Below, in pieces: positions 1 to 64,000 of a DNA stretch of 64,000 nucleotides (position 1 is its first letter; each line of letters opens with the position of its first letter). The notes beneath the pieces were generated by a model. It had not been told where the DNA came from. It did not search any database and saw only the letters and a program-made list of their open reading frames with translations. A program made the translations under genes and the position numbers. The stretch is from Sporosarcina sp. (lineage in GTDB: Bacteria > Bacillota > Bacilli > Bacillales_A > Planococcaceae): positions 69,185-133,184 of the forward strand of contig JARIDO010000011.1 in assembly GCA_029263895.1 (NCBI GenBank), written 5' to 3'.

Positions 1-378
1 GACCGCCACTTTACTCCCATATTTCACTACAGCTGTTTTTAAGAATTCTGGATTTTCAATCGCTGCCGTTCCAATAATCACCCTACTCACACCATACGAA
101 AGATGCATATCTACCTGTTGCATCGTTCGAATTCCCCCACCTACTTGAATCGGAATTGAAACGGCTTCTACAATTTCCTTTATTGCTCGTTCGTTCAATG
201 AATCCCCTGTTTTAGCTCCATCCAGATCAACAACATGAATATACTTCGCACCTTGTTTTTCCCAATCTATTGCCATTGAAATCGGTGACGAATTGTATAT
301 TACTTCTTTTGTATAGTCACCTTGGATTAGACGTACACATTTACCACCACGGATATCAATTGCAGGAAAAAGAATCAT
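1..378 (-). CDS. hisA: ProFAR isomerase HisA (3' end outside window)
   Basis: HisA isomerises ProFAR to PRFAR in histidine synthesis, in the cytoplasm. The reading frame opens MILFPAIDIRGGKCVRL and continues to the left edge of the window. It contains the HisA phosphate-binding stretch IQVGGGIR and the D-x-D-G-A-K-T motif of the second strand. The ATG at 378 follows a GGGAG ribosome binding site. It is the last visible gene of the minus-strand his operon, 25 bp after hisB. hisH, which usually sits between these two genes, is not there. Only about 126 codons are visible, so the C-terminal barrel half cannot be checked. Confidence 0.93.
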   Translation of the reverse strand, partial: MILFPAIDIRGGKCVRLIQGDYTKEVIYNSSPISMAIDWEKQGAKYIHVVDLDGAKTGDSLNERAIKEIVEAVSIPIQVGGGIRTMQQVDMHLSYGVSRVIIGTAAIENPEFLKTAVVKYGSKVAV

Positions 379-403
379 AGCTCCCATCCTTTACTTTCGT
401 TTT

Positions 404-988
404 TTAAAGCACACCTTTTGAAGATGGGATACCTTTTACATCTGGATTAATAGTACTTGCAATTCGCAAAGCTCTACCAAAACCTTTGTATATTGACTCA
501 ATAATATGGTGACTATTTTTGCCATACTTTAAATTGATGTGCAACGTTATTTTTGAGTGACTGACGAATGCTCGGAAAAACTCTTCCACTAATTCAGTAT
601 CAAACGTCCCCACTTTATCTTTTAACGAATCTACATTGAAAACTAAAAACGGTCTTCCACTTATATCTACAGAAACGGTAGATAATGCTTCATCCATCGG
701 TATAGAGATTGTCGAATAGCGTTCGATTCCTTCTTTTGTTCCAATCGACTTATTAAATGCTTGACCAAGCACAATGCCAATATCTTCAGCAGAATGATGT
801 TGATCTACTTCTAGGTCACCTAGACAGTTTACAGTTAAGTCAAAATGACCGTGCTTGGCAAATAAAGTCAGCATATGATCAAGAAAACCAATACCTGTTT
901 GAATATCAGTATTGCCTGCACCATCAATTGCAAAGTTCATCATAATCGATGTCTCTGCTGTTGTTCTCGTGATTTTCTCACTTCGCAT
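404..988 (-). CDS. hisB: imidazoleglycerol-phosphate dehydratase
   Basis: This enzyme dehydrates imidazole glycerol phosphate to imidazole acetol phosphate. The 194-residue protein has the usual length of a monofunctional bacterial HisB. It carries both metal-binding signatures, DQHHSAEDIGIVLG near residue 62 and the related KNSHHIIES near residue 156, and the family C-terminus PSSKGVL. Its ATG is 1 bp after the hisD stop codon, so it is co-transcribed with hisD and probably translationally coupled to it. The intact family C-terminus shows that the missing hisH is not explained by a hisB-hisH fusion. Confidence 0.96.
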   Translation of the reverse strand: MRSEKITRTTAETSIMMNFAIDGAGNTDIQTGIGFLDHMLTLFAKHGHFDLTVNCLGDLEVDQHHSAEDIGIVLGQAFNKSIGTKEGIERYSTISIPMDEALSTVSVDISGRPFLVFNVDSLKDKVGTFDTELVEEFFRAFVSHSKITLHINLKYGKNSHHIIESIYKGFGRALRIASTINPDVKGIPSSKGVL

Positions 989-989
989 T

Positions 990-2267
990 CTAAAGACCCC
1001 CTCTAACCTTTATGGCATTCGCATGAGCTGTTAGACTTTCCGCTTCCGCAATCGTAATGATGTCAGTTGCAACTTCATCAAAAGCTTTTTTTGAATAATG
1101 AATGACACTCGATTTTTTCACAAAATCATAAACGCCTAACGGAGAAGAAAATGCGGCTGTACCGTTCGTCGGCAACGTATGATTTGGCCCCGCCATATAA
1201 TCTCCTAAAGCCTCTGGCGAATAATCTCCTATGAATATAGCACCCGCGTTACGAATTGAAGGCAAGTGCTCAATCGCACGATCAATCATAAGTTGTAGAT
1301 GCTCTGGTGCTAACTCATTAATGAATTCAAAAGCTTCTTGCAAAGTATCGACAACGATTATATATCCATTGTTAGCGATAGACTTTTTTACAATATCTAC
1401 CCGTTCTAAATGACTAATCTGCTCGTTTAGTTCACCTATTAGATTATTTGCAAGCGACTGGCTAGTCGTAACACAGATTGCACATGCTTGCTCATCATGC
1501 TCTGCTTGCGATAGTAAGTCTGCTGCAACGAATACTGCATTAGATGTTTCATCAGCAAGGATACAAATTTCACTTGGCCCTGCAATCATATCAATTGCTA
1601 CATCACCGAATACCCATTTTTTGGCGCGAGCGACATACGTATTTCCAGGACCCGTAATTTTAGCTACCTTTTCAACAGTTTCTGTACCATAAGCCAAAGC
1701 AGCTATCGCTTGTGCTCCACCAATTTTATAAACGGTATCCACCCCTGATTCTTGTGCTGCAACTAATACATGTGGATTTACTTTTCCGTTCGCCTGTGGA
1801 GGAGTTACAATAGCAATTTTTTCAACACCTGCTAGTTTAGCTGGAAGTACATTCATGAGTACCGTTGAAGGATAGACGGCCTTCCCACCTGGAACATAAA
1901 TACCAACACTATCGATAGGAGTGACTTGTTGTCCCAACGTGATACCATCCTCTTGGTTGATGAACCAAGATTGTTCTAGCTGTACTTCATGAAATGCAAT
2001 GATATTCGATTTAGCTTTGCGTATCGATTTTACAAAATCTTCTGTCACAAAATTCCTAGCTTCCTTAAATTCTTCATGCGTAACCGTTAATTGTTCTAGA
2101 TGAACACCATCGAAAATAGCTGTATAGCGGTAAAGTGCTTTATCCCCTTCTTCTCTAACACAGTTTATTATTTCGAGTACTTTTTGATCCAAAGCAAAAT
2201 TGTTGTTCGTTAAGGAACGTTTTGCTATTTTCAATTCTTCAAAAGCTTTTTTGGAAACGATATTCAT
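990..2267 (-). CDS. hisD: histidinol dehydrogenase
   Basis: HisD oxidises L-histidinol in two NAD-dependent steps to histidine, using a bound zinc. The 425-residue protein is full length. Visible family motifs include GIYVPGGKAVYPS, GGAQAIAALAYGTE, KITGPGN, the DMIAGPSE segment, QAEHDEQA with zinc-ligand region residues, and HTLPTNG near the C-terminus. The start overlaps the hisG stop by four bases (ATGA), typical of translational coupling within the operon. Confidence 0.96.
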   Translation of the reverse strand: MNIVSKKAFEELKIAKRSLTNNNFALDQKVLEIINCVREEGDKALYRYTAIFDGVHLEQLTVTHEEFKEARNFVTEDFVKSIRKAKSNIIAFHEVQLEQSWFINQEDGITLGQQVTPIDSVGIYVPGGKAVYPSTVLMNVLPAKLAGVEKIAIVTPPQANGKVNPHVLVAAQESGVDTVYKIGGAQAIAALAYGTETVEKVAKITGPGNTYVARAKKWVFGDVAIDMIAGPSEICILADETSNAVFVAADLLSQAEHDEQACAICVTTSQSLANNLIGELNEQISHLERVDIVKKSIANNGYIIVVDTLQEAFEFINELAPEHLQLMIDRAIEHLPSIRNAGAIFIGDYSPEALGDYMAGPNHTLPTNGTAAFSSPLGVYDFVKKSSVIHYSKKAFDEVATDIITIAEAESLTAHANAIKVRGGL

Positions 2268-2899
2268 ACCCGCACCTCCAACACTGTCGTCAAATCCGAA
2301 ATGAATTGCTTAATAATCTCATTTTTTATTGCATAACTCGCTTTATTTACTATCAATCTAGCACTAATGTCTACAATATTTTCTAAAACCACCAAGCCAT
2401 TTTCTTTCAGTGTTGAACCTGTTTCCACAATATCGACAATGACATCTGCTAAGCCAATTAAAGGAGCCAATTCAACCGAACCATTCAACTTAATAATATC
2501 TGTACGAATACCTTTACGATCGAAATGTCTTTTAGAAACAGTTGGGTATTTAGAAGCAACTGTTAAAAACGATTGATGTCCAATTTCTGTTTCTGGAAGA
2601 CCCGCTACTGCAAATTTACAATTTCCAATACCTAAATCTAATAATTCATAGATGTCACGCGGATCTTCTAGAAGTATATCTTTCCCAATGACCCCAATAT
2701 CCGCGGCACCTTTTTCTACATAAGTAGGAACATCCACAGCTTTGACAAGGATTAGTTTAATTGAATTTGAATCATCAATTATCACTAATTTCCTACTGCT
2801 CTTGTCATAGCTTGAAAAGTGAACTCCAGCACTTTTAAATAGAAGTAATGATTTCTCAGCTATTCTTCCTTTTGCAAGTGCCACAGTCAAAAGTGTCAT
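2264..2899 (-). CDS. hisG: ATP phosphoribosyltransferase, short catalytic subunit
   Basis: HisG condenses ATP and PRPP, the first committed and feedback-regulated step of histidine synthesis. At 211 residues this is the short form, which lacks the C-terminal regulatory ACT-like domain and needs HisZ as partner. The sequence shows the N-terminal ALAKGRIAEKS, the GVIGKDIL segment and the DIVETGSTLKENGL phosphoribosyl-binding loop. It overlaps hisZ upstream and hisD downstream by four bases each. The presence of hisZ immediately upstream fits the hetero-octameric HisGZ enzyme. Confidence 0.95.
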   Translation of the reverse strand: MTLLTVALAKGRIAEKSLLLFKSAGVHFSSYDKSSRKLVIIDDSNSIKLILVKAVDVPTYVEKGAADIGVIGKDILLEDPRDIYELLDLGIGNCKFAVAGLPETEIGHQSFLTVASKYPTVSKRHFDRKGIRTDIIKLNGSVELAPLIGLADVIVDIVETGSTLKENGLVVLENIVDISARLIVNKASYAIKNEIIKQFISDLTTVLEVRV

Positions 2900-4119
2900 T
2901 GTCTACTCTCCTTTGTTTCACGTATATAATTGATAACCTGTTCGTTTTCAGTAAAAGGAACACGTTTACTGTCATTTATAATCACATTCATTAAAGGACT
3001 AAATTCGATAATCACATTTTTATTATTCATATCAATCCAGTCATATCGCTTTTTACAAGACCGAACATTGTAACCGTTATTTCGTAACAAGGTCGTAAGT
3101 TGAATGGCATCTGTCGTATGTTCCTCGTTAAAAATAACGAACATTTCAGGTGAAGTGGGGCAAAATCCCCTACTATCCAACGCTTGCACAATCGACTCAA
3201 TTTCACATGCAAAGCCAATAGCGGGAAGTTTGGTTCCGAATACATCACCTAATCGATCATAGCGACCACCCATTAGAACGGGCTTTCCAAATTGACTAAC
3301 ATATCCTTGAAAGATTATTCCTGAATAATAATCCATATGATTGATAAGTCCTAAGTCTATTGTTAGATGTTTTCCTAATTCATATATTTTCAGCAAGCTA
3401 ACTACTTTTTTAATATGTTTAATCACCATTTCTGTTTCAATTGAAAAATTAACTTCCTCCACTTTTGCAAACACTTCATCTGGATTCCCATATAAAAGTG
3501 GAAGCAATTGGATGACTTCAGAAACTGATTCATCAATCGGTAATGTTTCTAAATACGGAGTCAATTCTGCTACATTTTTAGATTGTATGAGCTCTTTTAA
3601 TTGATTTAGTTCGGATTTACTCACTGCTAAGTCTTTTACGAGTAGTGAAAAGAAAGCCTCATTTCCTATTTCAATTTTTATATCTTTCAATCCTAAGTCT
3701 TTTAAAACATGACAAGCGAGCGCAATGACTTCTGCGTCTGCTTGTGGTGATGTTTCACAAAAGTATTCAACTCCTGCTTGCGTTCTTCCAATGTTTTTAT
3801 CTCTTTCAAAAGACTGCCTAAATACCTCTTGAATGTAATAAAAACGTAGCTCTTCACTTAACGTTTCTATTGTATTCGCTAGCTCCAACGTGATAGGAAT
3901 CGTTACATCAGGACGTAAGACTAGGACCTCTCCTGTAAAATCAATGACCTTTATCATTTCATTCTGGTTGATAGAACGATTTACATTGTTGTAAAGATTG
4001 TAGTTCTGAAAAGCAGCTGTTGTAATTCGCTGATAACCATATGAGGTAAATCGTTTGCTAATCGAGTCAATCACTTGTTGAAATTGCTCATGCCTTTCAA
4101 ACACATGTTGAGTATTCAT
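2896..4119 (-). CDS. hisZ: ATP phosphoribosyltransferase regulatory subunit HisZ
   Basis: HisZ is a catalytically dead paralogue of histidyl-tRNA synthetase that regulates short-form HisG. The 407-residue protein keeps a class II synthetase-like core: an N-terminal fold, the motif-2-like RFYYIQEVFRQ, the AGVEYFCE segment and a GGRYDRLGDVFG motif. It lacks the full anticodon-binding region expected of HisS. It is the first gene of the his operon. Its ATG follows a GGGAGG ribosome binding site and lies about 60 bp downstream of a clear promoter. Confidence 0.93.
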   Translation of the reverse strand: MNTQHVFERHEQFQQVIDSISKRFTSYGYQRITTAAFQNYNLYNNVNRSINQNEMIKVIDFTGEVLVLRPDVTIPITLELANTIETLSEELRFYYIQEVFRQSFERDKNIGRTQAGVEYFCETSPQADAEVIALACHVLKDLGLKDIKIEIGNEAFFSLLVKDLAVSKSELNQLKELIQSKNVAELTPYLETLPIDESVSEVIQLLPLLYGNPDEVFAKVEEVNFSIETEMVIKHIKKVVSLLKIYELGKHLTIDLGLINHMDYYSGIIFQGYVSQFGKPVLMGGRYDRLGDVFGTKLPAIGFACEIESIVQALDSRGFCPTSPEMFVIFNEEHTTDAIQLTTLLRNNGYNVRSCKKRYDWIDMNNKNVIIEFSPLMNVIINDSKRVPFTENEQVINYIRETKESRQ

Positions 4120-4152
4120 TTGATTGACTAGCCTCCCTTAAATCACTTTACC

Positions 4153-4207
4153 ACTTTACTAGACTAAAGTTATTTAGTACTATAAAGATATACGATACAC
4201 TTGTCAA
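4153..4207 (-). promoter_or_regulatory. his operon promoter with inverted-repeat operator
   Basis: On the minus strand TTGACA (4207-4202) and TATAGT (4184-4179) are separated by exactly 17 bp, an excellent sigma-A promoter. Just downstream lies the inverted repeat ACTTTA-N6-TAAAGT (4153-4170), with a CTAG sequence in its centre, covering the expected start of transcription. CTAG-centred operators are known for the TrpR/YerC (HisR) family, so a histidine repressor of that family is an inference. No T-box is present. Confidence 0.7.
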
Positions 4208-4227
4208 TAGTAAAAGGAGAGATTTTT

Positions 4228-5031
4228 ATGATTGATTACCATATTCACAGTTCATTTTCTGCAGATTGCACATTTCCAATGGAAGAAATGGTTAAAAGCG
4301 CAATCAACAAAAAACTATCTGAAATTTGTTTCACCGAACATATTGATTATGAATATCCAGATGAAACCATCATTTTTGATTTTGATCGTCAACAATATAC
4401 GCGTGAAATTAACAGACTCAAAAAGAAATTTGCTGGGGAAATACAAATTAAGAAAGGCGTAGAAATTGGCGTGCAACCACATCTACTCCCTCAATATGAA
4501 CATTTAATGGCACAAGAAGTTTTCGACTTTGTCATTTGTTCTATGCATACAGTCAATAAAAAAGGATTACATTACGGGGATATTTTCGTAGGTAAAACAA
4601 CAGAAGAAGCTTTTCAAGCCTATTATGATGAATTGCATTATTGTGTTAAAAATTTCAAAAACTATTCAATTTTAGGACACGTCAATTTAATGACCCGTTA
4701 TGCAAAAGAAACCGTTCAAAATGACTTTCTAGCAGAATTACAAGCAATTTTTAATGTCATCATTGCAGACGGGAAAGGTTTAGAGTTAAATACATCTGGT
4801 GTTCGATACGGGCTGCCAAGTGGAATGCCCAACACGGAAATCTTAAAGCTATACAAGTCATGCGGTGGTGAGATCATCACGATTGGTTCTGACGCACATT
4901 GCCCAGATGATATTGCTTTTGATTTTAAAAGTTCACTTCAGTTGCTACAATCGATTGGTTTTAACTATATTTCAACATTCGACAATGGCACACCAACTTT
5001 TCATTCGATTGATAAAATAATTGTCTATTAA
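4228..5031 (+). CDS. hisJ: histidinol-phosphatase, PHP family
   Basis: This enzyme removes phosphate from L-histidinol phosphate, the penultimate step of the pathway. The 267-residue protein opens MIDYHIHSSFS, with the HxH metal-binding motif of the PHP superfamily, and continues with FTEHIDYE, ICSMHTV, LGHVNLMTRYA and GSDAHCPDDIA, all PHP metal-ligand segments. The ATG at 4228 was chosen because an AAAAGGAGA site precedes it; an upstream in-frame start would overlap the divergent promoter. It is transcribed away from hisZ, across the same intergenic region. Confidence 0.93.
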   Translation: MIDYHIHSSFSADCTFPMEEMVKSAINKKLSEICFTEHIDYEYPDETIIFDFDRQQYTREINRLKKKFAGEIQIKKGVEIGVQPHLLPQYEHLMAQEVFDFVICSMHTVNKKGLHYGDIFVGKTTEEAFQAYYDELHYCVKNFKNYSILGHVNLMTRYAKETVQNDFLAELQAIFNVIIADGKGLELNTSGVRYGLPSGMPNTEILKLYKSCGGEIITIGSDAHCPDDIAFDFKSSLQLLQSIGFNYISTFDNGTPTFHSIDKIIVY

Positions 5032-5040
5032 ATTCACAAA

Positions 5041-5073
5041 AGACTCGTATCCGCTATATATGGATACGAGTCT
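5041..5073. terminator. bidirectional terminator
   Basis: A 12-bp perfect stem, AGACTCGTATCC pairing with GGATACGAGTCT, encloses a 9-nt loop and is flanked by A and T runs. It can end both the histidinol-phosphatase transcript and the opposing YdcF-family transcript. Confidence 0.85.
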
Positions 5074-5080
5074 TTATATT

Positions 5081-5662
5081 TCATTTACCTGTCAGATAGG
5101 TTTTGATAAGTGCGAGACGTTCTCTTGCATTGAATTTAAATTCTACTACTTTTGGAGTTTTTGCCCATACTGCATCTGTTTCCAAACCTAAGCGACTTGC
5201 AATCATCTTTGCACGTGTTACGTGAAAATCATTCGTAATAATCGTTAATGCGTGGACATCTTGTGGTAATAACGCTTTCGAATAAAGAAAGTTTTCATAC
5301 GTTGATGTAGATTTCCCCTCAAGTAAAAGACGTTTTTCTGAAATGCCGTTTGCAACTAAATAATCTCGCATAGCTGCCGCTTCGGTCATTGGCTCATCGC
5401 TGCCCTGTCCACCCGAAAGAATCAACATCACATGTGGGTATTCATTCGCATAAGCAAGCGCAGTTTCTAGACGATATCGAAGCGAAAGAGAGGGGCCATC
5501 TGCCTTCACTTTCGCACCTAATACGATAACATACGCATTGTTACCTTCTGCCTTCTTATCTAGCCCTGTCTCAATCCACTTCCCCAATACAAACCACATC
5601 ATTAAGCCTACTAACAGTAAGAAACTGAAAGAGAGTAGCATCCAATTCCTCCATTTTTTCAT
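5081..5662 (-). CDS. YdcF/ElyC/SanA-family (DUF218) envelope protein
   Basis: The 193-residue protein has one N-terminal membrane segment (about residues 8-27) followed by a DUF218 domain. Visible signatures are YVIVLGAKV, LSLRYRLETALAYA, LILSGGQGSDEPMTEAAAM, GKSTSTYENFLYS and ITNDFHVTRAKM. Members of this family (SanA, ElyC, YdcF) are linked to envelope integrity, but the reaction is not settled. It is a single gene between two terminator-flanked units; a substrate cannot be assigned. Confidence 0.85.
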   Translation of the reverse strand: MKKWRNWMLLSFSFLLLVGLMMWFVLGKWIETGLDKKAEGNNAYVIVLGAKVKADGPSLSLRYRLETALAYANEYPHVMLILSGGQGSDEPMTEAAAMRDYLVANGISEKRLLLEGKSTSTYENFLYSKALLPQDVHALTIITNDFHVTRAKMIASRLGLETDAVWAKTPKVVEFKFNARERLALIKTYLTGK

Positions 5663-5876
5663 TTGAAAATACTCCTGTCTATTCCTATCTGTATAAGTAA
5701 TTTCTGAATACCATTCTATTCAAGCTCTATCTCTTACCTTTTAGAATAGCATTTCTAACGTAAAACCAACAGGTGTAACTTCATGAAGTGTTTAAAATAA
5801 TCATATACTACTCGCTTTACATCGTTTATACACAACAAGTCTTTCACAACTGTGCGTGAAAGACTTGTGTTACTAC

Positions 5877-7091
5877 TTATACGTTTGTTTTTGTTATTAG
5901 GCGCTGATTGACCATACTATGAACTTCAGTAGGTAAACCCCATAATTTTATAAAACCAACTGCTGCAGATTGATCGAATGCATCATCTGATGTGTAAGTG
6001 GCGAGTTTTTCATCATACAAAGAGTTCGATGATTTTCTTCCCTCTACAATTGCATGCCCTTTAAATAATTTCACACGAACAACGCCATTCACATACTGTT
6101 GGGTTTCTTTCACAAATGCTTCAAGAGCCGTTTTAAGTGGCGAGAACCACAGACCATCATAGATTAGTTCACTCATTTTTTTTGATATGAATGGTTTAAA
6201 ATGAGCCAACTCTTTCACAAGTGTGATATCCTCTAATTCTTTATGTGCTTTTAACAATGTAAGTGCACCGGGACATTCATACACTTCACGCGATTTGATG
6301 CCAACTAAACGATTTTCTACATGGTCTATTCTACCAACTCCATGCTTGCCAGCAATTTCATTTAGCTTCAGAATTAGATTGCTTAACGATTCCTTTTCTC
6401 CATTTATACTAATGGGAACACCTTTTAGAAATTCTATTTCAATTATATCTGCTGTATTTGGTGCGTCTTCAATGGATACAGTTAACCCAAATGCATCTTC
6501 TGGCGGCGCAGTCCATGGATCTTCTAAAACTCCACATTCATTACTTCTCCCCCATAGGTTTTGATCTATGGAGTAAGGACTATCTAGCACTATTGGTATT
6601 GGGATATTTTTTTCTCTTGCATATTCAATCTCCTCTTCACGTGACCAACTCCACTCTCTTACAGGTGCAATCACTTCAAGTGTTGGATCAATTGCTTTGA
6701 TAGCTACTTCAAAACGAACTTGATCATTCCCTTTCCCTGTACACCCATGGGCAACCGCCGTGGCATTTTCTTTATGAGCTACTTCAACTAGTTTCTTTGA
6801 AATTAAGGGACGTGATAATGCCGAGATTAATGGATATTTTTCCTCATACAAAGTACGTGCTTGAAGGGCTAGAAGCGCATATTCATTCGCAAACTCTTCT
6901 TTCGCATCAATGATATAGCTATTCACAGCACCTACTTGTAATGCTTTTTGCTGAATAAATTTCAGGTCCTTCCCCTCCCCAACATCTAAACAGCAGGCAA
7001 TGACCTCATAACCTTGTTCAGTCAACCATTGAACAGCTACTGATGTATCGAGTCCACCTGAATAAGCGAGTACAACTTTTTTCTTTGTCAT
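5877..7091 (-). CDS. argG: argininosuccinate synthase
   Basis: ArgG joins citrulline and aspartate using ATP. The 404-residue protein is full length, with the N-type ATP pyrophosphatase P-loop [11 protein letters not shown] at the N-terminus, [15 protein letters not shown], and [13 protein letters not shown]. argH, the usual partner in Bacillus, is not downstream, where a 214-bp gap precedes the convergent-type terminator region of the next gene. The upstream DNA has two ARG-box-like sites, which fits ArgR/AhrC repression. Confidence 0.96.
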
Positions 7092-7117
7092 TTTAAAAAT
7101 CTCCCTTCAAACATCAT

Positions 7118-7154
7118 AATGTATTTTTATGCACTTATGAGTATTTTTATAATA
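7118..7154 (-). promoter_or_regulatory. tandem ARG-box-like operator
   Basis: Two adjacent sites upstream of argG read, on the minus strand, roughly GTGCATAAAAATACATTA and TTATAAAAATACTCATAA. Both resemble the 18-bp ArgR/AhrC consensus CATGAATAAAAATKCAAK, sharing the ATAAAAAT core. They lie 27-63 bp upstream of the argG start, where a repressor would block transcription. The match is by eye. Confidence 0.5.
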
Positions 7155-7268
7155 ACATATGTATATTTTAATTCAATAGTTTTTTACTATTCTTTAAAAA
7201 AATTAAACGATATTACCAACATCATTGAAAATGTGTATACTAGAAAAAAATGAAATGAGTGATTCATT

Positions 7269-7706
7269 ATGGATACAACGGTCATCAAAGAGCTCGAATC
7301 AACTAAGGACATCCTTCAAGCGTTTCCGGTTATGCATCAACTGCGTACACACCTCAATGAAAAGACATACCTTGAACTAGTGACGGAAGCAAAAGAACAA
7401 GATATGTATCGAATGTTTGGACTGTATCTTCTTGGCGAGGTTGTTGCAGTTGTTGGATTTAAACCTATGATCACTCTTTACTACGGTCGTTCCGTTTGGG
7501 TAAATGATCTTGTGACTTGTGAAAATATTCGTTCAAACGGTTACGGAGAGAAACTACTTTCTTTTGTTCAACAATGGGCTGAGAAAAATGGATATGAAAG
7601 TGTTGCATTGTCAAGTGGATTACAGCGTACAGAAGCACATCGCTTTTATGAGGATAAAATGAGTTATGACAAAGTTAGTTATGTTTTCAAAAGGTCCTGC
7701 AATTAA
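7269..7706 (+). CDS. GNAT-family N-acetyltransferase
   Basis: A 145-residue protein with the GNAT fold in its C-terminal half: [28 protein letters not shown] matches the acetyl-CoA-binding R/Q-x-x-G-x-G/A region, here RSNGYG. A following [26 protein letters not shown] fits the beta-5/alpha-4 substrate end. It is transcribed divergently from argG. The substrate cannot be told from the sequence. Confidence 0.85.
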
Positions 7707-7727
7707 TGGTTCTGCTTATAAAAAGTA

Positions 7728-7769
7728 AAAAAATCCGTTTTGAATATTTTCATTCAAAACGGATTTTTT
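7728..7769. terminator. bidirectional terminator
   Basis: An 18-bp perfect stem (7728-7745 with 7752-7769) with a 6-nt loop, A-rich on the left and T-rich on the right, lies between the convergent GNAT and gdhA genes and can serve both. Confidence 0.9.
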
Positions 7770-7797
7770 GATTTAGCAAATCTTATATTATTAAAAA

Positions 7798-9183
7798 TCA
7801 ACTTATACCGTGTGCTACCATCGCATCTGCTACTTTAAGGAAACCAGCAATGTTTGCTCCCATTACAAAGTTACCAGGATGACCAAATTGTTCTGCAGCA
7901 TCTAAGCAACTTTTATAAATGGAACGCATAACAGTATGAAGTTTTTCATCAACTTCTTCAACTGTCCATGAAAGCCTCATGCTGTTTTGAGACATTTCCA
8001 TCGCAGATACCGCTACACCTCCAGCATTTGCAGCTTTCGCAGGTCCGAAGAGTACACCACTTTCTTGAAAGGCTGCCATCGCTTCGAGCGTACATGGCAT
8101 GTTAGCTCCTTCTCCTATTGCTATGACGCCATTCGCAATTAGTAAATGTGCCGCAATTTCATCCAATTCATTTTGAGTTGCGCAAGGTAAAGCAATATCA
8201 CAAGCAACTGACCAAATTGCTGAACAGTCATCATGATATTCAGCTTCTGGATATGTCTTTACATAATCAGATATTCGTTTGTTTTCAATTTCCTTGAGTT
8301 GTTTTACTAATTCAACATCAATTCCATTCCGATCAAAAATATAGCCTCCGGAATCACTACAAGCCACTACCTTTGCACCTAGTTGAATTGCTTTTTCCAT
8401 TGCATATGTGGAGACATTACCTGATCCTGATACAACCACTTTTGTATCTTTAAAAGAGAGTTCTTTTAATTTAAGCATTTCTTCAACAAAATAAACTGTG
8501 CCGTAGCCAGTTGCTTCTTTGCGACCAAGACTACCGCCATGATTTGGATCTTTGCCTGTGAATACACCGGCTTCATATCCGCCTTTTAAGCGGTTATATT
8601 GCCCAAACATATAACCAATTTCTCTTTTCCCAACACCGATGTCTCCTGCGGGAACATCCGTATCAGGTCCAATGTATTTACTTAACTCTGTGGCAAAACT
8701 TTGAGTAAATCGCATAATCTCACGTTCTGATTTCCCTTTCGGATCAAAATCAGAACCCCCTTTACCTGCTCCAATCGGTTGACCGGTTAACGCGTTTTTA
8801 AATATTTGTTCAAATGCAAGGAATTTCATAATACTACTGTTTACCGAGGGGTGAAAACGAATGCCGCCTTTATAAGGTCCTAAATCACTGTTAAATTGAA
8901 CTCGGAATCCACGATTCACACGGACTCTCCCTTGATCATCTTCCCACGCTACGCGAAAAGTAATAATTCGCTCGGGTTCAGTGATCCTTTCAAGAATGCC
9001 ATTTTCAATGTAGTGAGGATACTTTGCAAAGACGGGTCGGAGAGAGTCGAAGATTTCTCGAGTGGCTTGGAGAAATTCAGTTTCTGCAGGGTTCCTTCTT
9101 TTTAGTTGCTCATACACCTCATGAACGTAATCGTTAGCCCTGCTTTTATTGTTTTGTAGAACATCCATTCTTGTCATGAGCAT
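7798..9183 (-). CDS. gdhA: glutamate dehydrogenase, hexameric GdhA type
   Basis: GdhA aminates 2-oxoglutarate to glutamate. The 461-residue protein resembles the E. coli GdhA (NADP) type rather than the 424-427-residue RocG/GudB type of Bacillus. Motifs include GPYKGGIRFHPSV, the active-site PIGAGKGGSDFDPKGKS with catalytic Lys, DVPAGDIGVGKREI, and the dinucleotide fold VVVSGSGNVSTYA. It opens MLMTRMDVLQ, so an internal ATG two codons on is an alternative start. The NADP preference is inferred from family resemblance. Confidence 0.94.
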   Translation of the reverse strand: MLMTRMDVLQNNKSRANDYVHEVYEQLKRRNPAETEFLQATREIFDSLRPVFAKYPHYIENGILERITEPERIITFRVAWEDDQGRVRVNRGFRVQFNSDLGPYKGGIRFHPSVNSSIMKFLAFEQIFKNALTGQPIGAGKGGSDFDPKGKSEREIMRFTQSFATELSKYIGPDTDVPAGDIGVGKREIGYMFGQYNRLKGGYEAGVFTGKDPNHGGSLGRKEATGYGTVYFVEEMLKLKELSFKDTKVVVSGSGNVSTYAMEKAIQLGAKVVACSDSGGYIFDRNGIDVELVKQLKEIENKRISDYVKTYPEAEYHDDCSAIWSVACDIALPCATQNELDEIAAHLLIANGVIAIGEGANMPCTLEAMAAFQESGVLFGPAKAANAGGVAVSAMEMSQNSMRLSWTVEEVDEKLHTVMRSIYKSCLDAAEQFGHPGNFVMGANIAGFLKVADAMVAHGIS

Positions 9184-9474
9184 CCATCCCTTTCTTTGAA
9201 TATGCTAGAAGTAACTTATGTTCTTCATAACATCGCATTAATTCCGTTATTAGAATTTTCATTCATTTACACATTATCGCTTAAGACTTTCTTACTTACA
9301 AGATTTTTTTAAGCTAGATAAATAATTATACATCATTTTGTTCGCTTTATGTAAATTAATAATTCTAATTATTTACTTTTTAGTGAACGAAGCGTAATAT
9401 TAAATCATTCAATAAGCGTCCCATTTAGGTATACTTGTTGAAAATAATTGATAAGAGAAAGAGGAGGACCCTAC

Positions 9475-9615
9475 GTGAAGATTAGAAAGGCTTTTCGGAT
9501 TTTCATCGGTACAAACGTATTGTTAGTTATGACTTTTGTTCTCCTACCTGCTCTAATAGTCAGCCCTGATGTAGCAATTTTTCAAACAATTATCGATTTT
9601 ATCAACAAAGATTAA
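9475..9615 (+). CDS. 46-residue small membrane protein
   Basis: A short ORF begins at GTG 9475 after a near-perfect GAGGAGGA ribosome binding site and is followed directly by a strong terminator. The product starts VKIRKAFRIFIG, has one hydrophobic helix (TNVLLVMTFVLLPALIV) and a short tail ending FINKD. The strong translation signal, the basic N-terminus and the terminator support a real gene. No family is recognised. It is transcribed divergently from gdhA. Confidence 0.65.
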   Translation: MKIRKAFRIFIGTNVLLVMTFVLLPALIVSPDVAIFQTIIDFINKD

Positions 9616-9622
9616 AGAATAA

Positions 9623-9659
9623 AAAAAGAACCGATGAGAAATACTCATCGGTTCTTTTT
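9623..9659. terminator. bidirectional terminator overlapping the sleL 3' end
   Basis: A 16-bp perfect stem (9623-9638 with 9644-9659) with a 5-nt loop separates the small membrane gene from the convergent LysM/GH18 gene. The right arm encodes the last codons of the GH18 protein (KKNR), so the coding end doubles as the terminator stem. Confidence 0.88.
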
Positions 9660-10955
9660 AGATTGCAATTTTATTATGTTGAAATTATCTTCTAACAATA
9701 ACCAATTTTGCGGAAAAGATAGCCCTAGTTTCCAATACATAATTCCTCTCAAATGATAGCGTTTTATTAAATCAAATTTAGCTTGAATACTTCGTGCATC
9801 TTCAAACCAAACTTCATGTACAACCCCTTGTGCACTCGTGTAGCTAAAATGAGGTGCTTGGGCTTGACGATTATACTCGATTGCTGCATTTTCTTTTATG
9901 GCTAATGCAATTGCTTGCTGGGGACTCACGGCTCTTGCAGGTGAACCACCTTGACTAGGATACGGCTTAGACCAATTATAGCTATATAAGTTTTGGCCAA
10001 GGAATACTTTCGTTGATGGGATTTGGCTCACAGCATATTGAACGACAGCTGTTACTGGGCCAATCGGACTTACTGCTTGAGGATCACTATACGTGTAGCC
10101 CCACTCGTAAGTCATTAAAGTAACAAAGTCTACAATTGAACCTATTGCTGCATAATCATGCGCGCCATATATCCCTGTCCGAATGTCACTCGCTTTAGGT
10201 ACAAGTGCCGCTGAAATTGTCAAACCAGCAGTATGAAACCGCTCACTTGCTTCACGTAAAAAGTTTGTATAAAGTGAACGGTCTTCTGGATAAAGCAATT
10301 CAAAATCAAAATGAATATCAGAATAACCAACATCATTTGCTACTTGTATTAGATTTCCAAACAATTGATTTTGTGCAGCCACATCTGTAAAGAGTGCATG
10401 CGCTAAGTCTGCATTAAAAGCAAAATCTTCGAGATTACTCACGACAAGTGCATTCGCTGTTTGTGCATTTTTAGCGATTGAAGGTATATCATCAATAGAA
10501 GGTGCTTTTATTGAACCATCTCTTTTGACTTCATAGCTAAACATTGCAAGATACGTCAATGCTGAAACTCTTTTGCGAACCTCACCAATCATTGTCTGCG
10601 TAACAGGTGTACGTGGTTCAACATATAGCAATGACTCAATCTCGATTTTTTTGCTAGGTGGAATGTATAGTCGTTGACCAATTAGAAGATTATTGGGTTC
10701 GTTAATCCCATTCACTCTCATAACTTCTACAACAGACATCCCATATCGTCTAGCGATACTATACAGTGTCTCTCCTTGTTGCACCCAATGATAACTACCT
10801 GTTATAGGAATAACTAATGCTTGACCAACTGCTAATTTTGAAGGATCGGGTATTTCATTTGCAACAGCAATTTCCTCAGATGTTACACCAAATAGTTTAC
10901 CGATTTCAAACAAACTTTGTCCACGTTGTACAACATAAATTTGCAAGTTCATCAT
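9645..10955 (-). CDS. sleL: spore cortex-lytic glycosidase, LysM2-GH18 (SleL/YaaH type)
   Basis: SleL/YaaH enzymes cleave spore cortex fragments as N-acetylglucosaminidases during germination and are spore-associated. The 436-residue protein has two N-terminal LysM repeats (YVVQRGQSLFEIGKLFGV and HWVQQGETLYSIARRYGM, residues 6-98) and a GH18 barrel. The catalytic strand reads SDIHFDFELLYPED: the last Asp and the Glu of the GH18 signature are kept while an earlier Asp is replaced, as in this family. There is no signal peptide, which is normal for proteins deposited from the mother cell. Confidence 0.9.
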   Translation of the reverse strand: MMNLQIYVVQRGQSLFEIGKLFGVTSEEIAVANEIPDPSKLAVGQALVIPITGSYHWVQQGETLYSIARRYGMSVVEVMRVNGINEPNNLLIGQRLYIPPSKKIEIESLLYVEPRTPVTQTMIGEVRKRVSALTYLAMFSYEVKRDGSIKAPSIDDIPSIAKNAQTANALVVSNLEDFAFNADLAHALFTDVAAQNQLFGNLIQVANDVGYSDIHFDFELLYPEDRSLYTNFLREASERFHTAGLTISAALVPKASDIRTGIYGAHDYAAIGSIVDFVTLMTYEWGYTYSDPQAVSPIGPVTAVVQYAVSQIPSTKVFLGQNLYSYNWSKPYPSQGGSPARAVSPQQAIALAIKENAAIEYNRQAQAPHFSYTSAQGVVHEVWFEDARSIQAKFDLIKRYHLRGIMYWKLGLSFPQNWLLLEDNFNIIKLQSKKNR

Positions 10956-11105
10956 CTACCTTTCCTACACGCTTTTGTCCTCTTGATTAGTCTATTTTTA
11001 AAAAGCTATGATTATGCACTATTTTTGTCTATCTCTCTTGCATAGATTTTCCGACTTACGCCATACTGTCAGTGTTAAAATTAACTAGCATGAGGAGGCT
11101 AAACC

Positions 11106-11744
11106 ATGACACAAAATCCAAGCGGACAAACACATGAAAATATGCATACTGGAATGGTATCTCCAAAGATGAACCATGGCGGTCACGAACTATTTGACTT
11201 GCATGAGACTCTCTCTGGATCGGTTGCTGCATTAAATCAATCAATGTTGTTACGTCCAATGGTAAAAGATCCTGAATTACTCGACATACTAGACCGTCAA
11301 TATCGTTTTGCACTCGATGAATACAACATTACTGTTGAAGCTTTCAAATCTGGACAAGACCCTTCCCACCCTACGAGCAGGTACGAGATGCAACAGAATA
11401 ATGATTTTATTTACGGGATGAAAGCCAGCCCGCCAAAGAAACCTATCCAAAATGCATCTGAGGTTACGGATGAAATCATTTCTGGTTATCTACTCGGTAC
11501 TGCAAAATCCGGGGCTTCTATGAGAACAATGACTGCTCTTGAAACATGCAATCCTGTTGTTCGAAGAGTGTTAGCTGATTCCGTCCCTAACTGTATTGAG
11601 ATGGCATATGAACTCGCTATATATCAGAACAAACATCATTACTATCAAGTCCCTCAATTGGCTGAGCAAGATATGCAACAGCTGCTGAATGCTTTTGGCA
11701 CTTATCAGGGACAGCCTAGTATGCCAACAAAACCCCTTCAATAA
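11106..11744 (+). CDS. CotF-family spore coat protein
   Basis: A 212-residue protein opening MTQNPSGQTHENMHTGM, with the two-helix CotF-type core: DLHETLSGSVAALNQSMLLRPMVKDPELLDILDRQ and later EIISGYLLGTAKSGASMRTMTALE with NPVVRRVLADSVPNCIEMAYELAIYQ. The C-terminus is rich in Gln, Pro and His-Tyr (HHYYQVPQ). The start is fixed by GAGGAGG 7 bp upstream. Coat proteins of this type are made in the mother cell. It stands alone, transcribed divergently from sleL, another sporulation gene. Confidence 0.82.
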   Translation: MTQNPSGQTHENMHTGMVSPKMNHGGHELFDLHETLSGSVAALNQSMLLRPMVKDPELLDILDRQYRFALDEYNITVEAFKSGQDPSHPTSRYEMQQNNDFIYGMKASPPKKPIQNASEVTDEIISGYLLGTAKSGASMRTMTALETCNPVVRRVLADSVPNCIEMAYELAIYQNKHHYYQVPQLAEQDMQQLLNAFGTYQGQPSMPTKPLQ

Positions 11745-11785
11745 GAAAAGGTACTCTCGATCAATAAACGAGAGTACCTTTTCTT
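11743..11785. terminator. bidirectional terminator
   Basis: A 17-bp perfect stem (AAGAAAAGGTACTCTCG with its complement at 11769-11785) begins at the coat-gene stop codon and serves the convergent pseudouridine synthase gene too. Confidence 0.9.
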
Positions 11786-11792
11786 ATACGAC

Positions 11793-12704
11793 TTACTTTG
11801 ATTTTGTTTTAAAATTTGCTGGTACTTTTGCAGTAAAACGGATTAACTCACCCGTTTTCGGATGTTGCAATGCAATAGCAGATGCATGAAGACCAAGGCG
11901 TTTAAGTGGATTTGTTGTTGAGCCGTATTTTTTATCACCTACAACTGGATGGCCCAAATCCTCCATATGAACACGAATTTGATTTTTGCGACCTGTTTCA
12001 AGCTTCACTTCAACTAGTGTAAATTGCTGATTATTTTGAAGAACCTTGTAGTGTGTAATAGCATGTTGTCCGCCATTATCCACTGTGTTTGAATACACCT
12101 TATATGTTTTCGATTCTTTTAACCAAGAAGAAATGGTGCCTTCTTTCATTCGAAAAACACCTTCAACTAAAGCTGTATATGTTCGTTCTTTCACGACTTC
12201 ATTCCAATTTTCTTGTAATTGCTTTTTAACTTCTTCACTTTTTGAAAATAGCATTACCCCTGATGTATCTCTATCCAAACGATGAACAACAAAGACATTA
12301 TTACGGGGATTTTCTTTTTTTACATACTGCTTCAGTTCTTTGTAAGCCGTCATTTCCTCTTCATTTTTTGCCGCTACAGATAAAACACCTGCATTTTTAT
12401 TAATAGCAATTAAATCGTCATCTTCATATATAATCTCAATGCCTACAAGTGAATCCACTTTCATCGCTGCTTGATTTGTCAGGATTTCAACCGTTTGACC
12501 TGCCTTTAAAAGATGATTATGCTGTTTAATCATCTTGCCATTGACGGTAACTTGTCCGCGCGTCAGAATTGATTTTACTGAGTTACGACTATTCTTTTTC
12601 AATACTTGAAGTAAATATGGTAATAGTTCTATCTCCGCATTGACAGTAAAAAACTTTGTTTCAACATTTTTATTTTTCGTATGCAATTGATTTCTTTTCA
12701 TCAT
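11793..12704 (-). CDS. RluA-family rRNA/tRNA pseudouridine synthase
   Basis: The 303-residue protein has an N-terminal S4 RNA-binding domain (KKNSRNSVKSILTRGQVTVN, about residues 36-75) and an RluA catalytic domain with the catalytic-Asp motif VHRLDRDTSGV. The later GRKNQIRVHMEDLGHPVVGDKKYG is also typical. Such enzymes convert uridine to pseudouridine in 23S rRNA or tRNA; which site is modified cannot be told. An MMKRNQ start was taken; the second ATG is equally possible. Confidence 0.92.
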   Translation of the reverse strand: MMKRNQLHTKNKNVETKFFTVNAEIELLPYLLQVLKKNSRNSVKSILTRGQVTVNGKMIKQHNHLLKAGQTVEILTNQAAMKVDSLVGIEIIYEDDDLIAINKNAGVLSVAAKNEEEMTAYKELKQYVKKENPRNNVFVVHRLDRDTSGVMLFSKSEEVKKQLQENWNEVVKERTYTALVEGVFRMKEGTISSWLKESKTYKVYSNTVDNGGQHAITHYKVLQNNQQFTLVEVKLETGRKNQIRVHMEDLGHPVVGDKKYGSTTNPLKRLGLHASAIALQHPKTGELIRFTAKVPANFKTKSK

Positions 12705-12812
12705 TTATCCCTCACTATTCATTTCCTATTATGCTGAAATTGCCACCATATTACAAACACTGTATGATGTTTTTAGGAAGCAATTTCAAAATACTGACAA
12801 GAGGTGAGTTTA

Positions 12813-13472
12813 ATGCGTGTTGCAATTGTTGACTTTGACGGTACTCTGTACGCCGGTGAGACGTTTAATCTTTTAATGAAATACTTGAAAGAACATCCTG
12901 AACTGCACACGAATTATAAATCCTTTTTCAGAAAAATCCTTCCCCTTTATATTGGTTATAAGTTAAAACTAGTCCCCGAAGCAATAATGAAAGAACGTTC
13001 CATGCAACTTTATTTAGCTGCACTTAAAGACCTTTCTCAATCAGATTTAAAGAAATTTTTTGAGGGATTATCTTCAATTATTCAACAAGACTTTAATACT
13101 GCAGTCATTGATAGCATTCAAAGTCATTTGAACGATAACGTCCATGTAATGCTCGTTTCTGGTGCTTTTACACCGATGTTACAGTCCGTTGCATCGCAGC
13201 TAAATTTCAACACAATTATTGGGACAGATATCCCATTAAAAGATAACAAAATAGATTTCACTAAACCTCTACGACACATACAAGGCATCCGAAAAAATGA
13301 AATGATTTTACAAGAATTGACTGAGCAAAACATCGATTGGAAAAACAGTTATGCTTATAGCGATAGTCTATCTGACTTACCGGTTTTAGAACTTGTCGGC
13401 AATCCTGTGGCAGTCAGCCCTGAACCCAAGTTACGCGCGCTCGCAAACCGCAGAAAATGGACTGTTTTATAA
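12813..13472 (+). CDS. HAD-IB family phosphatase (SerB-like)
   Basis: A 219-residue protein with HAD motif I VAIVDFDGTLYAGETF, motif II MLVSGAFTPML and motif III/IV YAYSDSLSDLPVLELVGNPVAVSP, the arrangement of the phosphoserine-phosphatase-like HAD-IB group, with a helical cap between motifs I and II. The ATG at 12813 was chosen because GAGGTGA lies 5 bp upstream. The catalytic Asp pair DFDGT is intact. The substrate is unknown; serine synthesis genes lie elsewhere in this window. Confidence 0.85.
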   Translation: MRVAIVDFDGTLYAGETFNLLMKYLKEHPELHTNYKSFFRKILPLYIGYKLKLVPEAIMKERSMQLYLAALKDLSQSDLKKFFEGLSSIIQQDFNTAVIDSIQSHLNDNVHVMLVSGAFTPMLQSVASQLNFNTIIGTDIPLKDNKIDFTKPLRHIQGIRKNEMILQELTEQNIDWKNSYAYSDSLSDLPVLELVGNPVAVSPEPKLRALANRRKWTVL

Positions 13473-13479
13473 TGATCCA

Positions 13480-13803
13480 TTAAGAAACTACTTTAAGCCC
13501 TACAACACCAATGATCACTAACAATAAACTAACGAAGCGCCCAACGCTTTTAGATTCTCCAAAGAAAATCATGTTTACAAGAACAGCACCAGCAGTCCCG
13601 ATACCAATCCAAACAGCATATGCCACACTTACTTGTAAATAATCGAAAGCTGCATATAAAAAAACAAATGATGCTCCAAAACCAACACCATAAAGAAGTC
13701 CGGTACTTAGTTTTTTCTCTTTACTATATTGGGCTAGACCAATAACACCGATAATTTCACTTGTTGCTGCTAAAATAACAAATAACCAACCCATTTTACA
13801 CAA
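13480..13803 (-). CDS. SMR-family efflux subunit, second of pair
   Basis: A 107-residue, four-helix small multidrug resistance protein. It carries the membrane-embedded glutamate (ATSEIIGVIGLAQYS), the YAVWIGIGTAGAVLVN motif of helix 3 and a short C-terminus GVVGLKVVS. Its start overlaps the stop of the other SMR gene by 8 bp. Paired SMR genes often make heteromeric antiporters (YkkCD, EbrAB), exporting quaternary ammonium or guanidinium-type cations; the substrate here is not known. Confidence 0.9.
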   Translation of the reverse strand: MCKMGWLFVILAATSEIIGVIGLAQYSKEKKLSTGLLYGVGFGASFVFLYAAFDYLQVSVAYAVWIGIGTAGAVLVNMIFFGESKSVGRFVSLLLVIIGVVGLKVVS

Positions 13804-14158
13804 TTCCTTTCTTCGTTTTCTTCTCTTCTATTGCATCAACTAAGTTCAAGCCAATAACACCGACTAATAAAATCAATATGAAGATGATTTTACTCATATT
13901 TAAACTTTGTTCGAAAAAGAAAACGTCCATAAGCGCTGTACCCACTGTTCCAATTCCAGCAAAAGTAGCGTACACCGTTCCCGTAGGTAAATCTTTACAT
14001 GCCAAAGTTAAATAATGAAAGTCAATGAATATAAATAAAACGATGAATATCCAATGCCACCATTCACTCGCTACGTTAAAACCAAAAATCCATACTAATT
14101 CAAAAAAACTTGTCATTGCTACATAAAACCAAGATTTATTCATAGTTATTCTCCTCAA
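13796..14158 (-). CDS. SMR-family efflux subunit, first of pair
   Basis: A 120-residue, four-helix SMR protein opening with MNKSWFYVAMTSFFELVWIFG, where the glutamate is the coupling residue of the family. YATFAGIGTVGTALMDVFFF is the helix-3 motif. It has a longer, lysine-rich tail (EEKKTKKG) than its partner, as seen in one subunit of heteromeric pairs. An inverted repeat matching the one before the upstream TetR gene lies 24-40 bp before the start, so control by that TetR is likely. A likely start is the internal ATG (MNKSWF), 4 codons in. Confidence 0.88.
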   Translation of the reverse strand: MRRITMNKSWFYVAMTSFFELVWIFGFNVASEWWHWIFIVLFIFIDFHYLTLACKDLPTGTVYATFAGIGTVGTALMDVFFFEQSLNMSKIIFILILLVGVIGLNLVDAIEEKKTKKGIV

Positions 14159-14181
14159 TTAAAATTGATTTACTCTCTTTG

Positions 14182-14198
14182 TGACTGACAGTCATTCA
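14182..14198. promoter_or_regulatory. putative TetR operator O1
   Basis: TGACTGACAGTCATTCA is a near-perfect palindrome with arms TGACTGAC and GTCATTCA about a central base. A copy differing at a single position within this 17-bp stretch sits before the TetR gene (14846-14862), and both continue TTATA. Its placement just upstream of the SMR genes fits repression of the pump. Confidence 0.72.
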
Positions 14199-14242
14199 TT
14201 ATACAATTAAATAGTTAGCTGAACGTATTCTGCTTGAATTAA

Positions 14243-14818
14243 TTACCTTATAATTCCAAGTGCGTGATACAAAAATTCGATTACTTCTTTTTTCTGTTTC
14301 CCTGCCTGCTCTTCTTGGTTTGAATCGTATAGATATACTTGTTCAGCAGCAGATTCCACAAGACCTATAATGAGTTTCGCAGTCGTTTCCGGATTAATAG
14401 AAGAACGAACAACCGCTTCATTTCTCGCGCTTTTTAGTAGTTCGTGGACCCATGAATATATAGGTGCATAGACTGTTTCCCATTCTTTTAAATGTTCTGT
14501 AGAAGCAAGTCCTGAGTATATTAACGCTTGTACTTCACGATAGTCATGCGTTACTTTAAATATCGCCTCAACTAATTGTTCAAGTTTTATGGGAATTGAA
14601 ACGTCTTCTTTGACTGTATCTTCTACAATCGCCAATGTTTTTTCAACCATAACTTCAGCGATTGCTGGCATTAATGAAAGTTTCGAAGGAAAGTACAAAT
14701 AAAAAGTCCCTTGAGCAATGCCCGCCTCTTTTACAATATCCGAAATTTTTGTCTTATCTATACCTTTTTCTTTGAACACAAGAATTGCAGCAGCTACAAT
14801 TGATCTTTTCTTATCCAA
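14243..14818 (-). CDS. TetR-family repressor of the SMR pump
   Basis: The helix-turn-helix near the N-terminus reads ILVFKEKGIDKTKISDIVKEAGIAQGTFYLYFPSK, the classic TetR signature. The rest is a helical ligand domain ending FLYHALGIIR. The TTG at 14818 (LDKKRSIVAAAI) was chosen because AAGGAGTGG lies 7-10 bp upstream; ATG at 14839 is an alternative. With this start the protein has 191 residues. It lies directly upstream of the SMR pair on the same strand and shares their operator, so it most likely represses both the pump and itself. Confidence 0.88.
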   Translation of the reverse strand: MDKKRSIVAAAILVFKEKGIDKTKISDIVKEAGIAQGTFYLYFPSKLSLMPAIAEVMVEKTLAIVEDTVKEDVSIPIKLEQLVEAIFKVTHDYREVQALIYSGLASTEHLKEWETVYAPIYSWVHELLKSARNEAVVRSSINPETTAKLIIGLVESAAEQVYLYDSNQEEQAGKQKKEVIEFLYHALGIIR

Positions 14819-14845
14819 TATTTCACCACTCCTTTTCATTGAAAA

Positions 14846-14862
14846 TGACTGACTGTCATTCA
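14846..14862. promoter_or_regulatory. putative TetR operator O2
   Basis: TGACTGACTGTCATTCA matches O1 at 16 of 17 positions in the same orientation and lies about 28 bp before the TTG start of the TetR gene, the expected place for autoregulation. Confidence 0.72.
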
Positions 14863-14894
14863 TTATAAATAAAAATTCACGATTTAGCAACTTA

Positions 14895-14930
14895 AAAACA
14901 ATTCGCCTATTGGTTGAATAGGCGAATTGG
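14895..14930 (-). terminator. intrinsic terminator of the VLRF1-type gene
   Basis: An 11-bp perfect stem, ATTCGCCTATT with AATAGGCGAAT, is followed on the minus strand by a GTTTTT tail, just after the release-factor homologue stop codon. Confidence 0.85.
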
Positions 14931-14933
14931 CAT

Positions 14934-15728
14934 TTATTTTTCAAAAACTTCAGCTAGGATTCTGCTTGCACTTCGGTTGTTCATATTCTTGTGAACTGTA
15001 CTCTGAGGTTTTTCTCTTAAAGTTTTAGCGAATGAGTTTGCTAAATCCGCCTCCCCCATCACATGAATTTCCCTCCACTTCTTCTCTTTTTTTAGTCGCT
15101 CGACTACTGTGCCCATGTCTTTATAAAATCGTTCTAGGTTCTCCCGTAGTCGATCATCTAAATCATCTCGTTTTGTTCCACCAGATCCTTTTGTTTGCGA
15201 TGAGTTAGTTCCTTCTTGTTCTTTCCAAACTTCCAGTCCCGAGTCAAATGCATAAGTCCATTCATCAAAAACAACACCCATCGCTGTATCTATAATTTTC
15301 ACTTCCCCGAAACTTGGTAATACAACTCCTGATTCCGGATATGCTTTTAACATATACTTCAATTCCTCAGTAACCGCATGATTCTCCCAATGGAAACTTG
15401 TCTTCACAGGTACTTGAACATAATGTACTGACCATAATTCTGGAGTAGCTGATGCGAAAATAACGACCCCTTTATTCAATTCAAACTGATTATGTTCAAT
15501 TTCATTCATCACTTTTTCTTTTACAGCTCTATATGCTTTTATTTCATCTTCGTTGTTCGCCAATGTTAAGTATTCATCAATTCGTTTTAAACCGTTTTTT
15601 AAATGGATTCTCCAAGCACCCTTTTGTTGCTCTGGATCTGCTGGATTTGTGTTTAAGTAAACGCTTAATACACATCGCTCATCACAGTGAAATTCCTTCA
15701 GTTCTTGAAGTTCATTACTTAGTGTCAT
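14934..15728 (-). CDS. VLRF1/aeRF1-type release-factor homologue
   Basis: A 264-residue cytoplasmic protein. The opening ELKEFHCDERCVLSVYLNTNPADPEQQKGAWRIHLKNGLKRI is characteristic of the bacterial archaeo-eukaryotic RF1-like (baeRF/VLRF1) group, followed by GVVIFASATPELWSVHYVQVP and a C-terminal eL30-like segment (REIHVMGEADLANSFAKTL). Relatives of the VLRF1/Vms1 group release peptidyl-tRNA from stalled ribosomes. Whether this protein does so is inference. A charged, low-complexity linker lies near residues 175-190. Confidence 0.7.
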   Translation of the reverse strand: MTLSNELQELKEFHCDERCVLSVYLNTNPADPEQQKGAWRIHLKNGLKRIDEYLTLANNEDEIKAYRAVKEKVMNEIEHNQFELNKGVVIFASATPELWSVHYVQVPVKTSFHWENHAVTEELKYMLKAYPESGVVLPSFGEVKIIDTAMGVVFDEWTYAFDSGLEVWKEQEGTNSSQTKGSGGTKRDDLDDRLRENLERFYKDMGTVVERLKKEKKWREIHVMGEADLANSFAKTLREKPQSTVHKNMNNRSASRILAEVFEK

Positions 15729-15903
15729 TATATTACCTCCTTAAGTATTTCTTCTCTCGTAGAATACCCTACTCACAATTTCTAAAACAGCATTCAGTTA
15801 ATCTTTTATTGATAAATATGGATGATTGTAAATAAAAATTGTATTTAAATGAAAATAAAATTGGGATAGATTCATTTTCTTTAGAACATGATAATAAAAG
15901 GAA

Positions 15904-15918
15904 TGTAAACGCTTTACA
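15904..15918. promoter_or_regulatory. cre-like palindrome upstream of malic enzyme
   Basis: TGTAAACGCTTTACA has 6-bp perfect arms around CGC. It resembles a CcpA catabolite-response element but is one base longer than the 14-bp consensus. It lies about 107 bp before the malic enzyme start. Carbon control is a suggestion only. Confidence 0.35.
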
Positions 15919-16024
15919 AAATAAAGTTATCTGATTTAACAGAATTTTCTAGTTGCAACATCTTTAATTCTGTGTTATTAATTTAAAGCAATACACTAAA
16001 ACTTTTTGAAATGGGGTTTGTCCA

Positions 16025-17227
16025 GTGGTAACTTCTTATAGTTCTTCTCTTGAGATGCACCGTATACACAAAGGTAAAATGGAAACCGTCTCTAAAGTTC
16101 CACTAGAGAATTCAGTCGACCTCAGCTTAGCGTACTCTCCTGGAGTAGCAGAACCGTGTATTGAAATTGCTAACGACCCTTCTTTAGTATTTGATTATAC
16201 AATCAAAGGAAATTTGGTCGCAGTCATTACTGATGGCACAGCTGTTCTCGGTTTAGGCGATATTGGTCCTGAAGCTGCTCTTCCGGTTATGGAAGGGAAA
16301 GCATTGCTTTTAAAACGCTATGCCGATATTGATTCGTTTCCCATTTGCTTGAATACAAAAAATGTTGATGAAATCGTAGCGACTATTAAGACGATAAGTC
16401 CAACATTTGGCGGTATTAATTTAGAAGACATTTCTGCACCACGTTGCTTTGAGGTAGAGAAAAGATTACGGGAAGAGTTAGATATCCCTGTATTTCATGA
16501 TGACCAACATGGCACCGCTATCGTTGTGGCTGCAGGCTTAATAAATGCTTTAAAAGTTGTAGGAAAAAATAAAGAATCAGTAAAAATCGTCATTAACGGC
16601 GCTGGTGCTGCCGGCATTGCAATTACAAAATTGTTACATCACATAGGATTCAATCATATTATCGTCTGCGATTCAAAAGGCTCTATTTTTAAAGATAGGC
16701 AATTCTCAATGAACCCTATCAAGCATGAAGTTGCAGAATTCACAAATCCATTACAAATTAATGGAGATTTAAAAACGGCAATGACAGATGCAGACATTTT
16801 CATTGGTGTTTCTGTTGCGAATATCTTGACACAAGAGCATATAGACGGCATGAAAAATGACCCAATCGTGTTTGCTTTAGCAAATCCTTCGCCAGAGCTT
16901 TCACCAGAAAATGCTAAGAAGTTTGGTGTCCGAATTATTGCAACAGGGCGTTCAGATTATCCTAATCAAGTGAATAATGTTCTCGCCTTCCCTGGAATCT
17001 TCCGTGGCGCATTAGATGTGCGGGCTTCTGAGATAAACGAAAGCATGAAACTTGCTGCAACATATGCAATTGCAGGTTTAATCGAGGAGTCACAATTAAA
17101 TGATAACTGCATCATTCCAGATCCATTTGACGCGCGAATTGCGCCGCTTGTTGCACAAGCTGTAGCTGCCGCTGCAATAGAATCTGGCGTTTCAAAACTT
17201 ACACAACCACAATTACAGACGCCTTAA
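16025..17227 (+). CDS. NAD(P)-dependent malic enzyme (YtsJ type)
   Basis: Malic enzyme decarboxylates malate to pyruvate. The 400-residue protein is of the short bacterial type: [13 protein letters not shown], the Lys-containing [30 protein letters not shown] with metal ligands, [12 protein letters not shown], the Rossmann motif [15 protein letters not shown], and [20 protein letters not shown]. The GTG at 16025 has a weak GGGG site upstream; an ATG 10 codons on is an alternative. It is monocistronic and ends at a strong hairpin. Confidence 0.93.
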
Positions 17228-17239
17228 CTAGAAAAGATT

Positions 17240-17269
17240 GAGCTATCAACATCATGATGTTGATAGCTC
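17240..17269. terminator. terminator after malic enzyme
   Basis: A 30-bp perfect palindrome with 13-bp arms (GAGCTATCAACAT) and a 4-nt centre is followed by TTTC. It lies between convergent genes and can work for both. Confidence 0.85.
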
Positions 17270-17271
17270 TT

Positions 17272-17991
17272 TCAATTTAAACTTTGTTCGGATTTCAAGT
17301 CTACATGTAATGCCCCGTTCATTTGAAGTTCTGCATATAGTACATGCTCAACTTTACCTACGCCTTGTTTTTTAAGTTCATTTAATACCCATTCCTCTGT
17401 AAGCTTAAGTTCAGGCAGATTTTGTTTGATGAGTTTACCGTCTGCAATAATTTCTGAAGGCATATACTTAGGTGTTTGTACGCCGACATTCACATCTTGT
17501 TTCGTTGCATTCTCTTGATTTGCTACTTTCATAACACTTAGCACACCATTAGTTTCAAGAATTGCATGATACACATCTGTTATTGAAAAAATACTTTGTT
17601 CACGAAGCATCATATTCATATCATTGAGCGTAAGACGTGTCTTCTTAAGTGAACCTTCTAGTATTTTCCCTTCTCGAATAATAATCGTCGGCTGATCATC
17701 TAATAGAATTCTAGCTTTTCTAGATTTCATAGAGAACATACTCATTAATAGCGTTAAGGCAGCCCACCAAATCATTGCCACGATGCCATTCATAAAAGGG
17801 ATTTCAGATTCACCTGCAATATTGCCTGCAATAGAACCAATCGTAATTCCAGTGACGTAATGGAAAAAAGTAAGTTGAGAGATTTGTTTTTTCCCCATAA
17901 TTCTTGCAAGTATTAGCAGTACAATAAACGTGAATGTCGTCCTCAAAATCATTTCCCAAAAATCTACATCCATTAACTCCTGTATTTCCAC
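17272..17991 (-). CDS. YetF-type (DUF421) membrane protein
   Basis: The 239-residue protein has three N-terminal membrane helices (about residues 12-90) with the family motif RIMGKKQISQLTFFHYVTGITIGSIAG, then a soluble C-terminal DUF421 domain (RLTLNDMNMMLREQSIFSITDVYHAILETNGVLSVM). Members such as YetF and YdfS are sporulation- or envelope-related with no agreed function. A paralogue lies at 47386-48093. Confidence 0.9.
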   Translation of the reverse strand: MEIQELMDVDFWEMILRTTFTFIVLLILARIMGKKQISQLTFFHYVTGITIGSIAGNIAGESEIPFMNGIVAMIWWAALTLLMSMFSMKSRKARILLDDQPTIIIREGKILEGSLKKTRLTLNDMNMMLREQSIFSITDVYHAILETNGVLSVMKVANQENATKQDVNVGVQTPKYMPSEIIADGKLIKQNLPELKLTEEWVLNELKKQGVGKVEHVLYAELQMNGALHVDLKSEQSLN

Positions 17992-18144
17992 CTAGACAAA
18001 CACCTCCACATAAATGAAGTGTCCCACAATAATGATGGGCTATACATTTTGTTCTGATTAATAAGCTCCCTTTATTTATGACATTATTTACAATTCGCGT
18101 TACTAACTATTAACAATCAGGAATGCAAGATTTTTTGATTCAAA

Positions 18145-18196
18145 AGTAAAGAAGTCTCTTTCGTACAATAAACTGTACGAAAGAGACTTCTTTACT
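18145..18196 (-). terminator. terminator of metA
   Basis: A 23-bp perfect stem (18145-18167 with 18174-18196) with a 6-nt loop ends in an A/T-rich flank and overlaps the metA stop codon. Confidence 0.88.
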
Positions 18197-19100
18197 ACCA
18201 CTCGTATGGCGTTTGTTGATAAACGTAATAGTTTAGCCAGTTAGAAAATAGCAGATGCGTATGAGAACGCCAAGTATTTATCGGTTGCTGACTCACATCA
18301 TTATGCGGAAAGTAATTCACAGGCATCGAGACTTCAATTCCCTTTTGCAAGTCTCTAGTATATTCATCTGACAATGTTAACGCATCATATTCTAAATGTC
18401 CTGTAATCATAATATGTCTTTCATCTTTTGAAATGATTATGAATGCTCCTGCATCCTCAGAGTGAGACAGTAAAGTTAACCGTGAGTCATTTTCCACTTC
18501 ACTAGAGGACACGCTCGTATACCTCGAATGAGGCGCTGTAAAAACATCATTGAATCCTCGTGTCAATTTTACAGTTGAATCCGTTACAACATGTTGAAAG
18601 ACACCAAAACACTTTGTGGGTAATTCAAATTTATCAATGCCGTAATGATGATATAAGGCTGCCTGTGCCCCCCAGCAAATGTGAAGAACGGAAGTAACAT
18701 GTTCTTTTGACCACTCCATAACCTCTTGCAACTCTTGCCAGTAATTCACTTCCTTGAATTTCAAATGTTCAATAGGGGCACCTGTAATGATAAGCCCATC
18801 ATATCGTTTACCTTTCACATCTTTAAATAATTCGTAAAACGTGTCTAAATGAGATTTACTTGTATTTTTCGAATCATGCGTTTCCATATGCATAAACGTG
18901 ACATTTACTTGGAGGGGCGTATTTCCAAGCAAACGCAACAACTGAAGTTCAGTTCTTTGTTTTTCAGGCATTAAATTCAAAATCAACACATTCAATGGTC
19001 GTATATCTTGAGTTACTGCTCTATTTTCATCCATCACAAAGATTTTTTCTTCAGATAACTTTTTTCTTACTGGCAAGTTTTCTACAATATTAATGGGCAT
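18195..19100 (-). CDS. metA: homoserine O-acyltransferase MetA, probably acetyl-specific
   Basis: MetA acylates homoserine to start methionine synthesis. The 301-residue protein has the family opening [15 protein letters not shown], the catalytic Cys in [17 protein letters not shown] and the catalytic His/Glu stretch [10 protein letters not shown]. In the acyl-donor-determining loop it reads [11 protein letters not shown]: glutamate after the API, as in acetyl-CoA-using Bacillus MetA, rather than the glycine of succinyl-using E. coli MetA (GAPLG). Acetyl specificity is therefore inferred. A SAM-I riboswitch lies upstream. Confidence 0.93.
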
Positions 19101-19122
19101 TTTGACTCCTCCTCATCTAAAC

Positions 19123-19285
19123 AAAAAAACCTCTTTCTTTTCCGTAAGAAAGGAGGTTGGATACATCGTCCAAGCTCTTATCTTACAAGGGATTATTCTC
19201 CTTGTTGGAATTAGCACCTTCCTGACATTGCCAGAGGTTGCTGAAACATCATAGGGCCATTTCCCTCAGCTTCTCTCGATAAGAA
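19123..19285 (-). promoter_or_regulatory. SAM-I (S-box) riboswitch with terminator upstream of metA
   Basis: On the minus strand, the aptamer runs from about 19285 to 19175: CTTATCGAGAGAAGCTGAGG, then GGCCCTATGATGTTTCAGCAACC and GGAAGGTGCTAATTCC, the hallmark S-box blocks, closed by P1 strands TTCTTATC and GATAAGAG. A terminator follows (19159-19123), with stem AACCTCCTTTCTT / AAAGAAAGAGGTT and a T7 tail. SAM binding should stop transcription before metA. Confidence 0.95.
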
Positions 19286-19391
19286 TATTCAGTTATCTAT
19301 CATTATACTATGTACAGGTTAATTGTAAACCGAGATTCGGAATTTGCTTTTTCTGAGCCTACCAGCAAACTTTTAATAAGTTACTATCGGA

Positions 19392-19437
19392 CAAAAAAAC
19401 CGAGGCGTAGATCACCTGAAAAATGATCTTGCCTCGG
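19392..19437 (-). terminator. terminator of the coiled-coil gene
   Basis: Stem CCGAGGCGTAGATCA / TGATCTTGCCTCGG (19400-19414 with 19424-19437), with one bulge, is followed on the minus strand by a T7 run. Confidence 0.82.
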
Positions 19438-19470
19438 CGTTACTTTTCAATTAGAATGCGCGAAGTAATA

Positions 19471-20229
19471 CTAATTTCGCACACTTTTTTCTTCATCCTG
19501 AATATCCTTCAGTTTATAGACTTGTGCAGACGGCAAAGTATCAACTTTTAACTTTGTTTTTTTAAGTGATGTTAATTCAAATAACTGCTCAATTTTTTCA
19601 GCAAGAAATGATGTGCGTTCAAATAAAATTGAGCGAAAATGGTCTAACTGACGTAATACTTTTTCCGTTAAGCCTTCTTGCTTCTCCAGTCGTTGTAAAA
19701 CGTCTAATTGGATTTCTTCTTGCTTAGAATATTTGTCAGTCAATATTTTTTGTTGGTTAATTTGCTCATCAACCTTGCTGGATAAGTTCTCAGATATCGA
19801 TTGTGCTCCCTCAATTTTGTTAACGATATTTGTATTCATCGTTTGAAGCGTATTTATTCTTTCAAGAAATGATTGATTTTTATCTGTCCCATTTTTAATC
19901 ATTAACTGTAAATGTTCATTTTTTTCTTCTAATTCATTTAAAGACTTAAGAACTCTACTCTCAAACTGTACATGACCAGTATGTTGTTCTGTCAACCGAT
20001 GTAATTGATGACTTATGGACCTCCACTGATTTACTTGTTTATTTTTTGTTTTCCCTAAAGACTCATCCAAAGCGACTAAGTTGTTATTCATTGTTTCAAA
20101 TGTTCTTTTTTGCTCGCTCATCCACTCTGATAGCGGATCTATCTTGAAATTTTTTTGATTTGTTCCTTCTATTTTACGTTCATTTTTAAATACGTCTGGA
20201 TGCCCATTTTTATTAATGAATAAACTCAT
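19471..20229 (-). CDS. coiled-coil protein of unknown function
   Basis: A soluble 252-residue protein with no signal peptide or membrane helix. From about residue 35 to 225 it is almost wholly heptad-rich coiled coil with many Gln, Asn, Lys and Glu (for example LNELEEKNEHLQLMIKNG, LQRLEKQEGLTEKVLRQLDH). The ATG at 20229 was chosen because AAGGAGG lies 8 bp upstream. The SIMPL-domain gene lies upstream on the same strand, 76 bp away. I do not recognise a family, and the function is unknown. Confidence 0.7.
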   Translation of the reverse strand: MSLFINKNGHPDVFKNERKIEGTNQKNFKIDPLSEWMSEQKRTFETMNNNLVALDESLGKTKNKQVNQWRSISHQLHRLTEQHTGHVQFESRVLKSLNELEEKNEHLQLMIKNGTDKNQSFLERINTLQTMNTNIVNKIEGAQSISENLSSKVDEQINQQKILTDKYSKQEEIQLDVLQRLEKQEGLTEKVLRQLDHFRSILFERTSFLAEKIEQLFELTSLKKTKLKVDTLPSAQVYKLKDIQDEEKSVRN

Positions 20230-20305
20230 CCATAAAACCTCCTTGTCATAGTAGTCTATGCACATCACTGGAGGTGAGATTATCGTTACGTTGTTCATAT
20301 CAATT

Positions 20306-20953
20306 TTAGTATTGAAATTCTACATTAACGATGGACTGAATCGTAATTTGACCTGGTTCAATCGGTGTCGATGCAGTTATTTCTTTTGAGGCAAAAGTTT
20401 TAAATTGAACAGGTTTTTCTCTATACTCTTCTGTAATCTTAATCGGTGTTGAATCAAACTTGAATTGCATCGTTTTGGAAATTTCTTTTGCTTTAACGAC
20501 TGCATTCTTTAACGCTAGATGAAGTGCCTCTAAATAAAATGATTCTTCGTTTTTTACTACAAACTGTAAAGATGAAACGGTATTCACACCGTTTTGAATT
20601 GCAACATCAATAATAGCACCCGTCTCTTTGATATTCATAACCTCAACAGTAATGGTGTTTGTTACTTGATAGTCACGAAATTGTTGTTTCCCCTCTACAT
20701 AGTCATACTGTGGGTATACCGTATAGCTTGACGTTGTTATATTTTCTTTGCTAATTCCTATCTTCATTAACGATTCAATAACTTGATTGACAAGCGTCGC
20801 ATTTAGTTGTTGTGCACTTGTAAGGTTACTGTTTGTAGTCACTACTTCCAAATCAATTTGAGCGGCATCTGGCTCCATTTGCGCATGCCCTACTCCTGTA
20901 ACCATCATACTTCTTTGCTGTCGCGTTACCTGATGTCCTACCGTATAATACAT
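20306..20953 (-). CDS. SIMPL-domain (DUF541) protein
   Basis: The 215-residue protein shows the SIMPL pattern: MVTGVGHAQMEPDAAQIDLEV, LMKIGISKENITTSSYTVYPQYDY, YQVTNTITVEV and a C-terminal AVVKAKEISKTMQFKF. Most family members have a signal peptide; this one starts MYYTVGHQVTRQQRS and lacks a clear one, so it may be cytoplasmic, as in several Bacillales relatives. The function is unknown; related proteins are oligomeric and linked to stress or envelope. Confidence 0.85.
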   Translation of the reverse strand: MYYTVGHQVTRQQRSMMVTGVGHAQMEPDAAQIDLEVVTTNSNLTSAQQLNATLVNQVIESLMKIGISKENITTSSYTVYPQYDYVEGKQQFRDYQVTNTITVEVMNIKETGAIIDVAIQNGVNTVSSLQFVVKNEESFYLEALHLALKNAVVKAKEISKTMQFKFDSTPIKITEEYREKPVQFKTFASKEITASTPIEPGQITIQSIVNVEFQY

Positions 20954-21034
20954 TTGTTAACCACCTCTCTTAAACGTCTCATTCTCCTTCATAATTCTAT
21001 GCAGAACGGGAGAATAAAATTGATGGCAAAATTT

Positions 21035-21865
21035 CTATTTTAGATACATCCATTTTTCTAGAACTTCGAAAACGATTTGACTTGGTTGTCCTTTAATCTC
21101 TTTTGACTGCATTATCATATAAAACGATTTTAGAAAGTTCTTCACCGTTCGTTGTGCGTGATATGCATTAATTGACCCGTTTGACATTTCCATTTCAGTT
21201 TGAATATATACAAACAGATGATTTAACCAGTATATAACTTCTTGCTCTGCTTTTTGATAAGTAATTAGCGAGATGAGTATCATTGCAAGTCGTTCTTCTT
21301 CCTCATCTAAGTAATCAACAGGCAATAACAAAACGCGTTCCATTGCATCTAGAATCCTTTGAATCTGCTGTTTAGGTAATAGTGCTTGTTTTGCTAGCGC
21401 ATCCAGTGCATCTGCTCCATGTGCAATAGCATGTGACCAGCCTTTCTCCTCAACATAACCACGCAAATCAAGTTCTGACTTCAAATAGAGGATTATCTTA
21501 TCTCCCGTTTGTTTTACCTTATCTGCTGTTACAAAGAACCCATCCACATTTGTTTCTAAAATTGCTGCCACCACTAAAGAAGAGAAAGACCTTGTGAATA
21601 CTGAATCCGTATTCGATTCACCAATCTTATAAAAAAGCTTGTCCTCTGCCAGCATTCTTTCTAATAGAACTGACATCTCATTATTGTTCAATTGTTTAGA
21701 TTTTAACAGTTTACAAAAACCGCCATAAATCAATCTATCACGAATGTAACTATCCGGATTTCCGATTTGTACAATCATTTCATCAATTATCTCTTTTGAT
21801 AAAGATGGTATTTTGTTTTCTTTATAATTTTCTAAAGTACTTTTTAGTGATTCTATTGCTATCAT
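21035..21865 (-). CDS. DUF2785-domain protein
   Basis: A 276-residue helical protein with no signal peptide. The segment SYIRDRLIYGGFCKLL near the N-terminus and GYVEEKGWSHAIAHGADALDALAKQALLP (about residues 155-183) mark DUF2785. The conserved WSHAIAHGAD has the look of a metal or catalytic site, but no function is known for the family. It is preceded by a 292-bp intergenic stretch in which I see no gene. Confidence 0.83.
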   Translation of the reverse strand: MIAIESLKSTLENYKENKIPSLSKEIIDEMIVQIGNPDSYIRDRLIYGGFCKLLKSKQLNNNEMSVLLERMLAEDKLFYKIGESNTDSVFTRSFSSLVVAAILETNVDGFFVTADKVKQTGDKIILYLKSELDLRGYVEEKGWSHAIAHGADALDALAKQALLPKQQIQRILDAMERVLLLPVDYLDEEEERLAMILISLITYQKAEQEVIYWLNHLFVYIQTEMEMSNGSINAYHAQRTVKNFLKSFYMIMQSKEIKGQPSQIVFEVLEKWMYLK

Positions 21866-22088
21866 TTAAGTCTCCACCTTTACATCAAGCATTATATTGT
21901 AAATAAGAACCCTCTCTTATGCAGAAATACCATTCACATTTATTTATCGCTTAAAGTCATTGAACTAAATACTATTTCATTCACGGATCATCATACACTT
22001 TAAATACTACCAATATTATAACTTTTATACAGTTATTTCAATTCCACAAATTTTGTTTACTAAATAATATCATTACTCACCTCAAAAA

Positions 22089-22122
22089 ATGCACAACCTA
22101 ATAGAATCCTTAGGTTGTGCAT
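22089..22122 (-). terminator. terminator of the 22-kb GNAT gene
   Basis: Stem ATGCACAACCTAA / TTAGGTTGTGCAT with an 8-nt loop is followed on the minus strand by T-rich DNA, downstream of the GNAT gene. Confidence 0.82.
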
Positions 22123-22157
22123 AAACGTATTCATATTTAATTTACGCTAGCAGCTGT

Positions 22158-22610
22158 TTAGTTCTCAAACTTCAATATATGCGTCGTCTCAGATGCTGAG
22201 TCGTCAAAATCAAAGCCGTTATGCCTATAAAATGAGTCCGCTTTAGAAGACTCTGTTCGAACTGTCATTTCTTTAAAATAAGCACGTGCATGATTTGTTA
22301 TTTCTTTTAACAATAAAGAGCCTGCTCCTCTTCGTCTTGCATTCGATTCTACATAAAAACGTTGCAACCTTGCTACTTTCTCATCATCAGCAAATGGTGA
22401 CTGATTTACACCACCTACAGCAATGACTTCATCTTGGTTGTCACGAACACAATAGAGCGCTTCACCGGGTTGGTCAAAAGTATTTGAACCGTCTTTGTAC
22501 TCTTCTACTAAACGCGTTAAAAACCGATAACCTTCCTCTTCACTTTCCTTAACCAATCCTTCAATGTTGAGTGCATTCAGATCTTCTACTTTTTCAACAG
22601 AAAATGTCAT
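22158..22610 (-). CDS. GNAT-family N-acetyltransferase
   Basis: A 150-residue protein with the acetyl-CoA motif VESNARRRGAGSLLLKEI (R-x-x-G-x-G/A) and a typical ending (ADSFYRHNGFDFDDS). The start MTFSVEK was chosen because GGGAGG lies 7 bp upstream; an in-frame start 5 codons earlier overlaps that site. The N-terminal half includes EALYCVRDNQDEVIAVGGVN, the central beta strands. It is monocistronic, between two terminators. The substrate is unknown. Confidence 0.85.
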   Translation of the reverse strand: MTFSVEKVEDLNALNIEGLVKESEEEGYRFLTRLVEEYKDGSNTFDQPGEALYCVRDNQDEVIAVGGVNQSPFADDEKVARLQRFYVESNARRRGAGSLLLKEITNHARAYFKEMTVRTESSKADSFYRHNGFDFDDSASETTHILKFEN

Positions 22611-22691
22611 TCGAATTCCTCCCATAGGATAGTTATTGCTTCTCTAATTCATTTCGACATACCGATTAAATAATCCTGTATAACATTGTGG

Positions 22692-22727
22692 CAAAAAAAA
22701 GACGAACAGTTATGTTCACTGTTCATC
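22692..22727 (-). terminator. terminator of the first yitT-like gene
   Basis: On the minus strand GATGAACAGT / ACTGTTCGTC pairs (one mismatch or wobble) and is followed by a T8 run. It lies just after the YitT-family gene. Confidence 0.8.
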
Positions 22728-22736
22728 TACCATTCT

Positions 22737-23609
22737 TCATTTAATTTCTTCCTCATCATATCTCGCTCTTGAAAAACCCCGTCCCAGAATTTCAGATGCA
22801 TTTAAGAAAATAACAAATGAACTCGGTTCCTGTGCTTGCAATAACTTTTTAAAATAAATCGCTTCAGTTTGTTCCACGACACATAGTATCATTGTCTTCT
22901 CTTCATTAGAGTAGCCACCGATTGTTTTAATCTTTGTCGAGCCACGGTTTATTTCATTATTAATAATGTTTTGGATTTCTTCTTCTTTATCCGTAATGAT
23001 TAATACCAATTTAGTCGTTGATGTTTGTAATTGAACAAAATCAATGACTTTACTTGTTACATAAATCGACATAAGTGCATAAAGTGCAAGTTCGAAATCA
23101 AAAACCAATGCTGATGCTACTACGACAAGACCATCAACAAGCAACTGGGAAAATCCACTCGATAGACCTGTATACTTTTTTAGTAATTGAGCAATTAGTG
23201 CAGTACCCCCGGTTGAACCATTTCCTCGATATACAATTCCTAACCCGATCCCCAAAAGAATTCCACCATAAATTGCACTGAGCATCGGATTTTCAATATG
23301 AACATTAATCCCTGCCGATAACCAGATGAAAAAGGGTACAAAGAAAGTTCCGACAAGCGTTTTTACACTAAATTCTTTACCTGCAAGAACAACACCTAGT
23401 ATTAGTAACGGGATATTGATTAACCACTGCACATAAGCAGGATTGAATGCATACAATTCATAAATGATTGTACTAATCCCAGATACTCCCCCGGCTGCAA
23501 TCCTTGAGGGTAAAAAGAAAATATTAAATGCTAAAGCAACTAATGCTGCCCCAACAATGATTTGTATATAATCAAAAACAAGCGTCTTTTTTAATTTTTG
23601 TAATGCCAT
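22737..23609 (-). CDS. YitT-family membrane protein (first paralogue)
   Basis: The 290-residue protein has five or six membrane helices in the first two thirds, with the family motifs FLPSRIAAGGVSGISTIIYE and RGNGSTGGTALIAQLLKKYTG. A soluble DUF2179 domain follows (IINNEINRGSTKIKTIGGYSNEEKTMILCVVEQTE). The substrate and function are unknown. A paralogue of nearly the same length lies at 54940-55803. Confidence 0.9.
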   Translation of the reverse strand: MALQKLKKTLVFDYIQIIVGAALVALAFNIFFLPSRIAAGGVSGISTIIYELYAFNPAYVQWLINIPLLILGVVLAGKEFSVKTLVGTFFVPFFIWLSAGINVHIENPMLSAIYGGILLGIGLGIVYRGNGSTGGTALIAQLLKKYTGLSSGFSQLLVDGLVVVASALVFDFELALYALMSIYVTSKVIDFVQLQTSTTKLVLIITDKEEEIQNIINNEINRGSTKIKTIGGYSNEEKTMILCVVEQTEAIYFKKLLQAQEPSSFVIFLNASEILGRGFSRARYDEEEIK

Positions 23610-23880
23610 CTTACATTCCTCACTTTCACATCATCTATTCTATCAAAGATCATGTAAGCTAAACAAAAAAAGTTTTTTCTGATAAACATTTATGTTTTGT
23701 ACGACTTAGAAATCAAGGATTACTTCTCTCAACGACTCCAGATAACGCATCCCAATTTAACTATAATTCACGTCGTAATATAGGGATTTAGTAGGAAAAT
23801 TTTCGATAAATTTTGAGTATTTCAATAACTTCTTGTATACTTACTTTATTAGAAAAAAATAGTATGTAAAGGAGAATGTT

Positions 23881-24171
23881 ATGAGAAGCTTAGGGATTGT
23901 TCGAAAAGTTGACCAATTAGGCCGAATTGTCATTCCAAAAGAGTTAAGAAACACTTTACAGCTACGAACTGGAACACCTATGGAAATCTTTGTAGAAGAA
24001 GATAGAATCATTTTAAGAAAATATGCCGTCAATGAATCCTGTATGGTAACGGGAGAAATCACACCTGACAACAAACTATATTCGAATGGCATGTATTTAA
24101 GCCCTCGTGGCGCAAAGTTACTCGTTGACGAAATACAAAAAAACGAAGCAAACGAAAAGGTCATTCATTAA
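23881..24171 (+). CDS. AbrB/Abh-family transition-state regulator
   Basis: The 96-residue protein opens with MRSLGIVRKVDQLGRIVIPKE, the swapped-hairpin DNA-binding domain of AbrB, including the conserved Arg and Pro of GRIVIPKELR. The C-terminal half (CMVTGEITPDNKLYSNGMYLSPRGAKLLVDEIQ) matches the AbrB/Abh oligomerisation domain. AbrB-type proteins repress post-exponential genes. AGGAGAATGTT precedes the ATG. It could be AbrB itself or a paralogue such as Abh. Confidence 0.9.
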   Translation: MRSLGIVRKVDQLGRIVIPKELRNTLQLRTGTPMEIFVEEDRIILRKYAVNESCMVTGEITPDNKLYSNGMYLSPRGAKLLVDEIQKNEANEKVIH

Positions 24172-24256
24172 ACACATTTACTAGTTAATACCATTGATAT
24201 TCGTTATTGAATGACGTAAAATGAATTCATAAGCTGCATTGTTCGTATACACATTA

Positions 24257-24484
24257 AGTTTTAACCTTTAAGCTGTAAACGGGAGTTTTATATAGAGGCA
24301 GGAATGGCAAGCCCAATTCTTTAACCAATTGGGACAGACAGGATTGTCTTTGCGAACACCCACTTCGAGGAGTGGTGGTTTAAAACTTTCTAACTACTAT
24401 ACGGCAAAAGCGGCTACGCTATTAAGCCTTGTATACCAAGGCTTTAACGGTGAAACACCATCCTTCATTGGATGGTGTTTTTTT
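24257..24484 (+). ncRNA. possible structured RNA of unknown class
   Basis: No credible ORF covers 24172-24490, yet the stretch is densely paired. AAGTTTTAACC (24257 onward) can pair with GGTTTAAAACTT near 24378, enclosing hairpins CCCAATT/AATTGGG, AGACA/TGTCT and a CCACT/AGTGG hairpin. AAGCCTTG/CAAGGCTT forms a further hairpin. The block ends in a textbook terminator, AAACACCATCC/GGATGGTGTTT with a T7 tail (24453-24484). I could not match it to 6S RNA, a T-box or a riboswitch. It directly precedes an ISL3 transposase remnant and could belong to an element. Confidence 0.4.
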
Positions 24485-24499
24485 GCTCCTAAAACAAGA

Positions 24500-24957
24500 A
24501 TCTGATTTATCTGATGTAACCTACAAACACTATCCACTATTTGATCAACGTATAGGAAAAGGAATTGCCGATGAAATATTAGCGTATGACGAAGAGTTAC
24601 GGTAGAATTACGAAACTGTATCAAGAGCTTTTAAGAACGCTGAAGGAGTGAAGCTTCGGTAGGTTCAGTGAAGTATTAACGGAAAAAGAATCGCCCTTAT
24701 TAACTAGCTACATGAAAACCAGCTTAAAAACGTTAAGAAAACACGCACCTTATATCAAAAATAGTTTCACATATTCATACAATAATGGTCGTATAGAAGA
24801 AATCAATAATAAGATCAAAGTTTTAAATCAAGTCGCTTATGGCTATCGAAAATTCATCAATTACAAAAATCGAAAACTGCTTCTTTTCAAATTAAAGCCA
24901 GTTGAAGAAAAGACTCTATCGTTAAAAGAAAAACAATCAGTTATCCAAGTCGCTTAA
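24500..24957 (+). pseudogene. ISL3-family transposase remnant (3' part)
   Basis: The longest intact piece, from 24712, reads MKTSLKTLRKHAPYIKNSF, then YNNGRIEEINNKIKVLNQ and GYRKFINYKNRKLL, the C-terminal end of ISL3 DDE transposases (xxGRxExxNNKIK...YGYRxFxN). The same frame extends upstream to about 24630 as LYQELLRTLKE-stop-SFGRFSEVLTEKESPLLTSY, interrupted by one TGA. Further upstream, HYPLFDQRIGKGIADEIL continues in another frame. The gene is thus truncated, frameshifted and stopped, and cannot make active transposase. Confidence 0.82.
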
Positions 24958-24975
24958 GCGACTTGGATAACTGAT
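24936..24975. repeat. 40-bp perfect palindrome at the end of the ISL3 remnant
   Basis: Arms of 20 bp (24936-24955 and 24956-24975) meet with no loop at TTAA and contain the transposase stop codon. It may be the terminator of the element or its end structure. No inverted terminal repeat partner was found on the left. Confidence 0.85.
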
Positions 24976-25038
24976 CAACTAAAATATAACCGTATTACAA
25001 GGTAAGATAAAAGGACTAGGAATAGAAAGCAAATTGAC

Positions 25039-25188
25039 TTACAGTCCATTTAGAGACTCATTTAAAAAGATTTCATCTTGCTCACATTTATGAACATTAT
25101 CTTCTGATGATAGATGTCTTCCATTTTCATCTAACCTATATCCTCTTCCTTGAATTAAAAGTACTGTATTTTCATCATGATCATCCAA
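25039..25188 (-). CDS. possible 49-residue small protein
   Basis: An open frame on the minus strand would encode an acidic, hydrophilic peptide starting DDHDENTVLLIQGRGYRL and ending EIFLNESLNGL. A TTG at 25188 follows AAGAGGGG with tight spacing. There is no ATG or GTG in frame. The composition looks coding, but the start is weak and no family is recognised. Confidence 0.35.
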   Translation of the reverse strand: MDDHDENTVLLIQGRGYRLDENGRHLSSEDNVHKCEQDEIFLNESLNGL

Positions 25189-25308
25189 ACACCCCTCTTT
25201 TTCATGGTTCGCTTTACTTTCTAACTTTTCCTTCTTTTATACTTTACGCCTAAAGGACATATTTTTTTCAAAAAGAGTCATCCTACCGTTAAAGGAGTTG
25301 AGTTCCCC

Positions 25309-25635
25309 ATGAGACGTCTCATTACTGCGCTCATTTTTTCAATCACTGCAATCCTACCCTTACATGCACCCCCAACAACACAACTACTACAAAAGAGTCC
25401 TTCTTATGCAAAGTGGGGTCAACTTGCTATGAAGGAAACAAGTAAAAAGTATCCCGACGCATCCATTATTGACTACCTTCATGAAGGTAATGAGTCAGCA
25501 GGAAACGTAACAATTGAAAAGTTTAAATTATGGTTGTCACATCAAGGTAAAGAATTCGGTGTCTTTGTTCGAATAACTTACAATACTGACACTGAAAAAG
25601 TTATTTCCATTCAATTTAAAGAAACACAAAAGTGA
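25309..25635 (+). CDS. DUF3889-family (YqzG-like) secreted protein
   Basis: A 108-residue protein with an N-terminal signal-like segment (MRRLITALIFSITAILPLHA) followed by PSYAKWGQLAMKETSKKYPDASIIDYLHEG and GVFVRITYNTDTEKVISIQF, the DUF3889/YqzG pattern. Members are small exported proteins of Bacillales with no known role. AAAGGAG lies 9 bp before the ATG. It stands alone, downstream of the ISL3 remnant. Confidence 0.83.
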   Translation: MRRLITALIFSITAILPLHAPPTTQLLQKSPSYAKWGQLAMKETSKKYPDASIIDYLHEGNESAGNVTIEKFKLWLSHQGKEFGVFVRITYNTDTEKVISIQFKETQK

Positions 25636-25733
25636 ATTTATTCTTATAGATACACGGTTTGTGATTTGGATGCATACGTTAACGATGACGCACTTTAATC
25701 GTGCGATTACTGTCCGTAAGAAAGGTTGGCGTT

Positions 25734-26366
25734 TTGACGACTAGTAAGAATTCCGATAAACAATATACTCAGTTTGCGTTTGATTTGAATACAAATCCCT
25801 TTTTTAAAAAAGATTATAAAAACTTCATCAACATACTTGGAGCTGAACAATTAAATTCTTTACAACAAACATCCTTATTGGATATATTTTTAAGTGAAAA
25901 CAGTATCATTGAACCACATTACCATCAAAACGCTGCTGAGTTAACCTACTGTATTTCTGGTTCCGCCAACGTTTCACTGCTCAACCCGAACACAAAGGAA
26001 CTTCAAAGCTTTTCAATCACTGCTGGACAGGTTGTGAACGTTCCGCGCGGATGGTGGCATTTCCAAATCGCAACATCCGACAATACACATTTACTCGGTA
26101 TCTTCGATGCACCAACACCTGAGGTGATTCTCGCATCCGATATTTTAACTCTTACACCTTCTACTGTTTTTTCATACAGCTATTGTCTCAACGACAACGT
26201 ATGGAAAAATGCAACTGCTTCTATAAAATCCGGAATGCTAATCGGCCCACCAAATGATTGCAATAAAACGTATATGACACCTCAAAACAACCTAAATACC
26301 ATACCGCCAAACGACTATCCACCCTATCGCTCACAACAACCTTATCAAGGATATGAACGTAGCTAG
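25734..26366 (+). CDS. cupin-domain protein
   Basis: A 210-residue protein with a single cupin fold: IIEPHYHQNAAELTYCISGSANVSLLNP carries the G-x5-H-x-H-type metal ligands of cupin motif 1, and ITAGQVVNVPRGWWHFQIA motif 2. A Pro/Gln/Tyr-rich tail follows (PPNDYPPYRSQQPYQGY). The TTG at 25734 was chosen because AGAAAGG lies 7-10 bp upstream; a GTG 11 codons earlier is open but lacks a ribosome binding site. Similar proteins are common in Bacillaceae; no substrate is known. Confidence 0.8.
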   Translation: MTTSKNSDKQYTQFAFDLNTNPFFKKDYKNFINILGAEQLNSLQQTSLLDIFLSENSIIEPHYHQNAAELTYCISGSANVSLLNPNTKELQSFSITAGQVVNVPRGWWHFQIATSDNTHLLGIFDAPTPEVILASDILTLTPSTVFSYSYCLNDNVWKNATASIKSGMLIGPPNDCNKTYMTPQNNLNTIPPNDYPPYRSQQPYQGYERS

Positions 26367-26454
26367 TTCTTTAAATTTTATATTCACACATGAATTGTGT
26401 TCATTTGAGCCATATTAACATTGAAAGACACAACAAATATGAGGAGGTTTTAGT

Positions 26455-26643
26455 ATCAAAAAAAACAATCAAAGAATCGATGCACAATCTGCTCCTCAAG
26501 CAGAAAAGAATTCAAGTAAAACAATACAAAATATGAAAGAAGAAATCTCTCTTGAGCTTGCAGAACTAGGAAACTTGAAACCTAAACATGAACCAATGAC
26601 ACAAAATGACCGACAAAAAAGCGAACGAGAAAAATCGTATTAG
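26455..26643 (+). CDS. 62-residue small protein with apparent ATC start
   Basis: GAGGAGG at 26441-26447 is followed 7 bp later by ATC, not ATG, and then an open frame rich in Lys, Gln and Asn: KKNNQRIDAQSAPQAEKNSS, later MKEEISLELAELGNLKPKH, ending DRQKSEREKSY and a TAG. A strong terminator lies 20 bp after the stop. No ATG/GTG/TTG start with a ribosome binding site is available. Either the start is a rare ATC or an ATG was mutated. The composition resembles small hydrophilic spore proteins; the function is unknown. Confidence 0.55.
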   Translation: MKKNNQRIDAQSAPQAEKNSSKTIQNMKEEISLELAELGNLKPKHEPMTQNDRQKSEREKSY

Positions 26644-26663
26644 CCCATTCTTTTAGACATGAA

Positions 26664-26710
26664 AAAAAGAAGTGATGCTTTGTCCCCAATCTAAAGCATC
26701 ACTTCTTTTT
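26664..26710. terminator. terminator of the small hydrophilic protein gene
   Basis: An 18-bp perfect stem (26664-26681 with 26693-26710) with an 11-nt loop and a T5 end. Its right arm touches the stop codon of the opposing ABC-exporter remnant. Confidence 0.9.
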
Positions 26711-27047
26711 ATATTGTGGATTTTTCAGAAAACTGACGATTGTAAAAGTCCGCATAGTAGCCATTCACTTCTAATAAACCATCATGTGTCCCCTGTTCAA
26801 TTACTTCCCCTTCATCCATCACTAAAATGATATCGACATCTCTAATTGTTGATAATTGATGAGCGATCACGAAACTTTTCGACCTTCTATCAAACGGTTC
26901 ACCGCTTACTGAATCAATAGCTCAGTCCTCGTAGCAACACTTGAAGTCTACTCATCCAATATCATAATCGATGGATTAGCCAACACTGCATGTGCAATTG
27001 TAATTAATTGCTTCTGTTCCCAAGAAATATTGGCAAATTCTTCATTT
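26709..27047 (-). pseudogene. ABC exporter ATP-binding domain remnant
   Basis: The minus strand decodes the end of an exporter nucleotide-binding domain: ISWEQKQLITIAHAVLANP (a damaged signature region), Walker B IMILDE followed by a TAG, a second in-frame TAA, then KSFVIAHQLSTIRDVDIILVMDEGEVIEQGTHDGL with the H-loop His and a normal C-terminus FYNRQFSEKS. The upstream part, including Walker A, is missing. Two stops and truncation mark it as a decayed gene. From 27048 to 27211 I see nothing else. Confidence 0.82.
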
Positions 27048-27211
27048 TAAAATCTAGTAACTTATTACAATTTAAAGGGAAATTAAGGTCATACTTATTC
27101 CATATCCAACGGAAGTTAATACAATTCACTTTAAAATTAGAACTGTACAGGTAAACGCCTTGACACTTTTTGGAATTATAGACATACCTTATGTATGAGG
27201 AGGTGTTATTC

Positions 27212-27442
27212 GTGTCTACTTGTGGTAACAACACATGTTTCTGTTCAAATGCATGGCTATATTTTTTAGCGATTCTAGCAGGCTTCGCAATTTTAGGAAT
27301 TGTTTTCTTCTTACCTTTCCTATTATGTGAACCGCTAATTGTTAGTATTTTCATCGTTTTGATAGCAGTCCTAATCGTTCTATTTGCACTTGCAATAATT
27401 CTCAAAGCGCTCTTCTGTCTTTGTTCAAGATTTAGCAGATAA
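27212..27442 (+). CDS. 76-residue membrane protein with Cys-rich N-terminus
   Basis: The GTG at 27212 lies 8 bp after GAGGAGG. The product begins MSTCGNNTCFCSNAWLY, has two hydrophobic helices (about residues 16-37 and 42-64, with a CEP loop between), and ends KALFCLCSRFSR. The cysteines at both ends are notable. No family is recognised. A hairpin terminator follows. It is a single gene. Confidence 0.65.
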   Translation: MSTCGNNTCFCSNAWLYFLAILAGFAILGIVFFLPFLLCEPLIVSIFIVLIAVLIVLFALAIILKALFCLCSRFSR

Positions 27443-27454
27443 CCGTTTGAATAG

Positions 27455-27480
27455 AAAAAACCAGCATCTGCTGGTTTTTT
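27455..27480. terminator. terminator of the Cys-rich membrane gene
   Basis: AAAAAACCAGCA and TGCTGGTTTTTT form a hairpin with a very short loop and a T6 end; it can also serve the opposing gene. Confidence 0.85.
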
Positions 27481-27503
27481 GGTTTATTGTATCGTTTCTA
27501 TTA

Positions 27504-27710
27504 TTAATGGTTGTATGACTTTGTCAGTTGTTTCTTCTCATGAATATAGAAAAAAGCTGTAATTGTGACGATGCTAACAATAGCAATCAAACCCATTATT
27601 ACGCCTTCGCTATTAAAACCTCTAAAGTAAGATCCAATTGTTAGACCTGCCGTACTACCAACGATTAGTGCCAACATTCCTATACGTAACAAAGCCATCC
27701 ATCCTTTCAT
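27504..27710 (-). CDS. 68-residue two-helix membrane protein
   Basis: MKGWMALLRIGMLALIVGST and GVIMGLIAIVSIVTITAFFY form two membrane helices separated by a short GSYFRGFNSEG loop, with a charged tail (IHEKKQLTKSYNH). The ATG is preceded by AAAGGATGG. The length and layout resemble several small Bacillales membrane proteins, but I cannot name a family. Transcription is convergent with the preceding gene. Confidence 0.6.
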   Translation of the reverse strand: MKGWMALLRIGMLALIVGSTAGLTIGSYFRGFNSEGVIMGLIAIVSIVTITAFFYIHEKKQLTKSYNH

Positions 27711-27929
27711 CTATATTACTAAGTCATTCTGTTCATAAGGTCACGAGCCTATTTCTATTTATAGACTTGTTGAGAACCTTTATCAATCCAAGTATACTGC
27801 AATTGAGAATCTTTATCAACAAGAAGTTTCATTTTCTTAACCATTACATCGTCCAAACTGTTATCTTATACTACATAGACTTATTTCGACGTATCAATGG
27901 AAATCTTACTGTTCGTGGAGGAAAAAATA

Positions 27930-28496
27930 ATGAAAAGATTAATGATCACTGGATACAAACCTCATGAGTTAGGTTTATTTGATGATAAAAACCCTGGTAT
28001 TGGCTACATAAAAAAAGCATTACAGCAAAAACTTTTGTCACTATTAGATGAAGGATTGGAATGGGTGCTAATTAGTGGACAGCAAGGTGTAGAAACATGG
28101 GCTGCTGAAGTAGTACTTGCTTTAAAAGAAGAATATCCAAATTTAAAATACGCAGTAATGACTCCTTTTTTAGAGCAAGAAAAAAACTGGTATGAAGGAA
28201 ATAGAGAACGCTATCACTCACTCATTGCCAAAGCTGATTACCATGTTAGTTTAACAAAAAAGCCATATGAAGCACCGTGGCAGTTTATTGAAAAAGATAA
28301 ATTCTTCTTACGGAATTCGGATGGAATTTTAATTGTCTACGATGAAGAAAATGACGGATCCCCTAAATTCATTAAGAAAGCTGCAGAAAGACACGCAGAA
28401 AAAACAGACTATGTTGTGTTGACAATCACGGCAGATGATCTGCAAGCAGTCATCGAAGAAGAACAATGGGCCCAATCGTTCCTTCTACCGGAATAA
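27930..28496 (+). CDS. ypsA: YpsA-family (DUF1273, SLOG fold) protein
   Basis: The 188-residue protein matches B. subtilis YpsA: MKRLMITGYKPHELGLF, the nucleotide-binding-like VLISGQQGVETWAAEVVLALK, and NWYEGNRERYHSLIAKADYHVSL. YpsA has a SLOG fold and affects cell division in Firmicutes. The ATG at 27930 was chosen for its GTGGAGG site. In B. subtilis ypsA is followed by gpsB; here gpsB is absent and a possible RNA gene comes next. Confidence 0.9.
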   Translation: MKRLMITGYKPHELGLFDDKNPGIGYIKKALQQKLLSLLDEGLEWVLISGQQGVETWAAEVVLALKEEYPNLKYAVMTPFLEQEKNWYEGNRERYHSLIAKADYHVSLTKKPYEAPWQFIEKDKFFLRNSDGILIVYDEENDGSPKFIKKAAERHAEKTDYVVLTITADDLQAVIEEEQWAQSFLLPE

Positions 28497-28502
28497 CAAT
28501 AC

Positions 28503-28835
28503 TTGACATTTTACCAATCGTATGGGAAAATGAATAAGTTAACACCAAAGGTAACTTTTAAGATTTGAAAATATGGCATTCTACGTTTTGTTTTTGAGAA
28601 TACTTATTCACACTGGCGCGACTATAGGGTCGCAAGGACGCAAAAGAAGGTAGGGTTTGCGTTGCTTAAGTTAGAAGACACCCAGTGGAACAATGACCGC
28701 GGCACCGAAAGTATTTACTTTCATCGGAAATTATTCCCCGAGTTTTCGGGATGAAAAATAACCTTCATAACTTTACTGTTACCTTACAAATCAAAGGGAT
28801 GTTCTCTAACGAGAGCATCCCTTTTCCAATGCTCA
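28503..28835 (+). ncRNA. orphan structured RNA candidate with own promoter
   Basis: This 396-bp gap has no credible ORF. A TTGACA at 28503-28508 and GAAAAT 17 bp later make a promoter. The expected transcript starts near 28538 with AAGGTAAC, which can pair with GTTACCTT near 28779. Inside, CACTGG pairs with CCAGTG around hairpins GCGAC/GTCGC and ACGCAAA/TTTGCGT; further hairpins are CCCGA/TCGGG and an AAGT/ACTT one. It ends in a terminator, AAGGGATG/CATCCCTT with flanking pairs (about 28793-28831). It is not tmRNA, RNase P or SRP RNA by their conserved blocks. Confidence 0.5.
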
Positions 28836-28892
28836 ATATTGCAGAAACACCTGAAAACTAATACAATGAATTCATCTAAAGGAGGTTTTTGA

Positions 28893-29612
28893 ATGGATAT
28901 ATTCGCGCACCGAGGTTCTTCAGGTACACATCCAGAAAACACTTTAATCGCATTCCGAGAAGCGGCACAATTGGCTGTTTATGGTGTGGAGTTTGACGTC
29001 CATCTAACAAAAGATGATCATCTAGTTGTCATCCATGACGAACGCATTGATCGAACATCCAATGGTACTGGATTTGTTAAAGATATGACTTTAGAAGAAT
29101 TACGAAGCTATGACTTTGGAAGTTGGTTTTCTTCTGAATTCAAAGGCGAAATCATTCCAACATTAGAAGAAGTGCTGGATGTATTTTCAACATCATCACA
29201 CCATTTAAATATCGAACTCAAATCAGATATCTTTCCATATATCGGAATGGTTGAGAAAGTTCTATCCCTCGTTAATACAGAGTCTCTCAAGTCACGTATT
29301 GTTATTTCTTCCTTTGACCATGAAGCCATACGCCTAGTGAAAATGCTTGCTCCACAAATTGAGACGGCTGCTCTCTTTATGGAGTCGCTCGTTAACCCTT
29401 TAGCTTATTTGCAAAGCATACCTGCTGATGCATTGCATCTATTTATGCCTGCGGCCATTCGTTCAGGCGCACTTGATGCGATGGCAAATGGTGTTAACGT
29501 CCGAGCATTCACAGTGAATGAAGAAATGTATGCGGACGCTTTAAAAAGTTGTGGTGTCACAGCCATTTTCACAGATTATCCTAAAAAAATGTTAGACTAT
29601 CTATCTTCATAA
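28893..29612 (+). CDS. glycerophosphodiester phosphodiesterase
   Basis: The 239-residue protein has the GDPD signature: FAHRGSSGTHPENTLIAFREA, then GVEFDVHLTKDDHLVVIHDERIDRTSNG with catalytic Glu, Asp and His, NIELKSD, and FTVNEE near the C-terminus with FTDYPKKML at the end. It hydrolyses glycerophosphodiesters to glycerol 3-phosphate and an alcohol. There is no signal peptide, so it acts in the cytoplasm. AAAGGAGG precedes the ATG. Confidence 0.94.
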   Translation: MDIFAHRGSSGTHPENTLIAFREAAQLAVYGVEFDVHLTKDDHLVVIHDERIDRTSNGTGFVKDMTLEELRSYDFGSWFSSEFKGEIIPTLEEVLDVFSTSSHHLNIELKSDIFPYIGMVEKVLSLVNTESLKSRIVISSFDHEAIRLVKMLAPQIETAALFMESLVNPLAYLQSIPADALHLFMPAAIRSGALDAMANGVNVRAFTVNEEMYADALKSCGVTAIFTDYPKKMLDYLSS

Positions 29613-29711
29613 CAATAAATATTTTCAACTGTAAACCGAGAAATATATCGTTATTTTTTCAATGGACTTACATCGGCTTGAAAGTCACTAATGACGCATC
29701 CCTTGCTAAAT

Positions 29712-29760
29712 TAAAGCGCAATCGCTTCCACTACTTACAAGTGGGTGCGATTGCGCTTTA
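29712..29760. terminator. hairpin between convergent units
   Basis: A 14-bp perfect stem TAAAGCGCAATCGC / GCGATTGCGCTTTA carries an inner hairpin CCACT/AGTGG. It has no long T tail in either direction but sits between GDPD and the opposing operon. Confidence 0.65.
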
Positions 29761-29830
29761 CGATTGATTAAAATGCGTTTTTTTCAGTATAACCATTTTT
29801 AAATTTAGCATTATGCTATTAAAATTGTAT

Positions 29831-30100
29831 TTAGAGCTTAACTTTTACTTCTGTTCCGTCTGCTGATTTTGTTTCAACAAGTACTAATCCACTATGCTTA
29901 GAAAATACACGCAGTAGCAACTTCAAATCTTTCCACTCAATTTCCGGAATGACGAACTTACTTCCATCCTTTTTAATTTCGTTATTAATTAAGCGAGTAA
30001 TCCTTTTTGACGTGGCAATCCAACCAACCATATATATAAATGGATAAGGGACCGGAATGAAAAATCGCTTTTTATTTACTTTTAACTTGACTGTTAACAT
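29831..30100 (-). CDS. small protein, last gene of the DUF2089 unit
   Basis: An 89-residue protein opening MLTVKLKVNKKRFFIPVPYPF, with a weakly hydrophobic patch (IYMVGWIATSKRI) and ending LVLVETKSADGTEVKVKL. It begins 3 bp after the stop of the SHOCT-like gene, so it is part of that operon. Its C-terminus (TKSADGTEVKV) echoes the end of the SHOCT-like protein (ITSANGDKVFVV). No family is recognised. Confidence 0.7.
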   Translation of the reverse strand: MLTVKLKVNKKRFFIPVPYPFIYMVGWIATSKRITRLINNEIKKDGSKFVIPEIEWKDLKLLLRVFSKHSGLVLVETKSADGTEVKVKL

Positions 30101-30103
30101 AGA

Positions 30104-30493
30104 CTACTCAATTACCACAAATACTTTGTCGCCATTTGCCGATGTGATGTCAACAATTTGTCCGTCCAATTCATTTTCAATTGCTTCTGTGAGCAGCTCA
30201 ATGTTAATATCTTTAACATACTTCTCAGCCTCAGGTATTTTTTCTGCAATATTTGTACCAACTTTTAAAACAGCCTTTATTAAATTAATCGGTAGATTCA
30301 CATTTACGTTATCGCCTTCATCAGATGTCACGCGAATTTTCAACATTTTATTCCCATAAGGAACGTTTTCATTTACTGATTCTACTTCTGAATGACCATT
30401 ACTTTGTAAGATAGTAATTAGTTCACTTGCTTTCTCCTTATCGATTTTCCCTTCATCCATCATCGTTAAGACTCTCGAAATTTCATCCTTCAT
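30104..30493 (-). CDS. SHOCT-like-domain protein
   Basis: A 129-residue protein. The N-terminal MKDEISRVLTMMDEGKIDKEKASELITIL is a short helical hairpin of the SHOCT-like/YvlB N-terminal type (L-x3-G-x-I-x4-A-x-x-L). A beta-rich part follows (MLKIRVTSDEGDNVNVNLPINLIKAVLK). It lies between the DUF2089 gene (2 bp) and the small last gene (3 bp). Related proteins in Bacillus accompany envelope-stress genes; the role here is unknown. Confidence 0.78.
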   Translation of the reverse strand: MKDEISRVLTMMDEGKIDKEKASELITILQSNGHSEVESVNENVPYGNKMLKIRVTSDEGDNVNVNLPINLIKAVLKVGTNIAEKIPEAEKYVKDINIELLTEAIENELDGQIVDITSANGDKVFVVIE

Positions 30494-30495
30494 TG

Positions 30496-30864
30496 TTATT
30501 CCCCCTCCTTTAATAGTTGAATTGCTTTGTCCGCCGTAATTTCACCTTTTTCTAATAACGCTACAACTTTTTTCTTATCCACTTCTGTTTTCTTTTGTGT
30601 GGAATATCCCAAAGCAGAGATAATTTCATCTAATTTCCCTCGAACAGTCGGATAGGAAATTCCGAGTTCCTTCTCAACCTCTTTAATATTTCCACGGCTT
30701 TTAAGAAAAACTTCGATAAAATGCAATTGTTCATGGCCAAGTGCGGCCAGTTTTGAAACTTCAAATTCATTTTCTACCGTTGTCTGGCAATGGTTACACT
30801 GTAACTTAGTGATTTTTAGCTGCTTGCTGCAAACAGGACAATTTGTTAATAAAGGATAAGCCAT
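30496..30864 (-). CDS. DUF2089-family zinc-ribbon/HTH regulator
   Basis: A 122-residue protein with two CxxC pairs (CPVCSKQLKITKLQCNHC) forming a zinc ribbon, then a helix-turn-helix-like segment (LKSRGNIKEVEKELGISYPTVRGKLDEII). Its C-terminal VVALLEKGEITADKAIQLL resembles the N-terminal hairpin of the next gene's product. A DNA-binding autoregulator of the three-gene unit is a fair inference, and the upstream DNA is full of AT-rich repeats. Confidence 0.83.
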   Translation of the reverse strand: MAYPLLTNCPVCSKQLKITKLQCNHCQTTVENEFEVSKLAALGHEQLHFIEVFLKSRGNIKEVEKELGISYPTVRGKLDEIISALGYSTQKKTEVDKKKVVALLEKGEITADKAIQLLKEGE

Positions 30865-30906
30865 ACTCTTCTCCTCTCTTTCTATGTAATCTAACTATAC
30901 ACCATT

Positions 30907-31004
30907 CAACAACTTTTTAAAACAGTTATTTAATTAAATTAATATTTTATACAGTATTAATTAAATATATCAAACAAGTTATTAAATAAGTTAATAAGTT
31001 GTTG
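30907..31004. repeat. AT-rich repeat region flanked by 9-bp inverted repeats
   Basis: CAACAACTT (30907-30915) and AAGTTGTTG (30996-31004) flank a stretch of short repeats such as TTAATTAA, TTATTAA and GTTATTTAATTAA. It lies just upstream of the DUF2089 gene and could hold its promoter and operators. Confidence 0.55.
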
Positions 31005-31072
31005 ATTTTATTGAAAACAAAAAAAGACCCAGTGAAGAGTCTGTGTGATTGAAGTATTGCCTAGAAATAGTG

Positions 31073-31480
31073 CTATTTGATAACCTTTTTTATGACTGTC
31101 AATATCAAAAAATGAATTACTCCACCAATTATTCCAAAGAACAACATCGAAATTAATAAATAAAATTCATTTAGAATGACTGCTACTAATAGTCCTACCA
31201 AGCCACCGGAACCTATATACAATAGTGCCTGTATCCACTGCGAATTGGTTTTTATTTTAGAAGAAAAGTCAATATAAATTGAGATTGGAAATGCTGCCAA
31301 CGCAAAGAATGGAAAAGAAAGAAGAGCCATTCCAAAGAAAGTTGGACCGAACTCCCCGTATTTTCCAGAAATTATTATAGAATAAAATGAACCGACAACA
31401 CCGAAAAGTACAGTAGAAATTAATACTGCTAAAACGTAGAGAGCTAAACGGTCAAATGTCACTTTTTTAGTTGTAGTCAT
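31073..31480 (-). CDS. four-helix membrane protein
   Basis: A 135-residue protein: a basic start (MTTTKKVTFDRLAL) and four hydrophobic helices (about residues 9-30, 41-62, 75-97, 102-130) ending LTVIKKVIK. The start at 31480 was chosen over an upstream ATG that would overlap the amidotransferase gene. It lies 37 bp after that gene and may be in its operon. No family is recognised. Confidence 0.65.
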   Translation of the reverse strand: MTTTKKVTFDRLALYVLAVLISTVLFGVVGSFYSIIISGKYGEFGPTFFGMALLSFPFFALAAFPISIYIDFSSKIKTNSQWIQALLYIGSGGLVGLLVAVILNEFYLLISMLFFGIIGGVIHFLILTVIKKVIK

Positions 31481-31517
31481 ATTCTGATCACTCTCTTTCT
31501 TTCCAATAAAGCGCAGC

Positions 31518-32222
31518 TCATGAACGACATTTCTTAATGAAATGGTCAAAGAGCTTAATAGAATCTTTATCATCATGTATCGCTAACTCTTCAGGATGCC
31601 ATTGAACACCTAGCACAAATTGATGTTCACACGATTCAATCGCTTCAATAATTCCATCTGTAGCGATACTAGCTAGTCTAAAACCCGGTGGCAATTTTTT
31701 AACGGATTGGTGATGAAATGAATTCACAATAAGTTTGTGATGATTGACGATTGTATGCAACAAACTTCCTTTCTCTACAGAAACTGAATGGGATGGATGT
31801 TTTCTTGGAGCGTTTTGATGGTGTTGATGAGACGTTCCCTCATGCTGTTGTACAATATCCTGATACACCTCTCCACCACAAACAATGCTAAGTACTTGGA
31901 TCCCTCGACAAATAGCAAGTATTGGCATATCTAACTCTAGTGCTCGTTGCACCAACGCTAACTCAAAAACATCTCTACTAGGGGTCACCTCACCAAGAGA
32001 ACGATGTGGTTCTTCATTGAATAGCAATGGATTCAAATCGTTGCCACCCGATAATAACAATCCTGATAAATTACTAAGCAATTGAGGAATATCTTCATCA
32101 TTACAAGCTGGAAGGATGATTGGTATACCTCCTGCTTGAATAATCGCTTGTACATAGGCGTTTTTTAACAATTGAGTATCAGTATTAGCAACATCAGCTG
32201 TAATACCTATCAATGGTTTCAT
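31518..32222 (-). CDS. PuuD-type gamma-glutamyl hydrolase
   Basis: The 234-residue class I glutamine-amidotransferase-like protein has the nucleophile motif ILAICRGIQVLSIVCGG, LSGGNDLNPLLF, and the His-Glu pair in FVLGVQWHPEEL. This is the gamma-glutamyl-gamma-aminobutyrate hydrolase (PuuD) group. It overlaps the upstream flavoprotein gene by 4 bp (ATGA), so the two are translationally coupled. No other puu genes are nearby, so the gamma-glutamyl substrate is not known. Confidence 0.9.
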   Translation of the reverse strand: MKPLIGITADVANTDTQLLKNAYVQAIIQAGGIPIILPACNDEDIPQLLSNLSGLLLSGGNDLNPLLFNEEPHRSLGEVTPSRDVFELALVQRALELDMPILAICRGIQVLSIVCGGEVYQDIVQQHEGTSHQHHQNAPRKHPSHSVSVEKGSLLHTIVNHHKLIVNSFHHQSVKKLPPGFRLASIATDGIIEAIESCEHQFVLGVQWHPEELAIHDDKDSIKLFDHFIKKCRS

Positions 32223-33886
32223 TGGCTTTCCTCTTCAATGCGTTCTGCAATTGCTTTTCCTGCCTGTCTCCCTGAGAATAGACAACCTCCTAGAAAGGTT
32301 CCTTCTAACGCCCGATAGCCGTGTAGGCCTCCGCCACCGAATCCTGCAACTTCACCTGCGGCATATAATCCAGGTATTGGTTCTCCATCTCTACTTAAAA
32401 CACGACATTGCAAGTCCGTTTGCAATCCACCTAACGTCTTTCGACTGACGATATGAAGACGAACTGCAATTAGCGGCCCGTTCTTCGGATCGAGTAATTG
32501 ATGTGGTGATGCGACTCGAATCAGTTTGTCTCCAATGTAATTTCGAGCTCCGCGTAAGGCGGTGATTTGAAGGTCTTTTGTGAACGTATTGGTGATTTCG
32601 CGGTCTCTTGCTAAAAGTTGTTGTTCAACCGCATCCACATCGATTAGATTAGAATCCGTGATCGTATTCATTCCTGCTACAAGTTCAGTCAGTGAATTCG
32701 CAACGACAAAGTCTTCTCCTTTATCCATGAATGATTGAATTGGCGAAGTAGGACCTGGGAGAATTCGTTTGAGTACTTGTGCAATACTTTTACCCGTTAG
32801 ATCAGGATTTTGTTCAGAACCTGATAACGCAAATTCTTTTTCTATAATCTTTTGCGTTAGTATGAACCATGAATAATCATGCCCGGTTTCCCGTAGTGTT
32901 TGAAGTGTTCCTAATGTATCAAAACCTGGAAAGTTAGGAGAAGCTAATCTTTTCCCTGTCGCATCTAACCAAATTGACGACGGACCAGGAAGTATTCGAA
33001 TGCCATGTTTCTCCCAAACCGGATTCCAATTCTTAATGCCTTCCGTGTAATGCCACATTCGATCCCCATTTACGATTCGTCCACCAGCTTTTTCAGCAAT
33101 GCCAAGCATGCGACCATCCACATGTGCAGGAACTCCAAGTATCATTTCAGTAGGTGCGACACCAAGACGAGCTGGCCAGTTTTTCTTAATCAATTCTAAA
33201 TTGGCGCCCATTCCCCCACTTGTCACTAATATATTGGAAGCCTCATACTCAAAGGTTCCAAGCACTTCTCTTGAACTCGCTTCTCCTCTTGCAGCATCGC
33301 TTTCAATTAATGTAACACCGCGAACACCTATGACTGCGTCGTCTTTAATGATTAGTTCGTCCACACGGTGTCTCGGAAGGTACTCTACTAATCCTTCGTT
33401 TATTGCATTTCTTAGAGCATCCTCAAAGGGTTTTACGATCGCCGGGCCAGTTCCCCATACGATATGAAAGCGCGGAACTGAATTCCCATGACCTTCAGCT
33501 AAATAACCTCCACGCTCTGCCCAACCAACAATTGGAAAAAAACGAATGCCTTTTGATCGTAACCAGTCTCTTTTTTCATTCGTAGCGAATTCCACATATG
33601 CTTGCGCCCATTTCAATCCCCAATAATCTTCATCATCTTGTTTGTCAAAACCAGCAGTTCCCAACCAATCTTGCCAAGCAAGTTCTTTTGAGTCTTTTAT
33701 CCCTACTCTTCTTTGTTCGGGTGAGTCTACTAGAAATAGGCCCCCAAAAGACCACCACGCCTGTCCTCCTAACGATGTTTCAGGTTCCTGATCGAGTAGT
33801 AGCACCCTTTTACCTTTCGAAATAAGTTCAGACGTTGCAACTAAACCAGCTAATCCAGCACCTACAACAATAGCGTCAACCTTCAA
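32219..33886 (-). CDS. FAD-binding dehydrogenase (fumarate reductase/KstD-like)
   Basis: The 555-residue protein begins with the FAD Rossmann motif IVVGAGLAGLVATSELISKGKRVLLLDQE and then QAWWSFGGLF. It ends with the family motif PGLYAAGEVAGFGGGGLHGYRALEGTFLGGCLFSGRQAGKAIA. This layout marks the FAD-binding dehydrogenase group near the flavoprotein subunits of fumarate reductase and 3-ketosteroid dehydrogenases. There is no signal peptide. The substrate is unknown. It is coupled to the PuuD-type hydrolase, an unusual partnership. Confidence 0.9.
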   Translation of the reverse strand: MKVDAIVVGAGLAGLVATSELISKGKRVLLLDQEPETSLGGQAWWSFGGLFLVDSPEQRRVGIKDSKELAWQDWLGTAGFDKQDDEDYWGLKWAQAYVEFATNEKRDWLRSKGIRFFPIVGWAERGGYLAEGHGNSVPRFHIVWGTGPAIVKPFEDALRNAINEGLVEYLPRHRVDELIIKDDAVIGVRGVTLIESDAARGEASSREVLGTFEYEASNILVTSGGMGANLELIKKNWPARLGVAPTEMILGVPAHVDGRMLGIAEKAGGRIVNGDRMWHYTEGIKNWNPVWEKHGIRILPGPSSIWLDATGKRLASPNFPGFDTLGTLQTLRETGHDYSWFILTQKIIEKEFALSGSEQNPDLTGKSIAQVLKRILPGPTSPIQSFMDKGEDFVVANSLTELVAGMNTITDSNLIDVDAVEQQLLARDREITNTFTKDLQITALRGARNYIGDKLIRVASPHQLLDPKNGPLIAVRLHIVSRKTLGGLQTDLQCRVLSRDGEPIPGLYAAGEVAGFGGGGLHGYRALEGTFLGGCLFSGRQAGKAIAERIEEESQ

Positions 33887-33921
33887 TCACAATCTCCCCA
33901 TTCCCATAGAGTGATAGCACC

Positions 33922-34239
33922 TTACTTTGTTAACGTATTAATAAAGTCTTCGATTTCTTCTTTTGATTTACGATTTTTACTAACAAATCTTCCTATTTCT
34001 TTACCGTTACTAAATCCAATAAAACTAGGTATACCAAAAATGTCTAGCTCACCACATAGGTCAATGAACTTATCGCGATCAACAGACACAAACGTAAATT
34101 CAGGATAGTCTACTTCAATTGCAGGTAGAAATGGTTCGATGACTCTACAATCCGGGCACCAGTCTGCCGTAAATAAAAAAATCGTACGCTCTTCATTTTT
34201 CAACGCATTAAATTGTTCAATTGAATGTAATTGTTCCAT
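33922..34239 (-). CDS. thioredoxin-family protein (CPDC)
   Basis: A 105-residue single-domain thioredoxin fold: TIFLFTADWCPDCRVIEPFL holds a CPDC active site in place of CGPC, and FGIPSFIGFSNGKEIGRFV contains the cis-Pro. The start MEQLHS at 34239 follows AAAGGAGAG. Bacillales carry several such small thioredoxin-like proteins of unknown partner. It lies between the flavoprotein and a GNAT gene, each with small gaps. Confidence 0.88.
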   Translation of the reverse strand: MEQLHSIEQFNALKNEERTIFLFTADWCPDCRVIEPFLPAIEVDYPEFTFVSVDRDKFIDLCGELDIFGIPSFIGFSNGKEIGRFVSKNRKSKEEIEDFINTLTK

Positions 34240-34300
34240 TATAAATCTCTCCTTTTTTTGAAGCTTATGTCTAATTATATCATTGTTAGAGATAAGAAAT

Positions 34301-35107
34301 TCATATTTTCTGTCTACTAAAACTCCACATACACCATTTCCCAATGTCTTTAAAGCCGATTCGTTTATATAGTGCACCTGCTGTTGGATTATCATAGAAC
34401 AAACAAAGCATTTTCCCTTCTTTTAATAGTTCCGAGCAAAGGGCAGACATACAGTAAGATGCTAGTCCTTTATTTTGATGGTTAGCAAGTGTAGCTACTC
34501 CAACAATCATAGCGGATTGACTATTTTCAGCTGTCGAAGATGCAGAACTAACAATGCTATTTTCGTCCTCTATATAATACGTTCTTGCTGAACCATTTTG
34601 CAATGACGTACGTTTTTGTTCAATATTATGCGCACTCGTACTAAACTCTGGAATTGCTACCATTTGCTCTATAATTCTAGGTGCATCGTTTGGTAGCGCT
34701 TTTTTGACTTGGACAGTTTTTGGAACAATGGCCAAGTCTTTAGCTTGCTCACATTTCGCATAAAATAACACGCGTGGATTTGATGGCTGAACCGTTAAAA
34801 AAGGTTTCAGTTGCTCCACAATATACTCAATCCCTGAGATGAACTCAAAAGCAGTATCATTATTAATGATCGCTGCTATTCCCTCAGCATCAAATTCCGC
34901 TGGCGCGTAAACAATATAGTTACTATCGTATTTTAATAACACTGCCCGCAAATCACCCGATGTCGTGAAGTCTCCCCATAACGTTTGAATTGGGTTATCA
35001 AAACCGTACATTTCGATATCACCTATTATGAACAAATTTTCGGCTGGTTTTTTGGCAACAAAAGTTAGTGTCTGTGCACGATCATTCTCCATTAAAATTC
35101 TTATCAA
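34301..35107 (-). CDS. two-part GNAT-family N-acetyltransferase
   Basis: A 268-residue protein: an N-terminal degenerate half (ENLFIIGDIEMYGFDNPIQTLWG) and a C-terminal GNAT domain with MIVGVATLANHQNKGLASYCMSALC (acetyl-CoA loop NHQNKGLA) and LFYDNPTAGALYKRIGFKDIGKW. This layout is typical of FR47-like GNATs. The TTG at 35107 was chosen because GGGGG lies 8 bp upstream. Substrate unknown. Confidence 0.82.
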   Translation of the reverse strand: MIRILMENDRAQTLTFVAKKPAENLFIIGDIEMYGFDNPIQTLWGDFTTSGDLRAVLLKYDSNYIVYAPAEFDAEGIAAIINNDTAFEFISGIEYIVEQLKPFLTVQPSNPRVLFYAKCEQAKDLAIVPKTVQVKKALPNDAPRIIEQMVAIPEFSTSAHNIEQKRTSLQNGSARTYYIEDENSIVSSASSTAENSQSAMIVGVATLANHQNKGLASYCMSALCSELLKEGKMLCLFYDNPTAGALYKRIGFKDIGKWCMWSFSRQKI

Positions 35108-35254
35108 CTGTATCGCCCCCAATTTAGAGATAAATATACCATAAATAGGATTCCACATATACTCAGATTAGTAACTTACTATTTTTTCAAATCAACATTC
35201 ATAAAAAATGATTTTCTGGGGAACCTATTCCTTGTATGAAGAGGAGGTTTTCAA

Positions 35255-36232
35255 TTGCGTCATCGATATATATTACCTTTGTATATTTTCTTTCTATGCT
35301 TCGTGACATTCAATATTGTGTCGGCAAATACTCCTTCAGACAACGAACAAAGAATGAACTATTTTCTAAAATATGAAAATGAATCAGTACCATGGTATTT
35401 CTTAGCCGCAATTGATCAATTCGAACGTAATATACAACAAGTTCGAACTGATATCCCTAAAAGTGATGGGCTCATTTCAATTCAATTTTCACAAGAATTC
35501 TGGTCAGGTATTGTTAATCCTGAACCAAATGATACGACGCCAGAAACGATTACCTTCTTTGGTGGTAATGGATTAGATGGAGACCTAGACGGCGTTGCTA
35601 ATCCATCAAACACCGATGACGTTTTATATTCAATGAATACTTTCTTGAGTAATTATGGCTCATCCGAAAAAGAATTTGAGTTAGCTTTATGGGATTATTA
35701 TAAGAAGGAAGAAACAGTTAGACAGATTATGTCCATTGCCAAAATGTACGAGCATTTTGAAACAATCGATCTTGATAAACATGCTTTCCCTATTCCTACT
35801 CAGTTTAATTTCTCGTATAAAGGAACTTGGGGCGCAAAAAGAGGATGGGGTGGGAGACGAATACATGAAGGGACAGATATTTTCGCTTCCTATGGAGTCC
35901 CCGTACTTGCTACTTCTTATGGCATTATTGAAACGATGGGTTGGAACGATTATGGCGGTTGGCGTATTGGAATACGCGACAACCATAACACCTATCACTA
36001 TTTCGCACATTTAGCTTATTATCATAAAGGATTGAAGCAAGGTGACTTAGTGGCGCCAGGTGACATCATCGGTTATGTTGGCAGTTCTGGCTACGGAAAA
36101 AAAGGAACGTCTGGACGGTTTGCTCCACATCTTCATTATGGAATGTACAAGTATAACGGACGAAATGAATGGGCATTTGACCCTTATCCTTCGTTAAGAA
36201 ATTGGGAGACGTCTAGTAAGTCTACAAAATAA
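35255..36232 (+). CDS. lytH: LytH-type spore cortex L-Ala-D-Glu endopeptidase (M23)
   Basis: B. subtilis LytH (YunA) trims tetrapeptides to L-Ala side chains in cortex peptidoglycan. The 325-residue protein has a signal peptide (RYILPLYIFFLCFVTFNIVSA), a middle region with the acidic GGNGLDGDLDGVANPSNTDD, and an M23 domain with GRRIHEGTDIFASYGVPVLA (H-x8-D-type zinc site) and FAPHLHYGMYKY (HxH). The TTG start at 35255 is 6-7 bp from GAGGAGG. It is transcribed alone, and is sporulation-specific by homology. Confidence 0.87.
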   Translation: MRHRYILPLYIFFLCFVTFNIVSANTPSDNEQRMNYFLKYENESVPWYFLAAIDQFERNIQQVRTDIPKSDGLISIQFSQEFWSGIVNPEPNDTTPETITFFGGNGLDGDLDGVANPSNTDDVLYSMNTFLSNYGSSEKEFELALWDYYKKEETVRQIMSIAKMYEHFETIDLDKHAFPIPTQFNFSYKGTWGAKRGWGGRRIHEGTDIFASYGVPVLATSYGIIETMGWNDYGGWRIGIRDNHNTYHYFAHLAYYHKGLKQGDLVAPGDIIGYVGSSGYGKKGTSGRFAPHLHYGMYKYNGRNEWAFDPYPSLRNWETSSKSTK

Positions 36233-36256
36233 TTAAATGATGAATAAGCACGAAAA

Positions 36257-36294
36257 AAGCCAAGCACCGGAATGCATCCCGATGCTTGGCTCTT
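36257..36294. terminator. terminator between lytH and the helicase gene
   Basis: AGCCAAGCACCGG and CCGATGCTTGGCT form a 13-bp stem with one mismatch between convergent genes, with an A6 run to the left and a T-rich right flank. Confidence 0.8.
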
Positions 36295-37729
36295 ATTTGT
36301 TTGCTTTATGCACTTTAAGTTGTTTTCCTTTGACTGTTTTCGTTTTCATTTCATTCAACACAAGTTTGCCTTTACCATTTAAAATATCAATGTATGTCAC
36401 AGTATCTTGGATTTTAATAATCCCAATATCTTCAGCTGTAATTCCTGGAATACTTGTAATGGTACCTACAAAATCGAATGCTCTTAGTTTCTTCTTTTTA
36501 CCACCATTAAAATACAATTTCATAATATCTTTGTTGACGGTTGCATTTTTATTTTTCTTACGATTTGGCAAGCTCTCGATTTTCTTTGTAAATGCATCCA
36601 TTGCTTCTTCGACAGCCTTTTTTGTAGGTGTCGTTCTATGCGGAATGTTAAAACCAATATACTTTTCAACTACCTCAAGGAACTTGTCTTCATGAGGCGT
36701 GACAAAGGAAATAGCCTGTCCAGACTTGCCCGCACGGCCCGTTCTACCTGCACGATGCACATAACTTTCTTTTTCTAAAGGAAAGTCATAATTCACTACA
36801 TGTGTAATGCTGTCAATATCAATTCCGCGCGCAGCAACATCCGTTGCTACTAAATAACGAAATTCACCTCGTTTAAAATCATCCATGACTGCAAAGCGAT
36901 CTTCTTGCATCATTCCACCATGCAATTTATCAGTCGTATATCCTAACTTTTCAAGTTGTTCATTGACAACGTCTACTTGGTCTTTCGTTCTACAGAAAAT
37001 AATACAACTGTCTGGATTTTCAACTACCGTTAAGTCTCGAAGTACGCTAAACTTTCTTTGTTCATTGACGATAAGCATTGAATGATTGATTTGATTCGTT
37101 ACTGAAACATCTGACTCAATTTCAATTTGTGCTGGTTTTTTCATAAACTTAGCACATAGCTGTTCAATTCTATCTGAAAGTGTTGCTGAAAATAGCATAG
37201 TCGTCCGTTGACTAGGCAATCTTTCTATTATGGACTCAACTTGGTCAATAAAACCCATGCTTAGCATTTCATCTGCTTCATCTAGCACAAGGTATTCGAT
37301 TTTATCCAGCGTGAATGTTCCACGTTCAATATGATCAAATACGCGACCAGGCGTCCCAACAACAACGTGACATTTTTGTTTTAACTCTTCCTTTTGATAA
37401 TTAAAAGGATGTTTTCCGTATATCGCTGCTGCTTTGATCCGCTTAAATCGACCGATGTTTGTAATATCTTCTTTCACTTGGTCGGCAAGCTCTCGTGTAG
37501 GCGTAAGGATGAGCGCTTGTGGTTTGTTTTCATCCCAGTTAACCAATTCACAAATTGGAATGCCAAAAGCTGCTGTCTTTCCACTTCCGGTTCTAGACTT
37601 CACTGTTAGATCTTGTTTTTTAAATGCGATTGGAATAACTTGTTGCTGTACTTCTGTGGGTTCGGCATAACCTAAACCATCTAAAGCACGCAAAATATCC
37701 TCACTTAGTTGATAATTTGAAAACGACAT
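36293..37729 (-). CDS. dbpA: DEAD-box RNA helicase DbpA/YxiN type
   Basis: The 478-residue protein has a full DEAD-box core: Q motif, [11 protein letters not shown] (I), PTRELADQV (Ia), TPGRVFDHI (Ib), VLDEADEML (II), FSATLS (III), and the C-terminal [13 protein letters not shown] (VI). The tail ends with a DbpA RNA-binding domain ([30 protein letters not shown]). DbpA/YxiN is activated by 23S rRNA hairpin 92 and works in large-subunit assembly. The ATG at 37729 follows GAGGTT. Confidence 0.93.
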
Positions 37730-37843
37730 TTTTTTAACCTCACAATCTGAAACCATTATCTCATGATTGACCCCTTTTCGTCTGTTTTGAGATTATTATG
37801 ATAAAGAACTACTTATTACGTTATATGCATGTCCCTAAATACT

Positions 37844-39376
37844 TCACTTTGAATTCCCCTTCACATATTCCAGAATTGATGGATATGCTGCTAATTGCTC
37901 ACTTTTCTTAAGTACTTTAATTGCTTCTTTATAATTCCCTTCCCCCATTAATATTTCATATTGAGTAATCTCATCTAACCATTTTTTTGCGTACTTTAAA
38001 TCATAGTCTGACTCATCTTTTGTTAATTTAACCGCCAATTCCGCTGTTTCTACAGCTTCTTTTCTATCGATCACAGTTAATAAATAGGATAAATTCAGGA
38101 GAGCTATAGGTCTCTTCGGTTCTATACTAATAACTTTTCGTCTAGCAACAAGTGCCTCATCCCATCTCTTTTGATCTTGAAGCATATTGGCGTACTGATG
38201 CCACGCTAAGGCATTAAGTGGATGTTCTTTTGTAACTTTCTTATACATAATTTCAGCCGTTTCAAAGTCAGTTTCAAGTCGAGCTCTATCGGCTTTTTCC
38301 AAATCTTCTTCGACCAAAAACATATCTGCATGCAACGTTTCAAGTTTTAGACCTGTTAAACCCTCAAAAGAATCCTTAAAGGAGTCTGTCTTTTTCTGCT
38401 CCAATAGTATGTCTGTTAATATTCTTAGAGTTTGTTGACTTTCCGCCACATATTTAATGGCTGTTCCAGCTAAATAGTATGCATCAGTTTGTCCAACAGC
38501 ATTTACCCATTCACTTGAAGTTTGAATTTCGTTAAATTTAAATTTATCATCCGCATATCCAATTCTGTAAAGGTCACCGACCATTTGATATTTAATAAAC
38601 TCAGATACACCTTCGCTAAACCAAATAGGTATCTCTGATTCTTTTATTCCATTTTCAGTTACAAATAAATCTAATAAGTAATGGCCATATTCATGAAAAA
38701 AGATACTTACAAATTGATCATCACTTTCTTTCCCAGTCATATACATGATTGCACTTTTACTATCCTTAAAATATCTCCCTCCCTCTGTCTCAAATGCTAA
38801 ATAATGCGATTGCTTGTATACTTCTTGGTTAGGAAAAATGAACATTTCTAACTTGTCATCTTTAGAAAGCTCATGGCCAAAAATTTGTTTTTCGAGCCAC
38901 TCAACGTCATCCATCTGACTGATTATTTTTTTCACTTCGGTCTCAGCTGTCGGATGGTATTTAAACGTAATATGCTTATATTTCAATACAGGATAATCCT
39001 CAGTTTGTTGAATAACTTTTTCATCTAAAACACTCTTCCCTAACATTAGGTTCAGCTTTTCAGAACGTGATAGCTCACCCATTTCATTAATAATTACAAA
39101 GTTAAAAAAGTAAACTACTATTAAAAGCGTCGTTGTTACGATAATGTAGGGGATCACAAAGTAAAGTTTCTTTCTACCTTTCCATCTTATGATTTTAATT
39201 TCACCAACTACTAACCCAATAATGGTAATGATAAGTACGATAAACAAACTAATTAGACCTAAAATCAAAACAATATTCCCTACAAAGATATTTGCGTGTA
39301 AATAGATTCCAATAATTAATACAACTGTCAAGATAATACTTATCACTGTTATAAGTAGATATTTAAATATGTCCAA
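37844..39376 (-). CDS. membrane gluzincin-like metallopeptidase with TPR tail
   Basis: The 510-residue protein has three or more N-terminal membrane helices (about residues 4-27, 33-58, 72-95), a peptidase MA-like extracytoplasmic domain with FFHEYGHYLLDLF (HExxH near residue 230) and the downstream WFSEGVSEF that can supply the third ligand Glu. From about residue 375 several TPR-like helices follow (ALAWHQYANMLQDQKRWDEALVARR). A zinc peptidase that senses or trims envelope proteins is plausible; I recognise no named homologue. Confidence 0.78.
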   Translation of the reverse strand: MDIFKYLLITVISIILTVVLIIGIYLHANIFVGNIVLILGLISLFIVLIITIIGLVVGEIKIIRWKGRKKLYFVIPYIIVTTTLLIVVYFFNFVIINEMGELSRSEKLNLMLGKSVLDEKVIQQTEDYPVLKYKHITFKYHPTAETEVKKIISQMDDVEWLEKQIFGHELSKDDKLEMFIFPNQEVYKQSHYLAFETEGGRYFKDSKSAIMYMTGKESDDQFVSIFFHEYGHYLLDLFVTENGIKESEIPIWFSEGVSEFIKYQMVGDLYRIGYADDKFKFNEIQTSSEWVNAVGQTDAYYLAGTAIKYVAESQQTLRILTDILLEQKKTDSFKDSFEGLTGLKLETLHADMFLVEEDLEKADRARLETDFETAEIMYKKVTKEHPLNALAWHQYANMLQDQKRWDEALVARRKVISIEPKRPIALLNLSYLLTVIDRKEAVETAELAVKLTKDESDYDLKYAKKWLDEITQYEILMGEGNYKEAIKVLKKSEQLAAYPSILEYVKGNSK

Positions 39377-39599
39377 TAGGTTACCCCCTCATTACCTGTT
39401 CTCTCTTTGTTCGTTCAGCATGTTCTACTTAAGACTATACCAATACCACAATACAAAATTATACATTCCTGTCACTACTTCTTCAATATACTTTCTTGTT
39501 TCCTTTCTGATTACACAGTTTTTTCTGATTTTTCTATTGACTTATTTTTTTGGTTTGTTATGATTAGTCCTAATTCTATAAACCTCTAACTATTTTGAT

Positions 39600-39845
39600 G
39601 GAGATAAAATACATTTGAGATTCTTAAGAGAGCTGATGGGTGGTGAAAATCAGTGTTTCCAATGTATGATAGCACTCCTGAATAGATGGACTGAACGAGT
39701 AAGTAAGTCCATCCGTCACATGCACGTTATGCATGCTAACTAAGACTGTCATTTCTTTTGACAGTAAAAAAGGATGGTACCGCGTGAGCAAATCAGCTTT
39801 TCGCTCCTTACATTTGTAAGGGGATTGAACGGCTTTTTTTTATTT
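39600..39845 (+). promoter_or_regulatory. T-box leader, serine specifier (AGC)
   Basis: Stem I is closed by GGAG (39600-39603) and CTCC (39675-39678), with an upper stem ATACATT/AATGTAT (39609-39615 with 39661-39667). The AAGAGAGCTGATGGGTGGTG block is the conserved Stem I head. The bulge between the stems reads GAT-AGC-A, so AGC (39671-39673, Ser) is the specifier. The antiterminator AAGGATGGTACCGCG follows at about 39770-39784, then a terminator hairpin CCTTAC/GTAAGG and a T8 run. It controls the next two genes, both in serine metabolism. Confidence 0.9.
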
Positions 39846-39868
39846 TCAAAAACGAAGGGAGAATGAAT

Positions 39869-41026
39869 ATGTTAGCAGACCAGCAAATTTTGAGAATACC
39901 AGGACCGACTCCTATTCCACCGAGTGTTCAACGGGCGATGAGTCAACCGATGATCGGCCACCGAGACGAAGAAACGTCAGCATTGCTTAGAGTAATCGGC
40001 GCAGATTTAAAAAGTGTCTTTGGAACAGAGCAGGAAGTAGCCATTATTGCAGCGAGCGGCACTGCGGGTTTAGAGGCAGCCATCGTGAACGCTGTTCACC
40101 CTGGTGAAGAGGTTCTTGTGTTAGTCACTGGGGCTTTCGGACAACGTTTCGTTAAAATTTGTGAAGCATATGACATTCATGTGCATGTTATTAATTATGA
40201 ATGGGGGAAAGCAATTGTCCCTTCAGAAGTACAAGCTTACTTACAAAAAAACAACGCTATTAAAGCCGTTTTTTCAACCTTTTGCGAAACGTCGACAGGT
40301 ATATTAAATCCGATAAAAGAGTTGTCGAGCGCAATTGCACAAGTATCCGAAGCACTTGTGATTGTTGATGGTGTTTCTTGCGTTGGCGGTGTAGAAACGA
40401 AGATGGACGAATGGGGCATCGACATCATCGTTACCGGCTCACAAAAAGCGTTAATGGTTCCTGCCGGTCTTGCTTTAATCGCTACAAGCAAGAGGGCTTG
40501 GAAGCACATCGAAACAAATAAGCGTTCACGTTATTATTTGGATTTAACGACTTATCGAGATAATTTACTCAAGTTAACGACTCCCTATACACCAGCGATT
40601 TCACTTTTATACGGCCTAAAGCAGTCGCTTCAATTATTAAAAGAAGAAGGGCTTCAACAAGTTTACGACAGACATGATTTACTAATGAGAATGACAAGAG
40701 CAGCAATTAAGGCCTTGGACATTCCTTTACTTACAAATGATGATTACGCCTCTCCAACAATTACTGCAATTCAACCGGATGATTTTGACGCTGTGGAATT
40801 CCGTAAACTTTTAAAGAATGAATTTGGCTTGTCTGTCGCAGGAGGTCAGGGACATCTAAGCGATAAAATTTTCCGCATTGGTCATATGGGGTACTGTTCA
40901 CCCGCAGATGTATTGCAAACAATTGCTGTGGTTGAACTCGGTTTAATGAAAATTGGAGAAACGATTGAATTAGGGATAGGTACAGCTGCTGCACAACGAA
41001 TCTATTTATCTCAAGGAGTGAGATAG
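39869..41026 (+). CDS. class V aminotransferase (alanine/serine-glyoxylate type), serine synthesis
   Basis: The 385-residue PLP enzyme opens MLADQQILRIPGPTPIPPSV and has IAASGTAGLEAAIVNAV, the Asp motif VIVDGVSCVGG and the PLP lysine in VTGSQKALMVPAGLALI. It matches alanine/serine-glyoxylate aminotransferases of fold type I. Its position under a serine T-box and 3 bp before serA suggests it works in place of, or with, phosphoserine aminotransferase. The ATG at 39869 was chosen because GGGAG lies 7 bp upstream; ATG 39863 is too close. Confidence 0.88.
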   Translation: MLADQQILRIPGPTPIPPSVQRAMSQPMIGHRDEETSALLRVIGADLKSVFGTEQEVAIIAASGTAGLEAAIVNAVHPGEEVLVLVTGAFGQRFVKICEAYDIHVHVINYEWGKAIVPSEVQAYLQKNNAIKAVFSTFCETSTGILNPIKELSSAIAQVSEALVIVDGVSCVGGVETKMDEWGIDIIVTGSQKALMVPAGLALIATSKRAWKHIETNKRSRYYLDLTTYRDNLLKLTTPYTPAISLLYGLKQSLQLLKEEGLQQVYDRHDLLMRMTRAAIKALDIPLLTNDDYASPTITAIQPDDFDAVEFRKLLKNEFGLSVAGGQGHLSDKIFRIGHMGYCSPADVLQTIAVVELGLMKIGETIELGIGTAAAQRIYLSQGVR

Positions 41027-41029
41027 TAA

Positions 41030-42616
41030 ATGGTTAGTAAGGTATTGATCAGTGATCCACTTAGCGAAGAAGGCATTTATCCTTTACGGCAAAATGAGGA
41101 ATTAGAAGTTGTGATTGATGTAAATAATAGTCCTGAGGATTTGGCCAATAAGATTATTGACTATGATGCATTGATTGTTCGCAGTCAGACACAGGTAACG
41201 AGGGCACTCATTGAACGAGCAAAAAATTTAAAAATCATCGGTCGTGCAGGTGTAGGTGTCGACAATATTGACTTAGATGCTGCAACTGAGCACGGAATTA
41301 TCGTCGTGAATGCGCCTGACGGCAATACAAATTCTGCTGCTGAACATACGATTGCAATGCTTATGGCTTTAGCACGTAAAATCCCACAAGCTTTTCGTTC
41401 AATCCAAAATGGTCAATGGGACCGAAAATCTTTTATCGGTGTAGAGTTAAAAAACAAAACGCTTGGTATTATTGGCCTTGGTCGAATTGGTGTTGAAGTG
41501 GCACATCGTGCAAAAGGTCAACGGATGAATGTCATCGCCTATGACCCTTTTTTAACAGAAGAGAAAGCAAAAAAACTAGGGATTGATTTTGGTTCTGTAG
41601 AAGACGTCCTACGTGTCGCTGATTTCATAACAGTTCATACACCTTTGTTAAAAGAAACAAGACATTTACTGGACGATAAAGCATTTCAACTCATGAAAGA
41701 AAATGTACGTATTATTAATTGTGCACGTGGTGGCATTATTGATGAGGAAGCACTTTACAACGCAATCGTAGCTGGTAAAGTTGCAGGTGCTGCGTTAGAT
41801 GTTTTTGAAATGGAACCGTTCTTAGACCATAAATTATTATCTCTCCCTCAAGTTATCGCTACACCCCATTTGGGTGCGAGCACAGTTGAGGCACAAGAAA
41901 GCGTTGCAGTTGATGTGAGTAAAGATGTGATTAGTTTTTTTAAAGGGGAAGCGGTTGTTAATCCAGTCAACCTTCCTTCCATGTCAAAAGAAGCATTAGC
42001 TAAGGTCGCACCCTTCTTTGACTTGGCAGAAAAGCTCGGCGTGTTTCTATCTAGACTTCAGAACATTCCAATGCTAGAAATTAACATCCATTATGCTGGA
42101 GAACTAGCAAACTATGATGTTCGTCCATTAACGCGCAATACTGTTAAAGGATTGTTAAAACGTAATTTAGGAACGCATGTAAATGATGTGAATGCTAAAT
42201 TGCTAGCTGATCAATTTGGCATTAAAGTCAATGAACATAAGACAACAACATCGAAAGGTTTCTTAAACTTAATGACCGTTGAGATTATTACTGACAAAGG
42301 TAATCGACGAATCGCTGGCACCCTTTTAAACGGTTTAGGTCCTCGTATTGTCAAAGTGGATGACTATGTAGTCGATGTCATTCCAACAGGTCATTTACTG
42401 TTCATTAAACATCGGGACCAACCAGGGGCAATTGGTCGTGTTGGTACACTTCTAGCAGAGGAACAAGTGAATATTGCAACGATGCAGGTGGGTCGAGATG
42501 CTGCCGGTGGAGATGCAGTCATGATGATTACTGTTGATAATCATGTGGAACCAAAAGAGGTTGAACGCTTGAAAAAACTTTCAGATATATACGATGTAAA
42601 GGTCATTGCTTTATAA
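41030..42616 (+). CDS. serA: D-3-phosphoglycerate dehydrogenase, long form
   Basis: SerA oxidises 3-phosphoglycerate at the head of serine synthesis. The 528-residue long form has the catalytic Arg in NCARGGIIDEEAL, Glu and His in the TPHLGASTVEAQ region, the NAD fold LGIIGLGRIGVEVA, an allosteric ASB domain and a C-terminal ACT domain (HRDQPGAIGRVGTLLAEEQVNIATMQVGR). It starts 3 bp after the aminotransferase stop, so the two are coupled and share the serine T-box. The ACT domain suggests serine feedback. Confidence 0.96.
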   Translation: MVSKVLISDPLSEEGIYPLRQNEELEVVIDVNNSPEDLANKIIDYDALIVRSQTQVTRALIERAKNLKIIGRAGVGVDNIDLDAATEHGIIVVNAPDGNTNSAAEHTIAMLMALARKIPQAFRSIQNGQWDRKSFIGVELKNKTLGIIGLGRIGVEVAHRAKGQRMNVIAYDPFLTEEKAKKLGIDFGSVEDVLRVADFITVHTPLLKETRHLLDDKAFQLMKENVRIINCARGGIIDEEALYNAIVAGKVAGAALDVFEMEPFLDHKLLSLPQVIATPHLGASTVEAQESVAVDVSKDVISFFKGEAVVNPVNLPSMSKEALAKVAPFFDLAEKLGVFLSRLQNIPMLEINIHYAGELANYDVRPLTRNTVKGLLKRNLGTHVNDVNAKLLADQFGIKVNEHKTTTSKGFLNLMTVEIITDKGNRRIAGTLLNGLGPRIVKVDDYVVDVIPTGHLLFIKHRDQPGAIGRVGTLLAEEQVNIATMQVGRDAAGGDAVMMITVDNHVEPKEVERLKKLSDIYDVKVIAL

Positions 42617-42675
42617 GCAATATAAAAAAACGAGAATGAGCACCTTTAGATGTCAATGTTCCGTTTGTACAATAT

Positions 42676-42740
42676 ATGACGTTGATGAAAAATCCTCTTC
42701 TTTAAGAAGCGAGAAGAGGATGGAAATTCACTAACGTCAT
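42676..42740. repeat. nested inverted repeat after serA
   Basis: ATGACGTT (42676-42683) and AACGTCAT (42733-42740) enclose a second perfect stem, ATCCTCTTCT/AGAAGAGGAT (42692-42701 with 42712-42721). TATATA-type sequence continues outwards on both sides. It may be a complex terminator of serA, but it lacks a clear T tract. The rest of 42617-42930 shows no gene. Confidence 0.7.
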
Positions 42741-42930
42741 TTTTCCTATATATAGGCATAATACATAATTGTTTCCACCATTGATTTTCGTTCTGAGCTA
42801 ACGCATTCATATGGAATGGAAAACGAAGGTGTATTTGGATGCAGTACTATAACAAATAAAAGTTAAGTATAGACGACTAAAATTTTTCACCAACGTTATT
42901 TGACATAGAACAGATCATCCTCGTTTTTCT

Positions 42931-43728
42931 TTACGATTTATCATTTTTTTCTTCTATTAAAGCTACAAGCTTTCTCAAATTATCAATTTCATATGTAGGA
43001 CTAATTTGAGTAGTGTTTACATGCTGTTCGCGATTCACCCATACCGACCTCATTCCTATTCGAGAAGCACCTAAAATATCAGTATGTAAGTTGTCTCCAA
43101 CCATAAGTATGTCTTTCACATTTATTTTGGCTACCTCAAGGACATGTTCAAAAATTTCAACTGCCGGTTTTCCCTTTCCAAAGTCACCTGAAATAATGAT
43201 ATGATCGAAGAATCCCTCAAGTTCTGGTGTAATGTTTAATTTTTCATATTGTAAACTTGGCGATCCATTCGTTAATAGAATTAGTTTATAGTTTCCTTTT
43301 AAATGATCTAGCACGGCAAATGTTTCCTCATAGACGAAAGGACTCTTCCTACGCTCAGTCCTGAACCGTTCCGCAAGTTCAAATCCACCTGTAGAATTGT
43401 CAATACCATTCCGTAGCAGCCCTTTTGTCCAGCTATTAACTCGATAGTCAGGTACAAGCGTCTTCATATGTTGGAATTCTTTACCCTCGTCATCGAATTG
43501 CCCCCACAACGCTTCGAATGGGTTGATGCCGATGTTTCTAGTAAATTCATATGTATCGTATGTTGAATACAGCTGTGTTGCTTCAGCTCTAACAGAATTC
43601 TCTAATTTAATAGCATCTATTTGATAGACAGTTGCAGCATAATCACATGTTTTCTGAAATGCAGTTGCGACACTTTTTTTATCCCATAGTAACGTGTCAT
43701 CCAAATCGAATATAATTGCTTGTACCAC
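42931..43728 (-). CDS. HAD-superfamily hydrolase (YjjG/YsaA-like)
   Basis: A 265-residue HAD phosphatase: AIIFDLDDTLLWDKK (motif I), LILLTNGSPSLQYEK (II), GDFGKGKPAVEIFEHVLEVAK (III) and ILMVGDNLHTDILGASRIG (IV). The layout fits the YjjG/YsaA class of pyrimidine nucleotide-type or similar phosphatases. The GTG at 43728 (VVQAIIF) was chosen; an upstream GTG is two codons away. Five copies of TTTTC (43743-43767) lie 15 bp before the start, inside an open frame (KKRKEKKRG), so translational spacing could vary. Confidence 0.85.
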   Translation of the reverse strand: MVQAIIFDLDDTLLWDKKSVATAFQKTCDYAATVYQIDAIKLENSVRAEATQLYSTYDTYEFTRNIGINPFEALWGQFDDEGKEFQHMKTLVPDYRVNSWTKGLLRNGIDNSTGGFELAERFRTERRKSPFVYEETFAVLDHLKGNYKLILLTNGSPSLQYEKLNITPELEGFFDHIIISGDFGKGKPAVEIFEHVLEVAKINVKDILMVGDNLHTDILGASRIGMRSVWVNREQHVNTTQISPTYEIDNLRKLVALIEEKNDKS

Positions 43729-43742
43729 CCGCACCCATCCCC

Positions 43743-43767
43743 TTTTCTTTTCTTTTCTTTTCTTTTC
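43743..43767. repeat. pentanucleotide repeat (TTTTC)5
   Basis: Five perfect copies of TTTTC (AAAAG on the minus strand) lie between the catalase stop codon and the HAD gene start. Slippage here would change the distance between promoter or ribosome binding site and start. Confidence 0.9.
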
Positions 43768-43824
43768 ATTATACATGAGAGCCACTCTATTTTTATTAGA
43801 GTGGCGTCGCATGATGTCATCCAT

Positions 43825-45894
43825 CTAGTTATAAATATTACGTTTCCAAAAACGTTGTTTTGCAATTGCTTCTAAAAACGCTTTGCTAAACTCACCGTTT
43901 CCTGAAGCTGTAATAATACCTGGACCAACCATTGCATTTGATTGTCTTAAATAAGGCATTCCGCTCATCGCAAAACCAATCGGTTTGTAATGCATAAATG
44001 ATTCATTAATATAATAAATGATGTCACGATTAAATTTCATTTGATTATCCGCATTTCCACCGACGACATATAAAGAATCGTGAAGAACGGGTGCTGTCGT
44101 TTCGAATGTCTGATTCACAATTATCTTTGCGCCATCTTTGCCAATTAGCGTACCAAGTCGTTCACCAATCACGTCTACTGTTACACCTTGGTTACGGAGT
44201 GACCTTACTACTTCCCTCACTTCTACTCCATCAAAACCACTTCCAATAAGTATTCCAACTTTAAGTGTTTGAGGCACATACACTGTTTTTTCCATACTAA
44301 GAGCTGGAGATGATGCACTCACATTCACTTGCTCACCTGTAGGTGGGTTTACACCGACTGCTTCAGCAATTGTAGTAGCCATTCCTTTATCAACATTAAC
44401 GAACATATCGACAATCTGTTGGCGAACATTTCTACTGTTTACTTTACCCACTTCAAAGTTAAATGCTTCAATGATATGTTGTTTTTCCGGTGGAGACATA
44501 CTGTTCCAAAATAATCTCGCTTGAGAAAAGTGATCCGCAAAAGAATCACTACGCGCTTTAATTACGCGTCCCTCTACTTTTTCAGCGTAGTGCCCGAATC
44601 CTCCCTTCTCAACACTTGTAGTTGATGGAGTGTTGTTAGCGAGAGAATTGTTATGGTAGCTCACCTGTCCTTCGTCAATTCGTTGTCGACTAAAACCATC
44701 TCGCTGGTTGTTATGAAATGGACAGACCGCACGATTGATCGGTATTTCCGTAAAATTCGGTCCCCCTAAACGCAGTAATTGGGTATCTAGATAAGAAAAT
44801 AACCTTCCTTGCAGCAATGGATCATTCGTAAAATCTATTCCAGGTACAACATTTCCAGGATGAAACGCAACTTGTTCCGTTTCCGCAAATACATTCGTAA
44901 CATTTCGATTAAGCGTTAACTTCCCTATCTTTTGTACAGGTACAATTTCTTCTGGCCATAATTTAGTAGCGTCTAATATATCAAAATTGAACATGAACTC
45001 TTTATCCTCAGGAATCATTTGTACCCCAAGTTCGTATTCAACAAAATTTCCATGTTCAATTGATTCCCATAAATCTCGTCTTTGGAAGTCTGCATCTTTC
45101 CCCGCAATTTTTTGTGCTTCATCCCACACTAATGAATGAACACCTAGTAATGGTTTCCAATGAAATTTTACAAAGTGAGCAATACCGTCGTCGTTCACTA
45201 GACGAAATGTGTGTACACCAAAGCCATCCATCTTCCTGAAATTCGTCGGTATTGCTCGATCAGACATTAGCCACATAACCATATGGGCAGATTCCTGGTT
45301 GGTCGCTACAAAATCCCAAAATGTATCATGAGCTGAAGCCGCTTGAGGTATTTCATTATGTGGCTCTGGCTTGATGGCATGAACCAAGTCTGGGAATTTT
45401 ACAGCATCCTGTATGAAGAACACTGGAATATTGTTACCGACTAAATCATAGTTACCTTCTTCCGTATAAAACTTGATGGCAAAACCTCGCACATCTCTTG
45501 CAGTATCTACTGATCCCTTACTTCCAACGACGTTTGAATAACGAATGAATATGGGTGTCTTCTTGCCATCCTCTTGCAAGAACTTTGCACTGGTATACTT
45601 CTTCATACACTTATACAGTTCAAACTCACCATGCGCAGCATACCCTCTAGCATGAACTACTCGTTCTGGAATTCTTTCATGGTCAAAATGCGTTATTTTT
45701 TCCCGTAAGTGAAAGTCTTCTAATAATGTTGGCCCACGAACGCCAGCTTTTAACGATTGCTCATCATCCGAAACTTTTACACCTTGGTTGGTCGTCATCT
45801 TTGTTCCTTTGTTATTCACTACAAATTCACTAAGTTGCGCTAATTTACGATTTTCACTATCATTGAATTGATTCCCTGTTGATGATTTTTCCAC
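43825..45894 (-). CDS. katE: large-subunit catalase (KatE/HPII type)
   Basis: The 689-residue protein is a clade 2 catalase: heme domain with distal His in VVHARGYAAHGEF, IRYSNVVGSKGSVDTARDVRGFAIKFY, PLLGVHSLVW and the proximal Tyr in RLFSYLDTQLLRLGG. A C-terminal class I glutamine-amidotransferase-like domain follows (about residues 550-689, KVGILIGSGFDGVEVREVV). This matches B. subtilis KatE (general stress). The GTG at 45894 has AAAGGGG 5-6 bp upstream; an ATG 9 codons earlier is an alternative. A second, small catalase lies at 58128. Confidence 0.93.
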   Translation of the reverse strand: MEKSSTGNQFNDSENRKLAQLSEFVVNNKGTKMTTNQGVKVSDDEQSLKAGVRGPTLLEDFHLREKITHFDHERIPERVVHARGYAAHGEFELYKCMKKYTSAKFLQEDGKKTPIFIRYSNVVGSKGSVDTARDVRGFAIKFYTEEGNYDLVGNNIPVFFIQDAVKFPDLVHAIKPEPHNEIPQAASAHDTFWDFVATNQESAHMVMWLMSDRAIPTNFRKMDGFGVHTFRLVNDDGIAHFVKFHWKPLLGVHSLVWDEAQKIAGKDADFQRRDLWESIEHGNFVEYELGVQMIPEDKEFMFNFDILDATKLWPEEIVPVQKIGKLTLNRNVTNVFAETEQVAFHPGNVVPGIDFTNDPLLQGRLFSYLDTQLLRLGGPNFTEIPINRAVCPFHNNQRDGFSRQRIDEGQVSYHNNSLANNTPSTTSVEKGGFGHYAEKVEGRVIKARSDSFADHFSQARLFWNSMSPPEKQHIIEAFNFEVGKVNSRNVRQQIVDMFVNVDKGMATTIAEAVGVNPPTGEQVNVSASSPALSMEKTVYVPQTLKVGILIGSGFDGVEVREVVRSLRNQGVTVDVIGERLGTLIGKDGAKIIVNQTFETTAPVLHDSLYVVGGNADNQMKFNRDIIYYINESFMHYKPIGFAMSGMPYLRQSNAMVGPGIITASGNGEFSKAFLEAIAKQRFWKRNIYN

Positions 45895-45998
45895 ACAATC
45901 CCCTTTCGATTTGCTATTCATAAAATACTCGTGTCTTCCTAAGCACATTTATACTATATGCGTTATATATAGGTCTGGTACCCAAAGCATTACATATA

Positions 45999-46033
45999 AG
46001 AAAAGACAGTCTGAAAAACGGACTGTCTTTTCT
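45999..46033 (-). terminator. terminator of ilvE
   Basis: A 13-bp perfect stem AGAAAAGACAGTC / GACTGTCTTTTCT with a 9-nt loop lies just after the ilvE stop and ends in a T-rich flank. Confidence 0.85.
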
Positions 46034-46041
46034 AGCTCGTA

Positions 46042-47142
46042 TTATATTATTTGTTGAACAGGAACTGGATTATCTATTTGCATCGTCCATCCAAATGGAT
46101 CTGCTACATCACCATTCTGAATGCCTGTTAGTGTATCGTATAATCTCTTTGAAATGTCACCCGTTAATCCTCGGTTGATAGATAATTTTTCATCATTCCA
46201 GTTTAGTTCTCCTATTGGCGAAATAACTGCAGCTGTTCCTGTTCCAAAGGCCTCCTCTAATTCACCTGAGTAAATCGCGTCTTTGATTTCTTTCATTGAA
46301 ATTTTTCGTTCAATGACAGGAATCTTCCAATGATGTAGAAGTTCAATGATGGATTTCCTTGTGATACCATCTAAAATACTTCCATTCAACATCGGGGTAA
46401 TCACTTCACCATTGATCTTAAAGAATACATTCATACTTCCTACTTCTTCAATGTATTTCCGTTCAATTCCATCTAGCCAAAGGACTTGTGAATACCCTTT
46501 TTGGTCAGCAATTTCCTGCGCTCTTAAACCAGAAGCATAATTCCCTGCAGTTTTCGCCATACCTGTTCCACCTGAAACAGCTCTAACATAAGCATTTTCC
46601 ACCAATATCTTAATTGGCTTAATGCCTTCTTTGTAGTAAGAACCTACAGGTGATAGAATAATCATAAATTTATATTTCTTCGAGGGTGCTACACCTAAAT
46701 ACGGCTCCGTTGCTACCATAAAAGGTCTAATATACAGTGACGTACCTTCAAGAGAGGGTATCCATTCACGATCAATGATAAGAAGCTGTTTCAATGCTTC
46801 TAATGCTGTTTCTACATCAAAACGCGGCATACATAAACGATCTGCTGAAAGATTTAACCGTTTCATATTCTCTTCTGGTCGAAACAAGCGAACATTTCCA
46901 TTCTTATCTACATACGCTTTTAATCCTTCAAATACTGTTTGACCATAGTGAAACACCGTAGCCGCAGGGTCAAATGCGATTGGTTCATATGGCACGATTT
47001 GATGGTCGAACCAACCTATCCCTTCGGTATACTCAGAAATAAACATATGATCGGTAAACACTTTTCCAAACTCCAGTTGTTGAGCCTCTGGTTTCTCTTT
47101 TTTGTTTTTGTTCAACACAATCTTGATGGTTTGTTTTGTCAT
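46042..47142 (-). CDS. ilvE: branched-chain amino acid aminotransferase
   Basis: IlvE interconverts branched-chain amino acids and their 2-oxo acids. The 366-residue protein is the longer, BCAT type, with LFRPEENMKRLNLSADRLCMP, LYIRPFMVATEPYLGV, the PLP-lysine stretch SGGTGMAKTAGNYASGL and GSILDGITRKSIIELLHHW. It is monocistronic. The neighbouring livJHMGF transporter handles the same amino acids, though a shared regulator is only a guess. Confidence 0.94.
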   Translation of the reverse strand: MTKQTIKIVLNKNKKEKPEAQQLEFGKVFTDHMFISEYTEGIGWFDHQIVPYEPIAFDPAATVFHYGQTVFEGLKAYVDKNGNVRLFRPEENMKRLNLSADRLCMPRFDVETALEALKQLLIIDREWIPSLEGTSLYIRPFMVATEPYLGVAPSKKYKFMIILSPVGSYYKEGIKPIKILVENAYVRAVSGGTGMAKTAGNYASGLRAQEIADQKGYSQVLWLDGIERKYIEEVGSMNVFFKINGEVITPMLNGSILDGITRKSIIELLHHWKIPVIERKISMKEIKDAIYSGELEEAFGTGTAAVISPIGELNWNDEKLSINRGLTGDISKRLYDTLTGIQNGDVADPFGWTMQIDNPVPVQQII

Positions 47143-47385
47143 GATGTCTATCTCCTTTTTAATCTTTCCTTTATTTCGTTTGGCTCATTCTTTCAACTCT
47201 TTATTTTCAGATAATACTGATTATAACAATTCATTTATTAATTATCTATACTATTTCTAAATACTTTTATTTTAATTTGCATCAACAGATACTTTTGCTT
47301 AAAGCGCCCAGTTCAAACTTTTTTCTACATACATTAGTTAAAACGGTAGACACTATTTGAAGAATCTCCTCTCAAGGAAGTGATA

Positions 47386-48093
47386 ATGGTGTTTACATTT
47401 TTACAGGAAGCTGAACATTTAACCATTATTCAATGGTTGTTGCGTGCAATTATCACATTCATATTCTTGTTATTTGCAACAAAGGTAATGGGTGAACGAG
47501 CAATTTCCCAATTGAATTTAATCGATTTTACGATAGCGTTACAGATTGGAAATATAATGGCGAGACCTTTATCAGATAGTGAGTCAGGTTTAAAAGGACC
47601 TCTCATTACTACTTCGGCTTTAATTGTTCTTTACCTGACAGCTACTTTTTTGAGTAATAAATGGGGTCTATTTAGAAAATGGGCAGAACCTTCTCCTTAC
47701 CCTTTAATTAAAAATGGTGAAATTATTTATAGAAATTTAAAAAAAGCACGCATTACAATCGATCACCTTTTATCTTCTAGCAGAAAACAACAAATTAATG
47801 ACCTCAAGAATGTTGCTTTGGCACAATGGGAACCTGATGGCAGTATCTCTTTCTTTTTAACCCCACAAGAACGAACTGTTACATTATCAGATCTACAATT
47901 ACAGACAACTCCTTTTGCCTTTACTGAGGTCGTTATCAAGGAGGGCATTATTGTTGAATCTACTCTGCATACTATTCAAAAAACCAATTATTGGCTAAAT
48001 AAAAAGTTACTTACTAATAATGTAACCGTTTCGGAAGTACTATTAGCAACTTATAACTCAAATGATGAATTCAAAATCTATCTTTATAAATAA
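47386..48093 (+). CDS. YetF-type (DUF421) membrane protein, second paralogue
   Basis: The 235-residue protein has three N-terminal helices with the family motif ATKVMGERAISQLNLIDFTIALQIGNI, then RITIDHLLSSSRKQQINDLKNVALAQWEPDGSISFFL, as in DUF421. The sequence differs clearly from the copy at 17272, so it is an old paralogue. The ATG at 47386 follows AAGGAAG; an in-frame GTG lies two codons earlier. The function is unknown. Confidence 0.87.
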   Translation: MVFTFLQEAEHLTIIQWLLRAIITFIFLLFATKVMGERAISQLNLIDFTIALQIGNIMARPLSDSESGLKGPLITTSALIVLYLTATFLSNKWGLFRKWAEPSPYPLIKNGEIIYRNLKKARITIDHLLSSSRKQQINDLKNVALAQWEPDGSISFFLTPQERTVTLSDLQLQTTPFAFTEVVIKEGIIVESTLHTIQKTNYWLNKKLLTNNVTVSEVLLATYNSNDEFKIYLYK

Positions 48094-48099
48094 GAGTCA

Positions 48100-48145
48100 T
48101 TCAATAAAGAGCTTATCACATTAAAGTGATAAGCTCTTTATTGAA
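48100..48145. terminator. terminator shared by YetF paralogue and livF
   Basis: A 20-bp perfect stem (48100-48119 with 48126-48145) with a 6-nt loop between convergent genes. Confidence 0.9.
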
Positions 48146-48156
48146 AAATGATGCGT

Positions 48157-48870
48157 TTAATGTCCGCCTAAGTACGCCAATTTAACTTCTTCACTTGCTT
48201 GTAGTTCTGCGGCTGTTCCAGCTAGTGTCACTTTACCTGTTTCTATCACATATCCTCGATTTGCAATAGACAATGCCATATGCGCGTTTTGTTCCACGAG
48301 AAGTATTGTCGTTCCATCTTTATTAATATCCTCAATAACTTTAAAAATCGTTTTAACCATTAAGGGCGCGAGACCCATTGATGGCTCATCAAGTAATAGT
48401 AGTTTTGGCTTGGCCATTATCGCCCTTCCAATTGCTAGCATCTGTTGTTCTCCACCTGATAGCGTTCCAGCTAATTGTTTACGTCGTTCTAGCAACCGAG
48501 GAAATGTTCCATATACTTTATCAAAATCTTTTTTTACGCCTGTCGAATCTTTTCTAAGAAATGCACCCAATTCAATGTTCTCTTCGACAGTCATATTCGA
48601 AAACACCCGGCGTCCCTCTGGCACATGCGAAATCCCTGCTTTTACGATCGTTTGAGCAGGTTTTCCTGCAATTGTTTTATCTAAATAACTAATCGACCCT
48701 TCTTTCGGTTTCAGTAAACCTGATAACGTTTTGAGAAGAGTACTTTTACCAGCACCATTTGCTCCAATCAATGTAACAATTTCTCCTTGTTCAACATTTA
48801 GAGAAACGCCTTTTAGTGCATGAATCGCACCATAGTATACATGTATATCATCGACTTTAAGAATGCTCAT
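48157..48870 (-). CDS. livF: branched-chain amino acid ABC transporter, ATPase LivF
   Basis: The 237-residue ATPase has Walker A LIGANGAGKSTLLKTL, signature LSGGEQQMLAIGRAI and Walker B LLLLDEPSMGLAPL, with the LivF-typical HVPEGRRVFSNMTVEENIELGA. The ATG at 48870 was chosen for GAGGAGG 6 bp upstream, giving a 14-bp overlap with livG. It is the last gene of the liv operon and works with LivG on the cytoplasmic face. Confidence 0.95.
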   Translation of the reverse strand: MSILKVDDIHVYYGAIHALKGVSLNVEQGEIVTLIGANGAGKSTLLKTLSGLLKPKEGSISYLDKTIAGKPAQTIVKAGISHVPEGRRVFSNMTVEENIELGAFLRKDSTGVKKDFDKVYGTFPRLLERRKQLAGTLSGGEQQMLAIGRAIMAKPKLLLLDEPSMGLAPLMVKTIFKVIEDINKDGTTILLVEQNAHMALSIANRGYVIETGKVTLAGTAAELQASEEVKLAYLGGH

Positions 48871-49645
48871 GTGGAACCTCCTCACCCAAATAAGCCTCTA
48901 TCACTTTAGGATTGTTACGAATCTCTTCTGGAGACCCTTGTGCAAGAAGTACGCCATGATCTAACACATAAATTCGCTCACAAATGCCCATTACAAGATT
49001 CATATCGTGTTCTATAAGTAAAATCGATAAGCTGAATTCTTTACGAACAAAGGCAATTAGATCCATCAGTTCTTTCGTTTCTTGCGGATTCATCCCTGCT
49101 GCCGGTTCGTCTAAAAGTAGTAGGCGTGGACCTGCTGCAAGTGCTCTAGCAATCTCTAATCTACGTTGCTTACCATACGGTAAATTTCTAGCTTCCTCGT
49201 CTTTATATTTTTCAAGTTCAAAGATTTTTAGAAATTCAAGTGCCTTCTGCTCCATTCTTTGCTCTTCTGAGAAATGTGACGGTAAACGCAAGATAGAACT
49301 TGCAACCGTATTTTTTGACTGAGAGTGATATGCAACTTTTACATTGTCTAATACAGACAGCTCATTAAAGAGACGAATGTTTTGAAACGTTCTACTAATA
49401 CCTTTTCGAGTTACTTTAAAAGGGGGTAAACCATTAATGCGCTGACCAGCAAACAGAATTTCACCTTCTGTCGGTGCGTAAACCCCTGTTAACAAGTTAA
49501 AACTTGTCGTCTTTCCAGCACCGTTTGGACCAATCAACCCGATAAGTTCTCCTTCATTGATTTCCAAATTGAAATTGGATACTGCTTTTAGTCCACCAAA
49601 TTGGATACCAACTGATTTCACTTGTAGTAAAGGATCATTTACCAT
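48857..49645 (-). CDS. livG: branched-chain amino acid ABC transporter, ATPase LivG
   Basis: The 262-residue ATPase has Walker A LIGPNGAGKTTSFNLLTG, GISRTFQNIRLFNELSVLDNV, a signature in the LPYGKQRRLEIARALA form and Walker B LLLLDEPAAGMNPQET. The insertion between Walker A and signature (YHSQSKNTVASSILRLP) is the LivG hallmark. Its start overlaps livM by 11 bp. Confidence 0.95.
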   Translation of the reverse strand: MVNDPLLQVKSVGIQFGGLKAVSNFNLEINEGELIGLIGPNGAGKTTSFNLLTGVYAPTEGEILFAGQRINGLPPFKVTRKGISRTFQNIRLFNELSVLDNVKVAYHSQSKNTVASSILRLPSHFSEEQRMEQKALEFLKIFELEKYKDEEARNLPYGKQRRLEIARALAAGPRLLLLDEPAAGMNPQETKELMDLIAFVRKEFSLSILLIEHDMNLVMGICERIYVLDHGVLLAQGSPEEIRNNPKVIEAYLGEEVPHEHS

Positions 49646-50585
49646 GTTGTTTGCCTCCTTTAGCGCCTCTCCATAACTTGAAATAATCCGTTATTTCCAT
49701 TGTCCCCATCAACCCTTTAGGTCGATAGAGCATGACGATGATTAACACCAGACTGTAGATAATCATTCGTGTCTCAGGATAGTTTTGAAGGAATGTTGAC
49801 ACGAGTGTCAACAAAATCGTAGCTACGACTGCGCCTGATAAACTTCCTAAACCACCTAAAACGACAAAAATCAAAATTTCAACAGATCTTAAAAAACCAA
49901 AGTTTTGAGGTTGTATGATATAAAAGTTATGCGCATAAAGTGCACCGGCAACTCCAGCAAAGAATGCACCAATTGCAAATGCCATCACTTTATAATACGT
50001 TGTGTTTATTCCCATTGCATCAGCCGCAATTTCATTTTCACGAATCGCGATACAAGCACGGCCATGTCGAGAATTTGTAAAATTAACTATGACGACTATC
50101 GTCACAAATAAACAGATGAACGCGTAGGTCCAGTTTGTTAAATGAGACACTTGCATTCCTGCCGCTCCACCCACATAATCGATATTTAAAAATGTAATTC
50201 GAATAATTTCTGCAAAACCGAGTGTTGCGATTGCAAGATAGTCTCCTCTTAAACGTAAAGAAGGAATACCTACTATCAATCCTGCTAAAGTTGCGACGAC
50301 TCCTGCGAGTAGTATTGCAACAATGAATGGCAGTTCTAATTTCATTGTAACGATTGCAGAAATATAGGCACCTACCGCTAAAAATCCTGCATGCCCCAAT
50401 GAAAATTGACCCGTAATACCGATAACAAGATGTAAGCTGACGGCTAAAATAATGTTAATTGCCATAAAGACTAATGTATTCGTATGATAATCATTTAAGA
50501 TGCCTACTGAAATTAAAAACTGAATAACAATATATACGAGTAGGGCAGAGCCGATGAATGGCCAAAATTGTTTAGATTTTTTCAT
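49635..50585 (-). CDS. livM: branched-chain amino acid ABC transporter, permease LivM
   Basis: A 316-residue permease with about ten membrane helices and the LivM family motif GQFSLGHAGFLAVGAYISAIV, SLRLRGDYLAIATLGFAEIIRI, and the EAA-like RENEIAADAMGINTTYYKVMAFAIGAF. It contains LGGLGSLSGAVVATILL. The ATG at 50585 was chosen for its GGACGGAGA site. It lies 13 bp after livH. Confidence 0.94.
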   Translation of the reverse strand: MKKSKQFWPFIGSALLVYIVIQFLISVGILNDYHTNTLVFMAINIILAVSLHLVIGITGQFSLGHAGFLAVGAYISAIVTMKLELPFIVAILLAGVVATLAGLIVGIPSLRLRGDYLAIATLGFAEIIRITFLNIDYVGGAAGMQVSHLTNWTYAFICLFVTIVVIVNFTNSRHGRACIAIRENEIAADAMGINTTYYKVMAFAIGAFFAGVAGALYAHNFYIIQPQNFGFLRSVEILIFVVLGGLGSLSGAVVATILLTLVSTFLQNYPETRMIIYSLVLIIVMLYRPKGLMGTMEITDYFKLWRGAKGGKQHGK

Positions 50586-50598
50586 AATCTCCGTCCAC

Positions 50599-51474
50599 CT
50601 ACACTTTCTCACGTGTGTTTTTACCAAAGATACCTTCAGGCTTGAAGATTAATATTAAAATGAGGATGATGAATGCAGCGGCGTCTCGCCATAAAGAAAA
50701 TCCCATCGCATTTACTGTTGTTTCGACGACTCCTAATAATAATCCACCAACCATTGCCCCTGGGATAATGCCTATGCCTCCAAGTACTGCTGCAACGAAA
50801 GCTTTTAAACCTGGAATAACCCCCATTAGAGGATCGATTTTTGTATAATAGACGCCAAATATAACGCCTGCTGCACCCGCTAATGCAGAACCAATTGCAA
50901 ATGTTGCAGAGATTGTATTATCTACATTTATCCCCATCAGCTTTGCAGCTTCTGCATCATGAGATACTGCTCGCATCGCTTTTCCTATTTTCGTTTTATG
51001 TACAATAATGTATAAAATGAGCATTAAAGCAATCGATACTGATAAAATAAGAATCGCCTGCGTACTAATTTGAGCACCAAAGAGCATAAACGATTTATTT
51101 TCAAAAACTTCCGGATACGTTATGAGTTGTGCCCCGCGAATATAAATCACACCATTTTGAATTAATAAAGACACACCGATTGCCGTTATTAACGCTGCGA
51201 TACGCGTAGCATTTCTAAGCCTTTTATAAGCAATCCGTTCAATTAGAACACCAAAAACCGCACAGGCCCCCATTGAAAATAACAACGCTGGAAAAAAGCC
51301 GAAATCCCATACTGAGATGGCAATGAATCCTAGGAATGAGCCGACCATGAAGACCTCTCCATGCGCGAAGTTGATGAGCTTTATAATTCCGTAGACCATC
51401 GTGTACCCAAGGGCAATTAGCGCGTATATACTACCAAGTGAGATCCCATTAATTAATTGTTGAAGCCATTCCAT
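50599..51474 (-). CDS. livH: branched-chain amino acid ABC transporter, permease LivH
   Basis: A 291-residue permease with about eight helices: the family opening LINGISLGSIYALIALGYTMVYGIIKLINFAHGEVFMVGSF, EAA-like AVSHDAEAAKLMGINVDNTISATFAIGSALAGAAG, and VLGGIGIIPGAMVGGLLLGVVE. The ATG at 51474 follows AAAGGAG. It pairs with LivM in the membrane. A hairpin lies between livJ and livH. Confidence 0.95.
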   Translation of the reverse strand: MEWLQQLINGISLGSIYALIALGYTMVYGIIKLINFAHGEVFMVGSFLGFIAISVWDFGFFPALLFSMGACAVFGVLIERIAYKRLRNATRIAALITAIGVSLLIQNGVIYIRGAQLITYPEVFENKSFMLFGAQISTQAILILSVSIALMLILYIIVHKTKIGKAMRAVSHDAEAAKLMGINVDNTISATFAIGSALAGAAGVIFGVYYTKIDPLMGVIPGLKAFVAAVLGGIGIIPGAMVGGLLLGVVETTVNAMGFSLWRDAAAFIILILILIFKPEGIFGKNTREKV

Positions 51475-51489
51475 TCTTTTCACTCCTTT

Positions 51490-51526
51490 TTAAAAAAGAA
51501 ACGGGAGGATGATGTTCCCCCTCCCA
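51490..51526 (-). terminator. attenuator-like hairpin between livJ and livH
   Basis: On the minus strand GGGAGG pairs with CCTCCC around an 11-nt loop, followed by GTTTCTTTTTT. Placed after the binding-protein gene, it probably lets livJ be expressed above the permease genes. Confidence 0.72.
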
Positions 51527-51546
51527 TTTCATATTAGATTTAAGAA

Positions 51547-52728
51547 TTAAGGATTTACTTTTGTTTTAAAAACTTGTTCGCCATCTTTGTATTCAAGAAT
51601 AGTTGCTGATTTGATAGGATGATGATTTTCATCTACAGAATATAAACCTGTAACGAGCCCAAGATCTTTTGTTTTTTCAAGCGCCTCTTTAATCTTTGTT
51701 GAATCCACACTACCTGCACGTTTAATAGCATCAGCTAGTAGGTAAACTGTGTCATATCCTAGCGCATTAAAAGAATCTGGTGCTTTGCCGTCATATTTAG
51801 CAGCAAACTTCTTATTAAATTCTTGAATTTTGCCATCTGGATCTTCAGAAGAATAATGATTAGTTGTAAATGTATTATTCAATGCTGCCTTTCCAGCTAA
51901 GTCAATCAACGTTGGTGAATCCCAGCCATCTGCGCCCATTAATGGAACATCAATGCCCATTTCACGTGCTTGTTTAACGATCAGACCAACTTCTTCGTAA
52001 TATCCTGGAATGAAAATAAATTCAGGGTTTGCTGATTTAATACGTGTTAGCGTCGAACGGAAGTCGGAGTCTTTCGCCACATATGATTCTGATAAAACGA
52101 CTTTACCACCTGCCGCCTCAAAATCTTTTTTAAACGAAGCTGCTAACCCTTTTGAATAATCACTTGCATTATCAGAATAAATTGCGACGTTTTTCACTTT
52201 TAGTTCGTTCGCTGCAAAGTTTGCTGCTACAGTTCCTTGAAACGGATCGATGAATGAAGTACGGAAAACGAATTCATTTAACTTCCCTTTTTCTGTAACT
52301 GTTACGGTTGGACTAGTCCCAGAAGGGCTTATTAAAACCGTTTTATTATCGTTCGCGATTTGTGCTTGTGCGACAGTGTTTCCACTAGTTGCTGCACCTA
52401 TGATTGCGACAACTTTATCTTTTGTTGTTAACTTAATCGCTGCACTCGTTGCTTCAGCGGATTCGGACTTATTGTCCACTTTGACGACCTCTATTTTCTT
52501 CCCATCGACGCCGCCTTCTTTATTAATCTCTTCAATTGCTAACTCAATGCCTTTCGCTTCAGAGGATCCGTAAGAAGCAACTGGACCTGTCAACTCAAGG
52601 TTGAGACCGATTTTGATCGTATCTCCATCTTTCCCGCTACTAGCACCATCGTTGCCAGTACAGCCAGAGAGCAGTCCAACTGTCAGAACTGATGCTGCAA
52701 ATAACCCTGTTAACTTTGTTACTTTCAT
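51547..52728 (-). CDS. livJ: branched-chain amino acid binding lipoprotein
   Basis: The 393-residue protein has a lipoprotein signal with lipobox LLSGC (Cys at residue 23), then IKIGLNLELTGPVASYGSSEAKGIELAIEEIN, IGAATSGNTVAQAQIAND, and PSGTSPTVTVTEKGKLNEFVFRTSFIDPFQGTVAANFA, the two-lobed periplasmic-binding type I fold. It binds branched-chain amino acids outside the membrane, anchored by lipid. It is the first gene of livJHMGF. Confidence 0.93.
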   Translation of the reverse strand: MKVTKLTGLFAASVLTVGLLSGCTGNDGASSGKDGDTIKIGLNLELTGPVASYGSSEAKGIELAIEEINKEGGVDGKKIEVVKVDNKSESAEATSAAIKLTTKDKVVAIIGAATSGNTVAQAQIANDNKTVLISPSGTSPTVTVTEKGKLNEFVFRTSFIDPFQGTVAANFAANELKVKNVAIYSDNASDYSKGLAASFKKDFEAAGGKVVLSESYVAKDSDFRSTLTRIKSANPEFIFIPGYYEEVGLIVKQAREMGIDVPLMGADGWDSPTLIDLAGKAALNNTFTTNHYSSEDPDGKIQEFNKKFAAKYDGKAPDSFNALGYDTVYLLADAIKRAGSVDSTKIKEALEKTKDLGLVTGLYSVDENHHPIKSATILEYKDGEQVFKTKVNP

Positions 52729-52881
52729 CTGTATATCCCCCTTTTTTGTTGATACTCTGAAAACCTAATCTGTGAGTATTTTCATAACTCGTTTTCAAAA
52801 TGTATCACTTTCTAACTAGTTACAGTTTCATTGTAAAACAAAAATCCTATTCAGTCTATACTAATTATTCAATAGACTTTG

Positions 52882-52896
52882 TTTTTTCTGAATAAT
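52882..52896. promoter_or_regulatory. weak CodY-box-like sequence upstream of livJ
   Basis: TTTTTTCTGAATAAT matches the CodY consensus AATTTTCWGAAAATT at about 11 of 15 positions, about 155 bp upstream of livJ. CodY control of branched-chain uptake is common in Bacillales, but this match is weak. Confidence 0.3.
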
Positions 52897-52980
52897 CTAG
52901 AAGTACATTAGTGAATACAAGATAAAACAGTCTATTAAAGGGTTTCAAGGTTTATAACTATATTCTATTTCTTATTCCAA

Positions 52981-53018
52981 TAAAAAATGAAGCTCATTGT
53001 AAAGTAAAATGAGCTTCA
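52981..53018 (-). terminator. terminator of the GNAT/epimerase unit
   Basis: TGAAGCTCATT pairs with AATGAGCTTCA (52988-52998 with 53008-53018) around a 9-nt loop, and TTTTTTA follows on the minus strand. Its right arm overlaps the GNAT stop codon. Confidence 0.85.
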
Positions 53019-53705
53019 GTCTATTTTTGTAACATAGCGAACAAACCAAATGTCTTTATCCTTGTATAACTCAGTTCCTATCCATCCATTCATTAGTAAC
53101 GTTTGCTGTTCCGACGTATTGGACATTTCTATATTCTTTGTAGTAGCGTGTTCAATCGGTATGTCACTTGAAATTTTTTTATATAAAACATAACGAAGCA
53201 TTCCGTCATATTTTTCTTTCAAAGCGACAATATGCATGCCGAGCGCAAATTTATCTTTTAAACTTGCAATATTAAAGGGGGCAACCGTTGCACAAACATA
53301 ACTAAATCGATTTTCTTCAATTTCTTGCATGAGTATCTTACCTAACGTTACTTGTAACCCGTTTCCCTGATAATGTGGATGTACATTTGTAACCTCAGAA
53401 TAGAGCACAGATGCTAGTTCACTATCCAGCAAATTTGCATCCCTTCCTAGATGTTCTTCATCTATTTCAGGTTCTAAAAAAGCCCTAAAAGCAATCAATT
53501 TATCATTCACCATTGCCCCAATAATCAGTCCGTGTCCATTTAATATAGTTGTAAATTCTTCAATTGACAATGGTTGTAAAAAAGAGGGATTCTCTAAGTT
53601 TGCAATGACTTGTTGTTGAAGAGATATTAATGGATCTAAATGTTTTGACGTAAGTTTAATGACAGTAGCTTGCTGACCATTCCTTAATTGTATCGGGGAG
53701 TTCAT
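53016..53705 (-). CDS. GNAT-family acyltransferase coupled to an enolase-superfamily enzyme
   Basis: A 229-residue GNAT with YQGNGLQVTLGKILMQEI (acetyl-CoA loop YQGNGLQ), SYVCATVAPFNIASLKDKFALGMHIV and a C-terminal extension. It overlaps the upstream epimerase gene by 4 bp. In Geobacillus-type N-succinyl amino acid racemase operons, a GNAT supplies the acylated substrate; by analogy this gene may N-acylate an amino acid for the neighbouring enzyme. Confidence 0.78.
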   Translation of the reverse strand: MNSPIQLRNGQQATVIKLTSKHLDPLISLQQQVIANLENPSFLQPLSIEEFTTILNGHGLIIGAMVNDKLIAFRAFLEPEIDEEHLGRDANLLDSELASVLYSEVTNVHPHYQGNGLQVTLGKILMQEIEENRFSYVCATVAPFNIASLKDKFALGMHIVALKEKYDGMLRYVLYKKISSDIPIEHATTKNIEMSNTSEQQTLLMNGWIGTELYKDKDIWFVRYVTKID

Positions 53706-54814
53706 TGAACCACCTTCTCAGCGTAAACGGTTAACTCTTTGAGAACTTGTTCATCAACTTCAACACCTAAACCTGGTTTGTCTGATAATCGAATAAAAGG
53801 TACATCATATTGTAAATTTCCGATATCCTTACTAAATTTCAGTGGTCCTGTTAGTTCAACTGTCTTAATCACTTTCTTTGAAAAGGCAACATGGAAACCC
53901 GCTGCTGAACCGACTGATGATTCTACCATCGATCCGATTTGGCATTCAATTCCAGCCATCTCAGCCATATGTGCAAGTTTCATGGCAGGGTAAATCCCAC
54001 CACATTTCATTAATTTTATATTCACTTTATGTGCAGCACGTTTTGCAATAATTTCTCGCATATCCCTACTATCACACAAACCTTCATCAATCATGACAGG
54101 TACTAATGACTTCGATTTCACTTCAACCATTCCATCTATATCATCTGCTTTCACAGGTTGTTCAATCCAATCTAAAGAGCAATTTTCAAGTTTTTGAAGT
54201 GCTTGTATCGTAGTTGCACTGTTTGCCCATCCTTGGTTCACATCAACACGTATCGCTATTTCTTCACCAATACATTCACGGACAGCGCGAATTCTCTTCA
54301 CATCATCAGTAGCTTCTGTTCCAACTTTCATTTTTAACGAGCGATAACCTGCTGCTACTTTTGTTTCTGCCTCTTGTGCCATTACATCTGGGTCAGCAAT
54401 ACTTAAGACATGTGTTAACGGGAAAGCGTCGTGATACCTTCCACCAAGCAGTTCATAAACAGGGACACCTAAACGTTTACCTACTACGTCATAACATGCA
54501 ATATCAATTGCCGCTTTTGCTGTAGGAACGCCTTTAATGTGAGCATCCATCATATCGTGGATTTTTTCGATATTGGCAGGGTTTTGTCCGATTAAACGAG
54601 GACCAATGGTTTTTTGGAGTACTTGAAAAACACTTTCAATACTTTCTCCCGTCACATGCTCATCCGCTACCCCTTCTCCATAGCCCACATGACCTGTATC
54701 GGTTGTTATTTTCACAATAATAGATGGCATATAATGATATGATGCGTAACTAATTACAAATGGTTCATTTAGTGGAATATGTATCGCAAAAATTTCTATT
54801 TCAGAGATTTTCAT
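53702..54814 (-). CDS. enolase-superfamily dipeptide epimerase/N-acylamino acid racemase
   Basis: The 370-residue protein is a muconate lactonising-type enolase-superfamily enzyme. It has the KxK catalytic motif in YRSLKMKVG, metal ligands in IRVDVNQGW, LDWIEQPV and VMIDEGL, and the opposing general base Lys in KVNIKLMKCGG. Candidates are L-Ala-D/L-Glu epimerase (YkfB-like) or N-acyl amino acid racemase; the coupled GNAT favours the second, but no residue I can see is decisive. Confidence 0.85.
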   Translation of the reverse strand: MKISEIEIFAIHIPLNEPFVISYASYHYMPSIIVKITTDTGHVGYGEGVADEHVTGESIESVFQVLQKTIGPRLIGQNPANIEKIHDMMDAHIKGVPTAKAAIDIACYDVVGKRLGVPVYELLGGRYHDAFPLTHVLSIADPDVMAQEAETKVAAGYRSLKMKVGTEATDDVKRIRAVRECIGEEIAIRVDVNQGWANSATTIQALQKLENCSLDWIEQPVKADDIDGMVEVKSKSLVPVMIDEGLCDSRDMREIIAKRAAHKVNIKLMKCGGIYPAMKLAHMAEMAGIECQIGSMVESSVGSAAGFHVAFSKKVIKTVELTGPLKFSKDIGNLQYDVPFIRLSDKPGLGVEVDEQVLKELTVYAEKVVQ

Positions 54815-54939
54815 CTTCTAATTTCCTTTCGACTGTTACATGTATTCTACATTTATTGTACCATCTTTCCATTTTCATTTAGAATTAAATACATGAACTA
54901 CTATATATCCCATCCCTACGAAGGAGTTGCTTCACGAGC

Positions 54940-55803
54940 ATGAAAAAAAACCACAAAAACGAATCGTTCAAAAAGAAGATGTTGCGTTACTTCTTTATAT
55001 CAATCGGTGCGACACTTACTGCCATTTCGCTCGAACTTTTTCTTATTCCGAATTTAGTAATCGATGGTGGAATTATTGGTATTTCACTTATTCTAAACTT
55101 TTTAACAGACATTCCTTTTGGTATTTTAATTTTATTCGTCAATATGCCATTCCTCTATTTCGGATATAAACATATTGGAAAAAGCTTTTTCTTCTCTTCC
55201 TCTTATGCCATTGCATTTCTCGCTATTGTTGAATTCCCACTACAATCATTAGGTCCATTTGTTACAGATTCTTTACTAGCTACTGTTTTTGGAGGTCTAC
55301 TCTTAGGTGCTGGAGTTGGACTGGTTATTCGTAATGGTGGTGCTTTAGACGGCACAGAAATTTTAGGGATTTTATTAACTAAAAAGATTCCATATTCCAT
55401 AGGTGAATTTGTTATGTTCTTCAATATTTTCATTTTTGGATGGGCTGGATTTGTTCTAGGCTGGGAAAAAGCGATGTACTCTATTCTTACCTACTATATT
55501 GCTTCCAAAGCAATCGACGCAGTGATACAAGGGTTGGATGAAACCAAAGCAGTCATTATTGTATCCGACGAATACGAAGAACTTAGTGATGCCATTAATG
55601 AAAGACTTGGTCGAAGTGTTACGAAGCTTCACGGGAAAGGCGGATATAATGATAGTGAAAAGGACGTCATCTATGTGGTTGTCACGAGGCTTGAAATCTC
55701 TAAACTTAAACAAATCGCATATGACATTGATCCATCCTCTTTCTTAACGATCATGAATACACAGGAAACACATGGTGGCTCATTCAAATCTGCTATTCAC
55801 TAA
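54940..55803 (+). CDS. YitT-family membrane protein (second paralogue)
   Basis: The 287-residue protein has five or six helices with [18 protein letters not shown] and [20 protein letters not shown], the two glycine-rich YitT motifs, and a DUF2179 domain ([31 protein letters not shown]). The N-terminus is very basic ([13 protein letters not shown]). AAGGAG precedes the ATG. Substrate unknown. The paralogue is at 22737-23609. Confidence 0.9.
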
Positions 55804-55899
55804 TAATGACGTTAACTACCATAGCTCTGTTAGTGAATATGCTGTAACTGCTATTCATATGCATGTTGAAATTACAGTGATACATTATGCAATCTCCAT

Positions 55900-55954
55900 A
55901 AAAAAAACACTCTATAAGATGAACTTCTTTTCAAAGTGATCATCTTATAAAGTG
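55900..55954 (-). terminator. terminator of the SLC13-type permease gene
   Basis: CACTCTATAAGATGA pairs with TCATCTTATAAAGTG (one mismatch) around a 17-nt loop; a T8 run follows on the minus strand. Confidence 0.85.
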
Positions 55955-55981
55955 CAGTATTGGTTGCTACTCGTTTTTTGA

Positions 55982-57835
55982 TTAGAATAATGGGAAAAAC
56001 AATGGAATCGCTATCATCATCACAACAAACATAATCAGTTGCAACGGAATGCCGACTTTTACAAAGTCCATGAACGTATAGCCTCCAGCAGTCATTACTA
56101 ATGCATTCGTCGGTGAGGCAACAGGTGTCGCAAAAGCCATACTGGAAGCCACGGCAACAGCAATCATAAATGTTGTGGGATTTGCCCCAATACTTAGTGC
56201 AGCTGTCATCGCTGCTGGTGCAAACAATACAGCAGTTGCAGTATTACTAATAAATTGCCCGAACACCATCGTGATGAAATAGATACCCGCAAGTATTCCT
56301 AACGCACCAAAACCCCCAAGCATTTCTATAATGCCGTCAGAGATGATTGTCATACCGCCAGTTTTCTCAAGTGCTGTCGCCATTGGCAACATGGCACCTA
56401 TCAAAACGATACTCTCCCAGTTAATTTGACTATATGCATCATCCATATTTCGCACACAGCCAGTCAAAATCATGAGTACAGCACCTAGTAAAACCGATAT
56501 AACTGCTGGGAACACTTCGAACACCATCAGAGCAATCATGAAGAGCATGATCATTCCGGCAATCGGTGCTTTACCGCTAGCTGCCGCCATGCTCGCATGT
56601 TCTTTTGGTTGACCGATTACAACGACATCATTCGTTTCCTTTGATAAGAGCTCTATAGAGTCCCATGCCCCTTGGACAAGTAAAGCGTCTCCAAAGCGCA
56701 AGTTTTGTTTTGACATTTCCTTGATGACATAATCACCTTGACGATTAATACCTAAAATATTCAAATTGTATTTTTCTCTAAATCCAATAGTACGAATTGT
56801 TTTGTTAATGAGACTAGAATTTGGTGTCAATAACACTTCTGCAATGCCTAGCTGTTTAGAAACAAGCTCATCCGCCTCTGGTTCTTCTTGCCCCATTAAT
56901 AAGCCAAAGTCATAAACAATCTTTTCGACATTTTCAAGCGCTCCTTGAAAATACAGAACATCTTTTGCTTGTATGACGCTTGAGGGACCCGCCATCTCTT
57001 GATATGTAATGGGCAATAAATTCATACCTTCAACTGATTTGCGATGAATTTTTAAAATGCAAAGTTGATATTTTGCAGGTATCTTTAACTGTCCCACACG
57101 CTGACCAATCATTTTTGAGCCTTCTGGAACTCTTACCCGAATTAAATTACCGCCTAACTTATAGTCAATGACAAGTTGCTTTAACGATAATGGATGCTCT
57201 TTTTTAGATGGACCAGTCGTAGTAACCTTCTTTAATAACGTGTTACGAACTAAATATAAATAGAGTATGCCAATAATGACACCAATAATGCCAATAGGTG
57301 TAATTTCAAAAAAGCCGAGTTTTTCATAACCATTGTCTTGAAGTGTTTGACTCGCGATTAAATTGGGTGGTGACGCTATTAATGTTAGCATGCCAGAAAA
57401 ACTAGCAATATATGATAAAGGCAATAAATAATTTGAAGGACTGCTATTCATGCTGATTGCAATACTTACAACGATCGGTAGCATTAATGCTACTGTTCCT
57501 GTATTACTCATAAAAGCACCTACACAAGCAACGATCACAAGTAACAAAACGTATAAACGCTTTTCATTATCACCTGAATAATTGAGTAATATGTTGCCAG
57601 CCATCTGTGCTAAACCCGTGCGTAAAATGCCTGCACCAATCACGAATAACCCTGCTATCATGATGACTACTGTATTTGAAAAACCTATAAGTGCTTCAGA
57701 GGTATCTAAAATACCCGTTAACACAAATGCCAATAACGCAAAAACAGCAACTAAATCTGCTCGAATCCGATTGCTAATGAACAACACAATCGTAACGGCA
57801 AGAATACTAAATGTAATGATCAAATCCATGGTCAT
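55982..57835 (-). CDS. SLC13/DASS-type permease with TrkA-C domains
   Basis: A 617-residue protein with about twelve helices. The N-terminal half has MSNTGTVALMLPIVVSIA and SASPPNLIASQTL-like DASS motifs (LIASPPNLIA), and a second set lies near the C-terminus (ISNTATAVLFAPAAMTAA, ASPTNALVMTAGGY). Two TrkA-C/RCK_C domains sit in the middle loop (about residues 205-415). Members move di- or tricarboxylates, sulfate or similar anions. The ATG at 57835 is a choice between two close starts. Confidence 0.88.
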   Translation of the reverse strand: MTMDLIITFSILAVTIVLFISNRIRADLVAVFALLAFVLTGILDTSEALIGFSNTVVIMIAGLFVIGAGILRTGLAQMAGNILLNYSGDNEKRLYVLLLVIVACVGAFMSNTGTVALMLPIVVSIAISMNSSPSNYLLPLSYIASFSGMLTLIASPPNLIASQTLQDNGYEKLGFFEITPIGIIGVIIGILYLYLVRNTLLKKVTTTGPSKKEHPLSLKQLVIDYKLGGNLIRVRVPEGSKMIGQRVGQLKIPAKYQLCILKIHRKSVEGMNLLPITYQEMAGPSSVIQAKDVLYFQGALENVEKIVYDFGLLMGQEEPEADELVSKQLGIAEVLLTPNSSLINKTIRTIGFREKYNLNILGINRQGDYVIKEMSKQNLRFGDALLVQGAWDSIELLSKETNDVVVIGQPKEHASMAAASGKAPIAGMIMLFMIALMVFEVFPAVISVLLGAVLMILTGCVRNMDDAYSQINWESIVLIGAMLPMATALEKTGGMTIISDGIIEMLGGFGALGILAGIYFITMVFGQFISNTATAVLFAPAAMTAALSIGANPTTFMIAVAVASSMAFATPVASPTNALVMTAGGYTFMDFVKVGIPLQLIMFVVMMIAIPLFFPLF

Positions 57836-58031
57836 CTGTCCCTTTCTATATAGCACTTCTTATATTGTAATTCAATTATAATCATTGCGACTATTTAAAT
57901 TCATCTAATTGATGAACTATTCCTTTTCATTATCAATTGAAGCTCACGACAATATATGTGACTTACCTATTGCAAACCTCACACTCTAAATGCTGAGGAC
58001 AATAATCCAACTCTCAATAAGAATTATTTAA

Positions 58032-58046
58032 AAAGAATGATTACAA
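58032..58046. promoter_or_regulatory. PerR-box-like sequence upstream of katA
   Basis: Read on the minus strand, TTGTAATCATTCTTT fits the PerR consensus TTATAATNATTATAA at about 10 of 14 defined positions, about 80 bp before katA. Another partial match (TTATAATCATT) lies near 57873. PerR control of KatA is known in B. subtilis; here it is a suggestion. Confidence 0.4.
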
Positions 58047-58127
58047 TCTAATTAATAGTAATTGAGAATATAGTTTGGTATAGTAAGTGTGAATCAACAA
58101 TTAATCTATTTTTAAGGAGGAACTAGA

Positions 58128-59606
58128 ATGAATTCACATGATAATAATTCTAAAAAACGTTTAACGACTGCCGCTGGAGCACCTGTCGTTGATAATCAAA
58201 ACTCAATGACTGCCGGACCTAGAGGACCTGTACTGCTACAAGACGTATGGCTTCTAGAAAAATTAGCACACTTCGACCGTGAAGTGATACCTGAACGTCG
58301 TATGCATGCAAAGGGTTCTGGAGCTTATGGTACTTTCACTGTAACAAATGATATAACTAAATACACAAAAGCAATGATTTTCTCTGAAGTTGGTAAAAAG
58401 ACGGAGATGTTTGCTCGATTTTCTACAGTTGCCGGAGAACGTGGCGCGGCCGATGCAGAAAGAGATATTCGCGGATTCGCATTAAAGTTCTATACAGAAC
58501 AAGGTAACTGGGACCTTGTCGGGAATAACACACCCGTCTTCTTCTTTAGAGATCCACTACAGTTCCCTGATTTAAATCATGCTATAAAAAGAGATCCACG
58601 TACTAATATGAGAAGCGCAACAAACAACTGGGACTTCTGGACATCCCTTCCAGAGGCGTTACACCAAATTACAATTCTCATGAGTGAACGGGGCATTCCT
58701 AAAACACTTCGTAATATGCACGGTTTCGGTAGTCATACATATAGTATGATTAACGCTCAGAACGAACGTTATTGGGTGAAATTTCATTTTCATTCCCAAC
58801 AAGGGATCGAAAACCTTTCAGACGAAGAAGCGACAATTTTAGTAGGTCAAGATAGAGAGAGTCATCAACGCGACCTACTGAACAGTATTGATAAAGGCGA
58901 TTTCCCTAAATGGAAAATGTACATTCAGGTGATGACTGAAGACGAAGCTTTAGAAATGCCTTATAATCCTTTTGACTTAACAAAAGTTTGGTACAAAAAA
59001 GATTTCCCTTTAATCGAAGTTGGGGAATTTGAATTGAATCGTAATCCAGATAACTACTTTGCGGAAGTAGAACAAGCTGCATTTACACCTACTGCTATCG
59101 TACCTGGTATCGGCTTCTCACCTGATAAGATGTTACAAGGTCGATTATTCTCTTATGGAGATGCGCAACGCTATCGTTTAGGTGTTAACCATCACCAAAT
59201 TCCAGTAAACGCTCCTAAATGTCCATTCCATAGTTATCATCGCGATGGTGCAATGCGCGTCGATGGTAACTTAGGCAGCACTGTTACTTATGAGCCAAAT
59301 AGCTCAGGTGAATGGCAAGAGCAACCTGATTTCCGCGAACCACCTTTGAAAATCCATGGGGATGCTGATAATTGGGATTTCCGTGAAGACGACAGTGATT
59401 ATTTCACACAACCTGGTAAACTATTTAACTTGATGAATGCACATCAACAACAACTATTGTTTGATAACACTGCGCGTAATATGGGTGACGCACCGTTAGA
59501 AATTAAAAAACGTCATATTAAACATTGCTACCTAGCTGATCCAGCATATGGTGAAGGTGTAGCTAAATCACTTGGTATAGCGATGAGTAACGTAGAAATC
59601 GACTAA
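58128..59606 (+). CDS. katA: small-subunit catalase (KatA type)
   Basis: The 492-residue clade 3 catalase has distal His in [40 protein letters not shown], Asn in [19 protein letters not shown], and the proximal heme Tyr in [14 protein letters not shown]. No extra C-terminal domain is present. It is a cytoplasmic tetramer by family. AAGGAGG precedes the ATG. It is the main vegetative catalase candidate, beside the KatE-type enzyme at 43825. Confidence 0.95.
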
Positions 59607-59636
59607 TTTAGTTTATTTGAATGTAAACTGTAACCG

Positions 59637-59671
59637 AAATCGCCATTGCAAGTTACTTGCAATGGCGATTT
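59637..59671. terminator. terminator of katA
   Basis: A 16-bp perfect stem (59637-59652 with 59656-59671), 3-nt loop and a T6 end directly after katA. Confidence 0.92.
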
Positions 59672-59804
59672 TTTATTACCTATTATAATTGATTTCCCCG
59701 TTTAATAATGTAAAATAGATTATCTGTCCTGTAACATACTACGTAACGAAGAAAACTTCGATTAATAAATCCATAAAATTTAATTATAGGAAGAAGGTAT
59801 ATAG

Positions 59805-60613
59805 ATGAGCAACATAGTACATAGAAATAATGTACAAGTTTTGGGTACTGGTGAAAAAACTATCGTTTTTGCACATGGATTTGGTTGTGATCAAAACATG
59901 TGGAGATTCATCACTCCTCATTTCGAGAAAAATTATCGTGTTGTATTATTTGACCATGTTGGCTGTGGACGTTCTGATTGGACCGCATTCAATGCTGAGA
60001 AATATAATTCGTTACATCAATACGCCAATGATGTTCTTGAAATATTTGAAGAATTCAACATAGAAGATGCCATCTTTGTGGGGCATTCTGTCAGTTCAAT
60101 GATCGGCATGCTTGCATCGATTGCTAAGCCTAGGTACTTCGATAGTATTGTGATGATCGGACCATCCCCCTGTTATATGAACGAAGAACCGGACTATCAT
60201 GGTGGTTTCGACAAAGAGGACATTATTGAACTATTAGACATGATGCAACTGAACTTTGTTGGTTGGGCAAGCTATTTTGCACCGATAGCGATGAATAACC
60301 CCGAACTTCCTGGTTATGTTGAAGAATTGGAGTACAGCTTTTGTGCGACTAATCCAGCAATTACGAGACATTTTGCAGAGGTTACTTTTTTTCAGACCAT
60401 CGAAAAGATTTAACATACTCGAAAACTCCAACATTGATTTTACAATGTGCAGAAGATAGTATTGTCCCACTTAAAACCGGACAATATTTGCATGAAAGTC
60501 TTTATAACAGCACTTTTAAAGTAATGGACGCAAAAGGGCATTATCCACATTTAAGTCACCCTATTGAGACGATTAAGCATATACAAGATTATTTATCATT
60601 ATCACAGCCCTAA
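59805..60613 (+). pseudogene. RsbQ-like alpha/beta hydrolase, frameshifted
   Basis: The first 196 codons match RsbQ: VLGTGEKTIVFAHGFGCDQNMWRFI, CGRSDW, and nucleophile elbow VGHSVSSMIG. At T7 (60386-60392) the frame shifts; the intact frame ends in VTFFQTIEKI-stop (60413). With one extra T the ORF would continue as VTFFSDHRKDLTYSKTPTLI and reach a full RsbQ C-terminus at 60613, with the catalytic Asp in QCAEDSIVPL and His in DAKGHYPHLS. So the truncated product lacks two of three catalytic residues. It could be a real mutation, a sequencing error or a slippage site. Confidence 0.85.
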
Positions 60614-60637
60614 CTTGTAGTGAAAGGAAGTCAAGTA

Positions 60638-61621
60638 ATGTATTCACAAATGGATCACGCACCCGCGGGATTCTTCTCATTAACTGATTCAGGAATCTTG
60701 TTGGACGTCAACGACACCTTTTCAAAGATGCTTGAGTATGACAAAGAAGAACTGATTAATATGCACATTGAAACATTTATGTCAGTGCCAAACAAGTTCT
60801 TCTTTCACACGTACTTTTATCCATATATTCGACTATATGGCGTCGTTGAAGAGATGTATCTTTTATTAAAAACGAGCTCAGGTAAAAAAGTTCCCATATT
60901 ACTCTTTGGTCGAAAGTTTAAAGACAATATTGATGATAAAATCATTTGCGTTTGTGTTCATATCCCTAAACGAGTAGAATATGAAAAAGAAATTCGTTCA
61001 ATTAGTACCAAAGTTGAAGAAGCCTATCGTGAAAAAGATATTGTTGTTGAAAAACTAAATATATTGATAACAGAAAACGAGAAAAAGAATAAGGAATTAA
61101 CCGAGCTAAACAAAAAACTTGAAACACTTGCAACCACTGACTTGCTAACAGGATTATATAATCGTCAATTTTTTATTGTTGCACTCGCAAATATGATTCA
61201 TTCATTTGAACAAGATGACATTCCCTTCTCTTTAGCAATACTAGACATTGATTTTTTTAAAACAGTTAATGATACTTGGGGACACCTCGAAGGTGATCAA
61301 GTGCTTATTCAATTTGCAACGATAATGAAAGCAACTTTTGGTAAAGATGCTACACTAGTTCGCTACGGTGGAGAAGAATTTATAGCTCTTCTTCCTAACC
61401 TGACTCAAGAGGCAGCTGTCAATATAACGAATCAGTTCCGAATCGCTATTGAGAATGCTAACTGGGGCAAAGCTACTATTACTGTTAGCGCTGGAATCGC
61501 AACATATACAAAGACAGAAACAGATCAGTCATTGTTAACAATTGCCGATCGTGCTCTATACGCTTCAAAAGAAAATGGCAGAAATCGTGTCATCCATTCA
61601 GTAGAATTGATGGATTTATAA
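60638..61621 (+). CDS. RsbP-type PAS domain fused to GGDEF diguanylate cyclase
   Basis: A 327-residue soluble protein. Residues 1-110 form a PAS domain very like that of RsbP (DHAPAGFFSLTDSGILLDVN; FFHTYFYPYIRLYGVVEEMY), then a coiled coil (about 115-165) and a GGDEF domain with TTDLLTGLYNRQFF, LDIDFFKTVNDTWGH and the active motif VRYGGEEFIALLP. The I-site RxxD is absent (GKDA aligned), so no product inhibition is expected. The PP2C domain of RsbP is replaced. ATG 60638 follows AAAGGAAG, 24 bp after the RsbQ-like gene. Confidence 0.9.
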   Translation: MYSQMDHAPAGFFSLTDSGILLDVNDTFSKMLEYDKEELINMHIETFMSVPNKFFFHTYFYPYIRLYGVVEEMYLLLKTSSGKKVPILLFGRKFKDNIDDKIICVCVHIPKRVEYEKEIRSISTKVEEAYREKDIVVEKLNILITENEKKNKELTELNKKLETLATTDLLTGLYNRQFFIVALANMIHSFEQDDIPFSLAILDIDFFKTVNDTWGHLEGDQVLIQFATIMKATFGKDATLVRYGGEEFIALLPNLTQEAAVNITNQFRIAIENANWGKATITVSAGIATYTKTETDQSLLTIADRALYASKENGRNRVIHSVELMDL

Positions 61622-61773
61622 AGTGAAACGTTGGGAGTAACATTTGCTAATTCGACATAACCTAATTGAATGTAGTCATAAAACCATCTTCAATCAACCT
61701 ACCAAAATAATAAGGCTTAGAAGGTGTTTTTCTGACTATAACTGTTAACAATAGAAGTTGAACGTCTTGCCAT

Positions 61774-62505
61774 TCATTTAATTACTTCTGTTTCTCTTTG
61801 TATGTCAATCTTTATTGGAAAATATGAAGAAGTCCCTGTATAGAAGTACTCCTCTGTTCTCACTTGAAACTCCCATTCGAACCAATTTATATTCGTAGGA
61901 TAGGTAATCGTTAAATAAGGCTCTTCTTCTCTAAAGTAATCTTCAAGTTTATCTTCCAATACTATTTTAGATACCCCTATCATACAAAAAAGGATAAAAA
62001 GGATACATAAAGACAATCGGAAACCACTTTTCATTTTCTTCAAAATTGTTGCAACGATGATGCCAACAAATAAAAATGAAACGTATAGCTCTTCATGTGC
62101 GATTATATAAAATGAATATTCCTCTTTTTTAAAAGGATAAAATGGCGCTACACCATTTCCGAGCAAATCAATTAAGATATGACTACCTACAATTGTTACT
62201 AATATCGCAATCCAAGTATCTAAAATTTTTACATGATATACTTTGTAGATCATTAAAGCTAATATAAAACTGTAAAACGGAGTAAATATAATTGAATGTG
62301 AAGTTAAGTCACCAAAAAACTTTAAAATATCTGGAAAGACACCTAGAAACATCCCCAATAAAAAAGTTACATAGCGTCCAGATAGCCGACTATCCTTTTC
62401 AATCAATACAAAAAAGATACATCCACCTATTAATGCGTGAAGTATACTATGTGTGAGATATAGTTGACCAATTAATTTGTTCAACTCAGCTACTATTTCT
62501 ACCAC
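61774..62505 (-). CDS. membrane-bound metal-dependent hydrolase-like protein (YdjM/DUF457 type)
   Basis: A 243-residue protein with about six helices and the polar membrane motif set LTHSILHALIGG, FPDILKF, SHSIIFTPFYS and GSHILIDLLGNG, which recur in the YdjM/LexA-regulated inner membrane family. A soluble C-terminal part (YLTITYPTNINWFEWEFQV) follows. The GTG at 62505 was chosen for GAGGTGATG upstream. The function is unknown; the His/Asp set suggests a metal site. Confidence 0.75.
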   Translation of the reverse strand: MVEIVAELNKLIGQLYLTHSILHALIGGCIFFVLIEKDSRLSGRYVTFLLGMFLGVFPDILKFFGDLTSHSIIFTPFYSFILALMIYKVYHVKILDTWIAILVTIVGSHILIDLLGNGVAPFYPFKKEEYSFYIIAHEELYVSFLFVGIIVATILKKMKSGFRLSLCILFILFCMIGVSKIVLEDKLEDYFREEEPYLTITYPTNINWFEWEFQVRTEEYFYTGTSSYFPIKIDIQRETEVIK

Positions 62506-62582
62506 AACATCACCTCTGTTAAAGACCCTATCAGTCATACGTCTTGACTCACGGACGTTAACTTACAAACATCATTGCGACG

Positions 62583-62618
62583 AAGAAAAACCTAACTCTA
62601 TGAATAAAAGTTAGGTTT
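62583..62618 (-). terminator. terminator of selD-selU
   Basis: AAACCTAACT pairs with AGTTAGGTTT (62588-62597 with 62609-62618); TTTTTC follows on the minus strand. It lies about 80 bp past the selU stop. Confidence 0.82.
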
Positions 62619-62700
62619 AGAATACACTACCATTTTAAGGATGTAAACCCTCAAAATGGTCAGTCGCTTTATTACAATGTCAATTGAACAAGTGTCTTCT

Positions 62701-63732
62701 TCAAAGTTTCTCAACAGCCTGTTGCACTTTAATGAATGCATCATCTACATCACTTGCATCTATTTGGACTACGCGTTGCTCATCATATTGGTTTGCAGAA
62801 TAATCATATTTAGGATCATAATAATTTTCCAACAACAATTGAACGGCTGACGCGTAATTCCCTTCCAATAAATCTTCTTCAATTTCTCTAGCAATCGGAG
62901 TATGGATATGCTTTTTTATTAACTGAAAAGCTTCATTGAATTGCGAAGGGCTATCCCATGGTCGATAGTCGTCTAGTATATTTTGAACGCGTACTTCGAT
63001 AGGTAAGTTAATAAATAACTGCATGCCTTGCTCTTTCTTGTCATTGAAAAATTGAGGGAGACACACTTTCCCTATACGTCTGCTCTCTCCTTCGATAAAA
63101 ACATACTTCTCATGTTCAAAACGTATTAACTGCGACACCAGCAAAGAATCAAACTTTTTTTGGTTACTGGGTGCCAACCCAATTTGACCAAAAATAGAAC
63201 CTCGATGTCCCGCCATTCCTTCTAAGTCAATTACTGGCTGTCCTATTTGTTCAAGCCGTTTTAAAAGAAGTGTTTTTCCAGAACCAGTATGACCATTTAA
63301 AACAAATAAATCGGGTTGGAATTGTTCTTTCTCCAATTCTGCTAGAACCCATTGACGATACGAACGAATCCCACCTGACAATCGTTTAGCATGAATACCC
63401 ATAAGGTCTAACACTGTAACAGCTGTTTTACTGCGCATGCCGCCACGCCAGCAAAATACAACCATTGGGCCATCAATTTCTTTGAATTCAGCGATAAAAG
63501 CCGGTAGCTTTTGAGAAAATATTTCTAATCCACGTTCTTTTGCTTGTTCAGTTCCAAGTTGTTTATAGATTGTCCCAATTTCAGCACGTTCTGCATCATT
63601 AAACACAGGGATATTTAAACTTCCTGGTATGGTAGCCTCGTTGTACTCTTTTGGCGAGCGTACATCAACAAAAGTCATTGGACCTTTTTGTTGTAAGGTT
63701 TGTAGTTCTGGTAATGTGAGATCACGATACAT
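62701..63732 (-). CDS. selU: tRNA 2-selenouridine synthase
   Basis: SelU (YbbB/MnmH) replaces the 2-thio group of wobble-uridine in tRNA with selenium, using selenophosphate. The 343-residue protein has an N-terminal rhodanese domain (FVDVRSPKEYNEATIPGSLNIPVF) with the active-site Cys in VVFCWRGGMRSKTAV, then a P-loop domain (VLNGHTGSGKTLLLKRL). It is directly downstream of selD, which makes selenophosphate. No selA is visible. Confidence 0.93.
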   Translation of the reverse strand: MYRDLTLPELQTLQQKGPMTFVDVRSPKEYNEATIPGSLNIPVFNDAERAEIGTIYKQLGTEQAKERGLEIFSQKLPAFIAEFKEIDGPMVVFCWRGGMRSKTAVTVLDLMGIHAKRLSGGIRSYRQWVLAELEKEQFQPDLFVLNGHTGSGKTLLLKRLEQIGQPVIDLEGMAGHRGSIFGQIGLAPSNQKKFDSLLVSQLIRFEHEKYVFIEGESRRIGKVCLPQFFNDKKEQGMQLFINLPIEVRVQNILDDYRPWDSPSQFNEAFQLIKKHIHTPIAREIEEDLLEGNYASAVQLLLENYYDPKYDYSANQYDEQRVVQIDASDVDDAFIKVQQAVEKL

Positions 63733-63755
63733 TGATTACACCCTCTATTTTAGTG

Positions 63756-64000
63756 TTACACATGTTTTTCAACACGAATATGTCCTTTATTTCCATTCGT
63801 TACTTCACCGATGCAATGTGCATCGACGCCTTTATCTTGCAATTCTCTTAGGAAACGATCTGCTTGACCTGCGGAAACAGCAATCAGTAGACCACCAGAC
63901 GTTACAGCATCACACATGATCCATTGCTCGAATTGGTCTAACGTTTCGGAGTAAGACACTATATCAGCGATATGGGCGAAATTATTTTTTGTGCCGCCTG
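63756..64000 (-). CDS. selD: selenide, water dikinase (C-terminal part; 5' end outside window)
   Basis: SelD makes selenophosphate from selenide and ATP. The visible 81 codons end the protein: GGTKNNFAHIADIVSYSETL, IMCDAVTSGGLLIAVSAGQA and a normal C-terminal HCIGEVTNG. The reading frame runs off the right edge. It lies 23 bp before selU, so the two form an operon. Catalytic N-terminal residues cannot be checked. Confidence 0.9.
   Translation of the reverse strand, partial: GGTKNNFAHIADIVSYSETLDQFEQWIMCDAVTSGGLLIAVSAGQADRFLRELQDKGVDAHCIGEVTNGNKGHIRVEKHV

Follow-up and report, generated by a model that had tools for sequence, protein, structure and literature searches.

A probable diguanylate cyclase-linked member of the RsbQ/RsbP-PAS sensing modules, with a frame-broken hydrolase gene, in a Sporosarcina draft genome

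A gene for an RsbQ-type hydrolase and a gene for a PAS-GGDEF protein stand side by side in the window, i.e. the whole stretch of 64,000 nucleotides of Sporosarcina sp. DNA that was analysed (Table 1). We assign this locus, with a rough probability of 0.8, to the published sensing module of RsbQ and an RsbP-type PAS domain, in the form whose output is a diguanylate cyclase; the hydrolase frame is broken in this draft. Conservation of the pair among relatives and of most RsbP-PAS signature positions lends good support to an RsbQ/PAS module beside a diguanylate cyclase domain. The identity of the genes, their order and conservation, the motif residues and the broken frame are direct observations; for the pair in the window, we infer the contact between RsbQ and PAS, the direction of signalling and the activity of the cyclase.

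Table 1. Positions of the features discussed (window coordinates unless loci are given)
Feature	Position or loci	Strand	Remarks
17-pair hairpin with a terminal T run, katA-rsbQ intergenic	59636..59672	+	-23.6 kcal/mol, z -7.67
RsbQ-type alpha/beta hydrolase, N-terminal 202 codons to premature stop	59805..60413	+	contains GHSV serine
Same hydrolase, C-terminal part	60386..60613	+	-1 frame, 75 residues + stop; CAED and GHYPH motifs
Seven-T run, site of the reading-frame break	60386..60392	+	sequence, compared with relatives
RsbP-type PAS (Pfam, residues 9-106), linker (about 112-160), GGDEF (165-317)	60638..61621	+	327 aa
SAM riboswitch	19175-19285		Rfam
6S RNA	24228-24420		Rfam
BsrC-like RNA	28588-28675		Rfam
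T-box leader	39586-39811		Rfam
RsbR-type STAS behind second RsbQ or rsbQ-PAS-GGDEF pair	L207, L209-L214, L216, L233, L234		genus g13

A sequence-only reading of the window had presented the exchange of the phosphatase output for a cyclase as something not seen described. This view had to be abandoned, as RsbQ-PAS with a cyclase output is already known. PMC3183031 (Nadezhdin, Brody and Price 2011), which has this finding in its title, reports in its available passages 45 pairs of RsbQ with an RsbP-type PAS, the outputs being a phosphatase, a histidine kinase or a diguanylate cyclase; cyclase outputs occur in both Gram-positive and Gram-negative bacteria. The available part of PMC12143880 (2025) repeats this output swap within a general model of exchangeable linkers. 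Like the cyclase module in those passages of PMC3183031, the window has the RsbQ gene directly upstream, an N-terminal RsbP-type PAS, a linker and a GGDEF domain; unlike it, the hydrolase is frame-broken, the PAS carries Ala10 and the cyclase is without RxxD. RsbQ-RsbP of B. subtilis, the energy branch of the sigma-B response, shares hydrolase family, PAS type and gene order with the window (order according to the same passages of PMC3183031), whereas RsbP acts on RsbV through a PP2C phosphatase output and the output of the window protein is GGDEF. In Moorella MtG, as far as the available part of PMC12143880 describes it, a sensor unit of sigma-B type feeds a cyclase instead of a phosphatase, as in the window, but the sensor is the N-terminal domain of RsbU with RsbT rather than PAS with RsbQ.

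The pairing is frequent in the window's family. RsbQ (E <= 1e-25) was found in 136 of 261 genomes and the RsbP-type PAS (E <= 1e-8) in 130 of 261. Among the RsbQ rows listed in the family search, 140 of 150 were followed on their own strand by a PAS match no more than 700 bases away, and 5 of 145 PAS rows were without a listed RsbQ. The open reading frames of the 140 partners had 300-363 aa in 121 cases, at least 390 aa in 15, and were shorter in 4. A phylum-wide sample contained RsbQ at E <= 1e-25 in 4 of 299 genomes, the window's own genome included. One RsbP-type PAS-phosphatase (L218:1820-3028, genome G146) stood without a listed RsbQ match next to it.

Partner domains were compared for 142 RsbQ loci, distinct in the first 190 residues. 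These comprised the window, the best loci of two family searches, the 4 loci of the phylum sample, the best 80 of 554 relative-encoding stretches from a genome-wide scan, which may have skipped entries close to that of the window, and stretches picked on purpose for long or odd partners. BLAST with the window domains revealed PAS plus GGDEF behind RsbQ in 117 of the 142 loci, PAS without GGDEF in 20, GGDEF without detected PAS in 2 and neither in 3, counts that are not frequencies because part of the sample was chosen. The genome survey proposed in the sequence-only reading came out in favour of a conserved pair. Thirteen of the 20 PAS-only partners were phosphatase-like by motif (3 of the 13 checked by Pfam), two were histidine kinases (Gelidibacter, L148, and an Acidobacteria draft, L150), and five were short, cut or ambiguous (L065, L066, L135, L136 and L192). 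Outside Bacillota, RsbQ with 57-60% identity was present in Leptolyngbya (L128), Gelidibacter and the Acidobacteria draft, and that of Leptolyngbya adjoins a GGEEF-bearing protein.

A quick RsbQ tree omitted 7 loci (partner missing, ambiguous or STAS) and one short RsbQ and included 8 additional second-RsbQ and 3 first-RsbQ rows; once near-copies had been removed, 106 of 144 rows remained. GGDEF was the label given to every row without a known phosphatase, kinase or STAS partner. On the tree, 3 changes, the least possible, account for the four partner labels, implying that partner changes are few in this set. The 10 phosphatase-linked rows formed one group (SH-aLRT 100) with the window outside. 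The window was labelled with the cyclase-linked majority and fell inside no starred group; the highest RsbQ identity to it was 65% (L079, Metabacillus fastidiosus).

For the second gene, the preferred start is ATG 60638, which is preceded by AAAGGAAG and lies 24 bases past the hydrolase stop, and not GTG 60620. The encoded protein gave Pfam matches to PAS_9 (E 6.1e-8) and to GGDEF (PF00990, 132.5 bits, E 1.5e-38, profile positions 1-161 of 161). As claimed in the sequence-only reading, GGEEF is intact and the I-site is missing: the active-site motif of the full domain is RYGGEEF, and the I-site position reads GKDA instead of RxxD. This inhibitory site is not needed for catalysis; RxxD is present in 81 of 118 GGDEF partners and absent in 37, the window included. 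PF07228 (PP2C/SpoIIE output) was not found in the window protein by Pfam, and the idea that the protein might be an RsbP with a degenerate PP2C domain was ruled out by this domain result. Residues 112-160 are charged and leucine-rich, as read from the sequence alone; the module as defined in PMC3183031 calls for a coiled-coil linker of at least 21 residues.

At the nine PAS positions tested in B. subtilis, the window protein has A10, F13, M48, K53, F55, F56, Y59, E72 and P86, and it has P62 in addition. Position counts were taken from 103 relatives aligned without gaps, loci without anchor residues having been dropped. Hardly any variation occurs at Y59 (100), P62 (103), E72 (100) and P86 (98). 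All 103 relatives carry either M (65) or L at position 48, and the residue at position 55 is F in 50 of them and I in 40. Ala10 of the window contrasts with the Cys found there in 102 of the 103 relatives. According to the available passages of PMC3183031, the L48A, F55A, Y59A and E72A variants of B. subtilis RsbP are null and P86A is weak, and C10A lowers the response, with the RsbP level at 50-60% of wild type. The frame-broken hydrolase and Ala10 together could mean that the coupling is lost in this lineage. The domain is the most N-terminal one, has F55, Y59, E72 and P86, with M and not L at position 48, and no DIT triplet occurs in the whole window PAS-GGDEF protein; its earlier classification as RsbP-type was therefore confirmed.

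The hydrolase is written in two reading frames. Residues 1-197 of the first open reading frame aligned with B. subtilis RsbQ (1wom positions 4-200, E 1e-70), and 71 of the 75 residues of the -1 frame piece matched RsbQ 198-268 (E 2.4e-21), the two pieces jointly covering RsbQ almost completely. RsbQ continues across the T run in the -1 frame, so the gene is split at this run. The GHSV serine sits in the first frame, and CAED and GHYPH, whose Asp and His are presumably catalytic, sit in the -1 frame. The triad is thus not in one reading frame, and the hydrolase as written would be without its presumed Asp and His, pointing to either a recent loss or a sequence or assembly error. The earlier description of an RsbQ-like hydrolase beside a PAS-GGDEF protein accordingly stands for the pair, as evident from 1wom and Pfam, but not for an intact hydrolase open reading frame, which ends at 60413.

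Relatives were compared at the site of the break. The RsbQ open reading frame had at least 255 aa in 139 of the 142 distinct loci, the exceptions being the window and two loci of its genus (L027 and L191); by a motif search, 133 of the 139 contain the three triad motifs. At the T run, 175 of 180 locus rows (duplicates included) kept the frame, and the 5 out-of-frame rows came from the window locus (three copies) and genome G211 (two). G211, which belongs to the same genus (L027, L189), is the sole other genome found with a break at this site and has six T. In-frame relatives have two to seven T; the idea that they always carry shorter runs was ruled out by four in-frame rows with seven T, and run length alone is therefore not a mark of error. 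Similarity to relatives does not drop from the N-terminal to the C-terminal piece (62 and 66% identity to L004, respectively), indicating that the break is either recent or an error. In another genome of the genus (G190, L028), RsbQ is intact and the PAS-GGDEF gene is split in two frames inside PAS.

A true pseudogene, with a cyclase that now acts without the hydrolase, has just short of an even chance of being the right explanation. It agrees with a break that falls between the GHSV serine and the presumed Asp and His, with the departure of PAS position 10 from 102 of 103 relatives, with in-frame stops in further genes for stress and c-di-GMP functions in this draft, and with the seven T of four in-frame rows, which deprive run length of its value as a sign of error. 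The undecayed C-terminal part and the intact reading frame of PAS-GGDEF argue against it. That the break is a homopolymer sequencing or assembly error and that the living organism has an intact hydrolase is quite conceivable, at somewhat less than even odds. The location within a seven-T run, where the sole other broken genome has six T, and the undecayed state of both sides fit such an error. In addition, no gene-half pair was found among the same-strand open reading frames at 13480-15728, 30104-30864, 31073-32222 and 33922-35158, a partial check in that 31073-31576 was without a family and both members of the pair at 30104-30864 gave a weak SHOCT-like match; two SMR-type open reading frames each match nearly the whole profile and hence are not two gene halves. 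On the other hand, no second homopolymer break came to light in the draft, and relatives stay in frame with anything from two to seven T. A slippery site, at which a -1 ribosomal shift or polymerase slippage would yield a short and a full hydrolase as a regulated or phase-variable switch, is improbable: the C-terminal frame is -1, the T run is of the slippery kind and the frame is broken there in one more genome of the genus, but the in-frame state of 175 of 180 rows and the length of 139 of 142 RsbQ open reading frames speak against it, and a conserved programmed frameshift was rejected as the main reading on the former count.

The window's genome is a draft of 2.31 Mb in 51 contigs with a completeness of 78.95%. 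Its parts for c-di-GMP signalling over the Pfam cut-offs are 10 GGDEF, 3 EAL and 2 PilZ matches, and 2 further EAL matches fall under the cut-off. In-frame stops were present in 2 of the 10 GGDEF matches (at C6 and C31), in 1 of the 3 EAL matches (at C31) and in an RsbR-like gene at C41, so that decay of genes, or errors in the sequence, extend beyond rsbQ. Four SpoIIE matches, one of them under the cut-off, all lie on contigs other than that of the window. C15 carries a sigma-B cluster, in which the sigma-B match at 64079 is flanked by SpoIIE-type phosphatase matches at 62649 and 64957. The window copy is the only RsbP-type PAS found at E <= 1e-8 in this incomplete draft.

The hairpin upstream of rsbQ is likely a terminator, although a pattern scan listed no terminator. 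A catalase gene lies upstream of the hairpin, and the gene downstream of PAS-GGDEF is convergent. By position, the pair thus looks like its own transcription unit, and rsbQ and the cyclase gene probably form a two-gene unit. A promoter scan was uninformative (10 sites versus 10.1 expected). Elsewhere in the window, two genes for transporters of the small multidrug resistance type lie behind a TetR-type regulator (13480-14944).

A different neighbourhood was encountered in g13, a sister genus within the window's family. Ten of the 150 RsbQ rows were without a detected PAS, and all ten loci were inspected. In seven of them, all from g13, RsbQ lies directly before a STAS protein of 284-293 aa. 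In G073, a GGDEF open reading frame follows the PAS-less RsbQ row, and no rsbR-like gene was found directly behind that RsbQ in the stretch inspected for G103 and G109. An eighth RsbQ-STAS case was seen in an adjoining stretch (G105, STAS protein of 301 aa). All 8 proteins behind RsbQ matched the STAS domain, and residues 130-279 of the one g13 STAS protein tested matched RsbR of stressosome structures (E 3e-27). Neighbourhoods were counted for the 40 best matches to this protein (E 6e-86 or better). In 21 of the 40, the rsbR-like gene lies downstream of a second RsbQ or of an rsbQ-PAS pair: 7 sit at most 700 bases behind a listed RsbQ, and 14 have RsbQ plus a PAS match further upstream, with a second RsbQ in between in the case of G105. 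Two of the 14 were fully read (L233 and L234): rsbQ comes first, PAS-GGDEF second and the rsbR-like gene third, and the spacings between them, counted with the stop codon, are 15-17 and 60-97 bases. The remaining 19 have neither RsbQ nor PAS within 4 kb among the rows compared, and the upstream stretches read for four of them (L229-L232) contained no RsbQ or GGDEF open reading frame. In the tree, which retained 5 of their 8 rows, the second RsbQ genes group together (SH-aLRT 99). In the window, no rsbR-like gene is next to the rsbQ/PAS-GGDEF pair.

RsbR is not among the three outputs named in the available passages of PMC3183031, and a pairing of RsbQ with RsbR was not found in the titles, abstract openings and some passages of the open-licence literature. 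The arrangement raises the tentative idea, with clearly less than even odds, that in g13 the RsbQ module is wired to the stressosome as well, beyond phosphatases, kinases and cyclases. An RsbR-type protein is a possible fourth partner of the module, and by gene neighbourhood RsbQ and RsbR are candidates for an interaction in g13. This neighbourhood may be a newer finding than the pairing of RsbQ with the cyclase.

The window hydrolase shares the alpha/beta hydrolase family with the plant receptors KAI2 and D14, a kinship already pointed out in the sequence-only reading and substantiated by the plant matches (best E 2.3e-51, KAI2 about 1e-47 and D14 about 1e-45). In plants, KAI2 and D14 act as ligand receptors, and their partners are F-box/SMXL proteins, not PAS proteins. 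In the proposed mechanism, the hydrolase would bind, and perhaps hydrolyse, a small molecule and would contact the F-alpha helix of the PAS domain; the change would travel via the dimeric linker and set the activity of GGDEF, raising c-di-GMP. By homology, an intact pair should relay a signal from the hydrolase via the linker to the dimeric cyclase. Because the hydrolase gene is frame-broken, this wiring may be cut in the present genome. For B. subtilis, the available passages of PMC3183031 report from experiment that RsbQ contacts PAS via F55 and Y59 and that the triad is required; there, the authors call energy sensing an assumption that "may be gratuitous". An assay showing any RsbQ controlling a cyclase was not found in those parts of the open-licence literature that were available.

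The broken copy in the window is a caution against claiming function from one draft genome. In the window's family, RsbQ, a cytoplasmic hydrolase and kin to plant hormone receptors, pairs mostly with PAS-GGDEF and not with its namesake sigma-B phosphatase. For a ligand search, c-di-GMP would offer a convenient readout. The RsbR link in g13, if functional, would join two stress-signalling systems, and one hydrolase signal would then set both c-di-GMP and stressosome output.
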